Positions 1-64,000 of a stretch of DNA of 64,000 bases are shown in pieces. The position numbers and the translations under genes are program-made. Origin of the DNA: Agathobaculum sp. Marseille-P7918 (GTDB lineage: Bacteria > Bacillota > Clostridia > Oscillospirales > Butyricicoccaceae); the NCBI RefSeq assembly GCF_900625105.1, contig NZ_UYYD01000002.1, positions 434,001 to 498,000 on the forward strand, read 5' to 3'. The stretch's first letter is position 1. Each line of letters starts with the position of its first letter. The notes beneath the pieces were generated by a model. It did no database searches. It had not been told where the DNA came from and was given only the letters and a program-made list of their open reading frames with translations.

Positions 1-1
1 G

Positions 2-418
2 ACCACCCTTTCCGATCAGGTCAACTCCCTGACGCAGGAAAACCAGACCCTGCTGTCCGGGCTGACCGATGCGCTGCCCGATCCGACTACCGCGCAGACC
101 GACAGCCTGCCCGACCTGATCCCGCAGCTGACCGAGGGTGTGTACGTTGTGCACAGCACGGGTTCGCAGTACCAGTACCTCAGCATCCCGGCAGGGTATT
201 TGCAGGATAAGCTCGCCGCGTACCGCGACGACGCCGCAGGCTACACCGTAGTCGAGGGCGACGCGCCCACCTGCACCTATTGGGTGCTGTTCTCCGACCG
301 GGTGATCGGCCTGGCCGAGGGCGATCAGGGCTTTGTCAGCATGGACCGCGCCGCCACCGGCAGCGCAACGACCGTGCCGAGCGGCATGTATGCCTTTGTG
401 GCAAGCTTTTTTGCCTGA
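2..418 (+). CDS. C-terminal part of an unrecognised protein (5' end outside window)
   Basis: An open frame runs from the window edge to TGA at 416-418, giving about 138 residues. The first 25 or so visible residues (DQVNSLTQENQTLLSGL) look like the end of a coiled coil. They are followed by a Pro/Thr/Asp-rich linker and a compact C-terminal part rich in Tyr, Gly and Ala. I do not recognise the family. The repeated Leu/Asp-rich linker could suit a phage-tail-like or surface protein, but that is a guess. The start and any signal peptide lie upstream of the window. Confidence 0.6.
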   Translation, partial: TTLSDQVNSLTQENQTLLSGLTDALPDPTTAQTDSLPDLIPQLTEGVYVVHSTGSQYQYLSIPAGYLQDKLAAYRDDAAGYTVVEGDAPTCTYWVLFSDRVIGLAEGDQGFVSMDRAATGSATTVPSGMYAFVASFFA

Positions 419-445
419 CAAATTCAAAAAAACGCGCGGCAGGGC

Positions 446-475
446 TTGACAGAGTCCTGCCGCTTGTGTTATGCT
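446..475 (+). promoter_or_regulatory. Probable rplU promoter
   Basis: TTGACA at 446-451 is followed after 18 nt by TATGCT at 470-475. The site lies about 100 nt upstream of rplU. The intervening leader (about 480-575) could carry an autoregulatory ribosomal-protein leader, but I could not recognise a known L21 leader in it. A G+C-rich inverted repeat (gcggcaggg...cctgccgc) overlaps the promoter and may end the preceding gene. Confidence 0.55.
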
Positions 476-575
476 ACTAAAAGCCGCATTGTGCATTGGC
501 TCTTGTTAAGTGCGCCCGATTCCCGGTCGCCGCCGTGCCAAGCGTGACTCTACAACGAAAGAGAGGGAAAACCAC

Positions 576-887
576 ATGTATGCCATTTTGAAAACTGGCG
601 GCAAGCAGTACAAGGTATCTGAGGGCGACGTGATCTACGTTGAGAAGCTCGGCGTGGAGGACGGCGCGACCGTTACGTTTGACGAGGTTCTGGCCGTAGG
701 CGAGGGCGACGCGCTCACCGTTGGCGCTCCGTATGTTTCCGGCGCCGCTGTAACCGGCACGGTTGAAAAGACCGGCAAGGGCAAGAAGATCAACATCTTC
801 AAGATGAAGCCCAAGAAGGGTTACCGCAAGCGTCAGGGTCATCGCCAGCCGTACACCAAGGTGACCATCGCGTCCATCAAGGCGTAA
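576..887 (+). CDS. rplU: 50S ribosomal protein L21
   Basis: 103 residues beginning [14 protein letters not shown], the typical L21 N-terminus, and ending in the basic [14 protein letters not shown] segment that contacts 23S rRNA. The ATG at 576 is chosen over an upstream in-frame start because GAGAGGG precedes it at good spacing and L21 proteins begin here. It is first in the conserved Firmicutes cluster rplU-prp-rpmA. The stop is 4 nt before the next start, so the three genes are probably co-transcribed. Confidence 0.97.
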
Positions 888-891
888 GGCA

Positions 892-1227
892 GTGACCAAA
901 GTCACTTTTTCGTCGCGGGGAGGCAAGCTCCTTTCGGTGGACATCCTCGGTCACGCGGGATACGCGGACGAGGGCGAAGACATCGTTTGCGCGGCGATTT
1001 CCAGCGCGGTCATGCTGACGACAGTATTGCTTGACGACATCCAACATGTCCCAGCCGATACTATTTCGCAGGATGAAGATACTCGCATTCGTATCACATT
1101 GCAAGAAAGCGGTGTGGAGCGCGGACAAGATGCGTTGCGTGCGTTGAAGCTGTATCTTTCCGTACTGGAACAGAATTATTCGGAATTTTTGAGCGTAATG
1201 GAGGTGCACACAGATGCTGAAGATTAG
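892..1227 (+). CDS. prp: Ribosomal-processing cysteine protease Prp
   Basis: 111 residues, GTG start, between rplU and rpmA as in other Firmicutes. Prp (YsxB family) removes the N-terminal extension of L27. The expected catalytic pair is visible: His21 in GHAGY and Cys33 in DIVCAAIS. The gene overlaps the start of rpmA by 14 nt, which suggests translational coupling of protease and substrate. The extended L27 encoded next is the matching substrate, so the assignment rests on sequence, position and substrate together. Confidence 0.93.
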
Positions 1228-1492
1228 CTTACAGTTTTTCGCTCATAAAAAGGGCGTAGGTTCGACCAAGAACGGCCGTGACTCCGAGGCAAAGCGCCTT
1301 GGCGTTAAGCGCGCGGACGGCCAGACCGTTCCGGCGGGCAACATCCTCGTCCGTCAGCGCGGCACGAAGATCCATCCGGGTCTGAACGTAGGCCGCGGCA
1401 AGGACGACACTCTGTTTGCAAAGGTTGAGGGCGTTGTTCGTTTCGAGCGCCTGGGCAAGGACCGCAAGCAGGTTTCCGTTTACCCGCAGTAA
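1214..1492 (+). CDS. rpmA: 50S ribosomal protein L27 (N-terminally extended precursor)
   Basis: 92 residues. It starts [18 protein letters not shown], meaning the mature L27 start (AHKKG) is preceded by a nine-residue extension ending in FF. This is the Prp-cleaved type known from Firmicutes. The Gly/Lys/Arg-rich body ([17 protein letters not shown]) is classic L27, which reaches toward the peptidyl-transferase centre. The start lies inside the end of prp. A strong terminator follows. Confidence 0.97.
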
Positions 1493-1506
1493 ACCAATAA
1501 GTATGA

Positions 1507-1540
1507 CAAAATCCCAGACGGTTGTCTGGGATTTTGTTTT
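1507..1540 (+). terminator. Terminator of the rplU-prp-rpmA operon
   Basis: The inverted repeat AATCCCAGA...TCTGGGATT is followed by a T-rich run just downstream of rpmA. Confidence 0.85.
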
Positions 1541-1569
1541 AACACGCATACGAAAGGAGGGCTTTCCCC

Positions 1570-2844
1570 TTGTTTATTGATATTGCCAAGATCAAGATCG
1601 TTTCCGGTAAGGGCGGCGACGGCAAGGTCGGTTTCCACCGCGAGAAGTATATCGCTTCCGGCGGCCCGGACGGCGGCGACGGCGGCCGCGGCGGCTCGGT
1701 CATCTTCAAGGTGGACGACAATCTGTCCACCCTGCTGGATTTCCGCTACAAGAAGAAATACGTCGCCGGCGCGGGCGAGAACGGCGGCAGCAAGCGCTGC
1801 AAGGGCAAGGACGGCGCGGACCTGATCATCCGCGTGCCGCGCGGCACGATCATCCGCGACCAAAAGACCGGACAGGTCATCAAGGACCTGTCGGACGACG
1901 AGCCGTTCGTCGCGGCCAAGGGCGGCAACGGCGGCTGGGGCAACACGCATTTCGCCACCCCGACCCGTCAGGCGCCGCGCTTTGCCAAGCCCGGCCAGCC
2001 GGGCGTCGAGCGCGACATCATCCTCGAGCTCAAACTGCTCGCGGACGTCGGTCTGGTCGGCTTCCCGAACGTCGGCAAATCGACGCTTTTGAGCATGGTA
2101 TCCGCGGCGCGGCCCAAGATCGCCAACTACCATTTCACCACCCTCGTGCCCAATCTGGGCGTGGTGTCGGTCGGCGAGGAGCAGAGTTTCGTCATGGCCG
2201 ACATTCCCGGCATCATCGAGGGCGCGGCCGAAGGCGCGGGTCTGGGGCACGACTTTTTGCGCCACATCGACCGCTGCCGCCTGCTGCTGCATCTGGTGGA
2301 TGCAGCGGGCAGCGAAGGCCGCGACCCGCTCGACGACATCGAGAAAATCAACGCCGAGCTTGCCGGTTACAGCGAGTTTCTGGCGGCGCGTCCGCAGATC
2401 ATCGTCGCCAACAAGGTCGATCTGCTGGGCGACGACCGCGAGCCGGTCGAAAAGCTCAAAAAATACGCGGAAGAGCACGGCTTTTTGTTCGCCGAGCTGT
2501 CCGCCGCCACCAACCAGGGCGTGGCCGAGCTGATGAAGCTGACCTGGCACGAGCTGCAGCAGCTGCCGCCCGTGTTCACCTATGAGCCGGAGTTCGTCGA
2601 AACGCCCGAGGACACCACGGGCGAGCGCGACTGGACGGTCGAAAAGGTGGACGATTACTATGTTGTTTCGGGCGCATGGGTGGACAAGATCATGGGCTCG
2701 GTCAACGTGGACGACTACGAGTCCCGCCAGTATATGGACCGCATGCTCAAGAGCGCGGGCGTATACGACAAGCTCGAGCAGATGGGCGTGCAGGAAGGCG
2801 ACTTCGTCGTCATCGGCGACCTCGAATTCGAATACGTTTATTGA
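1570..2844 (+). CDS. obgE: Obg-family ribosome-associated GTPase
   Basis: 424 residues with a TTG start (MFIDIAKIKI) placed after a perfect AAAGGAGG. Three parts are visible. The N-terminal glycine-rich Obg fold covers about residues 1-160 (GGDGGRGG). The G domain follows, with P-loop GFPNVGKST, switch/G3 ADIPG and G4 NKVD. The C-terminal OCT domain ends VVIGDLEFEYVY. Obg proteins act in 50S maturation and stress or growth control. Position after rpmA is the usual Firmicutes arrangement, though a terminator separates them here. Confidence 0.96.
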   Translation: MFIDIAKIKIVSGKGGDGKVGFHREKYIASGGPDGGDGGRGGSVIFKVDDNLSTLLDFRYKKKYVAGAGENGGSKRCKGKDGADLIIRVPRGTIIRDQKTGQVIKDLSDDEPFVAAKGGNGGWGNTHFATPTRQAPRFAKPGQPGVERDIILELKLLADVGLVGFPNVGKSTLLSMVSAARPKIANYHFTTLVPNLGVVSVGEEQSFVMADIPGIIEGAAEGAGLGHDFLRHIDRCRLLLHLVDAAGSEGRDPLDDIEKINAELAGYSEFLAARPQIIVANKVDLLGDDREPVEKLKKYAEEHGFLFAELSAATNQGVAELMKLTWHELQQLPPVFTYEPEFVETPEDTTGERDWTVEKVDDYYVVSGAWVDKIMGSVNVDDYESRQYMDRMLKSAGVYDKLEQMGVQEGDFVVIGDLEFEYVY

Positions 2845-2899
2845 TCTTGCGCCTGCTGCACGGGTTGCAACAGGTTGTGCAAAAACCGGCAGCGGAAAA

Positions 2900-2917
2900 T
2901 TGTTAAATTTTCTACAA
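2900..2917 (+). promoter_or_regulatory. Candidate Rex (redox repressor) operator upstream of the hydrogenase
   Basis: The 18-mer TTGTTAAATTTTCTACAA matches the Rex consensus (TTGTTAA, 4-nt spacer, TTAACAA) at 12 of 14 specified positions. A possible promoter, TTTACA at 2926-2931 and TATCCT at 2949-2954 with a 17-nt spacer, lies directly downstream. Rex-type control of hydrogenases by NADH/NAD+ is established in clostridia; its action here is inferred. Confidence 0.55.
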
Positions 2918-3045
2918 TTTATGTCTTTACAAGATTCCCACTTTGCGGTATCCTGATAATAGGTATGGATATGTCCTGTTTCAGGGCAGAGTACCGCCCT
3001 GCATCCAAATAAAACGACTTGAATACAAGGGGGATTTTTATAATC

Positions 3046-4569
3046 ATGAGAGGCGTAGAGACCCGCATTCAGGAGATCCGGCGTCGTATTTTCCGCGAGG
3101 TAGCCCGCATGGCTTACCATACGGAGTGGCCGACCGATCGGCGAATCGAAGCGCTCCCGTATGAGATCATTCCGGGCGAAGTCGGCAATTTCCGCAACGA
3201 CATCTTCCTCGAGCGCGCCATCGTCGGCGAGCGCCTGCGTCTGGCAATGGGCCTGCCCTGCCGCAACGCAGCGCAGCATTCGCCGGTGTCGGACAACATC
3301 GAGGCAGCTACCCGTGAAGAAACCTACTACACGCCGCCGCTGGTCAACATCATCAAGTTCGCCTGCAACGCGTGCAAGGAAAACGAAATTATGGTCACCG
3401 ACGGCTGCCAGGGCTGTCTGGCGCATCCGTGCGTCGAGGTCTGCCCCAAGGGCGCCATCACGCTCGACCGCTATAACGGCCGTTCGCACATCGATCAGGA
3501 AAAGTGCATCAAGTGCGGCCGCTGCGTGGATGTCTGCTCGTACAAGGCGATCATCCATCAGGTGCGCCCGTGCGCCGCGGCCTGCGGCGTGGACGCGATC
3601 CACAGCGACAAGAACGGCAAGGCCGATATCGACTATGAAAAGTGCGTCTCCTGCGGCATGTGCCTGGTCAACTGCCCGTTCGGCGCGATCGCGGACAAGT
3701 CCCAGATCTTCCAGGTGATCCGCGCGATCCAGGCAGGCGAGCGCGTATACGCCGCCGTGGCGCCCGCATTTGTCGGTCAGTTCGGCCCCAAGGTCACCCC
3801 GGGCAAGCTGCGTGCTGCGATGAAGCAGCTGGGCTTTGCCGATATTCTGGAAGTCGCGATCGGCGCGGACCTGTGCGCGGCACAGGAAGCCGAGGACTTT
3901 GTCAAGGAAGTCCCGGAAAAGCTGCCGTATATGGGCACTTCGTGCTGCCCGGCATGGTCCGTGATGGCCAAGAAGATGTTCCCCGATCAGGCGGACTGCA
4001 TCTCGATGGCGCTGACCCCGATGACGCTGACCGCGCGCCTGATCAAGCACCATCATCCGGACGCCAAGGTCGCCTTCATCGGCCCCTGCGCGGCCAAGAA
4101 GCTGGAAGCCATGCGCAAGGACGTCCGCAGTGAAGTGGACTTCGTGCTGACGTTTGAAGAGATGACCGGTATTTTCGACGCACGCCATGTCGATCTCGAG
4201 TCCCTGCCCGAAGATCCGCACGGCGTCAACGACGCGTCCACCGACGGCCGTAACTTTGCGGTGTCCGGCGGCGTGGCGCAGGCGGTCGTCAATGTCATCA
4301 AGGAGAAATACCCCGACCGCGAAATCAACGTGGTCAACGCCGAGGGTCTGCGCGAGTGCCGCAAGATGCTGCAGGCGGCCAAGGCCGGCAAGTACAACGG
4401 CTATCTGCTCGAAGGCATGGCCTGCCCGGGCGGCTGTGTCGCCGGCGCGGGCACAATGCAGGCGATCAAGAAGTCGGCAGCCGTGGTCGGCTTGTACGCC
4501 AAGCAGGCCGAGCACAAGACCGCAACCGGCACCGAATACGTCAAGGAGCTGGACAAGCTGGTCGATTGA
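3046..4569 (+). CDS. Monomeric [FeFe] hydrogenase, group B-like
   Basis: About 507 residues. All three H-cluster motifs are present: L1 TSCCPAW, L2 IGPCAAKKLE and L3 EGMACPGGCVAG. The N-terminal half carries several [4Fe-4S] ligand sets, including the CVEVCP, CIKCGRCVDVC and CVSCGMCLVNCP ferredoxin motifs. It probably couples oxidation of reduced ferredoxin to H2 evolution, or has a sensory role; group B enzymes are poorly characterised. The L2 motif has Gly where classical group A enzymes have Met, which favours group B. ATG 3046 is preferred over TTG 3019 because AAGGGGG lies between them. It stands alone, with a Rex-like operator upstream. Confidence 0.9.
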   Translation: MRGVETRIQEIRRRIFREVARMAYHTEWPTDRRIEALPYEIIPGEVGNFRNDIFLERAIVGERLRLAMGLPCRNAAQHSPVSDNIEAATREETYYTPPLVNIIKFACNACKENEIMVTDGCQGCLAHPCVEVCPKGAITLDRYNGRSHIDQEKCIKCGRCVDVCSYKAIIHQVRPCAAACGVDAIHSDKNGKADIDYEKCVSCGMCLVNCPFGAIADKSQIFQVIRAIQAGERVYAAVAPAFVGQFGPKVTPGKLRAAMKQLGFADILEVAIGADLCAAQEAEDFVKEVPEKLPYMGTSCCPAWSVMAKKMFPDQADCISMALTPMTLTARLIKHHHPDAKVAFIGPCAAKKLEAMRKDVRSEVDFVLTFEEMTGIFDARHVDLESLPEDPHGVNDASTDGRNFAVSGGVAQAVVNVIKEKYPDREINVVNAEGLRECRKMLQAAKAGKYNGYLLEGMACPGGCVAGAGTMQAIKKSAAVVGLYAKQAEHKTATGTEYVKELDKLVD

Positions 4570-4584
4570 TCCGAACGCAAATCA

Positions 4585-4616
4585 AAAAGAACCGCCTTTG
4601 GGCGGTTCTTTTTTTG
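4585..4616 (+). terminator. Terminator of the hydrogenase gene
   Basis: AGAACCGCC TTTG GGCGGTTCT followed by a long T run, 16 nt after the stop codon. Confidence 0.9.
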
Positions 4617-4658
4617 CGCCTTGCGCCGCATCGGCGCGCCATCCGCCTCGCAAAAGCC

Positions 4659-4691
4659 AAAAAAACGGACGCAAATGCGTCCGTTTTTTTG
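4659..4691 (-). terminator. Terminator of cysS
   Basis: ACGGACGC AAAT GCGTCCGT flanked by A and T runs on both sides. It can end minus-strand transcripts from cysS and also any plus-strand readthrough. Confidence 0.85.
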
Positions 4692-4700
4692 CTTTTCGGG

Positions 4701-6116
4701 TTAAGCGCGGCTCCACTGGGTGCCCTGACGGGTGTCCTTGATCGTGACGCCCATCGCGGCCAGCTCGTCGCGGATGCGGTCGGCTTCCGCGAAGTTCTTC
4801 TCCTTCTTGGCCGCCGCGCGCTGCGCGATCAGCGCTTCGATCTTCTCGGCATCCGGGTCAACCGCATCGTCGCGCTTCTGCACGAGGTTGAGAACGCCGG
4901 TCAGCTCCATAAACAGGTCGTGCGCCGCGGTCAGGAATGCCTTTGTCGCGTCCTGATGCGCGCCCATCCACGCGTTGATCTCGCGCGTCAGCTCGAAGAT
5001 CGCGGACAGTGCGTCCGCGGTGTTCAGATCGTCGTCCATCGCGTCGATGAACTTCTGCTTGTACGCCGCCAGCGCTTCCATCTTGGCTGCCTCTTCCGCG
5101 GTCATCGCGTCGCCTTCGGCCTTGTCGATGCGGAACTCCATGTTGTTCCGCGCTTCGTACAGGCGCGCGAGCGACGCCTTGTTCATCTCAAGGCTCTCCG
5201 CCGAATAGTTGAGCGGCGTGCGGTAATGCGCGGACAGCATGAACATGCGGATGGTCTCATAGCCGAACTGCTTTGCCGCGTCGCGCACCATGAAGAAATT
5301 GCCCTTGGATTTGGACATTTTCTCGTTGTCGATGGTCAAAAAGCCGTTGTGCAGCCAGTAATGCGCGAAGGCGCAGCCGTTGGCGCACTCGGACTGGGCG
5401 ATTTCGTTCTCGTGGTGCGGGAAAATGAGGTCCAAACCGCCGGAGTGGATGTCGATGGTCGGGCCGAGGTACTTGTTGACCATCGCGGAGCACTCGATGT
5501 GCCAGCCCGGACGGCCCTTCGAGCCCCACGGCGTATCCCACGCGGGTTCGCCCGGCTTTGCTGCCTTCCAAACCGCGAAGTCCATCGGGTCCTCTTTCTG
5601 CTCGCCCACGCTGATGCGCGCGCCCGCCTGCAATTCCTCCATCGGCTGGTGGCACAGCTTGCCGTAATCCGGGTCGGACTTGGTGCGGAAGTATACGTCA
5701 CCGTTGGGTGCGAGATAGGCATGGCCATTGTCGAGCAGCTTCTGCACGATGTCGATGATCGCGTCCATGGTCTCGGTCGCGCGGGGATGCACGGTCGCCT
5801 TGCCAATGCCGAGGCCCTCGGCGTCCGTGTAATACTCCTTGATATAGCGGTCGGCGATGACGTTGAAGTCCACGCCCTCTTCATTGGCTTTGTTGATGAC
5901 CTTATCGTCGATATCGGTGAAGTTCTGGACGAATTTCACCTTGTAGCCGCGGTACTCAAAGTAGCGGCGCAGCAGGTCGAACACGATGAACGGGCGCGCG
6001 TTGCCGACGTGGAAATAGTTATACACGGTCGGGCCGCAGGAATACATTTTGACCTCGCCCGGGGTGATCGGAACGAACTCCTCCTTCTGGCGGGTCAGGG
6101 TGTTGTACAGTTTCAT
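4701..6116 (-). CDS. cysS: Cysteinyl-tRNA synthetase
   Basis: 471 residues, full length. Class I signatures are present: the HIGH-type HVGN motif in NYFHVGNARPF and the KMSKS loop in KMSKSKGNFF. Zn-site residues characteristic of CysRS are also visible (MYSCGPTVYNY near the N-terminus, GWHIECSAM mid-protein). It charges tRNA-Cys in the cytoplasm. A Cys T-box leader and a dedicated promoter lie upstream, so expression is expected to rise when tRNA-Cys is uncharged. Confidence 0.97.
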   Translation of the reverse strand: MKLYNTLTRQKEEFVPITPGEVKMYSCGPTVYNYFHVGNARPFIVFDLLRRYFEYRGYKVKFVQNFTDIDDKVINKANEEGVDFNVIADRYIKEYYTDAEGLGIGKATVHPRATETMDAIIDIVQKLLDNGHAYLAPNGDVYFRTKSDPDYGKLCHQPMEELQAGARISVGEQKEDPMDFAVWKAAKPGEPAWDTPWGSKGRPGWHIECSAMVNKYLGPTIDIHSGGLDLIFPHHENEIAQSECANGCAFAHYWLHNGFLTIDNEKMSKSKGNFFMVRDAAKQFGYETIRMFMLSAHYRTPLNYSAESLEMNKASLARLYEARNNMEFRIDKAEGDAMTAEEAAKMEALAAYKQKFIDAMDDDLNTADALSAIFELTREINAWMGAHQDATKAFLTAAHDLFMELTGVLNLVQKRDDAVDPDAEKIEALIAQRAAAKKEKNFAEADRIRDELAAMGVTIKDTRQGTQWSRA

Positions 6117-6144
6117 ATGACACTCTCCTTATCGGGATGATTTT

Positions 6145-6375
6145 ACAAAAATACAGCCGCCTCTTTGGTCAAAGAGGCGGCGTTTCGTCGCGGTTCCACT
6201 CCTGTTTGTCACTCGGATGCAGGGTAACGGGTGCGTCCCGCGGGGCGTTTGACCCCGATGCTCGACGGGCGCACTTCGCCGCGCAGCGCGCAAAGCCCTT
6301 GCAGCCGAGGGGCTTCTCTCTTGGGCGCGCCTGAAAAACGGTTACTTTTCCCGCGTCTTTGCATACGTTTCATTA
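6145..6375 (-). promoter_or_regulatory. T-box leader (Cys specifier) controlling cysS
   Basis: Read on the minus strand, the leader contains an AGTA element in gggaaaagtaac, an AGAGAG motif, a GGCTGCAAGG stretch and then gaagTGCgccc, where TGC can be the cysteine specifier. The T-box core tggaaccgcg (6189-6198) and an intrinsic terminator (inverted repeat 6156-6181 plus a T run) follow just before cysS. Order and spacing match T-box riboswitches. The specifier assignment is inferred from the target gene and local motif. Confidence 0.85.
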
Positions 6376-6385
6376 TTACAGTGCC

Positions 6386-6414
6386 AGTATAGCAATCTTT
6401 CCGATAAAAGTCAA
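6386..6414 (-). promoter_or_regulatory. Promoter of the T-box/cysS transcript
   Basis: On the minus strand, TTGACT (6409-6414) and TATACT (6386-6391) are separated by 17 nt. The -35 hexamer overlaps the last codons of mfd. Confidence 0.75.
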
Positions 6415-9400
6415 GCGGCGGTGCCGGCGTACTTGGCAACCAGCGTTTCCGCCATCGAAAGCGGCGCTTCGCCCTTATTGAGCCGCAGCGACAGATAGGG
6501 CGTCGAGCCCGCGTTGAGCAGCAGCCGTCCGCGGAACTCCGCGTCGCCGCACAGGGCGGACAGGCGCGCAAAGTCGGTTTCCGCAAAGGTAAGCAGCAGG
6601 CGGCCGTCCTGCTCCTTGATCTCCGAGATGCCCTGCTCGCTCGCGCGGCTGCGCAGCAGCGCGATATCCAGCAGCGCGATTGCTTCCTTCGGTGGCTCGC
6701 CGAAGCGGTCGATCAGCTCGTCGAGCATGTCGCTCTTCTGCTCCTCGGTGCGGATGAGCGCGATGCGGCGATAGAGATCGACGCGCTGGCCCGCGTCCGG
6801 CACATAATCGGACGGCAGGTTGGCCGAAAGCAGCAGCTCGGCCGCGCAGTCCACGCGCGGCTTGGGAGTCTCGCCCTTTTCCTCCTGCACGGCCTCTTCG
6901 AGCAGCTTGAGGTACAGGTCGTAGCCGACGCTCATCATGTGGCCGGACTGCTCCGGGCCGAGGACGTTGCCCGCGCCGCGGATCTCGAGGTCGCGCATCG
7001 CGATCTTGAAGCCCGAGCCGAAGGCCGCGAACTCGCGGATGGCCGACAGGCGCTTTTGCGCGATCTCGGAAAGCGCCTTGCCGCGCCGATAACACAGGTA
7101 GGCGTAGGCGTGGCGGCTCGACCGGCCGACACGCCCGCGGATCTGGTGCAGCTGCGCAAGGCCCATGTTGTCTGCGTTCTCGATGATGAGCGTGTTCGCG
7201 TTCGGGATGTCGATGCCGGTCTCGATGATGGTCGTGCAGACCAGAATATCGGTCTCGCCGTCCGCCATCGCGTTCATCGCGGCGGCGATCTCCTTCTGCG
7301 TCATCTTGCCGTGCACGATGCCGATGCGCGCGTCCGGCAGCCGCTGCTGCAACAGATTTGCGCACCGCTCGATGGATTCCACGCGGTTGTGCAGGTAATA
7401 CACCTGCCCGCCACGCGCCAGTTCGCGCCGAATGGCGTCGAGCAGCACGCCGTCGTTCTGCTCGAGCACAAAGGTCTGCACCGGATGGCGGTCGAGCGGC
7501 GGTTCCTCGATCGAGGACATGTCCCGGATGCCGGACAGCGCCATGTTGAGTGTGCGCGGAATCGGGGTCGCGGACAGCGTCAGCACGTCCACCGTCTTGG
7601 AAAGCTCCTTGAGCGTCTCCTTGTGGCTGACGCCGAAGCGCTGCTCCTCGTCCACGACGAGCAGTCCCAAATCCTTGAACTTGATCTTTTTGTTAAACAG
7701 CTTGTGCGTACCGATCACAATATCGATCGAGCCGGCTTCCAGCTTTTTGAGCAGCTGGGTCTGTTCCGAGCCGGTTTTGTAGCGCGTGAGCAGCTCGATC
7801 GTAACCGGATGCCCCTGAAAGCGCTGCAAGGCGGTCAGATAATGCTGACGTGCCAGCACGGTGGTCGGCACGAGGATGGCCGCCTGTTTGCCCGCGAGCA
7901 CGCACTTCATCACCGCGCGCAGCGCGACCTCGGTTTTGCCGAAGCCGACGTCGCCGCACAACAGACGGTCCATCGGCCGGTCGGATTCCATGTCCATCTT
8001 GATCTCCGCGATGCAGCGCAGCTGGTCGTCGGTCTCCTCATAGGGGAAGGCTTCCTCAAACTCGCGCTGCCATGCGTCGTCTGGCGGGAAGGCAAAACCC
8101 TTCACTTTCGCGCGCTCAGCATACAGCTTGATGAGGCCTTCGGCCAGCTCCTTGGCCGCCGCCTTGGCGCGTGCCTTGGAGCGCGACCAGTCTGCGCCGC
8201 CAAGCTTGTTCAGGCGCACCTTTTCCGGTTCGCCGCCGCCGATATATTTGCTGATGAGGTCCAGACTGGTCGCGGGGACATACAGAAAATCCGTGCCCGC
8301 AAACGCGATCTTGATGAAATCGCGCTCCGCGCCGTCCACGGTCATGCGCTCCATGCCGACAAAGCGGCCGATGCCGTGGTGCTCGTGCACGACGAGGTCG
8401 CCCGGCGTCAGGTCGGTGTAGGACTTGACGCGGTCGCGATTGGACTTCTTGACCTGCGTCTTTTTGCGCCGCGCCAGCACCTGTCCCTCGGTGATAACCA
8501 CCAGACCGAGGTCGGGGTACTCGAAGCCCGCGGACAGCGTGCCCTCCATGACGCAGACCTGCCCGCCTTTGGGCAGCAGGTCGCTGACCGTCGCGGTCAG
8601 CCCGGCCTCGGTCAGCGCATCGCACATGTTGCGGCAGCGCAATTCACTGCCGCACAGCACGGCCACCGCGCGTCCCTGCTGCGTATAGCCGCGGATATCG
8701 GCCGCCGCCATATCCAGATTGCCGCCGTAGGCGTTCATCTGGTTGGCGACGAAATTCTCCAAATGCTGCGGCGCCAGCTCGGGAACGTTGTTGAGGAAAC
8801 TGTCCAGCCGCACAATCGTGCGCTTTGTCCCGCAGAGCGCGGCAAAGTCGAGCGCATAGCCGTCCAGCCCGGGCGCGATCTCGCCGCGCTCGAGCAGCGC
8901 GGTCACGTCGTCCGCGATGCGCGAGACAAAGTCGCGCGCGGCGTCGCGCAGGCGCGGCGTATCCTCGATGAGCACGATCGCGTTTTCCGGCAGGTAATCG
9001 AGCGCGGTCGCCATCTCCGGATACACCAGCGGCAGGTATTTGTCCGCCGCGGGCAGCGTTCCGGTCTCTTCCAGCCGCTCGGCGTCGCGCTCGATGTGCG
9101 AAGCGAGGTCGGCATGCTTCTTTTTGCGGGTGCTCAGCAGGCCGCGTACGGCCTTGGCCAGCCCCTTCGCGCCGCCCGGCGCAAGATGCGGCAGGGTTTC
9201 CATGCAAGGCAGGCAGCGCAGCGTGTCGGCGTTTTCCAGCCGCCGCTGGCTGCCGACGTCAAAGGTCGCGATCGAGTCGATCTCATCGTCCCAGAACTCC
9301 ACACGATACGGGTTCGCCGCCTGCGGCGGGAACACGTCCAGAATGCCGCCGCGCACCGAGAACTGTCCCATGCCCTCGACCTGCACACAGCGCTCATAGC

Positions 9401-9872
9401 CCGCGCGGGTCAGCTGCTGGGTAAGCGTGTCCAGCGGCACGGTTTGTCCGACGGCGAGCTGCACCACCGCGCTTTGCAGCGCGTCGGGCGGCAGCGTGCG
9501 CTGCACGGCCGCCTGCACGGACGCGACCGAAAAGGCGGCATCCGGCAATGCGTCCAATACGGCAAGGCGCTTTTGCTCGTAGCCGCGCGACACACCGACC
9601 ACATCTGCCATCACCAGCTCGCGCGCGGGCAAGGTGAGCACATCGCGCTCGGCAAAGCCGTGCAGATCGAGTGCAAACCGCGCCGCCGCGGTGTCGTCGT
9701 CGGTCAGCACGCACACCGGGCGGCCGGTATCCAGCCCAAGCGCCGCCGCGAGGTGCGCCTTGTGGATGGCGGACAGGCCGACCGCCAGCACGGGCGTTTT
9801 GCCCTGCCGCACCGCTTCCTTTAACGATTTGTATTCATTTAGGTAAGTTATACTTTTTGTAATTTCCGTCAT
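6411..9872 (-). CDS. mfd: Transcription-repair coupling factor
   Basis: 1153 residues. The UvrB-like N-terminal module is followed by the RNA-polymerase-interacting/CarD-like region (PGDLVVHEHHGIGRF). The RecG-like translocase has Walker A GDVGFGKTEVALRA, motif II DEEQRFG and motif III TLSATPIPRTLNM. The C-terminal TRCF domain is complete. Mfd removes stalled RNA polymerase and recruits UvrA. The long plus-strand frame opposite it is a codon-bias shadow. Confidence 0.97.
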   Translation of the reverse strand: MTEITKSITYLNEYKSLKEAVRQGKTPVLAVGLSAIHKAHLAAALGLDTGRPVCVLTDDDTAAARFALDLHGFAERDVLTLPARELVMADVVGVSRGYEQKRLAVLDALPDAAFSVASVQAAVQRTLPPDALQSAVVQLAVGQTVPLDTLTQQLTRAGYERCVQVEGMGQFSVRGGILDVFPPQAANPYRVEFWDDEIDSIATFDVGSQRRLENADTLRCLPCMETLPHLAPGGAKGLAKAVRGLLSTRKKKHADLASHIERDAERLEETGTLPAADKYLPLVYPEMATALDYLPENAIVLIEDTPRLRDAARDFVSRIADDVTALLERGEIAPGLDGYALDFAALCGTKRTIVRLDSFLNNVPELAPQHLENFVANQMNAYGGNLDMAAADIRGYTQQGRAVAVLCGSELRCRNMCDALTEAGLTATVSDLLPKGGQVCVMEGTLSAGFEYPDLGLVVITEGQVLARRKKTQVKKSNRDRVKSYTDLTPGDLVVHEHHGIGRFVGMERMTVDGAERDFIKIAFAGTDFLYVPATSLDLISKYIGGGEPEKVRLNKLGGADWSRSKARAKAAAKELAEGLIKLYAERAKVKGFAFPPDDAWQREFEEAFPYEETDDQLRCIAEIKMDMESDRPMDRLLCGDVGFGKTEVALRAVMKCVLAGKQAAILVPTTVLARQHYLTALQRFQGHPVTIELLTRYKTGSEQTQLLKKLEAGSIDIVIGTHKLFNKKIKFKDLGLLVVDEEQRFGVSHKETLKELSKTVDVLTLSATPIPRTLNMALSGIRDMSSIEEPPLDRHPVQTFVLEQNDGVLLDAIRRELARGGQVYYLHNRVESIERCANLLQQRLPDARIGIVHGKMTQKEIAAAMNAMADGETDILVCTTIIETGIDIPNANTLIIENADNMGLAQLHQIRGRVGRSSRHAYAYLCYRRGKALSEIAQKRLSAIREFAAFGSGFKIAMRDLEIRGAGNVLGPEQSGHMMSVGYDLYLKLLEEAVQEEKGETPKPRVDCAAELLLSANLPSDYVPDAGQRVDLYRRIALIRTEEQKSDMLDELIDRFGEPPKEAIALLDIALLRSRASEQGISEIKEQDGRLLLTFAETDFARLSALCGDAEFRGRLLLNAGSTPYLSLRLNKGEAPLSMAETLVAKYAGTAA

Positions 9873-9902
9873 GCCAGGCTGTCACCCTCCTCCGGAGACG
9901 CC

Positions 9903-9932
9903 AAAAGGGCAGATTTTGCAATCTGCCCTCAT
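9903..9932 (-). terminator. Hairpin upstream of mfd
   Basis: AGGGCAGAT...ATCTGCCCT with TTTT on the minus-strand side. It lies about 35 nt upstream of the mfd start, so it may stop transcription arriving from iscU or act as a weak attenuator. A second hairpin with A/T tails (AACGTGCC...GGCACGTT, about 10008-10032) is a better terminator for iscU. Confidence 0.5.
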
Positions 9933-10096
9933 TGTATGCGCATTATTAAAACACAATGCACGAATTTGCGTTAGTTATTTCTTTTCAGTTCATGCACCCC
10001 GCACGCTAAAAACGTGCCACTGGCACGTTTTTACGGCTCGCTCGAAAATCGCTCGCCGCCGCGCGAACTCGCACGCGCGGGTGCTTCGCACCCATT

Positions 10097-10549
10097 TTAC
10101 TGCGCGTGCTCGGCATCATGCTCGTGGTGGCAAGCGGCGCAGTCCATGTCGCAGCCGAGGATCTCGGTCGGGTCCTTGCCCATGCGCTTGTAGTAATCCG
10201 CGATGGCCGAGCGCAGCGCTTCTTCCGCGAGCACCGAGCAGTGCATCTTGACCGGCGGCAGACCGTCCAGCGCTTCCGCAACCGCCTTGTTGGTCAGCTT
10301 GAGCGCCTCTTCCAGGCTCTTGCCCTTGACCATCTCGGTCGCCATCGAGCTGGTCGCGATCGCCGCGCCGCAGCCGAAGGTCTTGAACTTGACATCCTCG
10401 ATGATGCCGTCGTCCGACACCTTGAGGTAAATCTTCATGATATCGCCGCACTTGGCGTTGCCGACCTCGCCGACGCCGTTGGCGTCCTCAATCTCGCCCA
10501 CATTGCGGGGATGGGTGAAGTGGTCGAGTACCTTTTCGCTGTATTGCAT
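10097..10549 (-). CDS. iscU: Fe-S cluster assembly scaffold IscU/NifU-like
   Basis: 150 residues from ATG 10549 (MQYSEKVLDHFTHPRNVGE). The three scaffold cysteines are in NAKCGD, FGCGAA and MHCSVL, the standard IscU/NifU-N ligands. Beyond the core there is a Cys/His-rich tail (CDMDCAACHHEHDAEH). It acts with the cysteine desulfurase encoded immediately upstream on the same strand to build [2Fe-2S]/[4Fe-4S] clusters. The nifS-iscU pairing without iscA or hscBA is common in clostridia and would serve the hydrogenase and other Fe-S enzymes here. Confidence 0.93.
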   Translation of the reverse strand: MQYSEKVLDHFTHPRNVGEIEDANGVGEVGNAKCGDIMKIYLKVSDDGIIEDVKFKTFGCGAAIATSSMATEMVKGKSLEEALKLTNKAVAEALDGLPPVKMHCSVLAEEALRSAIADYYKRMGKDPTEILGCDMDCAACHHEHDAEHAQ

Positions 10550-10570
10550 AGTAGATTTCTCCCTTAACAA

Positions 10571-10765
10571 AAATCTCAGTCATGTGCAGACGCCGCAGCG
10601 TCTGCATCCAATTCCCTGTCAAAGTCCGGCTTTGCCGGATTTTGACACCACTGCCCGCGCCTTCGTAGCGCGGCCGCCTTTGCCGTGCAAAGGCGAGGGG
10701 GTTATCGAAAAAAGTTTCTCCCGGAACTTTTTTCGTATCTAAGGGGGATGGAATCCCCCTTAGAC
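10571..10765. repeat. Chain of intergenic hairpins between iscU and nifS
   Basis: Four to five consecutive inverted repeats: agacgccGCAGcgtct, tgtcaaagtccgg/ccggattttgaca, a gcccgcgcc...gcgcgg arm, cgaaaaaagtt...aacttttttcg and taaggggga...tccccctta. The last can terminate nifS. The layout resembles the intergenic stretches at 46386-46525 and 51297-51470. Confidence 0.55.
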
Positions 10766-12004
<1,239 letters not shown>

Positions 12005-12186
12005 TTTATATCAAGCCTTTCTCTCCAAAAAGGGGATATACGAGTTACGGATACACCACTAAAACGATAGGTTCTCCGGGTACTATTAATATACACCTGA
12101 AACGCGCATTTTAGCAAGCGAAAAACTGACGAAACGCGCGCAGAGAACGCTGCCTTTTTGCATCATTTTGTGCATTTTGTGTAGTT

Positions 12187-13116
12187 TTAACCATGACGGC
12201 GCGTGTCAATGCGCTTTTTCAGGCGCTGGAGCACGGCGTCATACCGTGCCGACCGGGCTGTCGGGTTGCCGCGCAGCATGCTCTTGCGGATGCGGCCGAG
12301 GTTCGCCGCCTGCTCGTCGAAGCGGTTTTGCAGTTCGTCCAGCCGCACAAGGATCTGCTCCTTCGCGTCGGCCAGCTGCTCGCGCGCGTCGCCCACGCGC
12401 TCGGTGAACTGTTCGCGGGCGTCATCCACACGCTCGGTAAACTGCTCGCGCGCGTCGTCCATCTTTTCCGACCACTCGCCGCGCGCTTCGTCCACGCGGT
12501 AGGACAGCCGGGTCAGATGCACCAAAGCGGTCTCGGACAGCTGCTGCCGCAGCTCCGCGCTCTGCTCGCGCAGCTTGTCGAGTTCCTCCAGCATACGGGC
12601 GAGATCGAGTGCCGTGCGCACGGACACCGCAACGTCGCCAATGAACGCAGCCGACCACAGGATATCCACCACAACCAGCAGCGGGAAGGGCATCCACACC
12701 ACAATGGCCTCGACCGGCGGGTGGATCGCCCGAGCGAGGATCAGCCCGAGGAAGCCCCAGCACAGCGAGGATTGCAGGCAGATCCGTCCCTGAAACTGAA
12801 ACCGATGGGTGGAATAGTCCCAGTATTTGACCTTGAACAGCTTTTCCATCACGACCCCGACGACATACTCAAATACCGTCGCCGCGACCATGCTCGCGAG
12901 GAACAATTCGATCGGCCGGTCATACAGCGGCAGTGAAACATGCAGCAGAATCGTCGCCCCGAAGCCGTAGATCGGCAGCATCGGCCCGCGCAGAAAGCCG
13001 CGGTTGACAAAATGCCGCTGCTGCACGGACACGACCGCGGATTCAAAACACCAGCCCAGCACGCAGTACAGGTAAAAAATCAACAGCCACTGCAGGGCGG
13101 AATAATCATAAAACAA
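12187..13116 (-). CDS. CmpB-like membrane protein (putative ABC transporter type IV family, COG4905) with coiled-coil tail
   Basis: About 309 residues from a TTG at 13116, preceded by AAAGAGG; an upstream TTG at 13200 is possible but has no good ribosome-binding site. The N-terminal ~170 residues have several hydrophobic segments and the family signature (CVLGWCFES, RGFLRGPMLPIYGFGA). The C-terminal third is a long charged coiled coil holding near-exact 11-residue repeats (DDAREQFTERV twice, then GDAREQLADAK). The biochemical role of the family is not established. The gene is divergent from the alcohol dehydrogenase promoter. Confidence 0.8.
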   Translation of the reverse strand: MFYDYSALQWLLIFYLYCVLGWCFESAVVSVQQRHFVNRGFLRGPMLPIYGFGATILLHVSLPLYDRPIELFLASMVAATVFEYVVGVVMEKLFKVKYWDYSTHRFQFQGRICLQSSLCWGFLGLILARAIHPPVEAIVVWMPFPLLVVVDILWSAAFIGDVAVSVRTALDLARMLEELDKLREQSAELRQQLSETALVHLTRLSYRVDEARGEWSEKMDDAREQFTERVDDAREQFTERVGDAREQLADAKEQILVRLDELQNRFDEQAANLGRIRKSMLRGNPTARSARYDAVLQRLKKRIDTRRHG

Positions 13117-13186
13117 AAGGACAAAACCTCTTTCCAAAAGATGCAATTTATTCCTTGATGCCTGTTTTAATATTCTATCTAATTTT

Positions 13187-13215
13187 TTGACTTTTTGCAA
13201 GGGTACAGGTATAAT
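13187..13215 (+). promoter_or_regulatory. Promoter of the alcohol dehydrogenase gene
   Basis: TTGACT at 13187-13192 and a perfect TATAAT at 13210-13215, 17-nt spacer, about 43 nt upstream of the start codon. Confidence 0.8.
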
Positions 13216-13257
13216 AGAGTTAACTCATTCCAAAAAGAAGGGCAGGATGTCGCCGCT

Positions 13258-14436
13258 ATGCTGAATTTTACCATCCATACCACCACTGAGGTCGTCTTTG
13301 GCCGCGGGATCGAAGAGCAAATCGGCCCGAAACTCAAGGAGATCGGCGCGCACCGCGTGCTGGTGCATTTCGGGGGCGCAAGCGCGCGCTCATCCGGCCT
13401 GCTCGACCGCGTGGAACAAAGCCTGTTCCATGCCGGCCTATCCTTTATTGAACTGGGCGGCGTCGAGCCCAACCCCAAGGTGTCCATGGTGCGCAAGGGC
13501 ATTGCGCTGTGCCAGCGCGAGGGGATCGACTTTATCCTCGCCGTCGGCGGCGGCTCGGTCATCGACTCGGCCAAGGGCATCGGCATGGGCGTTGCCACGG
13601 GACGCGATCCGTGGGAATTCGCCTCGACCGGTACGGCGCCCGACCAGACCCTGCCCGTCGGCACGGTGCTGACGCTCGCGGCTTCCGGTTCGGAAACCAG
13701 CAACTCGTGCGTGCTGACCAACGAAGAGACCAAGGAAAAGCGCGGCATCACCAGCCAGACCAACCGCCCGCGCATCAGCTTCCTCGATCCGGAAAACACG
13801 TTCACCGTGTCCAAGTTCCAGACCGGCTGCGGCATCGTGGATATCATGATGCACACGCTGGAGCGCTATCTGACCCCGGAGGGCGGCGAAAGCGACATCA
13901 CCGACCGCATCGCCGAAGGCCTGCTGATCGCAACGCGCGACGCCGGCCGCCGCGCCATCGCCAACCCCAACGACTACGAAGCGCGCGCCACGCTCATGTG
14001 GGCGGGCAGCGTGTCCCACAACGATTACACCGGCTGCGGCCGCAAGCGCCTGTTCCCGGTGCACAAGCTCGAGCATGAGCTGAGCGCCTTCCGCGACGAG
14101 ATCGCGCACGGCGCGGGCCTGTCCGTGCTGTTCCCGGCGTGGGCCATGTATGAAATGAAGAACGACATCCCGCGTTTCGCCCAGCTGGCAAACCGCGTGT
14201 TCGGCGTGGAGATGGATTTTGCCTGCCCCGAGCGCACCGCGCGCGAGGGTCTGCTGACCATGAAGCGCTTTTTCGAGGAGATCGGCATGCCGGTGCATCT
14301 GTCGCAGCTCGGCATCAAGCCCGCCGATTACGACACCCTCGCGGAAAACACCATGCGCACCGTGAAAGGTCCGGTCAAGAGCTATACGCCGCTTGACAAG
14401 GACGCAATCCTCGCCATTTACCGTCTGGCGGAATGA
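13258..14436 (+). CDS. Iron-containing alcohol dehydrogenase (butanol dehydrogenase/YqhD-like)
   Basis: 392 residues. The dinucleotide-binding GGGSVIDSAKGI motif and the metal region HKLEHELSAF...EIAHGAGLSVLFPAW place it in the iron-type (group III) ADH family, closest in layout to NAD(P)H-dependent butanol dehydrogenase/YqhD proteins. It probably reduces aldehydes to alcohols as an electron sink during fermentation; the substrate cannot be read from sequence. The start ATG 13258 fits the family N-terminus (MLNFTIHTTTEVVFG). It has its own strong promoter and a hairpin at 14447-14482 after the stop. Confidence 0.9.
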   Translation: MLNFTIHTTTEVVFGRGIEEQIGPKLKEIGAHRVLVHFGGASARSSGLLDRVEQSLFHAGLSFIELGGVEPNPKVSMVRKGIALCQREGIDFILAVGGGSVIDSAKGIGMGVATGRDPWEFASTGTAPDQTLPVGTVLTLAASGSETSNSCVLTNEETKEKRGITSQTNRPRISFLDPENTFTVSKFQTGCGIVDIMMHTLERYLTPEGGESDITDRIAEGLLIATRDAGRRAIANPNDYEARATLMWAGSVSHNDYTGCGRKRLFPVHKLEHELSAFRDEIAHGAGLSVLFPAWAMYEMKNDIPRFAQLANRVFGVEMDFACPERTAREGLLTMKRFFEEIGMPVHLSQLGIKPADYDTLAENTMRTVKGPVKSYTPLDKDAILAIYRLAE

Positions 14437-14530
14437 CCTCCCCCGGTCGTCTGCGGCGGACGCCCCCTGTCCGCCGCAGACGGGCCAGCGGTTTTTTACG
14501 AAATTTTCCGAATTTTCTTTGTTTTTTCTC

Positions 14531-14560
14531 TTGACAACTTTTTGATTTGCGCGCTATAAT
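14531..14560 (+). promoter_or_regulatory. Promoter of the tRNA cluster
   Basis: Perfect TTGACA (14531-14536) and TATAAT (14555-14560) with an 18-nt spacer, just upstream of three tandem tRNAs. Confidence 0.85.
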
Positions 14561-14615
14561 AGTTAGGCTAACTGCAATAGATGTTTACAGTTTGATACCA
14601 GCAAACATTGTACAT

Positions 14616-14691
14616 TCCTCAATAGCTCAGTTGGTAGAGCATGCGGCTGTTAACCGCAGGGTCGTTGGTTCGAGTCCAACTTGAGGAGCCA
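14616..14691 (+). tRNA. tRNA-Asn (GTT)
   Basis: Acceptor TCCTCAA pairs with TTGAGGA. Anticodon loop CTGTTAA carries GTT (14649-14651). The T-loop GGTTCGAGTCC is present and CCA is encoded. Confidence 0.97.
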
Positions 14692-14694
14692 TAC

Positions 14695-14770
14695 AGGGGT
14701 ATAGCTCAGCTGGTAGAGCATCGGTCTCCAAAACCGAGTGCCGTGGGTTCGATCCCTACTGCCCCTGCCA
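14695..14770 (+). tRNA. tRNA-Trp (CCA)
   Basis: Acceptor AGGGGTA/TGCCCCT, anticodon loop CTCCAAA with CCA at 14728-14730, T-loop GGTTCGATCCC, encoded CCA tail. Only 3 nt separate it from tRNA-Asn. Confidence 0.96.
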
Positions 14771-14774
14771 TTTT

Positions 14775-14850
14775 GCTGCTGTAGCTCAGTAGGTAGAGTG
14801 CATCCTTGGTAAGGATGAGGTCACCGGTTCAAATCCGGTCAGCAGCTCCA
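14775..14850 (+). tRNA. tRNA-Thr (GGT)
   Basis: Acceptor GCTGCTG/CAGCAGC, anticodon loop TTGGTAA with GGT at 14818-14820, T-loop GGTTCAAATCC, encoded CCA. Followed at once by a terminator. Confidence 0.97.
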
Positions 14851-14851
14851 C

Positions 14852-14887
14852 AAAAAGCGAACCGCCTGCAAGCGGTTCGTTTTTTTA
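14852..14887 (+). terminator. Terminator of the tRNA cluster
   Basis: GCGAACCGC CTGCAA GCGGTTCGT plus seven T residues. Confidence 0.9.
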
Positions 14888-14925
14888 TGCGTGCTGCAAA
14901 TTCCCCGCAAAGGAGCGTTTCCGCC

Positions 14926-15831
14926 TTGAAAATCCGAAACTCCCTGATCCTGCTGCTCACCGCCACCATCTGGGGCGTGGCGTTCGTGGCGCAAAGCGTC
15001 GGCATGGACTATGTCGGCCCGTTCACCTTCCTGTTCGCGCGCAGCGTCATCGGCGGCATCGTGCTGCTGCCTGTCGTGGCGGTGCTGCACAAAAACGCCC
15101 CCTTGCCCGCGCCCGAAAACGCGGAAAAGAAGCGGCAGGCCCGCAAAACGCTGCTGCTCGGCGGCGTGTGCTGCGGCGCGGCGCTCTGCTTTGCAAGCAT
15201 TCTCCAGCAAATCGGCCTGCTGTACACCACGGTCGGCAAATCCGGCTTTCTCACCGCCTGCTACATCCTGATCGTCCCGCTGCTCGGCCTGCTGCTTGGC
15301 CGCCGGTGCGGCAAGCTGGTCTGGTGCGGCGTGGCGCTCGCGGTCGTCGGCCTGTATTTCCTGTGCCTAACCGACGGGCTGAGCATCAACCTCGGCGATC
15401 TGCTCACCTTCATCTGCGCGATCCTGTTTTCGGTCCATATTCTGGTGATCGACCATTTTTCGCCGCTGACCGACGGCGTCAAGATGTCCTGCATCCAGTT
15501 TTTCGTGTGCGCGATCATCGCGGGCGCGGGCATGCTGCTGTTCGAACACCCCAGCCTGAGCGCACTGCTCGCCGCGTGGAAGCCGATTCTGTACGCAGGC
15601 GCGCTGTCCTCGGGCGCGGCCTATACGCTGCAAATCATCGGCCAGCGCGGCATGAACCCGACCGTCGCGTCGCTCATCATGAGCCTGGAATCCGTGATTT
15701 CCGTGCTGGCGGGTTGGATCATCCTGCATCAGACGCTGTCCAGCCGCGAGATCCTGGGCTGCGTGCTGATGTTTGCCGCCATCATTCTGGCGCAGCTGCC
15801 GGACAAAACCAGTCAAAAAGCCGTCAATTGA
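14926..15831 (+). CDS. EamA/DMT-family transporter
   Basis: 301 residues from TTG 14926, which follows AAAGGAG; the frame remains open upstream into the tRNA region, which is not coding. About ten hydrophobic segments arranged as two EamA repeats; the first repeat starts SLILLLTATIWGVAFVAQS. A charged insertion (ENAEKKRQARK) separates helices 2 and 3. Drug/metabolite transporters of this type export amino acids or small metabolites; the substrate is unknown. A terminator overlapping the stop (15815-15843) closes the unit. Confidence 0.88.
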   Translation: MKIRNSLILLLTATIWGVAFVAQSVGMDYVGPFTFLFARSVIGGIVLLPVVAVLHKNAPLPAPENAEKKRQARKTLLLGGVCCGAALCFASILQQIGLLYTTVGKSGFLTACYILIVPLLGLLLGRRCGKLVWCGVALAVVGLYFLCLTDGLSINLGDLLTFICAILFSVHILVIDHFSPLTDGVKMSCIQFFVCAIIAGAGMLLFEHPSLSALLAAWKPILYAGALSSGAAYTLQIIGQRGMNPTVASLIMSLESVISVLAGWIILHQTLSSREILGCVLMFAAIILAQLPDKTSQKAVN

Positions 15832-15869
15832 CGGCTTTTTCTTTTGTGCATCTTTTCCCGATTTGCGTA

Positions 15870-15929
15870 TTGACAAAACCCCTCCTGCGTCATAATATGA
15901 ATGTATGAACATATGAGCAATCATTCATA
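15870..15929 (+). promoter_or_regulatory. Promoter with candidate ArsR/SmtB-type operator for the P-type ATPase
   Basis: TTGACA (15870-15875) and TAATAT (15893-15898), 17-nt spacer. An imperfect 12-2-12 inverted repeat at 15904-15929, TATGAACATATG-AG-CAATCATTCATA, lies over the expected transcription start. The ATGAA...TTCAT half-sites are the pattern bound by Zn/Cd-sensing ArsR/SmtB/CzrA repressors. No such regulator gene is in the window. Confidence 0.6.
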
Positions 15930-15951
15930 TATAGAGCAGGAGGCCGTCTCT

Positions 15952-18441
15952 ATGGCATTCGAGCGATCCGGCGCGGCTGCGGCTGCGGCCGAAAACACAC
16001 CGCATCCCCATATACATGCGGAAAATACTGAAAATCACGCAGAACATTCCCACTCCGCGTCTTGCGGCTGTGAACATGAGCATCATCATCCCCACGAGCA
16101 TCATCATGCAGATGACTGTGGCTGTGGTCATGAACACCACCACGACGAGGCTTGTACCTGCGGCCACGATCATCACCACGAGCACCATCACGAAGATGCC
16201 TGCGGCTGCGGTCACGAGCATCACCACGAGCATCACCATGAGGACGACTGCGGCTGTGGCCACGAGCACCACCATAAGCATCACCACGAGGATGCCTGCG
16301 GCTGCGGCCATGAGCACCACCACGAACACCATGAACACGCCCACGAGGCGCACGCGCACGCGTCCCACAAGCACGGCAAACAGCGCGTTTACACGCTGCA
16401 AAATCTGGGCTGCGCGCACTGCGCCGCCGAAATGCAGTACCAGATCAGCCGTCTGGACGGCGTGCACGACTGCACGCTGGTGTTTGAAACCCGTCAGCTG
16501 CGCGTGACCGGCGACGATCCGGACGCGCTGCTGCCCCGCATCCGCGAGATCTGCACCTCGATCGAGAGCGCGACCAAGGTCATCGCGCCCGAGGAGGACG
16601 AGGAAGAGGCCGGCGGCCACACGCTGGCCGAGCTGCTGGTCGGCGCGGCACTGTTCCTGCTCGGCGAGCTGGTGCTGGACGGCGTGCCGCAGATCGTCGC
16701 CATGCTGGCGGCGTATCTGCTGCTCGGCTGGCGCGTGCTGCTGATCGCCGTGCGCAACATCGGCAAAGGCCGCGTGTTCGACGAAAACTTCCTGATGTCG
16801 CTGGCAACCATCGGCGCATGGGCGATCGGCGCGGCCGACGAAGCGGTCGGCGTCATGCTGTTCTACCGCATCGGCGAATACTTTGAGGACCGCGCGGTCG
16901 AGCGCTCGCGCCGCCAGATCATGCAGGCGGTCGATCTGCGGCCGGAAACGGTCAGCCTCGTCCTGCCGGACGGCAGCACCCAGACCATTCCCGCGGGCGA
17001 TGCGCAGATCGATGACGTTCTGCTCGTCCGCCCGGGCGACCGCATCCCGCTCGACGGCGTGGTCATCGAAGGCGTCAGCCGTCTGGACACCGCCGCCATC
17101 ACGGGCGAACCCGTGCCGGTGCGCGTCGCGCCCGGCGACCGCGCGCTGTCCGGCTGCGTCAACACGGACGGCGTGCTTCGGCTGCGCGTCACCCATGTGC
17201 TGGCCGAGAGCATGGTGCAGCGCATTCTGGACAGCGTGGAGAACGCTGCCGCGCGCAAGCCCAAGATCGACCGCTTCATCACGCGCTTTTCGCGCGTGTA
17301 CACCCCCGCTGTCGTCGCGATCGCGGCGCTGACCGCGCTCGTCCCCGGCATCATCACGGGCAACTGGGGCCATTGGGTGTACACCGCGCTGACCTTTCTT
17401 GTCATTTCCTGCCCGTGTGCGCTGGTTTTGAGCGTGCCGCTGACCTATTTTGCGGGCATCGGCGCCGGTTCCAAGCGCGGCATCCTGTTCAAGGGCGGCG
17501 TGTCGCTCGAAGCGCTCAGCGACGTGAAAACCATCGTCATGGACAAGACCGGCACGATCACCCGCGGCAATTTCGCGGTGCAGCAGGTCGTGCCCGCGGC
17601 GGGCGCCAATCTGGAAGCGGTCGAGCTGCTGCGGCTTGCGGCAGCCTGTGAATCCGCGTCCACCCATCCGATCGCGAAATCCATCCTCGCCGCCTGCCAG
17701 ACCGACTATCCAGCGGCGGACAGCATCCGCGAACAGGCGGGCGAGGGCGTCGAAGCCGTCATCGACGGCAAAACCGTGCTGTGCGGCAACCGCAAGCTGC
17801 TCGAGCGGCACGGCATCGACCTGGCAGGCTTTGCCGGCACGCCCGGCAGCACCGAAGTGCTGCTCGCGCGGGACGGACAGCTGCTCGGCCATATCGTGAT
17901 CGCGGACACGGTCAAGGCGGACGCCAAACAGGCCATGGACCGCATGCAGGCGCAGGGTCTGACCACCGCCATGCTGACCGGCGACGCGCAGGAGACCGCG
18001 GACGCGGTCGCGCACGAGCTGGGCATCCACGAAGTGCGCGCGCGGCTGCTGCCTGAGGACAAACTGACCGCGCTCACCGAGCTGCGCGAAAAGCATGGCG
18101 CGGTGATGTTCGTCGGCGACGGCATCAACGACGCCCCCGTACTGGCGGGCGCGGATGTGGGCGCGGCGATGGGCAGCGGCGCAGACGCGGCGATCGAAGC
18201 CGCCGACGTGGTGTTCATGAACGCCGACCTGTCCTCCATCCCGGCTTCCGTGCAGATCGCGCGCGGCGCGCGGCGCATCTCGCATCAGAACATCGCGTTC
18301 GCGCTGGGCATCAAGCTGCTTGTTATGGTGCTCGGTCTTGCCGGCATTGCGTCCATGTGGCTGGCGGTGTTCGCGGACTCGGGCGTCGCGATGCTGTGCG
18401 TGCTCAACTCGATCCGCATGCTGTATATCAAAACCGAATAA
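15952..18441 (+). CDS. Zn2+/Cd2+/Pb2+-type P1B-ATPase with very long His-rich N-terminus
   Basis: 829 residues from ATG 15952, which follows AGGAGG; an upstream in-frame ATG at 15901 lies in the operator. Residues about 20-140 hold roughly six imperfect repeats of about 16 residues built on CGCGHEHHHEHHHED. An HMA domain follows (LGCAHCAAEM). The P-type core has CPC in ISCPCALVLSVPL, the phosphorylated Asp in DKTGTITRG, THPIAKS and GDGINDAPVL, with Lys and Asp in the last membrane region (IKLLVMVLG, FADSGVAM) as in P1B-2 pumps. It exports Zn/Cd/Pb across the membrane. The His-rich segment likely binds metal; this length is unusual. Confidence 0.93.
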   Translation: MAFERSGAAAAAAENTPHPHIHAENTENHAEHSHSASCGCEHEHHHPHEHHHADDCGCGHEHHHDEACTCGHDHHHEHHHEDACGCGHEHHHEHHHEDDCGCGHEHHHKHHHEDACGCGHEHHHEHHEHAHEAHAHASHKHGKQRVYTLQNLGCAHCAAEMQYQISRLDGVHDCTLVFETRQLRVTGDDPDALLPRIREICTSIESATKVIAPEEDEEEAGGHTLAELLVGAALFLLGELVLDGVPQIVAMLAAYLLLGWRVLLIAVRNIGKGRVFDENFLMSLATIGAWAIGAADEAVGVMLFYRIGEYFEDRAVERSRRQIMQAVDLRPETVSLVLPDGSTQTIPAGDAQIDDVLLVRPGDRIPLDGVVIEGVSRLDTAAITGEPVPVRVAPGDRALSGCVNTDGVLRLRVTHVLAESMVQRILDSVENAAARKPKIDRFITRFSRVYTPAVVAIAALTALVPGIITGNWGHWVYTALTFLVISCPCALVLSVPLTYFAGIGAGSKRGILFKGGVSLEALSDVKTIVMDKTGTITRGNFAVQQVVPAAGANLEAVELLRLAAACESASTHPIAKSILAACQTDYPAADSIREQAGEGVEAVIDGKTVLCGNRKLLERHGIDLAGFAGTPGSTEVLLARDGQLLGHIVIADTVKADAKQAMDRMQAQGLTTAMLTGDAQETADAVAHELGIHEVRARLLPEDKLTALTELREKHGAVMFVGDGINDAPVLAGADVGAAMGSGADAAIEAADVVFMNADLSSIPASVQIARGARRISHQNIAFALGIKLLVMVLGLAGIASMWLAVFADSGVAMLCVLNSIRMLYIKTE

Positions 18442-18442
18442 C

Positions 18443-18483
18443 GCAAAAAAAGCGAAAAACCCGATGGGTTTTCCGCTTTTTTC
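18443..18483. terminator. Bidirectional terminator between P-type ATPase and ttcA
   Basis: AAAAAAAGCGAAAA...TTTTCCGCTTTTTTC flanks a small stem. The two genes converge here. Confidence 0.8.
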
Positions 18484-19287
18484 TTATTTCTCCAGCCGGT
18501 CGAGGAAGCTGTGGCGTCCGTTTTCATCCCGCCAGCCGAGCAGCTTCCCAGTATCCACATTTTTGACGGCGTTTAAGATATTCGCCTCGATCTGCGGGTT
18601 TTCCGCCGCAAGCGACGCGATCAGCGCCTTGACCGCCGCGCGCTTGGTGTCGCCCTCGAGCTGCTTTGCCGGGCAGTCGCAGGAGGCAAAGTCCAGCCCG
18701 CAGAAATCCGCCCACGCCTGCACATTGCGCTCGCGCACATGGTAGAGCGGACGGATCAGCTCCATTCCCGCATAGTTTTTGGCGGCAAGGCGCGGCAGCA
18801 TAGCCTGCACCTGCCCGCCGTAAATCAGCCCCATCAGCACGGTCTCAACCGCGTCGTCGTAGTGATGGCCGAGCGCAATCTTGTTGCAGCCGCGCTTTTG
18901 CGCTTCGGTATACAGATGCCCGCGCCGCATCTTGGCGCACAGAAAACACGGATGCCCGGCCGCGTGATTGCCTGCAACGCGCAGCACATTGGTGTCAAAG
19001 ATTTCGAGCGGCAGACCAAGCTTCGCGGCGTTATCCTCCAGCCGCGCGCGGCCTTCCGGCGTATAGCCCGGGTCCATCGCCAGAAAGCGGAGCGAAAAAC
19101 CCACCGTCCGCTGCAAATCCTGCATCAGCAACGCCAGCAGCATGGAGTCCTTGCCGCCCGAAATGCAAACCGCGACGGTATCCCCCGGCTGCACCAGCCG
19201 GTATTGCTTTACCGCGTCCACAAACGGTTTACGCAGCGTGCGCACGAACTCGCGCTGCAGCGTACGCCGGATCTCCTGCCCGGTCAT
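18484..19287 (-). CDS. ttcA: TtcA-like tRNA 2-thiocytidine biosynthesis protein
   Basis: 267 residues. The PP-loop ATPase motif SGGKDSM sits near residue 42. A CxxC pair (CFLCAKMRRG) and a downstream cysteine pair (CDCPAKQ) match the Fe-S ligand layout of TtcA, which thiolates C32 of certain tRNAs. The start overlaps the stop of the upstream SDR gene by 4 nt, so the two are translationally coupled. A related PP-loop sulfurtransferase role cannot be excluded. Confidence 0.85.
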   Translation of the reverse strand: MTGQEIRRTLQREFVRTLRKPFVDAVKQYRLVQPGDTVAVCISGGKDSMLLALLMQDLQRTVGFSLRFLAMDPGYTPEGRARLEDNAAKLGLPLEIFDTNVLRVAGNHAAGHPCFLCAKMRRGHLYTEAQKRGCNKIALGHHYDDAVETVLMGLIYGGQVQAMLPRLAAKNYAGMELIRPLYHVRERNVQAWADFCGLDFASCDCPAKQLEGDTKRAAVKALIASLAAENPQIEANILNAVKNVDTGKLLGWRDENGRHSFLDRLEK

Positions 19288-20039
19288 GCGCCGCCCTTCT
19301 TATGCTGGAAGTGATAGGTCACGCGCGCGAGCAGGCTGTCCGGCGCAAAATGCCGCGCCAGCGTCATCGCTTTCATCGCAGCGCCCGGCACAACAATCCC
19401 CTTGCCCGCGAACAGGCCGTCCACCGCCGCACGCGCCACGCGCTGCGCGGTCAGGCCACCGAGCGCAAAACTTACGCCCGCGACTTTGTTGAACTCGGTA
19501 TCCACCGGCCCAGGACACAGCGCGCACACCTTGACCCCGCTGCCCGCGCGCCGCAGCTCCTCGCGGATGGCCTCGGTCAGCCGCAGGACGTAGTTTTTGG
19601 TCGCGTAATAGGTCGCCATGAGCGGCCCCGGCAGAAAGCCCGCGCTGGACGCGACGTTGAGCACATAGCCGTGCCCGCGCTTTGCAAAATCCTGCACGGC
19701 CAGCTTGGTCAGAATGTGCACCGCGCGGATGTTCAGGTCGATCATGCGCAGCTCGTCGTCCAGATCGGTCTCGGCAAACGTGCCGAACAGGCCGAACCCC
19801 GCGTTGTTGACGACGACCTCCAGGTCGTCCCCGCGCGCCGCCTCGTACAGCAGGCGGCATTCCTTTTCGTCCGATACGTCCGCCGCGATGATGTGGCACA
19901 TGGTCGGCAGCTCGGCCGCGAGCTGCCGCAGCCGGTCCTCGCGCCGCGCACACAAAATCAGGTCATAACCGCGCGCCGACAGCAGCCGGGCGATCTCGCG
20001 CCCGATGCCCGAGGACGCGCCGGTGATCAATGCTTTCAT
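19284..20039 (-). CDS. Short-chain dehydrogenase/reductase (classical SDR)
   Basis: 251 residues. Nucleotide-binding TGASSGIG at residues 6-13, NNAG, and the catalytic Ser...YYATK set of classical SDRs. The arginines after strand 2 (CARREDRL) suggest NADP(H). Family resemblance is to YohF/DltE-like COG0300 oxidoreductases with unknown substrates. It forms a two-gene unit with ttcA. Confidence 0.88.
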   Translation of the reverse strand: MKALITGASSGIGREIARLLSARGYDLILCARREDRLRQLAAELPTMCHIIAADVSDEKECRLLYEAARGDDLEVVVNNAGFGLFGTFAETDLDDELRMIDLNIRAVHILTKLAVQDFAKRGHGYVLNVASSAGFLPGPLMATYYATKNYVLRLTEAIREELRRAGSGVKVCALCPGPVDTEFNKVAGVSFALGGLTAQRVARAAVDGLFAGKGIVVPGAAMKAMTLARHFAPDSLLARVTYHFQHKKGGA

Positions 20040-20182
20040 TTGGATTCTCCCCTTTCCGGAGGGTGTTGGAATACCTTTAGTGTACCATGCCGTCCGCGCG
20101 CCGTCAAACCGGAGCTTACGCCATTTTTCCTTTTAATCCGCGCCCGATGATGGTATACTGAGAACATAAAGGAGGGCTTTGC

Positions 20183-22435
20183 ATGCAACAAACCGAGCTG
20201 GAAAACAAACTGCTTTCCCTGCTGACACAGCCCATGCGCATGGATGAAATGCGCCGCGCCCTGCCGGAAACCGGAAAAAACGAGCTCAAGGGCGCGCTTG
20301 ACCGCCTGATCGCCGACGGTCAGGTGATGAAAAACAAGAAAAACCGCTTTGCGGTCTCGACGCATTATGGCTGCGTGGCGGGCACGTTCCTCGCCACCGA
20401 ACGCGCCTTTGCCTTCGTCGCCCCTGACGCGCCCGAGGACGGCCCCAAGCCGGACGATCTGTTCATCCCGCCCGGCGCAAACGGCGGCGCATGGCACGGC
20501 GACCGCGTGCTGGTCAAGATGAGCGAACGCAAGAATGGCCGCGGCCGGCGCGAAGGCACGGTCATCCGCGTGCTGCGCCGCGCGGACCGCGAGGTGACCG
20601 GCGCGCTCGTGCAGCGCGGCAACGCCTATTTCGTGCAGCCGGCCTCGAAAAAGTACCCCGAAGTCGCGATCGACCGCCACCATCTGGGCGACGCCCAGCC
20701 CGGCGACCGCGTGGCGGTGTCCATCTCGTGCTACGGCGACGAAACGCTGCCGCCGCAGGGCGTGGTCGAGGCCGATCTGGGCGAGGACGGCACGATGGAA
20801 GCCGCCATCGCGGGCATTCTGCACGAAAACGGCGTGTACGACGTCTTTCCCGACGAAGTGCTGCAAGCAGCGGACGCGATCGGGCAGGAGATCGATCCTG
20901 CGGCGCTGACCGGCCGTCTTGACCTGCGGGACAAGCTGATTTTCACGATCGACGGCGACGACGCGAAGGACTTTGACGACGCGGTCTCGCTCGAGCCGCT
21001 CGAAAACGGCCATTTGCTGCTCGGCGTGCACATCGCGGATGTGTCGCACTATGTCACGCCCGGCTCGCCGCTCGACATGGAGGCGTTCCGCCGCGGCACG
21101 TCGGTGTATTACCCCGGCCATGTCGTGCCCATGCTGCCGTTTGCGCTCAGCCACGGCATCTGCTCGCTGAACCCGAACGTTGACCGCCTGGCCTTCTCCG
21201 CGCTGATGGAGGTGGACAAGGACGGCCGGCGCTACAAGGCGCGCTTTGCCAAATCGGTCATCCGGTCGGGCGCGCGCATGACGTACAACAAGGTCAACAA
21301 AATCCTCGCGGGCGACAAAGCCCTGCGCGAGGAATACGGCTTTCTCGTCGAAACTGCCGAGCGCATGAACGATCTCGCGCACGCGTTGTACAAGCGGCGC
21401 ATCGAGCGCGGCGCGCTCGAACTCGACATCCCGGAAGCGCAGATCATCGTGGACGCGGACGGCAAGCCCGTGGACATCCAGTACCGCGACCGCGGCGAAA
21501 GTGAAAAGCTCATCGAGGAATTCATGCTTGCGGCCAACGAAGCGGTCGCGGAATATATGTGCAAACGCGACCTTCCGACCGTGTACCGCGTGCACGAGAA
21601 CCCCGATCCAGACAAGCTGCGCGTGTTCGCCTCGTTTGCGCGGCCGTTCGGCTACCGCATCGACCCGTCCAAGCCGGAGGACACCTTCCAGTTCCAGACC
21701 GTGCTGCGCGGCGCGAAAAACGACCCCAAGCAGCGCATTTTGCCGACGCTGCTACTGCGCAGCCTGGCCCGCGCGCGCTACGCGGACGAGTGCATCGGTC
21801 ACTACGGTCTGAAGGCCAAGTTCTACCTGCACTTTACCTCGCCCATCCGGCGCTATCCCGATCTTGTCGCGCACCGCATGCTGCAAAAGGCGCTTTCCGG
21901 CGAGGAATTCACGACCGCCGACCACACCATGTGCGAGGAAGCGGCGTCCCAGTCGTCCACGCGCGAGCAGGCGGCGGACGAGTGCGAGCGCGGCATCGAC
22001 AAGCTGTTCATCGCGGCCTATATGAAACGCTTTATCGGCGAGGAATTCGACGCCGAAGTGTCCGGCGTGCAGTCGTTCGGCATCTTTGTGGCGCTCGCAA
22101 ACGGCTGCGAGGGCCTGATCCGCGTCGAGCTGCTCGCGGGCGACTTCTATCAGTACGACGAGCAGCGCATGACCATGACCGGCCGCCGCACGGGCAAACG
22201 CTTCACGATCGGCACGCCCATCCGGGTCAAGCTGCTCGCCGCGAGCGAGGTGACCGGCCAGATCGACTTTGCGCCCGCGGACGGCGCGCTGCCGGTGGCC
22301 GACCCGACCGAGGACGCACCGCCTCCGGCCTTCGCCCCCGCGCCCGGAAACCGCGCGCAGCGCCGCCGTCAGGGCCGCGGCAAAGGACGCGGCGGCCGCA
22401 AGGGCAAAAAGCCGCCCACGCGCAAGCGCCGGTAA
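20183..22435 (+). CDS. rnr: Ribonuclease R (RNB-family 3'-5' exoribonuclease)
   Basis: 750 residues: N-terminal winged-helix region, two cold-shock-like domains, the RNB catalytic domain with the four-Asp cluster in TIDGDDAKDFDDAVSL, a C-terminal S1 domain, and a very basic tail (RRRQGRGKGRGGRKGKK). RNase R degrades structured RNA and is part of trans-translation and rRNA quality control. TATACT (about 20154) and AAAGGAGGG precede the ATG. No smpB or ssrA is adjacent. Confidence 0.95.
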   Translation: MQQTELENKLLSLLTQPMRMDEMRRALPETGKNELKGALDRLIADGQVMKNKKNRFAVSTHYGCVAGTFLATERAFAFVAPDAPEDGPKPDDLFIPPGANGGAWHGDRVLVKMSERKNGRGRREGTVIRVLRRADREVTGALVQRGNAYFVQPASKKYPEVAIDRHHLGDAQPGDRVAVSISCYGDETLPPQGVVEADLGEDGTMEAAIAGILHENGVYDVFPDEVLQAADAIGQEIDPAALTGRLDLRDKLIFTIDGDDAKDFDDAVSLEPLENGHLLLGVHIADVSHYVTPGSPLDMEAFRRGTSVYYPGHVVPMLPFALSHGICSLNPNVDRLAFSALMEVDKDGRRYKARFAKSVIRSGARMTYNKVNKILAGDKALREEYGFLVETAERMNDLAHALYKRRIERGALELDIPEAQIIVDADGKPVDIQYRDRGESEKLIEEFMLAANEAVAEYMCKRDLPTVYRVHENPDPDKLRVFASFARPFGYRIDPSKPEDTFQFQTVLRGAKNDPKQRILPTLLLRSLARARYADECIGHYGLKAKFYLHFTSPIRRYPDLVAHRMLQKALSGEEFTTADHTMCEEAASQSSTREQAADECERGIDKLFIAAYMKRFIGEEFDAEVSGVQSFGIFVALANGCEGLIRVELLAGDFYQYDEQRMTMTGRRTGKRFTIGTPIRVKLLAASEVTGQIDFAPADGALPVADPTEDAPPPAFAPAPGNRAQRRRQGRGKGRGGRKGKKPPTRKRR

Positions 22436-22468
22436 CCTCATCCCTATGCAGAAAGGCTGTGACCAACC

Positions 22469-23311
22469 ATGCCCGGACTCGTTCTGGAGGGCGGCACGTT
22501 CCGCCCGGTCTTTTCGTGCGGCGTGATGGACGCGCTGCTCGACAACGATATTCTATTTGACTACGTCATCGGCGTTTCCGCCGGTATCACCTATGCGGTG
22601 TCCTATCTGTCCCGCCAGCGCGGGCGCAACATCGAAGTGCTGCGGCAGTACCGCAACGACAAGCGCTATCTGGGCGCGCGCAACCTGCGGCGCGACCACT
22701 CGATCTTCGGCGTGGAGTTTGTGTTCTCCACCATCCCGAACCAGCTGATCCCGTTCGACTGGGACACCTATTTCCGCTATGCCGGCCGCATCCGCGTGGG
22801 CGTGACCAACGCGCGCACGGGCGAGGCCGAATACCTCGATGGGATGCAGCTCGACCGCGCGAGCACCATGCTGCGCGCGACCTGCGCGATCCCGATCTAT
22901 TTCCCGCCGGTCACAATTGACGGCGAAACCTATTACGACGGCGGTCTGGCCGATCCCATCCCGATTGTCAAAAGCCTGCACGACGGCAACCAGAAGAACC
23001 TGATCGTGCTGACCCAGCCGCTCGACTACCGCAAGGAAATGACGCACGGCACCCAGTTTGCCGCGCGCGCCCTGCGCCGCAAGTATCCCGCGCTGACCAA
23101 GACCATGCTCACGCGCCCCAAGCGCTACAACGAAACCGTGTGCTTCTGCCATCAGCTGGCCAAAAAGCAGCCGCAGAACACCGTGCTGCTGCAGCCCACC
23201 GACCATCTGGAGAGTTTTGAAAAAGATGTGAAAAAGCTGGAATGGGGCTACGAAATGGGGTATAATATGGCCTGTGCGCGCATGGACGACATCCGGCGCC
23301 TGTTTACCTGA
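22469..23311 (+). CDS. Patatin-like phospholipase family protein
   Basis: 280 residues. The nucleophile motif GVSAG and the catalytic Asp motif DGGLADPIP are intact. The oxyanion-hole loop, usually GGGxRG, reads EGGTFRPVFSCG, a variant seen in YjjU-like bacterial patatins. Predicted cytoplasmic or membrane-associated serine-Asp acyl hydrolase. It lies 33 nt after rnr on the same strand and may be co-transcribed. A small hairpin at 23311-23340 follows. Confidence 0.9.
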   Translation: MPGLVLEGGTFRPVFSCGVMDALLDNDILFDYVIGVSAGITYAVSYLSRQRGRNIEVLRQYRNDKRYLGARNLRRDHSIFGVEFVFSTIPNQLIPFDWDTYFRYAGRIRVGVTNARTGEAEYLDGMQLDRASTMLRATCAIPIYFPPVTIDGETYYDGGLADPIPIVKSLHDGNQKNLIVLTQPLDYRKEMTHGTQFAARALRRKYPALTKTMLTRPKRYNETVCFCHQLAKKQPQNTVLLQPTDHLESFEKDVKKLEWGYEMGYNMACARMDDIRRLFT

Positions 23312-23370
23312 GAAAAACGCGCAAATCGCGCTTTTTCATAGAAATTCAAAAAAGGGGATAAAAGAGAAAC

Positions 23371-24639
23371 ATGCAAACCAATCGAATCATCCAGGTGGAG
23401 GAAAAGGTGCCGCCGCGGCTGCTGGTACCGCTTTCCATCCAGCACATGTTCGCCATGTTCGGCGCGTCCGTACTCGTGCCGTTCATGTTCGGCATCAACC
23501 CGGCGATCGTGCTGTTTATGAACGGCATCGGCACGCTGCTGTTCATCTTCATCACCAAGGGCAAGTCACCCGCCTACCTCGGCTCGTCGTTCGCGTTCAT
23601 TGCGCCGGCCACCATCGTCATCCAGAACTGGGGCTACCAGTATGCGCTGGGCGGCTTTGTGGCCGTCGGCCTGTGTGGCTGCATCCTCGCGGCCATCATC
23701 TATAAGTGCGGCACCAAGTGGATCGACGTGGTGCTGCCGCCCGCGGCCATGGGCCCGGTCGTGGCGCTGATCGGCCTCGAGCTTGCCGGTTCGGCGGCGT
23801 CCACCGGCCAGATCATCGGCGACGGCGTGACCACCGCAACCGTCATCACCTTCTGCATGACGCTCGGCGTGGCCGTGCTGGGCAGCGTGCTGTTCCGCAA
23901 GTTCCTGTCGGTCATCCCGATCCTGATCGCGATCATCTGCGGCTATGTGTGTGCGGTGATCACGGGCGTTATTTCGCTGGCCGATATCTCGGCTGCGCTG
24001 CACACCAGCTTCATCTCGATCCCGAATTTCCAGACCCCGAAGTTTGATCTGGAAGCCATCCTGATCATCCTGCCGGTCATTCTGGTCATCGCCAACGAGC
24101 ACATCGGCCATCAGCTGGTCACCAGCAAGGTCGTCGGCCGCGACCTTTTGAAAGACCCCGGTCTGCATCGCTCGCTGTTCGCGGACAACTTCTCGACCAT
24201 GATCTCGGGCCTGATCGGCTCGGTGCCGACCACCACCTATGGCGAGAACATCGGCGTCATGGCGATCACCAAGGTTTACTCAGTGCGCGTCATCGGCGGC
24301 GCGGCCGTGCTCTCGATCATCTGCTCGTTCGTCGGCCCGCTGGCCGCCCTCATCCAGACCATTCCCGGCCCGGTCATCGGCGGCATCTCCTTCCTGCTGT
24401 ACGGCATGATCGGCACCTCCGGCCTGCGTATTCTGGTGGATAATCAGGTCGATTACGGCAAAAACCGCAATATGGCGCTGACCTCGGTCATTTTCGTCAC
24501 CGGTCTTTCGGGCGTGACGCTGTCGCTCGGCAACGTGTCGCTCTCCGGCATGACGCTGGCCGCTATCGTCGGCATGCTGATGAGCCTACTGTTCTATGTG
24601 TTCGACAAGCTCAAGCTCTCCAACGACTTGACCGACTGA
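23371..24639 (+). CDS. uraA: Uracil/xanthine permease, NCS2 family
   Basis: 422 residues with about 14 hydrophobic segments. The N-terminus ends VPPRLLVPLSIQHMFAMFG, typical of UraA. Substrate-site residues are visible as LIGLELAG and the TM10 motif PTTTYGENIGVMA, the uracil-permease form rather than the xanthine form. It is a proton-coupled nucleobase importer. No PyrR-binding leader or pyr genes are evident nearby. Confidence 0.92.
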   Translation: MQTNRIIQVEEKVPPRLLVPLSIQHMFAMFGASVLVPFMFGINPAIVLFMNGIGTLLFIFITKGKSPAYLGSSFAFIAPATIVIQNWGYQYALGGFVAVGLCGCILAAIIYKCGTKWIDVVLPPAAMGPVVALIGLELAGSAASTGQIIGDGVTTATVITFCMTLGVAVLGSVLFRKFLSVIPILIAIICGYVCAVITGVISLADISAALHTSFISIPNFQTPKFDLEAILIILPVILVIANEHIGHQLVTSKVVGRDLLKDPGLHRSLFADNFSTMISGLIGSVPTTTYGENIGVMAITKVYSVRVIGGAAVLSIICSFVGPLAALIQTIPGPVIGGISFLLYGMIGTSGLRILVDNQVDYGKNRNMALTSVIFVTGLSGVTLSLGNVSLSGMTLAAIVGMLMSLLFYVFDKLKLSNDLTD

Positions 24640-24651
24640 TTTTGTGCAAAC

Positions 24652-24686
24652 AAAAACACTCTTTCCGACGGAAAGAGTGTTTTTAT
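24652..24686 (+). terminator. Terminator of uraA
   Basis: AAACACTCTTTCC GAC GGAAAGAGTGTTT with T run. Confidence 0.9.
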
Positions 24687-24691
24687 TTGTA

Positions 24692-24913
24692 TCACACGCC
24701 GAAAGCCCTCAACAGCAGATAAACGGCCGCACAGACGACCAGCGCGATCGCGCCCACGGCGCACCATGCCCACGGGTTGCCCAAGTTCATCGTCCACGCG
24801 CCCCAGACACGGCGCCGCACAAACAGGTTTTTGTCATCCGGGTTGCAGTAAAAGCGGCCGTGCATATGCGCTTCGACTTCTCTTTGGCTGTACTTCCGCC
24901 TGATGGTATCCAC
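24692..24913 (-). CDS. Small DUF5808-like membrane protein
   Basis: 73 residues, GTG start. The central segment FYCNPDDKNLFVRRR and the following GNPWAW match the pattern of DUF5808 proteins, and one transmembrane helix closes the C-terminus. The function is unknown. A TATACT at about 24933 may be its -10 box. It converges with uraA. Confidence 0.6.
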   Translation of the reverse strand: MDTIRRKYSQREVEAHMHGRFYCNPDDKNLFVRRRVWGAWTMNLGNPWAWCAVGAIALVVCAAVYLLLRAFGV

Positions 24914-24949
24914 CCCCGTTTCCTGCTGTCAGTATAGCATACACCAAAC

Positions 24950-24985
24950 AAAAAAGCACCTCTTCCATTTGGAAGAGGTGCTTTG
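24950..24985 (-). terminator. Native gapA terminator, now stranded beyond the integrated element
   Basis: A 14-bp stem (24953-24966 with 24971-24984, ATTT loop) is followed on the minus strand by a T run. It lies 20 nt beyond the left copy of the gapA 3' end, exactly where the gapA terminator would be if the element at 25005-36801 were absent. Confidence 0.8.
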
Positions 24986-25004
24986 TGATTGTTAAGAGGA
25001 TAAC

Positions 25005-25070
25005 TTACTTGTTGTCAACCTCAGCCATGTGCTCGATGAGCATCAGCAGCTTGTTGGAGTAGCCCCACTC
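25005..25070 (-). repeat. Left attachment-site copy (attL): duplicate of the last 66 bp of gapA
   Basis: 66 bp identical to 36736-36801. On the minus strand it reads as 21 sense codons ([11 protein letters not shown]...VDNK) plus TAA. The sequences diverge immediately on both sides. Confidence 0.95.
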
Positions 25071-25293
25071 AACATTTTTCAAACTTTTTGTCTCATATAA
25101 TAAAGTTTTTTTGCCGAAAATATCACTGTTTATCAACCTAAAGCTCGATATAATGTTTTCGTTCTGTCTTCTTAATATGTCAAAAGAAACTATACCCGCT
25201 TGACTCTTTTAAAGCATAACTGGGTTATTTGACTTACTCGCTATCACTTATCAATAATTATCAGTCTAATGATAACACTTGTAGAATACCACA
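25071..25293. other. Non-coding left end of the element
   Basis: 223 bp, very A+T-rich, no ORF. It holds short repeated ttatca/tgataa words (e.g. cttatcaataattatcagtc and tgataac) that could be integrase arm-binding sites. No other signal seen. Confidence 0.4.
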
Positions 25294-26616
25294 TTATTGA
25301 ATGGAATGAAAGAGTTGTGTAAAATTAATTTGCTTCACATGAGGTATTCCATCATAATCTTCATTCATATACTTATTTCTAATATTGTTTTGCAGATATG
25401 TTCTTTCCGTATAATCGCTAATACATTTAATTTGCTTATATGCATTATTATCTTCACTGATTATGTAAATAGCTTCTCTAATCGAATCGATCTCCATCAA
25501 TAAAGTATTATGTGATGTAACAATAAGTTGGCCAGAAATATGAGGAGCAACCTCTTCAATAAGTTTTTTCATCAAGACATCATGAATACCCATATCAATT
25601 TCATCTATTACAACGATATGTCCATTCATTGCTTCAAAAAGAAAAGATATAATATCCAATATGCGATGGTTTCCTGTAGATTCCAACGAAAATGGTATAT
25701 TACGCTCTTTTCCACAAATCAGTTTTGTGACATATAATTGATAAGCCACATGTTTTTCATCTTTGTTGGAAAAATCGAAGTATACTTTTTTATTATCCGA
25801 GTTGATCGCATTAAATAATAGAGAAAGCATTTTCGAAACTTTTTCCAACTTCGGAACTGCATTTACTGATACTTCTCCACTTTCCAAATTTCTTGGTAAA
25901 TTTACTGACGATTGCAGATAACCACGTTCTTCATGTCCAGTTTTTAAAAAACATGATAAATATGAGAATTCATTTAGAACTAAAGCAAAATTATTTGAAA
26001 TAGATTCATGAATATATTTTGAGGTTTTATCATGTTCTTCATGAAGTAAAATGGCAAGCAGAGAATGTTTTCCCCAAAATTTTCTGACTAATTCATGCAA
26101 ATCCGCGAGAAATTGATTATCGATAAATGCTTTTTTATTTAATCTTACATTATCTGGTATTATATCAAAATATACACCTTTATTTTTTTCCAGAGTGTAT
26201 TCTAATCTTTCATGAGAGAGTTCTCCATTTTCAGGGTTAAATGCGACTTCATATAGTCCTTTTCGACCAGAAATTGAAAACTCATATCTAAGCTCCATGT
26301 CTCCAAGTGCACCAATCATATAATTATCAGTAATAAGATTTTTCATTTCACGCAATTGACGACGTAGGAATACTAAAAAGTCATCTCCCATGGAGTTAAA
26401 TTGTTTATCCTCAAGCATTTTTGCCCACATATCTCGCACATCCATAGTGCGTAATAGATCAATGAAAAAAGCAATACTTTCGGCAAGATTCGACTTCCCC
26501 ATACCGTTTTCCCCAAAGATAATAGCTAAATGCTTCGGGGTGTTTTTGCGAGTAGTTAAATCAAATTCAATATCTTCAAATGATTTAAAATTATGCAGTT
26601 TAATTCGAGTAAACAT
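25294..26616 (-). CDS. AAA15-family (RloA/COG1106-like) ATPase
   Basis: 440 residues starting MFTRIKLHNFKSFEDIEFDL, the N-terminus of RecF/SMC-like ATPases. Walker A is FGENGMGKSN and the Walker B/D-loop reads VVIDEIDMGIHDVLMKKL, followed by the switch histidine in VTSHNTLL. The region between is a helical insertion. No TOPRIM, HNH or other nuclease domain is present. Stand-alone and paired proteins of this family occur in phage-defence systems (RloA, PARIS AriA, Abi proteins), so a defence cargo is plausible but unproven. A minus-strand promoter (TTGACT 26663-26668, TATTAT 26640-26645) and GGGAGGAG precede it. Confidence 0.85.
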   Translation of the reverse strand: MFTRIKLHNFKSFEDIEFDLTTRKNTPKHLAIIFGENGMGKSNLAESIAFFIDLLRTMDVRDMWAKMLEDKQFNSMGDDFLVFLRRQLREMKNLITDNYMIGALGDMELRYEFSISGRKGLYEVAFNPENGELSHERLEYTLEKNKGVYFDIIPDNVRLNKKAFIDNQFLADLHELVRKFWGKHSLLAILLHEEHDKTSKYIHESISNNFALVLNEFSYLSCFLKTGHEERGYLQSSVNLPRNLESGEVSVNAVPKLEKVSKMLSLLFNAINSDNKKVYFDFSNKDEKHVAYQLYVTKLICGKERNIPFSLESTGNHRILDIISFLFEAMNGHIVVIDEIDMGIHDVLMKKLIEEVAPHISGQLIVTSHNTLLMEIDSIREAIYIISEDNNAYKQIKCISDYTERTYLQNNIRNKYMNEDYDGIPHVKQINFTQLFHSIQ

Positions 26617-26639
26617 ATATACTCCTCCCTGATGATATT

Positions 26640-26668
26640 ATAATAGCAAAATAGCATCTATAAGTCAA
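26640..26668 (-). promoter_or_regulatory. Promoter of the AAA ATPase gene
   Basis: TTGACT and TATTAT on the minus strand, 17-nt spacer, 24 nt upstream of the start codon. Confidence 0.65.
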
Positions 26669-26716
26669 ACTTTTATTTGATTCCGAGAGGTTATCTATCA
26701 AAATAACGGAAAACTA

Positions 26717-26745
26717 TTGCGTCGTAGAAGAAAATGTGGTATAGT
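26717..26745 (+). promoter_or_regulatory. Promoter of the leader-peptide/27055 gene transcript
   Basis: TTGCGT (26717-26722) and TATAGT (26740-26745), 17-nt spacer, divergent from the ATPase promoter about 50 bp away. The transcript leader contains competing short stems: CTTGG 26755-26759 can pair with CCAAG 26766-26770, or CTTGGT with ACCAAG 26773-26778. Confidence 0.6.
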
Positions 26746-26821
26746 GTAGATGGCCTTGGTAGATGCCAAGCGACCAAGCGGTACACAAGTACATTTTCAT
26801 GTTTCTGAAAGGAGGGACGAA

Positions 26822-26920
26822 ATGAATCAATGTAGGGCGCCGAATAAGCAAAAGAAAAAGGCTTTTCTGAGCCAAAGACGAAAGTTCAGAAAAACCTTTT
26901 TTCTCATGATATTGGTATAA
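26822..26920 (+). CDS. 32-residue basic leader peptide
   Basis: The ORF starts MNQCRAPNKQKKKAFLSQ and ends in a hydrophobic TFFLMILV; a strong GAAAGGAGGGA lies 6 nt upstream of the ATG. About a third of the residues are Lys/Arg/Gln. The second half of the coding sequence is itself a terminator-like hairpin. The arrangement of promoter, strong ribosome-binding site, short ORF and terminator suggests a regulatory leader peptide or a small toxin; neither is demonstrated. Confidence 0.5.
   Translation: MNQCRAPNKQKKKAFLSQRRKFRKTFFLMILV
26858..26905 (+). terminator. Terminator/attenuator inside the leader ORF
   Basis: AAGGCTTTTCTGA (26858-26870) pairs with TCAGAAAAACCTT (26886-26898) with one mismatch, followed by six T residues. 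Confidence 0.65.
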
Positions 26921-26952
26921 AACATTTGTTGAGTTGAGAACTCAATAATAGT

Positions 26953-27007
26953 AAAGAGATACCACTATCATAACAGTTAGCATATTTATTATAGTTGGTA
27001 TCTCTTT
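26953..27007 (+). repeat. Second leader hairpin before gene 27055
   Basis: AAAGAGATACCA (26953-26964) and TGGTATCTCTTT (26996-27007) form a perfect 12-bp stem. The trailing sequence is A-rich rather than T-rich, so it may be an RNA-stability or protein-binding structure instead of a terminator. Confidence 0.5.
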
Positions 27008-27054
27008 AAAAATCAATTGTAAAAATAAACAAATAAAATAAAGGAGATATCATC

Positions 27055-28017
27055 ATGAATAAATTGAATTTTTCCACTGTAAACGCTCTGAGAATTGCCG
27101 GACATGCCGATATCAGTTTTGTTGACATTTTTATCAACACCGATGTTGCATTATTTTTGGACGCGGAGCGCATCGAATTCTCTTCAGGTCAATGCGCCAA
27201 AGAGTCTTTAGCAGCAATTCGAGATTTTTTTAATGAACTGTGTATTGCTGTTCAATGCAATAATATGTTTCGTGTGCATCAACTTCTGAGTGGTGGCGGC
27301 GAATGCAATGAATTGCATTTAGGATACTCTACCAAGAAATCTCGAGGGCGCGGTTCATCTGAAAACATTCTTTTTCCTATCATCTCACAGATGATTGAGC
27401 AAGGTTATTTCGATCGTGTAGAAAAGCTTTCCGATCTTCCACTTTGGACTAATAATTTTGGAGAAGATCGCTGTTCTGATTTAATCGGACGATTAATTCG
27501 GATGCCGCTTTATAAATATACGATTGAGGAATGTCGCAAATGGGGATGCCTCAAATATAGTACTAAGGTATATTCCGGTACTTATTGGAATGTGACAACA
27601 CATAATTGGGAGAATTTCAAAGTTCCTCAGATCATTGCTGAAAATACTCCAATTCTTCTATGTCCACAAACATTTGTTGGAACTCGTCTTTTAACCTCCG
27701 CAGAAAATTTCTTTCGCAAGTTTGTTCTTACGCAAAGACAAGAAGATCTACTTGCAGAACGTTCGCCTCTTTGTCGCTTTTCCACTGACAAGCATGGGTT
27801 CGAAAAAATTCAGAAACCGACCAAAACGGATATTTGCCAATTTGAAGTTAAGGGACAAAGCCACAAAGCATATGCCTATAATATGCTTGAACAGCATCCT
27901 CATTTATTGTCAGCATATCACAAAGAACATAAGTTTGATTTGATGAAAGGGGAATTTTTGCTCACACCAGATGAATTTGATCAAATAATTTACGGACAAG
28001 TAGACAAAGTGATTTAA
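27055..28017 (+). CDS. Unrecognised 320-residue protein, possible nuclease-like partner of the divergent ATPase
   Basis: ATG follows AAAGGAGATATC. I do not recognise a named domain. A noticeable central motif is FGEDRCSDLIGRLIRMPL followed by YTIEECRKWG; acidic residues in such a context could be a metal site. No membrane segments or signal peptide. The last 100 residues are Lys/His-rich (CQFEVKGQSHKAYAY). It is divergent from the AAA ATPase and sits behind an elaborate leader, so tight control is likely. A toxic effector or nuclease would fit, but this is inference. Confidence 0.75.
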   Translation: MNKLNFSTVNALRIAGHADISFVDIFINTDVALFLDAERIEFSSGQCAKESLAAIRDFFNELCIAVQCNNMFRVHQLLSGGGECNELHLGYSTKKSRGRGSSENILFPIISQMIEQGYFDRVEKLSDLPLWTNNFGEDRCSDLIGRLIRMPLYKYTIEECRKWGCLKYSTKVYSGTYWNVTTHNWENFKVPQIIAENTPILLCPQTFVGTRLLTSAENFFRKFVLTQRQEDLLAERSPLCRFSTDKHGFEKIQKPTKTDICQFEVKGQSHKAYAYNMLEQHPHLLSAYHKEHKFDLMKGEFLLTPDEFDQIIYGQVDKVI

Positions 28018-28021
28018 ATTT

Positions 28022-28058
28022 ACAGCAGCACGAGATTAAATTCTCGTGCTGCTTTTAT
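28022..28058 (+). terminator. Terminator after gene 27055
   Basis: AGCAGCACGAG (28024-28034) and CTCGTGCTGCT (28043-28053) with T run. Confidence 0.9.
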
Positions 28059-28302
28059 TTTGATATCGTGCATCTTTTTCCTAAACGAAATATTCTATAG
28101 CTATATGCTTTTAACACAGCTTCTAACTTCCGAAATTTGTAAATATCCAAAATGTATACAATTTGATACTATCAAAATATATACAGAAAATGGTTTCAAA
28201 ATCTATGCATATTTATTTTTAATAATTCTCATATGCTTTCTTTACTTTTTAAGACTCCTTATGTATAATAGAGATATCAAAAATCAAAAGGAGTTTTTGA
28301 GA

Positions 28303-28941
28303 ATGGCTGTTTACGGTTATCATCGTACAAGTACAACTGAGCAGCACTTGGACAGAGGAATATCCGCAATTCGCGCATATTGTGAATCAAATCACTTAGA
28401 GTTAGCAGACCTGTATACAGACCAACAAACAGGCAAAAACTTTGATCGCCCAGAATATAGATTCATGCGTAATAGACTACTTAAAGGCGATACTCTTATT
28501 ATATCCGAGCTTGATCGCTTGGGACGTAATAAAGAAGATACTTTAAAAGAGCTTCGGTTCTTCCAAGATAAAGGTGTTATCGTCAGAATATTGGAAATCC
28601 CCACTACGCTAACAGATTATTCTGGTTTGCAAAATGATATGGCAAGTATGATCATGCAAACCATCAATAATATGCTCATTGAAATGTATGCTGTTTTTGC
28701 TCAAGCAGAGATGCAAAAGCGCGAGAAGCGCCAACGCGAAGGAATCCAAGCTATGAAAGAGCGCGGCGATTGGGAAAAATATGGACGCCCCCGTGTTATA
28801 GATTTTGATGCTTTTTGCGCTCAATATCAGCGTGTGCTTTCTGGTGAACTTCGTCCTTTTGAATGTATGCGTCAACTCGGTATGACAAAGCCGACTTTCT
28901 ATCGTTATAAAAAACAATATGAGCAACTTGCGAAGGAGTAG
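28303..28941 (+). CDS. Serine recombinase of the resolvase/invertase type
   Basis: 212 residues from ATG 28303 (MAVYGYHRTSTTEQHLDRG), behind AAGGAG; the open frame upstream is hydrophobic non-coding sequence. The catalytic serine lies in YHRTSTTEQ and the second motif is ELDRLGRNK; a helix-turn-helix closes the protein (GMTKPTFYRYKKQYEQ). This is the short resolvase/DNA-invertase class, not a large serine integrase. It may resolve multimers or invert a segment of the element. TATAAT at 28264-28269 may be its promoter, and a hairpin overlaps the stop. Confidence 0.9.
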   Translation: MAVYGYHRTSTTEQHLDRGISAIRAYCESNHLELADLYTDQQTGKNFDRPEYRFMRNRLLKGDTLIISELDRLGRNKEDTLKELRFFQDKGVIVRILEIPTTLTDYSGLQNDMASMIMQTINNMLIEMYAVFAQAEMQKREKRQREGIQAMKERGDWEKYGRPRVIDFDAFCAQYQRVLSGELRPFECMRQLGMTKPTFYRYKKQYEQLAKE

Positions 28942-28962
28942 GATTTTTCCTATTCCTTTTTC
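28933..28962 (+). terminator. Terminator of the resolvase gene
   Basis: AAGGAGTAGGA (28933-28943) pairs with TCCTATTCCTT (28948-28958), overlapping the stop codon, with T run. Confidence 0.75.
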
Positions 28963-29049
28963 TATTTTCGAATTATTATGAATACTTACGAATGAGCTAT
29001 GGCTGCTTCGCAATATTCAAAAGTGTATGTTTTCAAACATTAATAGCAC

Positions 29050-29080
29050 AAAAGGGATAGCACAAGACTATCCCTTTTTG
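29050..29080. terminator. Bidirectional hairpin between resolvase and Zn-ribbon gene
   Basis: AAAGGGATAG (29051-29060) and CTATCCCTTT (29068-29077) with A/T tails. It separates two convergent genes. The remaining bases up to 29222 show nothing else. Confidence 0.7.
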
Positions 29081-29222
29081 AATTTAAGTGTTACTTTTAA
29101 ATGTATAGCTCTTCGTTATCCCTATGAAAGCTCATATACATATATTTTTTTATAGCTTTTTCCGTCATAAAAATCCTATATTTTTTCAAACATAATATTT
29201 CCCCTCTGTTCGCAAATCTTTA

Positions 29223-30488
29223 TTAATTTAAATTCTCCAATGCATCCATCCATATTTTAATATTCTGATTATAATAACTAGTAAGTCTATCCCAATAATT
29301 AAAAGTTAGTTCGCCATTATCGAATTCTAACATTTTTTGTCCATCATCTGAATTCATCACAATATTAGTCGAGTAACTCGCTCCTATCTCATCTTGTTCC
29401 AAGAGCGTCAAAATTTGATTTTTTAATAGTTCGCATTTATCAACAAATGTATCCCATGAATCTGTTGCTGACTCAAAATCAGTCCAGAAAGTAAAACTGG
29501 TTTGAGTTAGATCTTCTGGAATGATGCTTAAATCCAGCCCTAAATCGGAAATAATTATTCTGATAATATTTTCATCAACAGAATAGGAACATGTATTCCC
29601 ATTCTCTATACAGGACTCTTCTATTTGCTCCAAAATACCATTTAATTGTTTTTGTTCTTCCTGCCTACGACTATAGTTTTGGTATGAAATCACAGATAAG
29701 CATACAAGGACAACCAATAAAATAATTCCTCCTGCTCTAATCACCTTTTTTATAATATTTTTTCTTCTTTTGCACTTTTGATAATGTAAAACCTCTTTAT
29801 CAATAGCCGCTTGTCGTTCCTGTTCCTCGCGCTCAGCTTTTTCTTTCTTATATTTTTCTAATCCCGCTCGCAGCTTATCTACATCATAAAGCAAAAACAG
29901 TTTTTTCAAATTCACACCGCAAGCGGGACATGCTTTTTCTGCATCTACAAGAATTTTGCCGCATCCACATATGGTATATCCATCTTTATGGGTTGGCAGA
30001 AATTCATGTCGGTTACTTTGTAAACAGATAGCGGCTAATTCCCGCCTATATTCTTCTGCCAATTCTCCTAATTCTGAAATAGGCATATGATTAAAATAAA
30101 ACAACTCAAAGGGTTTAGATAAATCATTTTCCCAAATAGAATTATCTACAAACACAATTTTAGTAGGTGTGATGGAAATCTTTCTTGTTTCTTTGTCCGG
30201 TAAGACAATAGGCGTTTTATCTCCAAAAGTTTGATATTGCCTTACTTCTATATCCAGATAAGAAAAGCTATCTACATCAGTTAATGTATTATTTGTTACA
30301 TCAAAGCAATTTATATGAACATATAGTGCCTTAATTGCTTTCGGAAGTGTATTTTCAAACTTACACTGAACGAATAAATTATTATTCTGTTTATCCTTGG
30401 TTAAAGCATGTGAAACTAAGAGAATAGGACAATCTACAAGATAAAAGGTGTTTGTACAGTGCTGTAAAATTGTATATCTATCAGCCAT
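29223..30488 (-). CDS. Zinc-ribbon protein with single membrane anchor
   Basis: 421 residues. The N-terminal ~165 residues are beta-rich. A zinc ribbon follows (CGCGKILVDAEKACPACG). Next comes a charged coiled coil (KYKKEKAEREEQERQ), one transmembrane helix (AGGIILLVVLVCLSVISY) near residue 255, and an extracytoplasmic C-terminal domain of about 150 residues. I recognise no enzymatic motif. It is co-oriented with the small membrane protein upstream (25-nt gap), suggesting a membrane-associated pair. Its role in the element is unknown. Confidence 0.8.
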   Translation of the reverse strand: MADRYTILQHCTNTFYLVDCPILLVSHALTKDKQNNNLFVQCKFENTLPKAIKALYVHINCFDVTNNTLTDVDSFSYLDIEVRQYQTFGDKTPIVLPDKETRKISITPTKIVFVDNSIWENDLSKPFELFYFNHMPISELGELAEEYRRELAAICLQSNRHEFLPTHKDGYTICGCGKILVDAEKACPACGVNLKKLFLLYDVDKLRAGLEKYKKEKAEREEQERQAAIDKEVLHYQKCKRRKNIIKKVIRAGGIILLVVLVCLSVISYQNYSRRQEEQKQLNGILEQIEESCIENGNTCSYSVDENIIRIIISDLGLDLSIIPEDLTQTSFTFWTDFESATDSWDTFVDKCELLKNQILTLLEQDEIGASYSTNIVMNSDDGQKMLEFDNGELTFNYWDRLTSYYNQNIKIWMDALENLN

Positions 30489-30513
30489 TCTTTTTTATCT
30501 CCTTATACCAATC

Positions 30514-30798
30514 TCAAATGTTAGGTAAATCATCCGAGTCATTGTCATTGATATTGTTTGAAATAAAATTCATTGCTCCTCGTGTGTTGTCTTTAATATC
30601 TTGCAGAAGCTGAATTACTTCACCGAAGGCATAACTACCAAAACTGAATACAAGGCATAAGCCCAAAAAGGCGAAACTTAACGATTCAATTAAATCCACA
30701 TAAGACTCTTGCATAGAAAAAAATATAACTAGGCCTGCTACTGCATTTATTATTGCATATATTTTTAACACTGTGGCAACAACATTCTTTTTTTGCAT
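30514..30798 (-). CDS. Small two-helix membrane protein
   Basis: 94 residues. Two hydrophobic segments (AIINAVAGLVIFF; FAFLGLCLVFSFGSYAFG) precede an amphipathic cytoplasmic tail (VIQLLQDIKDNTRGAMNF) and an acidic end. A good AGGAGGT lies upstream. Probably in one transcript with the Zn-ribbon protein. Function unknown. Confidence 0.7.
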   Translation of the reverse strand: MQKKNVVATVLKIYAIINAVAGLVIFFSMQESYVDLIESLSFAFLGLCLVFSFGSYAFGEVIQLLQDIKDNTRGAMNFISNNINDNDSDDLPNI

Positions 30799-30955
30799 TT
30801 GTATTACCTCCTCGTATTCTTACATCTTCGACACAAATATAAAAACCATTCTAGTTATTTCAAACTAATATTATCACATCTGTATACTGTTGTAAACGTA
30901 TGTAATATATGAAAACTACAAATAATTATGTAGAATATTACAAAGGTGTGATAAT

Positions 30956-31153
30956 ATGAATTCTGAAGATAAATTCATTGTTCGTGCAAAAAAAAATTAT
31001 GGAGAAACTACAGTTGTATCTTGTAGAATGCCCAATGAAGTACTTAAACAGCTCGATAAAGTATCTTCTCGTACCGGTAGAACAAGAAATGAATTGATAT
31101 TAAAATGCGTGGAATTTGCTTTAGATAAACTACAAATCATCGATGAGCCTTAA
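30956..31153 (+). CDS. Ribbon-helix-helix DNA-binding protein
   Basis: 65 residues. The strand/helix pattern TTVVSCRMPNEVLKQLDKVS followed by GRTRNELILKCVEFALDKL is typical of CopG/Arc-like regulators. AAAGGTG precedes the ATG. It is divergent from the membrane-protein pair and upstream of the replication gene. It may bind the G+C-rich palindrome at 31525-31542, but that is only a guess from position. Confidence 0.8.
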   Translation: MNSEDKFIVRAKKNYGETTVVSCRMPNEVLKQLDKVSSRTGRTRNELILKCVEFALDKLQIIDEP

Positions 31154-31648
31154 AAAGCTTTTTATCGTACAACAATCGTATTCTACCGCAAACATTATGT
31201 TTTTTGCATGAAAAAGAAAAGTTAAATGGTATAACGAAAATTTTTTTACTCCTCTTATTCAATAACCATTTTTTATTGTAAAAGCACAAAAAGCCGTTAG
31301 CTCTATTTTTATAGGGATCTATCGGCTTTTTTATTTTTTAGGCAGTTTTTTGTAATTTTTATCTCATTTTTAGCGTTGTTTACTTTTTCCGCATTTCTTA
31401 AAAATTATAACTTTTTTCATCTTATAATCTCCAATTATTTAGATAATTATGCATTTATTAAAACTTTTTTCACATTTATAAGTTGACAAACAGGATAAAT
31501 TATGATATCGTATTAAACACAAAAAAGTTAGCGCGCGAACTTCTTTTAAAAAATCCCCTTTTTCCCGTCCAATGACCCAAATAATATATATTGGTAAAAA
31601 TACGGTAAACGGGGTATTTATCACATTTTTTTGAAAGAAGTGCAAAAA
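31154..31648 (+). promoter_or_regulatory. Control region of the primase-helicase gene
   Basis: 495 bp without a gene. It holds a terminator-like hairpin (AAAAGCCG 31289-31296 with CGGCTTTT 31323-31330, then T-rich), a promoter (TTGACA 31483-31488, TATCGT 31506-31511, 17-nt spacer) and a near-palindrome AAGTTAGCGCGCGAACTT at 31525-31542 just downstream of the expected start point. The rest is A+T-rich and could include the element's replication origin; no iteron series was seen. Confidence 0.6.
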
Positions 31649-34516
31649 ATGAGTATTATTATATCAAAAAATGGCTTTTCTCAAAAACCTAGTTCTAACA
31701 ATGAACGTAGAATGCATCGTATGTGTGAAAATCTTCAGCTATATCACGGAAACATTCAGGAAATAGCCACAAAAATAAGCCAAGGATATACTATTTATAC
31801 AAATGTTTTGAATTTGAATGCTACCGATAGCCAAACCGTAAACTCCAGCAAATTTCAAGAATCCGAGTGGATTGGGCTGGATTTTGATAACGCTTTCTCG
31901 CAGAATGAATCCATTCAAGCCCAAAACTATCTTACGATGCAAGACTGTATCGAGAAAATGAAAAAAGCAGGGCTATATCCTACAATTGTTTACCCCACTT
32001 TCTCCTTTACTCAAGAGCACCATAAGTTCCGTGTCCTTTTTCACCTAAATGAAACAATCCCAAAAGATCGTCAGCGTAAACTATGTATTTTGATCGATAT
32101 GCTAATGACTTTATTCCCGACATGTGATAAGCAGTGCAAAGACTTTGCCCGTATGTTTTTCGGTACAAACCAACCAATTGACACTTTCTATATTGACGAA
32201 AACGCAACACTAGACGAGCAAACACTATGGCAGCATTATGTATGTCTAGTCACTAATTCTCGTCTTACCTCAACAGATCAGACAAAAAAATGGAAAAGCA
32301 TTGCAAAAAAATGGGCTGTAAAAATTATTGGTACACCACAAATGCCAAATGTAATTACAAAAGAGTTTTGCCCTGTAATTGATTTTGAGTTTATTGACGG
32401 TTATGCCGAAAAATCATTTGCAATAGCTAAATCATATCGCAGGCAGACACAGAATAATGATACAGAAATGTTGACTTTATTAAACGCAATTGATAACGTA
32501 AGCAACGAGATAAGTGTAGTAAGTAATAGAAGCACACGCATAAACAATATCCCCCGCTCGAATAGCGAAGTTCCACACCCCAAACGCATTCGAAATTGGG
32601 AAAAAAAATTATTCTGGATGTCTAAACTATTCAATGCTTTTGTAGAAGGAACAAAAGTTTTAAATTATCAGGAACGTTTCTTTTTTGTTACCAACTTACG
32701 ATTTATAGAGGGCGGAATTTCATATTTTCTTCACCATATTAAAGAAAATATTGTGCTTTATGGGCATGACTATGATTATTATAAAAATCAAACACACAAT
32801 ATGATGCGATACGCACATTATAAATGTTCAGTTTCATATTTACAAAATGAAAATCTTTATCCCTATAATGACTATCTGGCCTTTTGTGGATATACAAATA
32901 TATTTGATGCTTTACAGCAGAGAGTAGTATTTCCCGCAAGAATTACTGAAACGGACAAAATTCCACTTGCAAAGGCTTTCAACAAATTGACTACATACTT
33001 TCAAAAGGCCTTGTCATCTCCCAGCAAAGATGTTTATGCCATCCACGCAGGTGTGGGTGTTGGTAAAACTGAGGTATATACTTGTGCTGATTATAGCCGC
33101 TATCGCAAAGTCCTTCTATGTGTCCCCACGCATGATTTAGCTTGCGAAATAGAACTCCGCTTACGCAATGCAGGGCAAAGCGATGTTATTCGCATAAAAA
33201 GACGCCCATCATTATCCAATCCAGAAGAAGAAGCACAATATCAAAAATATTTAAAGGCAGGATTAACGAAGCAAGCGCATAATTTCTATGCACAGTGTTG
33301 TGCTTCGCATACAGATCAACCTATAGGTCTTGATGAATACCAACGTTCTTTATACGATTCTTCACATGCTCATATTGTGATTTGTACCCATGCGTTTCTT
33401 TCTATTGCGGCCGAACCAACTAATTATGATTTAGTAGTGATTGACGAAGATATTAAAAGCACGTATTTAGGTATAAAGACGTGTCCATATAATGTTTTGA
33501 TGAAATTCTATAGCAGTCTTGTTTTGCCCGAAAAACAAAACAAATATCAACCACTACTAACGCAACTCAGACATGCATACGATGAGATTTCTAACGGCTC
33601 AAATTGTTCCTATGTTTATTCAGAACCAGTTTCTACAGTAGAAACACTATCTGAACTCTCCGAAGATGATTTTGACATAACATTATTTAATAGTTCTGCC
33701 ACGAACGAAACCAAGTATGAAAATGCGGCTTATTTTTCACAGAGTAGTGCATTCACGATTAGCTCAGATGCAGATAAGCTAGTTTCATTTGTCAACAAGT
33801 TACCTTATAAACCAATCTGCAAAACGATCATCTTATCTGCCACTATGGATAAGCTTATCACAAAAAAAATATTCGAACCACGTCCTTGTCATTGGTTTGC
33901 GGTTCCTGAAATTTGCAACCAACAGAATATCATTCAAGACATTACATATTCATGTAGCGCAACGTTTCTAGATGAACATTTTGATGATTTAGTGGATTAT
34001 ATTAAATCCACTGTCCCTGATTATGCAACCTATACAGTCCTTACATTCAAAAAATATGTAGAACGCTTTATTGCCGCAGGCTTTCATGCAGAACAGAATA
34101 GTGAAGGCAATTATTATGCCTTCGGCAATTTAGATGGCGTAGATACATTAAATGGGAAAAATCTTCTTGTCATTGGCAAACTCTCGTTTCCTGAACCCAT
34201 TTATAAATTGATGGCAAAAGCATTAGGTTTACCTTTCTCCAGCAATATACAGCACAGACACTATCAGGAAATTGAAGACTATACCACATCCTTTTTCTCC
34301 TTTTCAGATGAGAACTTGCGTACATTACAAATAAACACAATACACTCCTCCATTGTACAGGCTGCAGGCCGGGCACGTACAGCGCGAACCAATGCAAAAG
34401 TATGGATTTTTTCTGACGTACCAACTCCTATTGCTGACGAAGTACGTTACATGAATATCCCTATTATTCAACAAGATAGCAACAAACAGATTAAACAGTA
34501 TTTTCTTGCAAGCTAA
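31649..34516 (+). CDS. PrimPol-like primase fused to SF2-type helicase (element replication protein)
   Basis: 955 residues from ATG 31649; a TTG at 31631 is also possible. The N-terminal ~220 residues carry archaeo-eukaryotic-primase-like features: the metal motif GLDFDN, the TFSFTQEHHKFRVLFHL strand pair, and DKQCKDFARMFFGTNQ. The C-terminal half is a helicase with Walker A GVGVGKTE, motif II VVIDEDI, motif III LSATMDK and motif VI QAAGRARTAR. This fits a primase-helicase that starts replication of plasmids, satellites or phages. Its own promoter and a G+C-rich terminator flank it. Confidence 0.8.
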   Translation: MSIIISKNGFSQKPSSNNERRMHRMCENLQLYHGNIQEIATKISQGYTIYTNVLNLNATDSQTVNSSKFQESEWIGLDFDNAFSQNESIQAQNYLTMQDCIEKMKKAGLYPTIVYPTFSFTQEHHKFRVLFHLNETIPKDRQRKLCILIDMLMTLFPTCDKQCKDFARMFFGTNQPIDTFYIDENATLDEQTLWQHYVCLVTNSRLTSTDQTKKWKSIAKKWAVKIIGTPQMPNVITKEFCPVIDFEFIDGYAEKSFAIAKSYRRQTQNNDTEMLTLLNAIDNVSNEISVVSNRSTRINNIPRSNSEVPHPKRIRNWEKKLFWMSKLFNAFVEGTKVLNYQERFFFVTNLRFIEGGISYFLHHIKENIVLYGHDYDYYKNQTHNMMRYAHYKCSVSYLQNENLYPYNDYLAFCGYTNIFDALQQRVVFPARITETDKIPLAKAFNKLTTYFQKALSSPSKDVYAIHAGVGVGKTEVYTCADYSRYRKVLLCVPTHDLACEIELRLRNAGQSDVIRIKRRPSLSNPEEEAQYQKYLKAGLTKQAHNFYAQCCASHTDQPIGLDEYQRSLYDSSHAHIVICTHAFLSIAAEPTNYDLVVIDEDIKSTYLGIKTCPYNVLMKFYSSLVLPEKQNKYQPLLTQLRHAYDEISNGSNCSYVYSEPVSTVETLSELSEDDFDITLFNSSATNETKYENAAYFSQSSAFTISSDADKLVSFVNKLPYKPICKTIILSATMDKLITKKIFEPRPCHWFAVPEICNQQNIIQDITYSCSATFLDEHFDDLVDYIKSTVPDYATYTVLTFKKYVERFIAAGFHAEQNSEGNYYAFGNLDGVDTLNGKNLLVIGKLSFPEPIYKLMAKALGLPFSSNIQHRHYQEIEDYTTSFFSFSDENLRTLQINTIHSSIVQAAGRARTARTNAKVWIFSDVPTPIADEVRYMNIPIIQQDSNKQIKQYFLAS

Positions 34517-34556
34517 ACACCGAGCGGGTGCACTCTCACCCGCTCGGTGTTCTTTC
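34515..34556 (+). terminator. Terminator of the primase-helicase gene
   Basis: ACCGAGCGGGTG CACTCT CACCCGCTCGGT then T-rich; conspicuously G+C-rich against the surrounding element. The following 34557-34787 shows no gene or clear signal. Confidence 0.9.
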
Positions 34557-34787
34557 AACCTACATTCTCCAAATAATACGAATATTTTTTCTATGAGACA
34601 AATTTATATACCCTCTACTCATCATTATTTCACAAAATGGTTTAAAAATCTTTCTTTTTCTCATTCTTCATATTCGCGCCACAATGCGCTATATTGCATT
34701 TCGCTTTTCAATGCAATTATTTGTGTAAGAAGAATATAGATTCAATCTAGACCATTTACAATCAAAGCAAAGGGCATTTGTTCTCTA

Positions 34788-35345
34788 TTACTCATTTTGC
34801 ATTGCTTCATATTCGGACACATACATCCAAATGTAACCACGGTATGTACGATAACGCTTTTTACAGCAATCCCTGATGCCAGTTGCAGGTATTCCAGTTT
34901 CCCTTTCTGCTTCAGCCGCAGTTTGGAACGTGAAGACTAATTCCTTTGTTTCCTTGTCCAGCGCAACAACAGGTTTACCATGCTTCGCATTATGCTCGGC
35001 ACGTGTACACCATTCTAAATTACAAAAACAATTATTGCTTTTATCCCCGTCTATATGATGAACCTCTGGCAAATTTTGCGGATTTGGTACAAACTGTTGT
35101 GCAACCAATTGATGGACACGGACATTTTTCCCATGAATTTTAACCGTATCGTATCCTTTTGTATCTTTCCAAGGTCTTAAATAGGTTATATAATCTGCAT
35201 CACGATGATAGTGTTCTACTGCATCCCCTGCATTTGTAATAAAATACTCTCCTTGTTCATCGATCTTTGTTAGCATACGAAAATATATTTTCCCCTGATT
35301 TTCAAAGAATCCTTCAGGGAATTTCTTGGCAAGTTCCTCTAACAT
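34788..35345 (-). CDS. HNH endonuclease with homing-type DNA-binding modules
   Basis: 185 residues from ATG 35345 (AGGAGG seven bases away; a GTG at 35354 overlaps the ribosome-binding site). The HNH core is VHHIDGDKSNN...NLEWCTRAEHNAKHG. The preceding segment (KDTKGYDTVKIHGKNVRVHQLVAQQF) and the C-terminal NUMOD-like part (FQTAAEAERETGI...GYIW) are typical of HNH homing-endonuclease relatives. It may be a selfish cargo gene or help mobility. Transcribed in the same direction as the integrase and downstream of it. Confidence 0.85.
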   Translation of the reverse strand: MLEELAKKFPEGFFENQGKIYFRMLTKIDEQGEYFITNAGDAVEHYHRDADYITYLRPWKDTKGYDTVKIHGKNVRVHQLVAQQFVPNPQNLPEVHHIDGDKSNNCFCNLEWCTRAEHNAKHGKPVVALDKETKELVFTFQTAAEAERETGIPATGIRDCCKKRYRTYRGYIWMYVSEYEAMQNE

Positions 35346-35370
35346 TATTATCACCTCCTAGCGCAATAAC

Positions 35371-35406
35371 AAACAGCCGCCTATAATAAATAGGCAGCTG
35401 TTTAAT
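35371..35406 (-). terminator. Hairpin between integrase and HNH gene
   Basis: AACAGC-CGCCTATA...TATAGGC-GCTGTT type inverted repeat with loop ATAAA. It can terminate integrase transcripts just before the HNH ribosome-binding site. The remaining 35407-35608 is A+T-rich with no other signal. Confidence 0.55.
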
Positions 35407-35608
35407 ATCAGTGCATTCTTTTGTAGAATCTCAAGTCCAAAGAATAGAGCATCACTATTTATTCTAAACACACGAAAGCATATCGCCACCTTTATCCTGT
35501 TATATATCATATTTTTTTATTCTCGTTTTATCAACCAATCCACATTAAAAATCCAAAAAAATATATGAATAATTTTTGAACAATGCTCTTACCGGTCAAA
35601 ATACAGCA

Positions 35609-36511
35609 TCAGATATTCATTAAAATGCCTGTAGCTTTGCAAGCTCTCAACACCTCATCATCCTTTAGCCCTTCCAGATAACGTTGTGTAATGCTAATAT
35701 TGGAATGTCCCATTAAGCGGGATAAACTGTATAAATCCAAGCCATTCTTTAACTGCATTTGTGCAAATGTATGTCGACAGGTATGGGGACTCACACGAAT
35801 ATCTTGATTGACGCCCGAAGCTTTTCCAGCAATTTTCAAAACTCGGTGGATTGCTTCTGTAGTCATTGGTCTTCCATTTCTACTTAAAAAGACATTTTCC
35901 GGCACATGACGATATTCAAAGAAATGCTCTCTTGTATTGATATACTTAAAAAGCCATTTACTTAACATAGGACTCTTTGGAACAACCCGTTCTTTGTTGC
36001 CTTTACCGTAAATAATAATGTACTCTTCCTTGATTTGCGAAAGCTTCATGCCGATCAACTCGCTCACACGGATTCCTGTATCGAAAAATGTCATGATCAT
36101 CAATTTATCTCGAAGCTGCATATAGCTTTGCCCATGATAGAAATCAACCATAGCTCTTACTTCTTTTTCTGTAAATGTTTGAATAATGGTTTTTGGCATT
36201 TTGACATTCTTTATGCGCTCTGTCAAGATTGAATCTGTATACCCTTCCTCATATAGATATCGGAACAAAACCTTAAATGCCTTAATCTGATCGTTGATAT
36301 ATTGTGGTTTCTTCCCTTGCTCCTGCAACTCCATAATATAGGCTTTAATATAGGCAGGACGCACATCCTCCAAAGTTAAAACCATATGTTTGTTCTTTAG
36401 GTATTCCAGCAAATACGATATTAACTTACTATAATTCCGAATGGTTTTATCGGATAACTTTCTGCATTTACAATTAAACTCAAACTCTTTTGCTGCATCT
36501 TTTAATAACAT
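35609..36511 (-). CDS. Tyrosine recombinase (element integrase)
   Basis: 300 residues, XerC/D-like size. N-terminal SAM-like core-binding domain (residues about 1-85), then the catalytic set: Arg in TGIRVSEL, Lys in YGKGNKERVVP, HTCRH, GHSN, and the nucleophile Tyr in QRYLEG. It should recombine the 66-bp gapA-derived sites. The ATG directly follows a terminator hairpin whose 3' arm contains its AAAGAGGTG ribosome-binding site, so readthrough transcripts should be poorly translated. Confidence 0.93.
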   Translation of the reverse strand: MLLKDAAKEFEFNCKCRKLSDKTIRNYSKLISYLLEYLKNKHMVLTLEDVRPAYIKAYIMELQEQGKKPQYINDQIKAFKVLFRYLYEEGYTDSILTERIKNVKMPKTIIQTFTEKEVRAMVDFYHGQSYMQLRDKLMIMTFFDTGIRVSELIGMKLSQIKEEYIIIYGKGNKERVVPKSPMLSKWLFKYINTREHFFEYRHVPENVFLSRNGRPMTTEAIHRVLKIAGKASGVNQDIRVSPHTCRHTFAQMQLKNGLDLYSLSRLMGHSNISITQRYLEGLKDDEVLRACKATGILMNI

Positions 36512-36556
36512 AAAAAAGCACCTCTTTCTGCGGCGTTATGCCTTAGAAAGAGGTGC
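36512..36556 (-). terminator. Terminator/translation-blocking hairpin upstream of the integrase
   Basis: A 12-bp stem (36518-36529 with 36545-36556) and an inner GGC/GCC stem, then six T residues on the minus strand. It can end gapA transcripts entering the element. The 3' arm holds the integrase Shine-Dalgarno sequence. The 15-mer AAAAAAGCACCTCTT at 36512-36526 is identical to 24950-24964 in the native gapA terminator. Confidence 0.75.
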
Positions 36557-36567
36557 GATTTGCTTCT

Positions 36568-36628
36568 GTTATGGTAGTCCATCCGCTACTGTAGTTTCCA
36601 CGAACCGTTTCGCTTTCGCTACCGTAAC
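36568..36628 (-). repeat. Inverted repeat upstream of the integrase
   Basis: GTTATGGTAG (36568-36577) and CTACCGTAAC (36619-36628) pair with one wobble/mismatch around a G+C-richer core containing cgctttcgct. It could be a structured leader or a recombinase/excisionase-binding site. Confidence 0.4.
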
Positions 36629-36735
36629 AAATTCACATATTATCTAACAGAACGTAGACCTTCATAAAATCACATTAGAACTTTTAACACATTCTATCCG
36701 TAATTTTATTAAAAATCAGAGAATACTTGCAACAA

Positions 36736-37764
<1,029 letters not shown>

Positions 37765-37812
37765 TTACAGTATCCTCCTAATAATTTTTAATGAGTCTCT
37801 GTTGATGGTTTT

Positions 37813-37842
37813 ATTATACACTAAACGGGTCCGCTGCCGCAA
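37813..37842 (-). promoter_or_regulatory. gapA promoter
   Basis: On the minus strand TTGCGG (37837-37842) and TATAAT (37813-37818), 18-nt spacer. AGGAGG lies just before the ATG. Confidence 0.75.
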
Positions 37843-38014
37843 GGTGTAATATTTGTGAATTTTTTGTCATTATAGCCGGGCTTTTTGTACATTTTTCTTT
37901 GCAATGCATTCCCGTCTGGTGGTATAATAAGCACATCCCACAAAATATAGTATTTCAGCCGCTGCGCTGCCTTATACCACGAAAAAGAGAAACAAAATAT
38001 TTTGGAGGATGGAG

Positions 38015-39097
38015 ATGGCGGATACTTTCTTCTCTCAGATCGATGAGAAAGCCCTGCGCGAACTGCTTGCCCGCACCGGCCTGCGCGACGCCGCAGTTGT
38101 TGCGGTTTCCCCCACATTGCATATCGAAAACGCCAGCGAAGCCGCCGCGCGGCTGACCGGGCTGCACCCGCTCGAGCGCATCGACCAGCTGCTCAGCGAG
38201 CCGACAGCCGCGGCCCTGCGCGACTGCATTGCCGCGCGCACGCCGCGCACGGTGTACGAGGAGCTGGACGGCACCGACTACCGCGTGGAGATCATCCCGC
38301 ACCGCGAAGGGGCGCTTTTGGCCTTTTTGCGCGAAGACCGCGCGTGTTATGACGGCACGCTGCGCGTGCTGCACGCCAAAGGCACACAATATCTGGGGTC
38401 GCTGCTGGCGGACGCGGCACAAGTGGACGATCCGCAGCTGGCCGCGCACCTGCGCCGTGCGTGCCTGCGGCTGCACCGCCTGCTGACCCATTCGGATTTC
38501 CTGCACGACCCGCCGCTGACCGAGCAGCTGCGGCTGCATCACTGCGATCTGGCCGAACTGTGCCGCGACGCGGCCGATCAGGCCGCCGCCCACGCGCGCA
38601 GCCGCGGCGCCGCGCCCATCACCGTGCAGGCGGAGGACACCTGCCTTGCGCTGATCGAACCGCAGCTGATCCGCACCGCGCTGTATAACCTGCTGACCAA
38701 CGCCCTGCACGTCACGCCGCCGGATGGCGACATCGCACTCAGCCTGTATGATGACGGCGCGTTTTACACCATCACGGTCGCCGACCGCGGGCCGGGACTG
38801 GACGCTGCGCGCTTCGAAGCGCTGCTGTCCGGCTGGCAGATGCCCGCGCCGCTGGACGAATATCTTGCGCTCGCGCGGCAGGGCACACCGCCCGGCCTGG
38901 GTTTGCCGCTCGTCCAGCGCATCGCGCTGCTGCACGGCGGCAGCCTGCTTCTGTCCCCGCGCGAAGGCGGCGGCAGCCAGCTGCATTTCACGCTCGCGCA
39001 CCTGCCCGAGTCGCTCGCCGACCACAACCTGCGCGCGCCCATGATCCTCGAGGACGGTTACCCGCTCGAGGAAGTGGAATTCTCCATTTTGGACTGA
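38015..39097 (+). CDS. Orphan histidine-kinase-like ATPase with PAS-like N-terminus
   Basis: 360 residues from ATG 38015, six bases after GGAGG. Residues about 15-110 resemble a PAS sensor. The C-terminal HATPase_c domain has an N-box (LYNLLTNALHV), G1 (DRGPGLD) and G2 (GLGLPLVQ). The expected phospho-acceptor H-box (HELRTP type) is missing; the equivalent helix reads LHAKGTQYLGSLLADA. No response regulator is adjacent. It may be a degenerate or non-canonical kinase, or bind ATP for another purpose. Cytoplasmic, no transmembrane helix. Confidence 0.75.
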   Translation: MADTFFSQIDEKALRELLARTGLRDAAVVAVSPTLHIENASEAAARLTGLHPLERIDQLLSEPTAAALRDCIAARTPRTVYEELDGTDYRVEIIPHREGALLAFLREDRACYDGTLRVLHAKGTQYLGSLLADAAQVDDPQLAAHLRRACLRLHRLLTHSDFLHDPPLTEQLRLHHCDLAELCRDAADQAAAHARSRGAAPITVQAEDTCLALIEPQLIRTALYNLLTNALHVTPPDGDIALSLYDDGAFYTITVADRGPGLDAARFEALLSGWQMPAPLDEYLALARQGTPPGLGLPLVQRIALLHGGSLLLSPREGGGSQLHFTLAHLPESLADHNLRAPMILEDGYPLEEVEFSILD

Positions 39098-39105
39098 TAT
39101 GGCAA

Positions 39106-39137
39106 CAAAAAAGGACGCTTTTGAGCGTCCTTTTTTC
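39106..39137. terminator. Bidirectional terminator between kinase-like gene and peptidase
   Basis: AAAAAAGGACGC TTTTGA GCGTCCTTTTTT. Confidence 0.9.
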
Positions 39138-39140
39138 GTT

Positions 39141-40535
39141 TTAGTCCTTATAGAAAGCCCCGAAGCCCTTGTAAGCCATATACAGGTCGAGCTTTGCGAT
39201 CACCTCGAACGGCGCGTGCATGGAGAGCACCGGCACACCCGCGTCCACCGTGTCGATGTTGCGGTTGGCCAGATACATCGCGACCGTGCCGCCGCCGCCC
39301 TGATCGACGCGTCCCAGCTGGCCGGTCTGCCAGACGACGTCCGCCTTGTCGAAGATGCAGCGGATGCGCGCCATCAGCTCCGCGGTCGCGTCCGACGTGC
39401 CCGACTTGCCGCGCGCGCCCGTATACTTGACCAGCGCAAAGCCGCAGTTGGCCTTGGCGTCGTTGCGCTTCTCGGACACCTCCGGATAGTTGGGGTCAAA
39501 GGCGTTGCACACGTCGGCCGACAGGCAGACCGAGTTTTCATAGCACTCCTCAACCAGCGCGTCCTGCGCACGGCACAAATCGGCCATGAAGGTGTCGAAC
39601 GCGCGCGACTGCATGCCGGTCACGCCGTCCGAGCCGGTTTCCTCCTTGTCCACCAGCAGGCACACACAAGTGTGGGTGGGCGTCGCCTTGAGGTCGAGCA
39701 GCGCGGTCGCCGCGGTGTACGAGCAAACGCGGTCGTCATGGCCGTACGAGCCGACGAACGAGCGGTCAAACCCGATGTCGCACGCCTGGAACGCCGGCAC
39801 GCAGCACAGCTCGGCCGACAGGAAGTCCGCCTCGACCATGCCGTACTGACGGTTGAGGTATTCCATGATCGCGAGCTTGATCTTCTCGCTGCACGCTTCG
39901 TCCACGGTTTCGCTCGGCACCGAGCCGATCAGCACGTTCATGCCCTCGCCCTTGATGACCTCGGTCGCCTTTTTGGTCATCTGCTCGGTCGCGAGGTGGG
40001 GGAGCAGGTCGGTGATGACGAACTTCGGATCTTCCGGCTTATCGCCCACGCGCACTTCCACCTTTTTCATCTGCCCGTTGTGGCACACGCACACCACGCC
40101 GCGCAGCTCGAGCGGAATCGCCGTCCACTGGTACTTCTTGATGCCGCCATAGTAGTGCGTCTTGAAGAACGCCATGCCGTTGTCCTCATACAGCGGGATG
40201 GTGCGGATGTCCACGCGCGGCGCGTCCAGATGCGCCGCGGTCAGGCGCACGCCCTCCTGCATGCCCTTTTTGCCGATGACGGCGAGCATGATGCCCTTGT
40301 CGCGGTTGACCTGATAGATCTTGTCGCCGGGTTTGACCGTATCGTCGCGCGTCCACGCGCGGAAGCCCTTGGCCTCGGCCAGACGCACCATTTCCTTCAC
40401 GGCGTCGCGCTCGGTCTTGCCCTCGTTGAGGAACGCCTTGTATGCCTCGGCATACGCCTGCATCGCGCGCTTGTCGCTGCCGGTCAGGCGGTCAAATCCG
40501 GGTTTTTTGTCATAAAAAAGCTGTTCAGAAGTCAT
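39141..40535 (-). CDS. M18-family aminopeptidase
   Basis: 464 residues from ATG 40535. Metal-binding motifs of M18 aspartyl/leucyl aminopeptidases are visible: AAHLDAPRVDIR, KEETGSDGVTG, and near the end SMHAPFEV; GGGGTVAMYLANRN is also characteristic. It is a cytosolic zinc aminopeptidase of the large dodecameric type. It is last in a long minus-strand run, starting 2 nt after the coaE stop, which implies translational coupling. Confidence 0.93.
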   Translation of the reverse strand: MTSEQLFYDKKPGFDRLTGSDKRAMQAYAEAYKAFLNEGKTERDAVKEMVRLAEAKGFRAWTRDDTVKPGDKIYQVNRDKGIMLAVIGKKGMQEGVRLTAAHLDAPRVDIRTIPLYEDNGMAFFKTHYYGGIKKYQWTAIPLELRGVVCVCHNGQMKKVEVRVGDKPEDPKFVITDLLPHLATEQMTKKATEVIKGEGMNVLIGSVPSETVDEACSEKIKLAIMEYLNRQYGMVEADFLSAELCCVPAFQACDIGFDRSFVGSYGHDDRVCSYTAATALLDLKATPTHTCVCLLVDKEETGSDGVTGMQSRAFDTFMADLCRAQDALVEECYENSVCLSADVCNAFDPNYPEVSEKRNDAKANCGFALVKYTGARGKSGTSDATAELMARIRCIFDKADVVWQTGQLGRVDQGGGGTVAMYLANRNIDTVDAGVPVLSMHAPFEVIAKLDLYMAYKGFGAFYKD

Positions 40536-40536
40536 T

Positions 40537-41130
40537 TTATCCGTCTCCTTTGCGTAAAACTTCAAAAATCGCGTCGGCCTGCCGCTGTAAATCGGCAAGG
40601 CCGCCGTTGTTTTCCACAATGTACTGGCACCGCGCGCGGTAAAAATCCGCATCCGGCTGCGCGGCCACGCGGGCACGCGCCGCAGCTTCGTCCAGCCCGT
40701 CGCGCGCCATAATGCGCTGCACGCGCACCTCGGTATCCGCCAGCACGCCGATGACACGCTCGCACAGGTCGTCCGCGCCCACCTCAAACAGCGTCGGCGC
40801 GTCGTACAGCACGAACGGACAGTCGCCCTGCGCGCGCATCGCGTCCATGGACGCCGCGCGGATATAGGGCAGGGTGATTTCATTCAGTTTTGCGAGTTTT
40901 TCCGGGTCGGAAAACACGATTGCCGCGAGTTTCGGCCGGTCGAGCGCGCCGTCCTCATCCAGCACGCCGCCGAACGTGGTGTCAAGTGCGTGCAGCATAT
41001 CGCGGTTTTGGGCGCACAGCGTGCGGTAGACCGCGTCCGCGTCCACCCAGCCCGCGCCCTTGTCGCGCAGCAGGGCGGCAAACGTGCCCTTGCCCGTGCC
41101 GCTGCCGCCGGTCAGGCCGATGATTCTCAT
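40537..41130 (-). CDS. coaE: Dephospho-CoA kinase
   Basis: 197 residues. P-loop GLTGGSGTGKGTF at the N-terminus and the DADAVYR substrate motif. Catalyses the last step of CoA synthesis. Sequence around the lid (ARDGLDEAAARARVAAQ) matches the family. It lies between sua5 and the M18 peptidase in one operon. Confidence 0.93.
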   Translation of the reverse strand: MRIIGLTGGSGTGKGTFAALLRDKGAGWVDADAVYRTLCAQNRDMLHALDTTFGGVLDEDGALDRPKLAAIVFSDPEKLAKLNEITLPYIRAASMDAMRAQGDCPFVLYDAPTLFEVGADDLCERVIGVLADTEVRVQRIMARDGLDEAAARARVAAQPDADFYRARCQYIVENNGGLADLQRQADAIFEVLRKGDG

Positions 41131-41159
41131 TTTTCCACCTTCTCCTGCGGGTTATGCGG

Positions 41160-42188
41160 TCAGGAAAGCTCGATCACATGAAAACCCGCGGCTTTTTTGA
41201 TGCGGTTGGCGACCGCAAGGCCTAAGCCCTCGTCCGACGGGCACTGTGCCCAGATCTGCTGCACGTCCGTGTCGTCGAACGCGCGCAGGCGGTCAAACAC
41301 CTCGCGTGCCTGCGCGGCGAGGTCGTTCTGCGAGCCGAAGCGCTCGACCACGCAGGTGGGGAACAGGTCCCCATATTCGTCAAAGCACAGCACGCCGGTG
41401 GGGCCGGAGATATGCGCTGCGATGTATTCTGCTGTGCGCTGTGGGTCGCCGCGCACCACCGTCACAGGCGCTTTGGGCGCGTAGTGGCGGTATTTCATGC
41501 CGGGCGCAGACACGCGCACATCGTCGCCGATCTTCTCGTACAGCGCGCGATCGACCTCGACCTCGCCCAGCACGGTTTCGAGCTGCTCGAGCGTTACGCC
41601 GCCCGGCCGCAGCAGACGCGGCTTGTCAAGCGCGAGCGTCACGACCGTGGACTCCACGCCCACGCCGCACGGCCCGCCGTCCAGAATGGCGGCGATCTTG
41701 CCGTTCATGTCACGCAGGACGTGCTCGGCCGTCGTAGTGGACGGCCGTCCCGAGGTGTTGGCCGAGGGCGCCGCCAGCGGCACGCCCGCCGTGCGGATCA
41801 AATCGCGCGCCAGCGGGTGCGACGGCAGGCGGATGCCGACCGTTTCCAGCCCGCACGAGACCTCGTCCGGGATGCAGTCGCCCTTGGGCACGATCATGGT
41901 CAGCGGGCCGGGCCAGAACGCCTCGGCCAGCAGTTTGGCCTGCGGCGGCACCGCCGGGCACAGGTCGTAGATCTGATCAAACGCCGCGATGTGCACGATC
42001 AGCGGGTTATCCTGCGGGCGGCCCTTTGCGCGGAAGATTTTCGCCACCGCATCCCCATTTAGGGCGTTGGCAGCGAGTCCATAGACCGTTTCCGTGGGCA
42101 TGCCGACCACTTCGCCCTGCAAAATCAGGTCTGCGGCGGTTTTTACCGCGTTTTCATCTGTTTGTGGGGAAAGCATTATTGTTTCCAT
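41160..42188 (-). CDS. L-threonylcarbamoyladenylate synthase (Sua5/YwlC type)
   Basis: 342 residues, the long Sua5 form. The N-terminal YrdC domain has PTETVYGLAANA and KGRPQDNPLIVH. A linker leads to the C-terminal Sua5 domain (from about residue 240). It makes the TC-AMP intermediate for t6A37 in ANN-decoding tRNAs. It sits in the prfA operon, as in many Firmicutes. Confidence 0.94.
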   Translation of the reverse strand: METIMLSPQTDENAVKTAADLILQGEVVGMPTETVYGLAANALNGDAVAKIFRAKGRPQDNPLIVHIAAFDQIYDLCPAVPPQAKLLAEAFWPGPLTMIVPKGDCIPDEVSCGLETVGIRLPSHPLARDLIRTAGVPLAAPSANTSGRPSTTTAEHVLRDMNGKIAAILDGGPCGVGVESTVVTLALDKPRLLRPGGVTLEQLETVLGEVEVDRALYEKIGDDVRVSAPGMKYRHYAPKAPVTVVRGDPQRTAEYIAAHISGPTGVLCFDEYGDLFPTCVVERFGSQNDLAAQAREVFDRLRAFDDTDVQQIWAQCPSDEGLGLAVANRIKKAAGFHVIELS

Positions 42189-42215
42189 ATCTATTTCACT
42201 TCCATGTGGGGTTTA

Positions 42216-42428
42216 TCATCCAATAAAGACACTCGAAACCGTGACCAATCCACTCGGTGCGTCGATCACGCCGGTGTAAATGCCGATCGCGACCAGCACC
42301 ACGCCGACTGCGAGCAGCAGCAGCTTTTTCGTGATCTTGAGCACGAGCAGCACCAGATTGAGTACGACCAGCGCGCCGCCGATCGCCAGCCACGGCGCGG
42401 CCTGCGCAAGGTTCATCAGTTCGTTCAT
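42216..42428 (-). CDS. Small two-helix membrane protein in the prfA operon
   Basis: 70 residues. Two hydrophobic segments (PWLAIGGALVVLNLVLLVL and KLLLLAVGVVLVAIGIY) separated by KITK. AGGAG upstream of ATG. It lies between prfA and sua5, where prmC (release-factor methyltransferase) is often found. Function unknown. Confidence 0.7.
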   Translation of the reverse strand: MNELMNLAQAAPWLAIGGALVVLNLVLLVLKITKKLLLLAVGVVLVAIGIYTGVIDAPSGLVTVSSVFIG

Positions 42429-42446
42429 GGGGATTCTCCTTTCGGG

Positions 42447-43511
42447 TCAGGCCTCGCTCTGCGCCTTCAGCTTTTCGGCGGTGTCCGCCGCGATCAGCGC
42501 GTCCAGAATCTCGTCCATGTCGCCGTTCAGGAACTGGTCGAGCTTGTAGAGCGTCAGCTTGATGCGGTGGTCGGACACGCGGTTTTCCGGAAAGTTATAG
42601 GTGCGGATGCGCTCCGAGCGGTCGCCCGTGCCGACCTGACTTTTGCGGTCGGCCGCGATAGCGGCCTGCTGCTTTTCGACCTCGGCCTCATACAGCCGGC
42701 TGCGCAGCACGCGCAGCGCTTTGTCCTTGTTCTTGTGCTGGCTGCGCTCGTCCTGACATTCCACAACCGTGCCGGTCGGGATATGGGTGACGCGGATGGC
42801 CGAGGATGTTTTATTGATATGCTGGCCGCCCGCGCCCGATGAACGGAAGGTGTCGATGCGCAGATCGTTCGGGTCAAGGTAAAAGTCCACTTCTTCCGCT
42901 TCGGGCAGCACGGCGACGGTCGTCGTCGAGGTGTGCACGCGGCCCTGGCTCTCGGTTTCGGGCACGCGCTGCACGCGGTGGACGCCCGACTCGAACTTGA
43001 GCCGCGAATACACCTTGTCGCCCGCCACGCGGAACACGATCTCCTTGTAGCCGCCCAGCTCGGTCTCGGACGAACTCATCACCTCGGTCTGCCAACCGCG
43101 CTTGTCGGCATACATCGTGTACATCCGGTACAGGTCGGCTGCGAACAGCGCGCTTTCCTCGCCGCCCGCGCCGCCGCGGATTTCCACGAAAATATTTTTA
43201 TCGTCGTTCGGGTCCTTGGGCAGCAGCAGGATCTTGAGCTCGTCCTCGAGCCGTGCCACATCGTCCTTGGCCTGATGCAGCTCCTCCTGCGCCAGCTCCT
43301 TCATGTCCGGGTCGGACAGCATTTCGGTCGCGTCCGCGATGGTCTGCTGCGCCTGCTCATAGGCGCGGTAGGCCGCGACGATCGGCTCGAGCTCGTTGCG
43401 CTCTTTGAGCAGTTTCGCCGCGCGGTCGGGGTCGTCGTACAGCCCCGGCTCGGACAGACGGGCTTCCAGCTCATCCATGCGCTGGCACAGCCCTTTCACT
43501 TTTTCAAACAT
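42447..43511 (-). CDS. prfA: Peptide chain release factor 1
   Basis: 354 residues. The GGQ motif in [16 protein letters not shown] and the RF1-type anticodon-like tripeptide region ([15 protein letters not shown]) are present. Recognises UAA and UAG. Start 16 nt after the DUF218 gene ends. The gene for its methyltransferase PrmC is not adjacent. Confidence 0.97.
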
Positions 43512-43527
43512 GCGTTTCTCCTTCCCC

Positions 43528-44306
43528 TCAGACCGTCCAACGACCGGTCAGCATCAGCCCGAGGATCGAGCAGTATTCGCGGCAGCGCACGGCCACCCAC
43601 TGGGCAGGATACGGCGTGGGGGCGGGCACACCCAGCCCTTGCTCATAGCCCGCGCGGCGCAGCAGCACTTTGGCGCGCGCGAGGTGGTAGTCGCTCGTGA
43701 CGACCGCCGCGGTATAGCTCTCATGGTCGCGCGCTTCAGCCGTTTCGATCAGCGTGCGCGCGTTTTCCAGGTTTTCGATCGTGTTGGCGGACTTGTCCTC
43801 GCGCAGCAGGCGCGCGGGATCGACGCCCTTTTGCTCGGTCAGGTAAGCGAACATGGAGTCCGCTTCGGTGCACGGCTCATTGCCGCCCTGTCCGCCGCAC
43901 AGCACGGCTTTGCTGTCCGGGTTCGCGACCAGCAGGTCGGCCGCGGTGTCGCACCGCGCGGCCAGCGCCGCGGACGGCTGCCCGTCCGGGTTGACCAGCG
44001 CGCCGAGCACGATATAATAATCCGCCTGCGTGTCGGCTGTCTCCGTGCGCATGCCCGCCTGGATGACAAAAATCTGAATCGCGGCAAACGACAGGACAAA
44101 CAGCGCAAACAGCACGCGCCCGACCACCGCCAGCACGCGGCAGACGCGGAATCTCTCCCGCAGCCGCAGCACCAGCCACATCCCCGCGCAGCCGACGGCA
44201 AGCGCAAGGAAGAACGCCGCGCCGAAGCGCGACGGCGCCCACGGCAGCTGGATCACGCCGCCCACGGCGCACAGCGCCGCGAGCGCAAGCCAGAATTTGC
44301 GTTCGA

Positions 44307-44310
<4 letters not shown>
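43528..44310 (-). CDS. DUF218/YdcF-like membrane protein
   Basis: 260 residues from ATG 44310, which overlaps the abcF stop as ATGA. Three to four N-terminal hydrophobic segments precede a soluble DUF218 domain ([39 protein letters not shown]). YdcF/SanA/ElyC relatives act in envelope biology, but the reaction is unknown. Confidence 0.87.
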
Positions 44311-46235
<1,925 letters not shown>

Positions 46236-46354
46236 GTTCGCGGCTCCTTTCGATATTTCGATAATCGGTATTATTATAGCACGTTTCCCTGCCGCCGAAA
46301 ACCCCAAAACACCGTAAACGTCCCATATCGCGCCACAAGGCGCGCATAAAACAG

Positions 46355-46384
46355 AAAAGAACCGCCAAAAGGCGGTTCTTTTCA
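46355..46384. terminator. Terminator between GDPD-like gene and abcF
   Basis: AAGAACCGCC AAAA GGCGGTTCTT with A/T tails. Confidence 0.85.
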
Positions 46385-46385
46385 T

Positions 46386-46525
46386 AAAAGCCGAGGACAT
46401 GCGCCTCGGCTTTGATACAAGGAAGCGATTTTGTGTGCCGCATTGGCGCGCAAAATCGCGCAAGGGCTGTGTCCGCGCGTTTCGCGGCACAGCCCCTCTC
46501 GCGGAAAGCTGCACGCTTTCCGCAA
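46386..46525. repeat. Chain of intergenic hairpins
   Basis: Four consecutive inverted repeats: AAAGCCGAGG...CCTCGGCTTT, GCGATTTTG...CAAAATCGC, CTGTG...CACAG around cgcgcgtttcgcg, and GCGGAAAGC...GCTTTCCGC. TTTGATACAAGG (46411-46422) recurs in reverse complement at 51402-51413. Same style as 10571-10765 and 51297-51470. Confidence 0.6.
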
Positions 46526-46529
46526 AGCA

Positions 46530-47267
46530 TCAGTATCTCATCAGCGGAATCTGGTGCGGTTCGGACTCGCCCGCCGGCAGCAGCATGGCGGTGATATCCG
46601 GCCGCGCGGTTTCGATGAAATTGACGCCGCTGTGGATCAGTCCCGCCAGCGTGCGCTCGTTGCTCGTCGGCAGGCTCATCGTGAACAGCCCTGCCTGCCG
46701 GCAGGCCAGAATCAGCTGCGGCGTCAGGTCGCCGGCCGCGGCGCGCAGGCCGAACAGCCCTGTTGTCTGCGCGGCCTGCACCAGCGCGTCGATGTTATCC
46801 GGCAGCGCGGGCAGTTCGCCCATGATGTGCAGGTCAGGATTGGCCACCGCGATGCGCGCGGCTTCCACCAAACCCAGTCCGACGAAAATCGTATCGTCCA
46901 GATAATTCGCATGGCGCAGCGTCATGCGCAGCTGCGGCAGCAGCGTCTGGTTATGTACCGTGATGGCAAGCTTTGCCTGACAGGTGCGCGCCAGCTCGAT
47001 GGCCTGTCCGGCCGGGATGAGCTGCGGCGCCGCCTGATGCAGTTCGGCATAGCTGTAATCGGCGATGTTCATGTGCGTGCCGTCGGTCGCCACGCAGTAG
47101 CCGTCCGACGAGAGTACGGCGATGCCGTCCGCGGTCATATCGACCGACAGGCAGCAGCCCTTGGCGCCCTCTTCGTTGCCGGCAAGGATGGATTCCAGCC
47201 CATCCCGCTCGGTGTCCATGCAGCCGACCGAGGACAGGACAAAAATCTCCTTATTGGTATAATACAA
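46530..47267 (-). CDS. Degenerate glycerophosphodiester phosphodiesterase-like protein
   Basis: 245 residues with the TIM-barrel layout of GDPD proteins but altered active-site positions. The usual HRG near the N-terminus reads SVG. The EfDv...TkDg...HD block reads LSVDMTADGIAVLSSD, so both catalytic histidines and the first Glu are gone. It is therefore probably a non-catalytic relative or binds another ligand. It sits 21 nt downstream of the cyclophilin gene and is likely co-transcribed with it. Confidence 0.65.
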   Translation of the reverse strand: MYYTNKEIFVLSSVGCMDTERDGLESILAGNEEGAKGCCLSVDMTADGIAVLSSDGYCVATDGTHMNIADYSYAELHQAAPQLIPAGQAIELARTCQAKLAITVHNQTLLPQLRMTLRHANYLDDTIFVGLGLVEAARIAVANPDLHIMGELPALPDNIDALVQAAQTTGLFGLRAAAGDLTPQLILACRQAGLFTMSLPTSNERTLAGLIHSGVNFIETARPDITAMLLPAGESEPHQIPLMRY

Positions 47268-47288
47268 TACCGTTCCCCTTCTTTCTGC

Positions 47289-47807
47289 TTACAGGGTTTC
47301 TGGCTCCTCGTACTCCACGCCCATCGTATCAACGGTGACGGACTTCATTTTCTGCTCCTGACGGGGGCGATCATGCCAGTCGCGCGGGGTGTTGACGATG
47401 CCGTCCACCACATCCATGCCTTCGATGACCATGCCGAAGGAGGCATACTGGCCGTCGAGGTGGGGCGCATCCTCAGTCATGATGAAGAACTGGCTGCCCG
47501 CGGAATCCGGCGCCATCGTGCGCGCCATGGAAAGCACGCCGCGGGTGTGGTTCAGGTCGTTCTGGAAGCCGTTGGCGGTGAACTCGCCGCGGATCTCATA
47601 GCCCGGGCCGCCCATACCGGTGCCGTCCGGGTCGCCGCCCTGGATCATAAAGCCCGGGATGACGCGGTGGAAAATCGTGCCGTTATAAAAGCCCTTCTGA
47701 ATCAGGGAAATGAAATTGCGCACAGTATTGGGTGCGACCTCGGGATACAGTTCCGCGCGGATGACGCCGCCCTGTTCCATTTCGATCGTAACAATCGGAT
47801 TATTCAT
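47289..47807 (-). CDS. Cyclophilin-type peptidyl-prolyl cis-trans isomerase
   Basis: 172 residues from ATG 47807 (MNNPIVTIEMEQGGVI). Catalytic Arg in FHRVIPGFMIQGGD and the QFFIMTEDAPHLDGQYASFG core are intact. No signal peptide, so cytoplasmic. An upstream in-frame start lacks a better ribosome-binding site. Confidence 0.93.
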   Translation of the reverse strand: MNNPIVTIEMEQGGVIRAELYPEVAPNTVRNFISLIQKGFYNGTIFHRVIPGFMIQGGDPDGTGMGGPGYEIRGEFTANGFQNDLNHTRGVLSMARTMAPDSAGSQFFIMTEDAPHLDGQYASFGMVIEGMDVVDGIVNTPRDWHDRPRQEQKMKSVTVDTMGVEYEEPETL

Positions 47808-47912
47808 CGTTATTCTCACTCCATCATTGCGGTTTACAAACGTATATATATGTATTGTAACAAATTTCCCTATAAACAGCAAGTCCTGTTTCCATAATGA
47901 AACTCTGTGCGG

Positions 47913-48142
47913 TCATCCACAGCGTCCGGGTCAAAAAATCCACTTTATGCACAGATCTTTCCACAGCCCATCTGGGGATAACCCTGTGTACAAAGTGGAT
48001 AACTTTCAGTAATTGACCCCGCAAGCATCCCAATCCAGCGGGAATCGCGTTTACATATTGTAATATTGCCTGTGGAAAGCCGGAGCAGGGGATAATTGTG
48101 CACACCCTGCGGCACACTGATTGTGTGAACACTTGTGCATAA
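47913..48142. other. Cluster of DnaA-box-like 9-mers upstream of tepA
   Basis: Sites one mismatch from TTATCCACA: tcatccaca 47913-47921 (+), ttatgcaca 47945-47953 (+), tggggataa 47973-47981 (-), agtggataa 47994-48002 (-), tgtgcataa 48134-48142 (-). Two weaker ctttccaca forms occur at 47957-47965 (+) and 48071-48079 (-). No dnaA, dnaN or rpmH is near. It may be a DnaA-binding regulatory or titration site. Confidence 0.45.
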
Positions 48143-48156
48143 AAGGAGGAGTCACC

Positions 48157-48840
48157 ATGGCAGAGGACAATCCAACCATCCAGGCACCGGAGGAAAACAA
48201 CATTGCGGAAACCGGTTCGATCACCGCAAAGACCGCGCGCGGCACGGTACACTGCATCACGATCGTCGGCCAGATCGAAGGGCACATGGAGCTGCCCGCG
48301 CAGAACAAGACGACCAAATACGAGCATTTGATCCCGCAGATCACCGCGGTCGAGCAGGCCGAGGAGATCGACGGCATGCTGATCCTGCTCAACACGGTCG
48401 GCGGCGATGTGGAAGCCGGTCTTGCCATCGCCGAGCTGATCGCAGGCATGACCAAGCCGACGGTTTCGCTCGTGCTGGGCGGCGGACACTCGATCGGCGT
48501 GCCGCTGGCCGTCGCGGCGAAAAAAAGCTTTATCGCGGCGTCGGCCGCCATGACCATTCATCCCGTGCGCATGAACGGCACGATCATCGCCGTGCCGCAG
48601 GCATTCGAATATCTCGCCAAAATTCAGGAGCGGATCGTCGATTTCATCACCAGTCACTCGCACATCACCGCAGAGCGCCTGCAGCGGCTCATGCGCGAGA
48701 CCGGCCAGCTGACCGCGGATGTCGGCACGGTGATCTCGGGCAAGCAGGCGGTCGAACTCGGTCTGATTGACGCGGTCGGCACGCTGTCCGACGCGCTCGA
48801 CGCGCTGTACGACATGATCGGCAAATCGCCCACATCCTGA
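48157..48840 (+). CDS. tepA: ClpP-class protease TepA/YmfB-like
   Basis: 227 residues from ATG 48157 behind AAAGGAGGA. The Ser nucleophile lies in [12 protein letters not shown], and the [20 protein letters not shown] segment matches the ClpP-fold oxyanion region. TepA-like proteins are Firmicutes ClpP relatives of unclear substrate, linked in Bacillus to protein translocation and spore protein turnover. Usually next to ftsK, which is not seen here. A cluster of DnaA-box-like sites lies immediately upstream. Confidence 0.88.
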
Positions 48841-48842
48841 CA

Positions 48843-49903
48843 CAACAACAAAGGCCCCGTCACCCGACGAGGCCTTTTACTTCCAGATTTCCATAGATTC
48901 TCTTTTCCCAGCAGGATTTTTCCCGCTGTATTTATTTTTTCTGCGCGGATGGATTTCTCTTTTGTTCCCCTTCCGTTACCCTGTCACGGCGTCCGCCATG
49001 TACATCGGAATGAAACCTGGATCCGATCCGTTTTTGCAGTTTTATGAAGCTATCCATTTTTACCGGCGATGCTTTTTGCTCCGGCGATACTTTTTCTGTT
49101 CCGGTATTCCGGAAATCAAAAGCCCGGTTTGCGCGATATAAATTTGATATCTTCGGTTGACTGCTTATCTTGCTTTCCTGTTTTCACAGGATTTTTTATC
49201 CTATCGTTCACGGGAGTCGCCCGACTGCGGTTCGTTTGGTAATGAACATTTTGGTTTTTTACCTTTTTTGATACATTCGGGAACTCTATATGAATATTTG
49301 GATGCGTCTCTTACTCGGCGGGTGATCGTTCGATTCTGTTCCTGTTTGCCCGAGTCACTTTCAGCAAGTTTTGATATCATCTCAATCTTGTGCTCTGACT
49401 CGCTTTTGCGGCATCATACTCATCAGTATGCCCATCGGCCATTTGGATGCGCACTATTTTTGGCTTTTGCAGGCATCGTTACGGATTCTTTTCATTCGCC
49501 AACGCATCGTTTTTCAGGGTTCTTTCATGCTCGAACCTTACTTTCCTGCTGCCTCGATCCACTTGCATCGTCAGTATGTTTCACGGATGGATATCACGAG
49601 GATAGCTTCCTCAAAGGTGCCGTTCCTTACTTCATTCAGAAGTCGATCGCGCTTTTCAGGCGGTTCGTTTTACTGGTCTGGAACTCGCTCATTTTTATAG
49701 CTATCACCTTGATCGTTTCGGTTACAGCGTCGCGGCGAGTCCCGCGAACTGGTAGGATGCTTCTTCTGTTACCATTGGACTCACCTCTTTCTCCGGTCGT
49801 ATTTGGCTACACGCCAGTCCTTTCAGAATAAGAATGGGTTATCGCCTTTTTGTAAAGCCCCTGCTTTACTTCCCTCTTGGTGTTTGCCCTTATCTTTTCT
49901 GTG
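48843..49903 (-). ncRNA. Candidate large structured noncoding RNA (about 1.05 kb)
   Basis: A purine-rich minus-strand transcript is predicted. Promoter TTGACG (49932-49937) and TATTAT (49909-49914), 17-nt spacer; terminator hairpin 48850-48877. Between them no credible ORF exists on either strand. Hairpins include 49852-49869, 49734-49743 with 49777-49785 (nested inner stem), 49597-49611, 49518-49537, 49411-49432, 49351-49357 with 49396-49402 (nested), a GAAA-capped CCTGT/ACAGG at 49177-49190, and 48909-48928. Three stems, including the terminator, contain pairs that are G-U only on the minus strand and C-A mismatches on the plus strand. Size recalls OLE, GOLLD and ROOL RNAs, but I could not match it to any. 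Confidence 0.65.
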
Positions 49904-49908
49904 ACATT

Positions 49909-49937
49909 ATAATATCATCAACATTGCACAACGTCAA
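49909..49937 (-). promoter_or_regulatory. Promoter of the candidate large RNA
   Basis: TTGACG and TATTAT with 17-nt spacer on the minus strand; an overlapping TATAAT at 49906-49911 has a 20-nt spacer. Confidence 0.65.
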
Positions 49938-50005
49938 GTGTTATTTTCTGTTTTTTCATGGTTAATTTGCACGAAAGAAAAGCGCTTCTTTCAGCGTTTT
50001 CCCTC

Positions 50006-50122
50006 TTTTCAAGAATGGCGGATTTTGCTATAATGGTTATGTTGGGTGTGTTATCCGCCCAGCTGATCGGTAAGAAACAAATAACGCTGTCTCGGGGGTC
50101 GGTTCGACCCCCTTTTTTTCAA
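50006..50122 (+). promoter_or_regulatory. Promoter and attenuator-like leader before the second alcohol dehydrogenase
   Basis: TATAAT (50029-50034) with TTTTCA 17 nt upstream. The ~95-nt leader can form GTTAT...ATAAC and TGGG...CCCA stems and then an intrinsic terminator GGGGGTC GGTTC GACCCCC followed by seven T (about 50094-50119), all before the ribosome-binding site. I do not recognise a known riboswitch class. Confidence 0.6.
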
Positions 50123-50138
50123 AGGAGGTACAATAATA

Positions 50139-51296
50139 GTGGATATCTTCAGCTTTTACATGCCGACCCGCCTGTTCTTCGGCCACGGCGCGGTGAAAAA
50201 GCTCGCGCGCGCCCGCCTGCCGGAAGGCCGCGGCCTGATCATCACCGGCGGCACCTCGACCACCCGCCTGGGCTATGTCGCCAAGGTGGCCGACGCGCTG
50301 GCCGAAGCCGGACACGAAACCCTTGTATATAATAAGGTGCAGCCCAACCCGACCATCGAGGGCGTGCGCGAGTGCGCCGCGCTGTGTCGCGCAGAAAACA
50401 TTGCGTTTGTTGTCGGCCTCGGCGGCGGCTCGTCGATCGACACGGCCAAGGCGGTCGCGATCATGGCGACCAACGACGGCGACTGGTGGGACTACATCCA
50501 CGGCGGCACGGGCGGCGGCAAGCGCATCGCCAAGGCCGGCCTGCCGATCGTCGCCATCCCGACCACCGCGGGCACGGGCACCGAAGCCGACCCGTTCACG
50601 GTCATCACCAACGGCGAAGAGAAGATCGGCGGCGGCGGGGAAAAGTGCTTCCCGACCATTTCGATCGTCGATCCCGACTTTATGATGACCGTCCCGCCGC
50701 ACCTGACCGCGTATCAGGGCTTTGACGCATTCTTCCACGCGGCGGAAGGCTATATCGCCACGACTGCCTCGCCCATCAGCGAGATGTTCTCGCTCAAGGC
50801 CATCGAGCTGATCGGCCGCTCGCTCGCAACCGCCGTGCACGAAGGCGGCAACGCGGAAGCGCGCGCGGACGTCGCGCTGGCGAACACGCTGGCGGGTTTT
50901 GTCGAAACGCTGTCCAGCTGCACGGGCGAGCACGCCATCGAGCACGCGCTGAGCGCGTTCCACCCGGCGCTGCCGCACGGCGCGGGCCTGATCATGATTT
51001 CCAAGGCGTACTGGAGCCGCTTTTTCGAGTCCTCGGGCGACAAACTGGTGAATATCGCCCGCGCACTCGGCAAGACCGACGCGGCAAAGCCCGAGGATTT
51101 CATCACCGTCCTGGGCGAGATGCAAAAGCGCTGCAATGTCAGCGACCTGCGCCTGTCGGGTTACGGCGTGCAGCAGGAGGACTTCGGCAAGATTGCGGAC
51201 AACGCCATCGACACGATGGGCGGCCTGTTCCGCGTCGATCCGCGGCCGCTCACGCGCGAGGATATCATCGCGATTTTGGCGGAAAGCTATAAGTAA
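50139..51296 (+). CDS. Iron-containing alcohol dehydrogenase
   Basis: 385 residues from GTG 50139, behind AAAGGAGGT. Cofactor motif GLGGGSSIDTAKAV; iron-site residues in GFDAFFHAAEGY, HAIEHALSAFHPALPHG. This is the classical iron-type ADH with all metal ligands, distinct from the butanol-dehydrogenase-like enzyme at 13258. Likely NAD(H)-dependent reduction of short aldehydes. The terminator-containing leader suggests attenuation control. Confidence 0.92.
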   Translation: MDIFSFYMPTRLFFGHGAVKKLARARLPEGRGLIITGGTSTTRLGYVAKVADALAEAGHETLVYNKVQPNPTIEGVRECAALCRAENIAFVVGLGGGSSIDTAKAVAIMATNDGDWWDYIHGGTGGGKRIAKAGLPIVAIPTTAGTGTEADPFTVITNGEEKIGGGGEKCFPTISIVDPDFMMTVPPHLTAYQGFDAFFHAAEGYIATTASPISEMFSLKAIELIGRSLATAVHEGGNAEARADVALANTLAGFVETLSSCTGEHAIEHALSAFHPALPHGAGLIMISKAYWSRFFESSGDKLVNIARALGKTDAAKPEDFITVLGEMQKRCNVSDLRLSGYGVQQEDFGKIADNAIDTMGGLFRVDPRPLTREDIIAILAESYK

Positions 51297-51470
51297 ACTT
51301 CGATCGAACCGTGCAGGTTCGATCGAGCAGGACGCACCGCGGCATAGCCGCGGATGCGCCCGAAGCTGCGCAAAGTTCCGATAAACGAAACTTTGCTCCG
51401 CCCTTGTATCAAACGCCCGGCAAAGCGGGGCGTTTGATGAAAAAGCCTGCGATTGCAGGCTTTTTCTATC
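51297..51470. repeat. Chain of intergenic hairpins between alcohol dehydrogenase and asparaginase
   Basis: Consecutive stems: CGATCGAACC/GGTTCGATCG, a cgcggcatagccgcgg stem, CAAAGTTCCG/CGAAACTTTG, ATCAAACGCC/GGCGTTTGAT and AAAAGCCTGC/GCAGGCTTTT; the last is a normal terminator. CCTTGTATCAAA (51402-51413) is the reverse complement of 46411-46422. Confidence 0.6.
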
Positions 51471-51511
51471 CGATTGCGCGCCTTTCGGCGCGGGAAAGGG
51501 GAGGACCCACG

Positions 51512-52417
51512 ATGAAAAACCTGCTTTTGCTTGCCACCGGCGGGACGATCGCCTGCCGCGAAACCGAAAACGGCCTGTCGCCCGCACTGGACGGCGCAGC
51601 GCTGCTGGACTTTGTGCCGCAGCTGCACACATTCTGCACGGTGGACGTGCGTGACCTGATGCAGCTGGACTCGACCGACCTGACCGCGGACGACCGGTTG
51701 GCCATGGCCCAGGCGGTGCGCCAGCACGCCGACCGGTATGACGGCTTTGTCATCGCTCACGGCACGGACACGCTGGCCTACACCGCCGCGCTGCTGCACC
51801 ATCTGCTGGCGGATCTCACAAAGCCGGTCGTGCTGACCGGTGCGATGCTGCCCATGGGCGCGCCCGACTCGGATGCGCCGCGCAACCTGCTGGACGCCTG
51901 CCGCGTTGCGGCGGACAGCCGCGCGGGTGTGGTCGCGGTGCTGTGCGGTAAGATCCTCGCCGGCAACCGGGTGGTCAAATACCACTCGACCCGGATCGAC
52001 GCCTTTGTCTCGGCGGGCGTGCCGCCGCTCGGCGTGATCGGCACGGACGGCAAAGTGCGCTGGGATGTGCCCGCCGCGCCGCCGGCGCAGACCGCGCCGG
52101 ATTCGCTCGACCCGCATGTGCTGCTGATCAAGCTGACGCCCGACCTCGACCCGACCTTTTTCGCCGCGCTGCACGGCTACCCCAAGGTGATTCTGGAAAC
52201 CTTCGGCGCGGGCGGCATCCCCGCGCGGCTGGAAAGCGCGGTGCGCGCCCTGATCGAGAGCGGCACGCGCGTGTATATCACCACCCAATGCGTTGCGGGC
52301 GGGGTGCAGCTGCACCACTATGCGGTCGGCCGCCGCGCCGAGGCGCTGGGTGCGATCTCGCTCGGCGACCGCACGACCGAGGACGCACTGGCTGCGGTCC
52401 AGTGCGGCGAGATCTGA
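51512..52417 (+). CDS. L-asparaginase (AnsA-like)
   Basis: 301 residues from ATG 51512. First catalytic motif ATGGTIACRE and second AHGTDTLAYTA are intact, and VLTGAMLP is typical. No signal peptide, so cytoplasmic. It is about 20-30 residues shorter at the C-terminus than usual for the family, ending EDALAAVQCGEI. Converts asparagine to aspartate and ammonia. Confidence 0.88.
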   Translation: MKNLLLLATGGTIACRETENGLSPALDGAALLDFVPQLHTFCTVDVRDLMQLDSTDLTADDRLAMAQAVRQHADRYDGFVIAHGTDTLAYTAALLHHLLADLTKPVVLTGAMLPMGAPDSDAPRNLLDACRVAADSRAGVVAVLCGKILAGNRVVKYHSTRIDAFVSAGVPPLGVIGTDGKVRWDVPAAPPAQTAPDSLDPHVLLIKLTPDLDPTFFAALHGYPKVILETFGAGGIPARLESAVRALIESGTRVYITTQCVAGGVQLHHYAVGRRAEALGAISLGDRTTEDALAAVQCGEI

Positions 52418-52524
52418 CGGCTTTGCCTGTTCAATTGTGCTTGTCCATTCCAAAATGTGCTTTTTTATGTTTATATTGCATAAATAACGCAATTCTCTTT
52501 TGTGCTATTTGTTTAATCAACCTA

Positions 52525-52553
52525 TTGTTTTGTACAAAAAATGATGGTATTAT
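52525..52553 (+). promoter_or_regulatory. Promoter of the 42-residue ORF
   Basis: TTGTTT (52525-52530) and TATTAT (52548-52553), 17-nt spacer, 33 nt before the ORF start. Confidence 0.55.
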
Positions 52554-52586
52554 ATAGACAAATCATAAAAGAAAGAAGGCCGCAAC

Positions 52587-52715
52587 ATGAACAAGTTTGC
52601 AAAGGCGATTATCAACATGAGCGAGGCTACGATGCAGAACAGCAGCTATGTCCGCGGTCTGTTCCGCACTTATGGTATTCCGGTTTCGCACAAAGACAAC
52701 GCCCCGAAGGATTGA
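52587..52715 (+). CDS. 42-residue protein of unknown function
   Basis: Starts MNKFAKAIINMSEATMQNSS and ends IPVSHKDNAPKD. GAAAGAAGG precedes the ATG. The N-terminal half is amphipathic, the middle aromatic/basic (YVRGLFRTYGI). It has its own promoter and its own strong terminator, which supports a real gene. I recognise no family; a signalling peptide or small regulatory protein is possible. It lacks the Cys/Ser ring motif of AgrD peptides. Confidence 0.6.
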   Translation: MNKFAKAIINMSEATMQNSSYVRGLFRTYGIPVSHKDNAPKD

Positions 52716-52757
52716 TTTTCCGGGCATTGAATTGAAAAATACCGCAAGGACATAGAA

Positions 52758-52803
52758 AAGAAGACCCGGCCGAAAGCCAACGCTTTCGGCCGGGTCTTTT
52801 TCC
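52758..52803. terminator. Bidirectional terminator
   Basis: AGACCCGGCCGAAAG...CTTTCGGCCGGGTCT with A/T tails, between the small ORF and the convergent DUF2238-like gene. Confidence 0.9.
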
Positions 52804-52806
52804 GTC

Positions 52807-53463
52807 TCAGGGCCGGTTTTGGATATTTTCCCGGTAATACGCCTCAAAAAGCTGCATCATCAGACCCTTGCGGCGGTTTTGTCCGATATGCCGCAGGTAT
52901 TTCCAGCAGGAAATGGCCGTGATCAGGCCGCCCACCGTACACACGATGATGTCGCCCATCGTGTCGCCCACGCCGGTCCGCACGACCTGCTGCGGGTCCG
53001 CGCCGGAAAACGACACGATGTATTCCCAGATCTCCCACAGCACCGCGCTCATCATTGCAAACATCCAGGTGTACAGCGATGCGTTGAACGCGTCCGCGGG
53101 ATCGAGGGCATGTCCCGGCTTTTTGGCGAAATACACCGCCGTTCCCAATACCGCGAACAGAAAACCGGACAAAAAGTGCAGGATCTTGTCCCAGCAGGGG
53201 ATGAGCTCGTAGCCGCCGAACAGACTGGCAAACGACACCGCCGCCAGCACAAACCCGTCGAACACGATCTCGAGCAGGTAAACCGGGCGCAGGTGACACA
53301 GGCGGTACAGCACCTGCGGCACGGCGGGCAGCAAAAACGCCGCCAGCACCAGCAGGCCGTTGTACACGGTCGCCTCCCGCCGCAGGCACAGCACGGCCGC
53401 GCAGGCCGTGAACAGATAATAGAAGATCAGCGTGCCGTTCCGCACGCGGCGCATCCGTTCCAT
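52807..53463 (-). CDS. DUF2238-like integral membrane protein
   Basis: 218 residues with about six hydrophobic segments. Conserved polar motifs WDKILHFLSGF, WEIWEY and DTMGDIIV are those of the DUF2238/YjdF membrane family. Function unknown. Eleven bases follow the rnhA stop, so probably an operon with rnhA. Confidence 0.8.
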   Translation of the reverse strand: MERMRRVRNGTLIFYYLFTACAAVLCLRREATVYNGLLVLAAFLLPAVPQVLYRLCHLRPVYLLEIVFDGFVLAAVSFASLFGGYELIPCWDKILHFLSGFLFAVLGTAVYFAKKPGHALDPADAFNASLYTWMFAMMSAVLWEIWEYIVSFSGADPQQVVRTGVGDTMGDIIVCTVGGLITAISCWKYLRHIGQNRRKGLMMQLFEAYYRENIQNRP

Positions 53464-53473
53464 CCCGCACGCC

Positions 53474-53911
53474 TCACTTATACTGCTGGTAGGCCGCCAC
53501 CGCGAGCTGGTCGCAGCGGTTGTTGTACGGATTATCCGCGTGTCCCTTCACCCAATGGAACTGAACCGCGTGTTTGTCCAGCAAATCGAGCAGCCGTCCC
53601 CACAATTCCGGGTTTTTGGCTGGTTTTTTGTCACTCTTGACCCACCCCTTGGCGCGCCAGCTTTTCGCCCAGCCTTTGGTGATGCCGTCCACCACATACT
53701 TGCTGTCCGAATACAGATCGACCTTGCACGGCTCCTTGAGCGCTTCGAGCGCGGTGATCACGCCCAGCAGTTCCATGCGGTTGTTGGTCGTGGACGGCTC
53801 GGAGCCGGAAAGCTCCTTTTCCTTCTCGCCGTATTTGAGGATCGCGCCCCAGCCGCCCGGACCCGGATTGCCCGAGCACGCGCCGTCGGTATAGATGGTT
53901 ACGTTTTTCAT
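53474..53911 (-). CDS. rnhA: Ribonuclease HI
   Basis: 145 residues from ATG 53911 behind GGAGGAA. Catalytic acidic residues in [26 protein letters not shown] and the C-terminal RCDQLA; the basic handle region ([14 protein letters not shown]) is present. Cleaves RNA in RNA-DNA hybrids. Confidence 0.96.
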
Positions 53912-53937
53912 GCTTCCTCCTGTTTGGTCCGAAAATA

Positions 53938-53968
53938 ACAAAAGCCACGAGTTCCCGTGGCTTTTGCT
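53938..53968. terminator. Terminator upstream of rnhA
   Basis: AAAGCCACG AGTTCC CGTGGCTTT with A/T tails; ends the gene at 53979. Confidence 0.85.
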
Positions 53969-53978
53969 TGTGTTTTGG

Positions 53979-54578
53979 TTATGCGATCACGCCTGCCGGT
54001 ACTTCCACCTGCTCGTAGACGATGCTGATGATGGAAAGCACCACCATCGCCGTCGCGCGGCAGATATGTACCAGGTCGTCGTTGATGCCGTGCCGGCGGT
54101 CGGCAGCGCGGTATGCGTCATGCATCGCGCCGATGCGCGTGATGAGCGCGTCCACCGAAACCGGCGGGATAATCGGGCTGGCCCACTGCTCAAACCGATC
54201 CTCGGTCATGCGGCGGCGGATCACCAGCGCCACGCGCTTTTCATACAGATAATGCGCCAGCAGGTTGTGCTCGTAAATATCATCGTTGTGCGGATAGGTG
54301 AAGAAATCGGTCATGTAGTGGCAGATCTCACCCAGATCCACCGAGAGCTCGCGGCCGTTGACCGGGCCGATGGTGTATTTTTCGGTAAAGGTGCGGATCT
54401 TGTCCATCACCTCATCCATCATGATCGACGGGTTATGACGCTTGGTCAGATACGTGCCGGTCAGGTCGGGCTTTAAGTTGCCGTATACAAAGCCGCTTTG
54501 GTCAAAGGTGACGCCGCAGGTCTGCTCAACGTAGTCCAGCAACAGGTGTGCAACGCGAATATGGGATACGGAATCCAT
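53979..54578 (-). CDS. Zinc-dependent phospholipase C-like protein
   Basis: 199 residues from ATG 54578 behind TGGAGG. The His/Asp pattern ([54 protein letters not shown]) matches the zinc-dependent phospholipase C/S1-P1 fold family found as cytosolic proteins in Firmicutes. No signal peptide. Substrate unknown. Confidence 0.8.
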
Positions 54579-54773
54579 CAGCAATCCTCCAGACGGAACG
54601 CGCATTTCTTAACAACTTCTTAACATCCGGGACGATCCAGTCAAAACCCCGGAATCGAACTCAGTATAACACAGTTTTCCCGTCTTGTCTTGCGTTTTTT
54701 GAAATTGTAACGAAAACAACACAAACTCTTTCATTTTTCGCCGTATTCTCTAACAAATTTATGACATTTTTGG

Positions 54774-55646
54774 TTATCTTGCCCGAAACGCTTCGCTGCG
54801 GAATTTGATTTTTCCCTCGAGCGCCTGCCGCAGACGCTGGCACATAGCCTCGCGGTCGCGGTTGAGCGTGCCGGCCAGATTGACATAATTGGACGCATGG
54901 TTGGCGCGGAATACGCTGCCCTCAGAGTCGATATGCTCGAGCAGGATGAGCGTTTCGTGGGCGATCTCGATCGGGTTCATCAGGTAGAAGCGGCCTTCCT
55001 GCCAGTCGCGCATCAGGGGCGTGGGCAGTTCGAAAAGCAGGGTCAGCAGGCCGATATACTCGGGCTTCATGCGCGAGAGCGCCTCGGCGGTCTTGATGGC
55101 GTGCTCCTCGCTCAGTTCGAGCGAGCCGAGGCCCGCGATGCAGGTGACCGACAGCTTCATGCCGGCTTCCTTGACCATCAGGCCCGCGTGCACGATCTCA
55201 TCGGCGGTTTCGCCCTTGTTGACGCGGCGGAGCACCTCATCCGAGCCGGATTCCAGCCCAAGATAGATCATATCCAACCCAAGTTCATGCAAAAGGTTGA
55301 GCTCCTCCTGCTTTTTGACCAGAATGGACGCGGGCGAGCCGTAGCTGGTCACGCGCTCGCACTCGGGGAACAGCTGACGGATATAGCGCAGGATCTCGGC
55401 CATATGCTCGGCGCGGCACATGAGCGCGTCGCCGTCCGCGAGAAAGATGCGCCGGACGTTCGGGTACATGCGGCGCGCCTCGTCAAAGTCGCGCTTGACG
55501 TCCTCTAACTTGCGCACGCGAAAGCGCTTTTCCTTATACATATCGCAGAACGTGCATTTGTTGTGGCTGCATCCGATCGTCACCTGTACGATCAGGCTGT
55601 ACGCCTCAGAGGGCGGACGGAATACGCGGCCTTCATATTCGATCAT
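54774..55646 (-). CDS. Radical SAM protein
   Basis: 290 residues from ATG 55646 behind AGGAGG. The cluster motif is GCSHNKCTFCDMY near residue 25, a spacing seen in a Firmicutes subfamily with B12-independent unknown function. LADGDALM and GLESGSDEVLRRVNKG are typical SAM-binding segments. Reaction unknown. Confidence 0.85.
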   Translation of the reverse strand: MIEYEGRVFRPPSEAYSLIVQVTIGCSHNKCTFCDMYKEKRFRVRKLEDVKRDFDEARRMYPNVRRIFLADGDALMCRAEHMAEILRYIRQLFPECERVTSYGSPASILVKKQEELNLLHELGLDMIYLGLESGSDEVLRRVNKGETADEIVHAGLMVKEAGMKLSVTCIAGLGSLELSEEHAIKTAEALSRMKPEYIGLLTLLFELPTPLMRDWQEGRFYLMNPIEIAHETLILLEHIDSEGSVFRANHASNYVNLAGTLNRDREAMCQRLRQALEGKIKFRSEAFRAR

Positions 55647-55680
55647 GGGGTATTTTCCTCCTTGTGTGTGGATAAAAACA

Positions 55681-55714
55681 GCGGGCGAAGGGGAAATCCT
55701 CCGCCCGCTGCCGC
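55681..55714 (-). terminator. Hairpin between radical SAM gene and small acidic protein gene
   Basis: AGCGGGCG...CGCCCGCT; no long T run, so termination strength is uncertain. Confidence 0.5.
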
Positions 55715-56047
55715 TTATTCTTCGGTTTTCTCTTCTGCGGGAGCCTGCTCCTCCGCCGCTTCGGCCTCGGCCGGCTCGTCCTGTTCGGGAACTTCCTCGT
55801 CGAACGTATCCTGATAGGCGTCGTCCACGGACGCACACTCTTCCGCGCAGGCGCAGGACGCGCAATCCGAATCCTCGCGCATCATTTCTTCCAGCTCATC
55901 CATGGCCTTGAGCTCCGCCTCGTGGTAAACTTCCTCTTCGCGCTTTTTCTGAAGCAGCACAAGCGCCGCCGTTGCGCCGGCCGCACAGGCGAGGCTGGTC
56001 AGCAGCAGGGTCGCTTTGATTTTCGTCGAATTTTTCAAAGAATCCAC
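55715..56047 (-). CDS. Small acidic membrane-anchored protein with Cys cluster
   Basis: 110 residues from GTG 56047 (TTG 56038 is also possible). One N-terminal helix (TLLLTSLACAAGATAALVLL), then a short basic stretch, a Cys-rich stretch (DCASCACAEECAS) and a highly acidic Glu/Ala/Pro tail. The cysteine set could bind a metal. No family recognised. Confidence 0.65.
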   Translation of the reverse strand: MDSLKNSTKIKATLLLTSLACAAGATAALVLLQKKREEEVYHEAELKAMDELEEMMREDSDCASCACAEECASVDDAYQDTFDEEVPEQDEPAEAEAAEEQAPAEEKTEE

Positions 56048-56121
56048 TTCCTCTCAAAGTGATGCGGAATATTTACTTAACTTTATCATACCCTTGGGGC
56101 AAAGTCAATGGCAGCAGCCGG

Positions 56122-56931
56122 TTATTTGCCCAGTTCATAGGCGCGCGCGATGCATTTGTCGTTCGCCTGCGCCAGCATATCGGCAAGGCCGCACGCCTCG
56201 AGCACCTTCATGGCCTCGATCGTCGTGCCGCCCGGCGAGCAGACCGCGCGGATCAGCTCCGCAGGGGTTTTGCCGCCCTCGAGCAGCATTTTCGCCGAGC
56301 CGATCATGGTCTGGCAGAACAGCTTGAGCGCATCCTCCTGCCCAATGCCGTGCGCCGCAGCGCTTTTGACCATCGCGTCCGCGAATGCGTAGATATACGC
56401 CGGGGCCGAGCCCGCATACGGGATGACCTCGTTGAGCATATCCTCGCGGTCGAACACGACCGTCACGCCCATGGTGTCGAACAGCGCGCGGATCTGCGCG
56501 AGCTGCGCGTCGGTTGCCGCCGCGTTTTTGACCAGCTCGGTCGCGCCCTCGCCCAGCATGAGCGGCGTGTTGGGCATCACGCGGATCACTGCGGTGTCCG
56601 CGCCGAGCGCCCGCTCGATCTTTTCAAAGGTCACGCCCGCCGCGATCGACACGACCAGTGGTTTTTCGCCTTCGCACTTGCCCAAAACCGGCAAAATCTC
56701 GTCAAAATTCTGCGGCTTGACCGCGAGCAGCACGGTTTCGCACGCGGTATAGACTTCGGTATAATTTCCCGTGACGGCGTAGCCGCGGGCGGCGTTTGCG
56801 GCACGCTTGTCCTCGCTGCGGTTGAACAGCAGCGCCTGATCGCGCGTCAGCAGGCCCGCGCGCACCGCGCCTTCCGCGATCGCCATGCCCATATTGCCCG
56901 CGCCCAGCACGCCAAACCGGTATGTTTTCAT
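56122..56931 (-). CDS. proC: Pyrroline-5-carboxylate reductase
   Basis: 269 residues from ATG 56931. Rossmann GVLGAGNMGMAIA, LAVKPQ, VIRVMPNTPL and the C-terminal signature SPGGTTIEAMKVLE. Last step of proline synthesis, NAD(P)H-dependent. Stands alone. Confidence 0.96.
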   Translation of the reverse strand: MKTYRFGVLGAGNMGMAIAEGAVRAGLLTRDQALLFNRSEDKRAANAARGYAVTGNYTEVYTACETVLLAVKPQNFDEILPVLGKCEGEKPLVVSIAAGVTFEKIERALGADTAVIRVMPNTPLMLGEGATELVKNAAATDAQLAQIRALFDTMGVTVVFDREDMLNEVIPYAGSAPAYIYAFADAMVKSAAAHGIGQEDALKLFCQTMIGSAKMLLEGGKTPAELIRAVCSPGGTTIEAMKVLEACGLADMLAQANDKCIARAYELGK

Positions 56932-57067
56932 GCAGGTTCCCCTCTCCATTCTGATAGGCTGTTAAATTTATTATAGCATACCCGCCTTTTCCCTGCAAAT
57001 ATCTTGTGAAAAAGCCGCTTTTATGATACAATAACTTCATTATTTTATTCCGGAGGGGAAAGAAACG

Positions 57068-57961
57068 TTGGCACGGTTAGTCCCGCACCTCGGACTGCGG
57101 ACGGTCAAGACCGGTCTTGCGGTGGCGCTGGCGCTGCTTTTTGCCGATCTGCGCGGTTCGAACTCGCTGATCTTTGCCGCCATCGGCGCCATCAGCGCGA
57201 TGAGCCGCACGGTGGGCGATGCCTTTGAAACCTGCCGCACGCAGCTGACCGGCATCCTGCTCGGCGCCGGCTTCGGCGCGCTGTTCATCAGCGTGTTTGC
57301 CGATACCCGCTATGTGGGCATCGGGCTCGGCCTGATCGCGCTCATCCTGCTGTGCGTCCGGCTGCGGCTGCAATTTGCCGTGCCGCTGTCCTGCATCGTG
57401 TTCGTATCGGTCTGTCTGGCCCCGGCCGGCGACGCGTTCCAGTACGGCTGCAACCGCCTGCTCGACACCGCCATCGGCCTTGCCACGGCGCTCGTCATCA
57501 ACGTCACAATCAAACCCTACAACAACAGCCGCCGCATCGCGGGGCTGCTGCGGCAGTTCCGGCAGGCCGTGCCCGATTATGTCAGCGAGCGCGTGCTGCA
57601 CGGGCACTATCCCGACCTGTCGCCGCTCAAGGCCCAGCTCGACCGCATCTCGGCCGAGCTTGCCATCTTCGAAAAGCAGCGGCTGTTCCGCCAGCAGGAC
57701 CACGACGAGCAGGCCGTCTATCTGCGCGGCTGCGAAAAGCTGGCGCAGAGCATCTGGCAGGAGCTTTCCGCCCTGTGCGCGATGGATGAAAGGGGACATC
57801 TGTCGGTGGAAAACGCCGGACGGCTGGCGGACCTCGGGCTGCAGGTGCCGAACGGCATCTGCGCCATGCCGCAGAGCACGGCGGACGTGGTCGGCAACTA
57901 CCATCTGGACAACCTGCTGCGCGCGTGGCAGTTCCTCGGCGAATTCAGCCCCACGGAATAG
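57068..57961 (+). CDS. Aromatic acid exporter-like (FUSC/ArAE) membrane protein
   Basis: 297 residues from TTG 57068 behind GGAGGGG. Four to five N-terminal hydrophobic segments (about residues 10-145), beginning LGLRTVKTGLAVALAL as in ArAE_1 proteins, then a soluble helical C-terminal domain (about 150 residues). Transport of aromatic acids is a family inference. Confidence 0.82.
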   Translation: MARLVPHLGLRTVKTGLAVALALLFADLRGSNSLIFAAIGAISAMSRTVGDAFETCRTQLTGILLGAGFGALFISVFADTRYVGIGLGLIALILLCVRLRLQFAVPLSCIVFVSVCLAPAGDAFQYGCNRLLDTAIGLATALVINVTIKPYNNSRRIAGLLRQFRQAVPDYVSERVLHGHYPDLSPLKAQLDRISAELAIFEKQRLFRQQDHDEQAVYLRGCEKLAQSIWQELSALCAMDERGHLSVENAGRLADLGLQVPNGICAMPQSTADVVGNYHLDNLLRAWQFLGEFSPTE

Positions 57962-58019
57962 CGTTTCCCGCCGCTTTTGCGGCAATGCAGAAAGAGAAAG
58001 AAACATGTAAGGGAGTAGT

Positions 58020-59429
58020 TTGCGAAAAATGGAACAGAAATCAAGAAGCAGCTTTTCCAGCCGCATCGGCTTTGTGCTGGCAGCGGCCGGTTCTGCGGTA
58101 GGTCTGGGAAACCTTTGGCGCTTCCCGTATCTGGCCGCACAGTACGGCGGCGGTATTTTCCTGCTCGTGTATATCATTCTGGCGATCACCTTCGGCTTTG
58201 CGCTGATGATCACCGAGATCGCGATCGGCCGCAAGACCCGCCTGTCCTGCATCGGGGCGTATAAGGCGCTCGACCGGCGGTTCGGCTTCCTCGGCTGGAT
58301 CGCGGCATTCGTACCGGTCATCATCACCCCGTATTACTGCGTCATCGGCGGCTGGGTGATGAAGTATCTGGTCACGTTCCTGACCGGCAACGCTCTGGCC
58401 GCGGCCGATAACGGCGGCTTTTTCAACGATTTCATCGGGTTTGACGCGGGCTCGATCCCGGCTACCATGCTGGATTTCAGCGGCCCGACCCCGTGGTTCC
58501 TGATCTATGTGCTGCTGACCGCGCTGGTCGTCATCTTCGGCGTGGAAAAGGGCATCGAAAAGGCAAGCCGGTTTATGATGCCCGTGCTCGCCGTGCTGAG
58601 CGTGATCGTGGCGGTCTACTCGCTGACGATCGACGGCGCGATGGCCGGCCTCAAGTATTACCTGCTGCCCGACCTGTCGCAGTTCTCGGCTTCGACCGTG
58701 CTCGGCGCGCTCGGCCAGCTGTTCTACTCGATGTCGCTGGCAATGGGCATTATGATCACTTACGGCTCGTATATGCAGAAGGAAAACCTGCTCGAGCACT
58801 CGGTCACGCAGATCGAGGTGTTCGATACCCTGTTCGCCTTCATCGCCGGCCTGATGATCATTCCGGCAGTTGTGGCCTTCAATAACGGCGACCCGTCCCA
58901 GATCAACAACGGCCCGGGCCTGATGTTCATCACGCTGCCGATGGTGTTCGACTCCATGCACTTCGGCACGATCATCGGCACGGTGTTCTTCCTACTGGTG
59001 CTGTTCGCGGCGCTGACCTCCTCGATCTCGCTGATGGAGACACTGGTCTCGGTGCTGATGGACAAGACCCCGCTCAAGCGCAAACCCGCCACCATTCTGG
59101 TCACCGTGGTCGTGCTGCTGTTCGGCGTGCCGTCCTGTCTGGGCTATGGCCCGTGGGCAGGCATCACGATCATCGGCATGCAGTTCCTCGATTTCTTCGA
59201 CTTTATCTCCAACTCGGTGCTCATGCCGATCGTCGCGTTCCTGACCTGCATCCTGGTCGGCCATGTGGTCGGCACCAAGGTCATCGCGGACGAGGTCAAG
59301 GAAGGCGCGGGCTCGTTCCACCGCGAAGCGCTGCACCGCGTCATGGTGCGCTGGATCGCGCCGATCCTGCTACTGGTCATCCTCGGCACCGAACTTGCCA
59401 CCAAGGTGTTCCACATCTTCACAATCTGA
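58020..59429 (+). CDS. Neurotransmitter:sodium symporter (NSS) family transporter
   Basis: 469 residues; start TTG 58020 or ATG 58029. The Na+/substrate helix 1 motif GSAVGLGNLWRFPYLAA is intact, with about 11 transmembrane segments as usual for bacterial NSS proteins. Probably Na+-coupled amino acid uptake. It follows the exporter-like gene by 58 nt. A strong terminator ends it. Confidence 0.92.
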   Translation: MRKMEQKSRSSFSSRIGFVLAAAGSAVGLGNLWRFPYLAAQYGGGIFLLVYIILAITFGFALMITEIAIGRKTRLSCIGAYKALDRRFGFLGWIAAFVPVIITPYYCVIGGWVMKYLVTFLTGNALAAADNGGFFNDFIGFDAGSIPATMLDFSGPTPWFLIYVLLTALVVIFGVEKGIEKASRFMMPVLAVLSVIVAVYSLTIDGAMAGLKYYLLPDLSQFSASTVLGALGQLFYSMSLAMGIMITYGSYMQKENLLEHSVTQIEVFDTLFAFIAGLMIIPAVVAFNNGDPSQINNGPGLMFITLPMVFDSMHFGTIIGTVFFLLVLFAALTSSISLMETLVSVLMDKTPLKRKPATILVTVVVLLFGVPSCLGYGPWAGITIIGMQFLDFFDFISNSVLMPIVAFLTCILVGHVVGTKVIADEVKEGAGSFHREALHRVMVRWIAPILLLVILGTELATKVFHIFTI

Positions 59430-59442
59430 TAAAACGGCAGAC

Positions 59443-59478
59443 AAAAAGAGGCTTTCCGAATCGGAAAGCCTCTTTTTT
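59443..59478. terminator. Bidirectional terminator
   Basis: AAGAGGCTTTCCG AA TCGGAAAGCCTCTT type stem with A/T tails between two convergent genes. Confidence 0.9.
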
Positions 59479-59486
59479 TATGTGTC

Positions 59487-60506
59487 TTATCGGATCGGCA
59501 GCATTTTGCCGGTCTCAAACGACTCCTTGCAGCGGTATGCCGCCTCGGACACCGCCGTGCCGTCGTACACCGTCAGGTCGGACGGCTTGGTGTTATCGCG
59601 CACATGGCCGGTGAAGGCGATCATCTCGGCGACAAACGCCTCGTGCCAGCGGCTCATGAAGTCCGGATAGTACTCCTCGCGCGAGCCGTGCTCGTCCACG
59701 ATGTTGAGCATGTTCTTCGCGCCGACGTTCGCGATGCGCAGCGTGCCGTGCGTGCCGATGATCTCGGTTTCGACGTTGCAGCCCGCCGCGTGCGTGCGGT
59801 TGGTGAACATGAAGCCCATCGCGCCGTTGTCCATCTGGATGGTCGCGGCCGCGTTGTCCGCGTCGTTCAGCTCCTTGTACAGGTCGAACTCGAACACGCC
59901 GCCGATCGCCCACACGTTTTTGACGTTCGAGCCGGTGAACCAGCGGATGAGGTCGATATCATGTACACACATATCGAGGAACTGGCCGCCCGAGTGCGGC
60001 GCAAACTTGAGGGTGGACTCGATGGTCGAGCGCGGGTCCTGCGTGTACGAGCGCACGAGCACGACCTTGCCGATGTCGCCGTTGTCGATTCTGCGCTTGG
60101 CCTCGGCATAGGATTTGTCAAAGCGGCGCATGAAGCCCAGCTGGAAGATCAGGTCGGGGTGCGCTTCGACGACCTTTTCCGCGTCCTTGCACTGGGGCAC
60201 GTCCGTGCCGAGCGGCTTTTCGCAAAACACATGCTTGCCGTTGTTCATCGCGATCTCGATCTGCTGGCAGTGCAGGAAGGAGGGGGATACGATCACGATC
60301 GCGTCCAGCTCGGGGTTTTTGCACATCTCTTCAAAATCCGTATAAGTATAGGGGACGCCCAGTTCCTCGGCGACCTCCTTGACGCGCGCTTCGTCCACAT
60401 CGCAGACCGCCGTCAGCTCGCAGCCCGGCACCTGCGTGGCCAGATTGCACGCATGCTCGTAACCCAGACGACCCAGACCGACCGAACCTACTTTGACCGT
60501 TTTCAT
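59487..60506 (-). CDS. Gfo/Idh/MocA oxidoreductase, inositol 2-dehydrogenase-like
   Basis: 339 residues. Rossmann GSVGLGRLGYEHA; EKPL motif in GKHVFCEKPLG; catalytic region DMCVHDIDLIRWFTG. Sequence style is that of IolG-type myo-inositol 2-dehydrogenases, but other sugar or cyclitol substrates are possible. An AraC regulator lies directly upstream on the same strand. No other iol genes are in the window. Confidence 0.85.
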   Translation of the reverse strand: MKTVKVGSVGLGRLGYEHACNLATQVPGCELTAVCDVDEARVKEVAEELGVPYTYTDFEEMCKNPELDAIVIVSPSFLHCQQIEIAMNNGKHVFCEKPLGTDVPQCKDAEKVVEAHPDLIFQLGFMRRFDKSYAEAKRRIDNGDIGKVVLVRSYTQDPRSTIESTLKFAPHSGGQFLDMCVHDIDLIRWFTGSNVKNVWAIGGVFEFDLYKELNDADNAAATIQMDNGAMGFMFTNRTHAAGCNVETEIIGTHGTLRIANVGAKNMLNIVDEHGSREEYYPDFMSRWHEAFVAEMIAFTGHVRDNTKPSDLTVYDGTAVSEAAYRCKESFETGKMLPIR

Positions 60507-60626
60507 ACCGCATTCTCCTTTGCATCGTTTGTGCGGGCGCCGGCTGCGCCCTCTGTCGTTTTGTTGTCTTTATTCTACCGCCGCACCGGGAAAATTACCA
60601 TCGGATTCTTGCATTTTCTGCATGCA

Positions 60627-60653
60627 AAAACCGCCGTGAATCCACGGCGGCAC
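60627..60653 (-). terminator. Terminator of the AraC-type gene
   Basis: Minus-strand CCGCCGTG GATT CACGGCGG followed by T run, 32 nt after the stop. Confidence 0.8.
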
Positions 60654-60684
60654 AAAACAAACTTTCAAATTCTTGCGCGGGGCG

Positions 60685-61536
60685 TCAGGCGTGATAGACA
60701 TACTCGCGCCGGAAGGTGCGCGGCGCCATGCCGACCGCCTTGGAAAACTGCGCGTTGAAGTGGCTGGGGTTGTCGTATCCCACCTGCGCGGCGATGCGCG
60801 TGATGGGCAGGTCGGTCGTGATCAGCAGGGTCTGCGCCTCGCCGATGCGGCGGCGCAGCACATATTGCAGAGGCGAATACCCGGTCGCTTCCTTGCAGGC
60901 GTGCGACAGATAGGACGGGCTGACATGCAGCGCGCCCGCCATCTGCTGGAGCGAAAATTCCTCGGCGAAATGCGCGTCGATATAGTCCTTGATGCGCTGG
61001 GCAAACACGTTTTCGCCCGCGGCACGGCCGTCCGCCGCCGCGGCGCGGAACTGCTGCACGAGCGACAGCACCGCCATGAGCAGATGGTGCGCGCCGTCGT
61101 CGTTGCCCGCGGTCAGCTCGTCGTATAACACGTCGTACAGCCGCTCGAGCCGCGCGGTCTGCGTTTCGTTCAGGTGGCAGACGGGCGATGCGTCCTCCGC
61201 GATCAGGGCGTTGACCCGCAGGCCGGGCACGGCAAGGCCGCCCAGTGCCAGACTGACCGTCGCGACCGGCCGGTCGGGGCCAGAAGGCTCGTCGTGCACG
61301 ACGCGGCTGTTGAAGATGAACAGGTCACCGCGGCGCGCGTCATAGGGCGTGCCGCCGACAAAATACCGGCTTTCGCCGCCGCGCACGAGCACCACCTCGA
61401 CCAGATCGTCATGCGCGTGCATCACGCGCGGATGGGCGGAGGCCTTTTCGTCCGTGCGGCTGACCGAAAACAGGCGCGGCATGCACAAAAGGCCGAAGGG
61501 CGCGGCATATTCCTTTTTGACAAAACACTGGATCAC
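60685..61536 (-). CDS. AraC-family transcriptional regulator
   Basis: 283 residues from GTG 61536 behind AAGGGGGG. N-terminal cupin-like sensor (HAHDDLVEVVLVRGGES, RRGDLFIFNSRVVHDE) and C-terminal double helix-turn-helix (FSLQQMAGALHVSPSYLSH; ITRIAAQVGYDNPSHFNAQF). The cupin suggests a sugar-type effector. It may control the neighbouring dehydrogenase. Confidence 0.9.
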   Translation of the reverse strand: MIQCFVKKEYAAPFGLLCMPRLFSVSRTDEKASAHPRVMHAHDDLVEVVLVRGGESRYFVGGTPYDARRGDLFIFNSRVVHDEPSGPDRPVATVSLALGGLAVPGLRVNALIAEDASPVCHLNETQTARLERLYDVLYDELTAGNDDGAHHLLMAVLSLVQQFRAAAADGRAAGENVFAQRIKDYIDAHFAEEFSLQQMAGALHVSPSYLSHACKEATGYSPLQYVLRRRIGEAQTLLITTDLPITRIAAQVGYDNPSHFNAQFSKAVGMAPRTFRREYVYHA

Positions 61537-61647
61537 GCGGCCTTTCCCCCCTTGTTTGGATAAAATTATCGTAGCATAAACGCCCGCCGCGGTCAAGGCG
61601 CGCGAAAAAGGGCCCGGGACGCATGTCCCAAGCCCTTATGTTTACCT

Positions 61648-62760
61648 TCACAGGATCTGTCCGCGCAGGATGAGCGTGTTGATGTTCAAATCCTCGTCGA
61701 GCAGGAGGATGTTGGCCAGCTTGCCCGGCTCGAGCGAGCCGTAGTCATGCTGGATGCCGATGGCGCGCGCCGGATTGGTGGACGCCGCGCGCACCGCCTG
61801 CCCCAGCGGGATCCCCATCTGCACCGCGCGCCGCATGCACTCGAACAGGTTGACGACCGAACCGGCCAGCGTGCCCTTGTCGCGCAGGGTCGCGCGGCCC
61901 TCCTGCACGCGCACCGCCTGTCCGCCGAGGGTATAGTCCCCGTCGTCCAGCCCGGCCGCGGACATGCTGTCCGAAATCAGGATCATCCGGTTTTCAAACA
62001 GGCGGAACGCGATGCGCACCGCCGACGGATGCACATGGCAGCCGTCCGAAATCAGCTCCACGCCAACTTCGTCATTGTCCAGCGCCGCGCCGATCACGCC
62101 CGGTTCCCGGTGGGTCATGGGCGGCATGGCGTTGAACAGGTGGGTGACCTCGCGCGCGCCGCGCCGGAACGCCTCGCAGGCGGTGTCGTAGTCCGCCTCG
62201 GTGTGCGCCAGCGACAGGCGCACCTCGCCCGCCAGTTCCTCGATCATATCCAGCCCGCCGGGCAGTTCGGGCGCGATCTCGCACAGGCGGATCAGCCCCT
62301 GCGCCTGTTCCTGCAAACGGCGGAACAGACCGGCGTCCGGATTTTGCAGCCATGCGCCGTTCTGTGCACCCCGCCGCGCGGGGGACAGGAACGGCCCTTC
62401 CAGATTGACGCCCACCAGCGCCGCGCCGCAGCGCTCGGTGCGGTACGCCGCAGCGGCCCGCATCACATCGGACAGCTTTTCCTCCGGATAGGTCATGGTG
62501 GCCGGGCAGATCGCGCACACGCCGTTTTCGGCCTGATAGCGTGCGATCGCGGAGATCGCCTGCTCGGTCGCATCGCAGAAATCATAGCCCGCGCAGCCGT
62601 GGAAGTGGATGTCGATCAGGCCCGGAATGGCATACAGCCCATCCATATCGCAGGCGTCCGCCGACGCCGGGGCATTCGCGATCCGGTCGCCCGAAAGCAC
62701 CAGCCCACCCGTGCGGAACGAGCCGTCCGGCTGGTAGATCCTGAGATTTTTAAACTCCAT
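61648..62760 (-). CDS. nagA: N-acetylglucosamine-6-phosphate deacetylase
   Basis: 370 residues. Metal and active-site motifs: PGLIDIHFHG, VNLEGPFLSP, LAHTEAD, THLFNAMPP and ISDSMSAAG. Removes acetate from GlcNAc-6-P; the product goes to NagB encoded 15 nt upstream in the same transcript. Confidence 0.95.
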   Translation of the reverse strand: MEFKNLRIYQPDGSFRTGGLVLSGDRIANAPASADACDMDGLYAIPGLIDIHFHGCAGYDFCDATEQAISAIARYQAENGVCAICPATMTYPEEKLSDVMRAAAAYRTERCGAALVGVNLEGPFLSPARRGAQNGAWLQNPDAGLFRRLQEQAQGLIRLCEIAPELPGGLDMIEELAGEVRLSLAHTEADYDTACEAFRRGAREVTHLFNAMPPMTHREPGVIGAALDNDEVGVELISDGCHVHPSAVRIAFRLFENRMILISDSMSAAGLDDGDYTLGGQAVRVQEGRATLRDKGTLAGSVVNLFECMRRAVQMGIPLGQAVRAASTNPARAIGIQHDYGSLEPGKLANILLLDEDLNINTLILRGQIL

Positions 62761-62775
62761 CTGTCCGCGCGCCGC

Positions 62776-63513
62776 TTACAGCAGATCCATGCTCTTGGAC
62801 AGGGCGGCCTCGTCCGCGACCACGGACACGTCGGTGTGCAGCTGCAGGATGGAAGCCGGCACACGCGGGGTCACCGGGCCGAAGAACGCCTGACGCACGA
62901 TATCCGCCTTGTTTTCGCCCGAAACGACGATCACGATGCGGCGCGCGAGCATGATGGTCTGCACGCCCATGGTGTACGCCTGGCGCGGTACGTCGTCCGC
63001 GGACTCGAAAAAGCGCTTGTTGGCCTCGATGGTGGATTCGGTCAAATCGACGCAGTGCGTGCCCTTGGAGAAATACTCGTCCGGCTCGTTGAAGCCGATG
63101 TGGCCGTTCAGGCCCATGCCGAGCAGCTGCAGGTCGATGCCGCCGGCCGCCTTGATCGCCGCGTCATAACGCGCGCACTCACGCTCCGCGTCCATCTGCG
63201 CGCCGTCCGGCAGGTTGATGCGGCTTTCCGGCACGTTGATCGCGTCGAAAAAGTTCTTGTGCATGAAATAATGGTAGCTCTGATCGTGGTACGCGGTCAG
63301 GCCGCGGTACTCGTCCAGATTGAAGGTGGTGCACTCACCGAAATCCACGTCACCCTTATTGTACCACTTGATCAGCTGCTCATAAATGCCGATCGGGGAC
63401 GAACCGGTGGCCAGGCCCAGCACGGAATCCGGCTTGAGGATGACCTGCGCCGAAATGATGTTGGCCGCCTTGCGGCTCATGTCGTTGTAATCCTTTGCAC
63501 GAATGATCTTCAT
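62776..63513 (-). CDS. nagB: Glucosamine-6-phosphate deaminase
   Basis: 245 residues from ATG 63513 behind AGAGAGGT. LATGSSPIGIYEQL, NLDEYRGL and GLNGHIGFNEP are diagnostic. Converts GlcN-6-P to fructose-6-P and ammonia. First gene of the nagB-nagA unit. Confidence 0.96.
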   Translation of the reverse strand: MKIIRAKDYNDMSRKAANIISAQVILKPDSVLGLATGSSPIGIYEQLIKWYNKGDVDFGECTTFNLDEYRGLTAYHDQSYHYFMHKNFFDAINVPESRINLPDGAQMDAERECARYDAAIKAAGGIDLQLLGMGLNGHIGFNEPDEYFSKGTHCVDLTESTIEANKRFFESADDVPRQAYTMGVQTIMLARRIVIVVSGENKADIVRQAFFGPVTPRVPASILQLHTDVSVVADEAALSKSMDLL

Positions 63514-63557
63514 GTAATTTACCTCTCTTTTTGTCCAAACTTCAGACGCCAAAAAAC

Positions 63558-63600
63558 AAAGGCGGGCGTTTGCCCGCCTCAGCCGCTTGAGGAACGCCTG
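63558..63600 (-). terminator. Hairpin between EIIB gene and nagB
   Basis: AGGCGGGC GTTT GCCCGCCT; on the minus strand followed by TTTGTTTTTTGG. It probably separates the PTS genes from nagBA. Confidence 0.75.
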
Positions 63601-63629
63601 CGGCCCCATCCAAACGGGCGCAGGTTTTT

Positions 63630-63881
63630 TTACTGTACCAGCTTTTCCATCTCGCGCGCGAGCGCATGTACGCCCGGGCCGATCACGACATGCACCTCGC
63701 CGTCCGCCCGGCGCAGCACGCCCGCGGCGCCCGCCGCGCGCAGCCCCGCTTCGTCCACCGCCGCGGGGTCCCGCAGGCGCAGACGCAGACGCGTGATGCA
63801 GTGTCCAATGGAACGCACGTTATCCCGGCCGCCGAGCGCCTTTAACATGGCCGCGGCGGCGCCTGCATCGGATAACAACAC
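63630..63881 (-). CDS. Stand-alone PTS EIIB domain (glucose/GlcNAc superfamily)
   Basis: 83 residues from GTG 63881. ALGGRDNVRSIGHCITRLRLRLRD contains the phospho-accepting Cys of the Glc-family IIB fold; VVIGPGVHALAREMEKL is the typical end. No EIIC membrane domain is attached. It lies just after ptsH and may pass phosphate from HPr/EI to a separate IIC, possibly for GlcNAc given nagAB, but that is inferred. Confidence 0.82.
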   Translation of the reverse strand: MLLSDAGAAAAMLKALGGRDNVRSIGHCITRLRLRLRDPAAVDEAGLRAAGAAGVLRRADGEVHVVIGPGVHALAREMEKLVQ

Positions 63882-63893
63882 CGGTTTTCTCTC

Positions 63894-64000
63894 TTACAGA
63901 TTGTCCTGCAGGAACTTCTCGAGCGCAGCTGCTGCCGCTTCCTCGTCCTCGCCCTCGATGGTCAACTTGACCGTGTCGCCCTGCTTGACGCCCATGCTCA
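63894..64000 (-). CDS. ptsH: C-terminal part of PTS phosphocarrier HPr (continues beyond window)
   Basis: About 35 residues are visible: SMGVKQGDTVKLTIEG followed by EDEEAAAAALEKFLQ and DNL. The first Ser lies at the HPr Ser46 region (S-I-M-G-V type), the regulatory phosphorylation site. The catalytic His15 lies outside the window. It is upstream of the EIIB gene with a 12-nt gap. Confidence 0.85.
   Translation of the reverse strand, partial: SMGVKQGDTVKLTIEGEDEEAAAAALEKFLQDNL

Follow-up and report, generated by a model that had tools for sequence, protein, structure and literature searches.

A large structured RNA with an apparently translated mini-ORF in Agathobaculum, and likely tandem mini-ORF relatives in the same order

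Introduction

What is encoded by the roughly 1-kb gap at 48843-49937 in the window, the 64-kb stretch analysed here, and on which strand? A sequence-only reading had taken it for a purely noncoding, structured RNA of the minus strand, possibly a divergent member of the OLE, GOLLD or ROOL RNAs or a new class. Here we compared the locus with related genomes, and the comparison indicates that it very probably encodes an autonomous structured RNA with a translated mini-ORF.

Transcription unit

The minus strand carries the following elements.
49909..49937, minus: promoter TTGACG-17-TATTAT with extended -10 (TG extension), from motif scan and conservation
48850..49902, minus: structured RNA of approximately 1.05 kb, from its presumed start to the terminator, based on conservation and covariation
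48850..48877, minus: intrinsic terminator with a 12-bp stem, from motif scan
49176-49191, minus: GAAA-looped CCTGT/ACAGG hairpin, at the edge of the species-variable 3' part

The promoter and the terminator hairpin were both part of the sequence-only reading and were both recovered. The TTGAC of the promoter shows no variation in 22/22 Agathobaculum rows (alignment A2), and the RNA presumably begins about 7 nt past the -10 element. Taken alone the motif matches are weak, with four promoter-like sites in the 64-kb window against 1.4 in shuffles and five terminator-like sites against 2.4. Folding energies lie far below those of shuffled sequence, but to the same degree for either strand (z -5.1 for minus and -5.3 for plus, 20 shuffles each), and so cannot choose between the two. 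Instead, the minus strand is indicated by the promoter, by a ribosome-binding site with its ORF, and by covariation. The plus-strand ORFs do look spurious, as had been claimed, with the 218-aa frame broken by internal stops in 20/21 homologues. Along the RNA, the 5' three quarters are conserved, 49194-48941 is variable, and the terminator end is conserved again.

The Agathobaculum genome has a single copy of the locus. Homologues exist in related Clostridia, with BLAST matches in 30 of 99 related genomes: 24/25 of the same genus and, weakly, six others. Purine-rich intergenic DNA folds well on either strand, as a chance structure or an eroded gene might, but presence in nearly all same-genus genomes searched, together with covariation, makes that origin very improbable.

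Comparison with Rfam

Rfam 15 covariance models run over the whole window returned three tRNAs and nothing else. Over 48500-50300 at E up to 5 there were five matches, none at gathering score, the best being RsmY at the terminator end (23.2 bits against a gathering score of 57, E 0.0046). RsmY, ar14, mir-3660, CC0196, BjrC68 and others all fall below gathering and were taken as chance. OLE, GOLLD and ROOL, the suggested kin, gave no match even with E values of up to 5 allowed, and it is the alternative of a new class, one with no Rfam family, that stands. ARAGORN found the three tRNAs and no tmRNA in the window.

Consensus fold and covariation

Alignment A2 consists of 22 Agathobaculum rows, leaving out L012, which is cut by a contig end, and the partial L024. 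RNAalifold predicted 127 pairs, 34 with compensatory changes, and removal of 11 pairs inside the promoter left 116 pairs for scoring. Across these, 97.1% of cells are paired against 36-40% with partners slid, although a structure taken from its own alignment beats slid versions. Two-sided changes occur at 33/116 pairs against a shuffled mean of 11.2, with 0/500 shuffles as high, although kinship of the rows may beat shuffles without structure. The stronger argument for structure, in our judgement, is how many separate helices show two-sided changes. Elements of the fold include the following.
49879..49889, minus: 5' leader GGGCAAACACC, predicted partner of the ribosome-binding site GGUG-A-GUCC (helices 1-2)
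49852..49869, minus: 5' hairpin GUAAAGC-AGGGG-CUUUAC (helix 3), two-sided changes at 5/7 pairs
49700..49728, minus: helix GCUGUAACC/GGUGAUAGC containing the ORF1 stop codon (helix 8)
49415..49438, minus: motif B, CCGAUGGG plus hairpin CAUACU-GAUG-AGUAUG, conserved in four genera

Helices 1-2 are paired in 97.7 and 98.9% of cells and have no two-sided changes. Helix 8 is paired in 99.4% of cells, and one of its pairs changes on both sides. So do 3/6 pairs of the motif B hairpin, and since this covariation alters the encoded residues, it is the RNA structure that is selected at motif B. With a covarying fold, the earlier proposal of a one-strand structured RNA of about 1 kb with its own promoter and terminator is supported.

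ORF1 and its ribosome-binding site

The RNA contains a mini-ORF, ORF1, behind an exceptionally long ribosome-binding site, and a possible minimal ORF is found further downstream.
49777..49792, minus: extended ribosome-binding site AGAAAGAGGUGAGUCC, complement of the 16S 3' tail, from duplex energy
49722..49775, minus: ORF1, 17 codons, MVTEEASYQFAGLAATL followed by stop, AUG at 49775, frame and length kept
49259..49276, minus: possible minimal ORF, here AUG UAU CAA AAA AGG UAA (5 codons), from the alignment

AGAAAGAGGUGAGUCC is close to the full complement of the 16S 3' tail, which we take to be GGAUCACCUCCUUUCU; a search of the Agathobaculum assembly did not find this tail, and the duplex energies were computed with GGAUCACCUCCUUUCU. 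The duplex reaches -19.6 kcal/mol, against a best of -17.8 and a median of -10.4 for 45 window genes (the 45 long ORFs of the window, each credited with its best start).

ORF1 has 17 codons in 22/23 Agathobaculum rows (20 in L023) and 16 or 18 in five Butyricicoccus rows. Two more genera, represented by two and five rows, have 17 codons throughout. In total, 34/35 rows from four genera have 16-18 codons, with length differences of whole codons; in L030, a weak further match, there are 10. The frame has no internal stop in 21/21 A2 homologues and the stop lies at the same place in 20/21, being TAA in 17 and TGA in 4 of the 22 A2 rows. Openness of the frame alone proves nothing, as the +2 frame is open in 20/21 rows too. 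Together with variation at positions 1-2 of the mid codons (judged by eye; codon 9, for example, is CAG, CCG, CGG, TGG, CTG or TCG), this suggests that the ORF1 peptide itself is unselected. In the C-terminal half, pairing of the RNA is itself a constraint. Conservation of a mini-ORF across genera, behind a very strong ribosome-binding site, speaks against the claim of a purely noncoding RNA; ORF1 is apparently translated, and the "noncoding" label is probably wrong.

One reading of ORF1 is that its peptide is the product, the RNA being either a regulated messenger for a small protein or a dual-function RNA that also pairs with targets. The start region M[VG]xE and the frame are conserved, the peptides have 16-20 residues and are often acidic near the start, and trans-acting leader peptides are described in parts of PMC7298713. 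However, the middle of the peptide changes freely, its constant part coincides with RNA pairing, and the two-codon ORFs of the relatives described below are too short for a functional protein. We regard a peptide product as unlikely.

At the minimal-ORF site, AUG or GUG is followed at once by a stop in 17/22 rows, the window row having AUG UAU. This site was picked after viewing the alignment and is suggestive at most. Two other candidates, one of them at motif B, were dropped, as their starts or stops differ between Agathobaculum species, leaving ORF1 as the one clear mini-ORF of the Agathobaculum RNA.

Competing helices over the ribosome-binding site

The ribosome-binding site and the 3' half of ORF1 take part in alternative pairings.
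49734..49785, minus: helix that masks the ribosome-binding site, formed by GGUGAGUCC (49785-49777) and GGACUCGCC (49742-49734)
49734..49749, minus: ORF1 strand GUUCGCGGGACUCGCC of a long-range helix (helices 5-7), competing with helix 49734-49785
49206..49222, minus: 3' strand GGGCGACUCCCGUGAAC of the long-range helix, from the consensus fold

The stem at 49734-49785 had been noted from the sequence alone; it is real, and it proves to be the helix that hides the ORF1 ribosome-binding site, pairing GGUGAGUCC with GGACUCGCC of codons 12-14. Its 8 pairs form in 12/12 compact homologues of other genera, where one pair changes from GC to AU on both sides; in addition, matched G-to-A and C-to-U changes can be read from the alignment in L020. 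Helices 5-7, in which codons 10-16 pair with the segment around 49222-49206, have 6 pairs with two-sided changes. In the Agathobaculum consensus, the ribosome-binding site pairs with the nearly invariant leader GGGCAAACACC rather than with codons 12-14. As modelled, the two folds are mutually exclusive and hide the ribosome-binding site in both cases. We infer that a ribosome could decide between them.

Relatives within Butyricicoccaceae

The Butyricicoccus versions are only about 330 nt long. Among the family loci fetched, these short versions contain the promoter, 5' stem, ORF1 and motif B, and a terminator hairpin is easily recognised in those of Butyricicoccus. Upstream and divergent, as in the window, is an iron alcohol dehydrogenase and/or asparaginase gene in 13/14 family loci, L182 being the exception (calls by eye, with Pfam for examples).

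ORF1 resembles a leader-peptide ORF, and with the competing helices and the terminator it supplies the parts of a transcription attenuator for a downstream gene. Against this, no conserved same-strand downstream gene was found, the next genes differing in both kind and strand (NUDIX-like by eye, YgjP-like, Clp protease). In the window, the gene next to the RNA 3' end is a convergent Clp protease (48157-48840, plus). Among the Butyricicoccus loci, read by eye, L074 and L072 are followed by a NUDIX-like gene in the same orientation, whereas the gene that follows L070, L071 and L073 has the opposite orientation, that of L071 being YgjP-like by Pfam. A leader of a downstream gene is therefore improbable.

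Motif B used as a probe returned 51 stretches. In 31 of them the ORF1 ribosome-binding site lies upstream, and one (L111) is cut too short to tell. Another 19 lack the upstream site and resemble permease or other sequence, and one viral stretch is not homologous. By eye, the letters of motif B also turn up in coding sequence of other kinds, where they frequently translate as PIGTPM, as seen in permease genes.

We found no published description of this RNA in the open-access papers searched; a term search of the main text of PMC8040213, the part of that paper covered, found neither genus named.

Relatives beyond the family

When 295 genomes of the order Oscillospirales were searched with a covariance model of the compact core, 29 matched with an E value no higher than 0.1. 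Fifteen matches are very strong, all in the same family, and 14 are weak. Seven of the weak ones were fetched: six have the ribosome-binding site and a mini-ORF (G289, G184, G271, G057, G045, G035), and G169 looks protein-coding and was rejected. The pattern GTGAGTCCRATGGNNNNNGAA occurs in 20/295 genomes of the order (14 of the same family, 6 of family f23; reversed pattern 0) and in 7/393 of the class. Its sole match outside the order (1/371 genomes) heads a 61-codon ORF and was discarded. Judged by these searches, the RNA in recognisable form is rare even inside the order, and outside it none was seen in the genomes scanned. Allowing one mismatch gave 31 places in family f26 against 18 for the reversed pattern, and 40 against 12 in f23; with reversed counts this high, many such sites are chance, and those in L194, L232 and L239 head ordinary proteins.

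Loci in f23 and f26, two further families of the order, share the start context GNGAGUCCRAUG. Most of these loci begin with an ORF of 15-34 codons, and several add ORFs of 2-4 codons in the same context, whereas in many others the first ORF stands alone. For example, the tandem ORFs read MNIE, MNS, MGK and MFM in L217, MY, MR and MT in L206, MA several times in L200, MK, MR, MA and MYK in L231, and MK four times in L244.

In 34 loci picked by eye there are 54 modules with AUG (4 codons or fewer in 26, 6-9 in 5 and 15-34 in 23) and 21 without, or 21/75. With all modules counted, first ORFs included, the share of short ORFs does not differ between AUG and non-AUG modules (p 0.45). In a 25-locus subset, with first long ORFs and search-selected modules set aside, 16/17 AUG modules (8 loci) have at most 4 codons against about 20% expected; the p of 9e-11 treats modules as independent, which modules sharing one RNA are not. 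Short ORFs follow 7/18 non-AUG modules in this subset (Fisher p 0.0009 against 16/17). Two of the 17 AUG modules, in L205, lie past a 235-codon ORF. These are two-codon modules in the same start context at 2631 and 2705 (oriented), perhaps belonging to a second RNA.

Searched exactly, GTGAGTCCR-AUG-codon-UAA has 15 sites in 9/108 f26 genomes (reversed pattern 0), and 3 GTGAGTCCR sites in the 108 genomes have UAA four codons later. UAA ends 20/26 of the ORFs of at most 4 codons. By sequence, two-codon ORFs with a strong ribosome-binding site, as in bar-like minigene RNAs, occur in f26 relatives; the window has only ORF1 (17 codons) and the possible 5-codon ORF.

These counts bear on a further reading, that the RNA is of an ordinary large, structured kind and functions through its fold (scaffold, cage or protein binding), with GNGAGUCCR a repeated binding site and ORF1 translation incidental or RNA-protecting. 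Its extensive structure, the modules without AUG, and a GAGUCC spacer conserved beyond the needs of a Shine-Dalgarno site would suit such an RNA. Yet stops come far sooner after AUG than after non-AUG modules once first ORFs are set aside, and the start, frame and stop of ORF1 are all kept, making a function of the fold alone a rather doubtful, minority reading.

The f23/f26 loci often have a divergent DUF1292-like gene upstream, present in 5/7 loci of one set, in L186, and in 13/17 loci of another set (calls by eye, Pfam for two); in 7 further loci a regular expression did not recognise one. 6S RNA (RF00013) lies directly behind the DUF1292 gene in 4/6 loci searched (L217, L206, L238, L231), so that two regulatory RNA genes flank it. 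In L215, RNase P RNA (1-320, minus) is found just downstream of a tandem mini-ORF RNA. By eye, a TGTACA-like element recurs across families, tens of bases ahead of the -35 box (L070-L074, L061-L065, L186, L231, L236) and may be a regulator site.

The Agathobaculum RNA and the tandem mini-ORF RNAs likely have a common origin, given their shared start context, the length class of ORF1 and the weak model scores; G057, a member of the same family with several tandem starts, links the family to the tandem RNAs. Against it, the Butyricicoccaceae loci have other genomic neighbours than those of f23/f26, and the sequences did not align overall.

Proposed function

Our preferred reading is that this independently transcribed RNA works by engaging ribosomes, a possibility to which we give somewhat less than even weight. 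A 30S subunit would load at the exceptionally long 16S-complementary site, and translation of the 17 codons would melt the competing helices involving codons 10-16, so that the fold would report the ease of ribosome initiation. In the tandem relatives, the start module repeated before 2-4-codon ORFs could lead to repeated ribosome loading and loss, with initiation capacity trapped or peptidyl-tRNA dropping off. As there is no consistent downstream gene, the output is most likely in trans rather than cis attenuation, possibly titration of ribosomes or tRNAs or exposure of RNA segments. Portions of PMC8708949 describe two-codon minigenes with a strong Shine-Dalgarno site and UAA as the most toxic, via peptidyl-tRNA drop-off. 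The minigenes studied there are, in the same portions, cis-acting and non-toxic, which keeps the trans action of the present RNA hypothetical.

More tentatively, the order may share a stand-alone minigene-array RNA, in which the GNGAGUCCRAUG module, behind an extended 16S complement, and mostly 2-4-codon ORFs would set translation capacity by holding ribosomes or tRNAs. The Agathobaculum version would then have acquired a large fold, with initiation at one mini-ORF becoming a structural switch.

If true, this RNA would be neither a messenger nor a silent noncoding RNA, initiation on short ORFs that yield no protein being its working step, and it would offer a natural case for how bacteria sense or limit initiation capacity. 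Mechanism aside, there is value in a covarying RNA family of 1 kb that Rfam 15 lacks, and it presents a strongly covarying new structure target in common gut bacteria.

Comparison with known systems

Besides minigene leaders, the phage lambda bar minigene RNA is another two-codon minigene case. Like both, the tandem relatives have AUG-codon-stop ORFs behind strong ribosome-binding sites. The leaders, those of axe-txe, ycbK and LEE, are cis-acting in the portions of PMC8708949 that describe them. In contrast, the ORFs here lie in a stand-alone RNA with its own promoter and are repeated in one fixed start context, and the Agathobaculum RNA has a large fold. OLE, GOLLD and ROOL, as treated in parts of PMC12286853, are likewise large, structured and independent bacterial RNAs. 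The present RNA differs from them in lacking Rfam similarity and in its conserved, apparently translated mini-ORF.

The rnTrpL/peTrpL system consists of a trans-acting attenuator RNA and a leader peptide (parts of PMC7298713). With our RNA it shares an ORF of the leader-peptide type and a proposed action in trans. In contrast, our RNA has no biosynthetic operon downstream and a different fold, and its relatives have tandem mini-ORFs. 6S RNA also stands alone and neighbours the tandem mini-ORF locus in four of the six loci searched, but it is a separate gene beside DUF1292, and the mini-ORF RNA itself has no 6S match. To our knowledge, a stand-alone RNA with both a conserved ribosome-capture module and minimal ORFs has no known counterpart.
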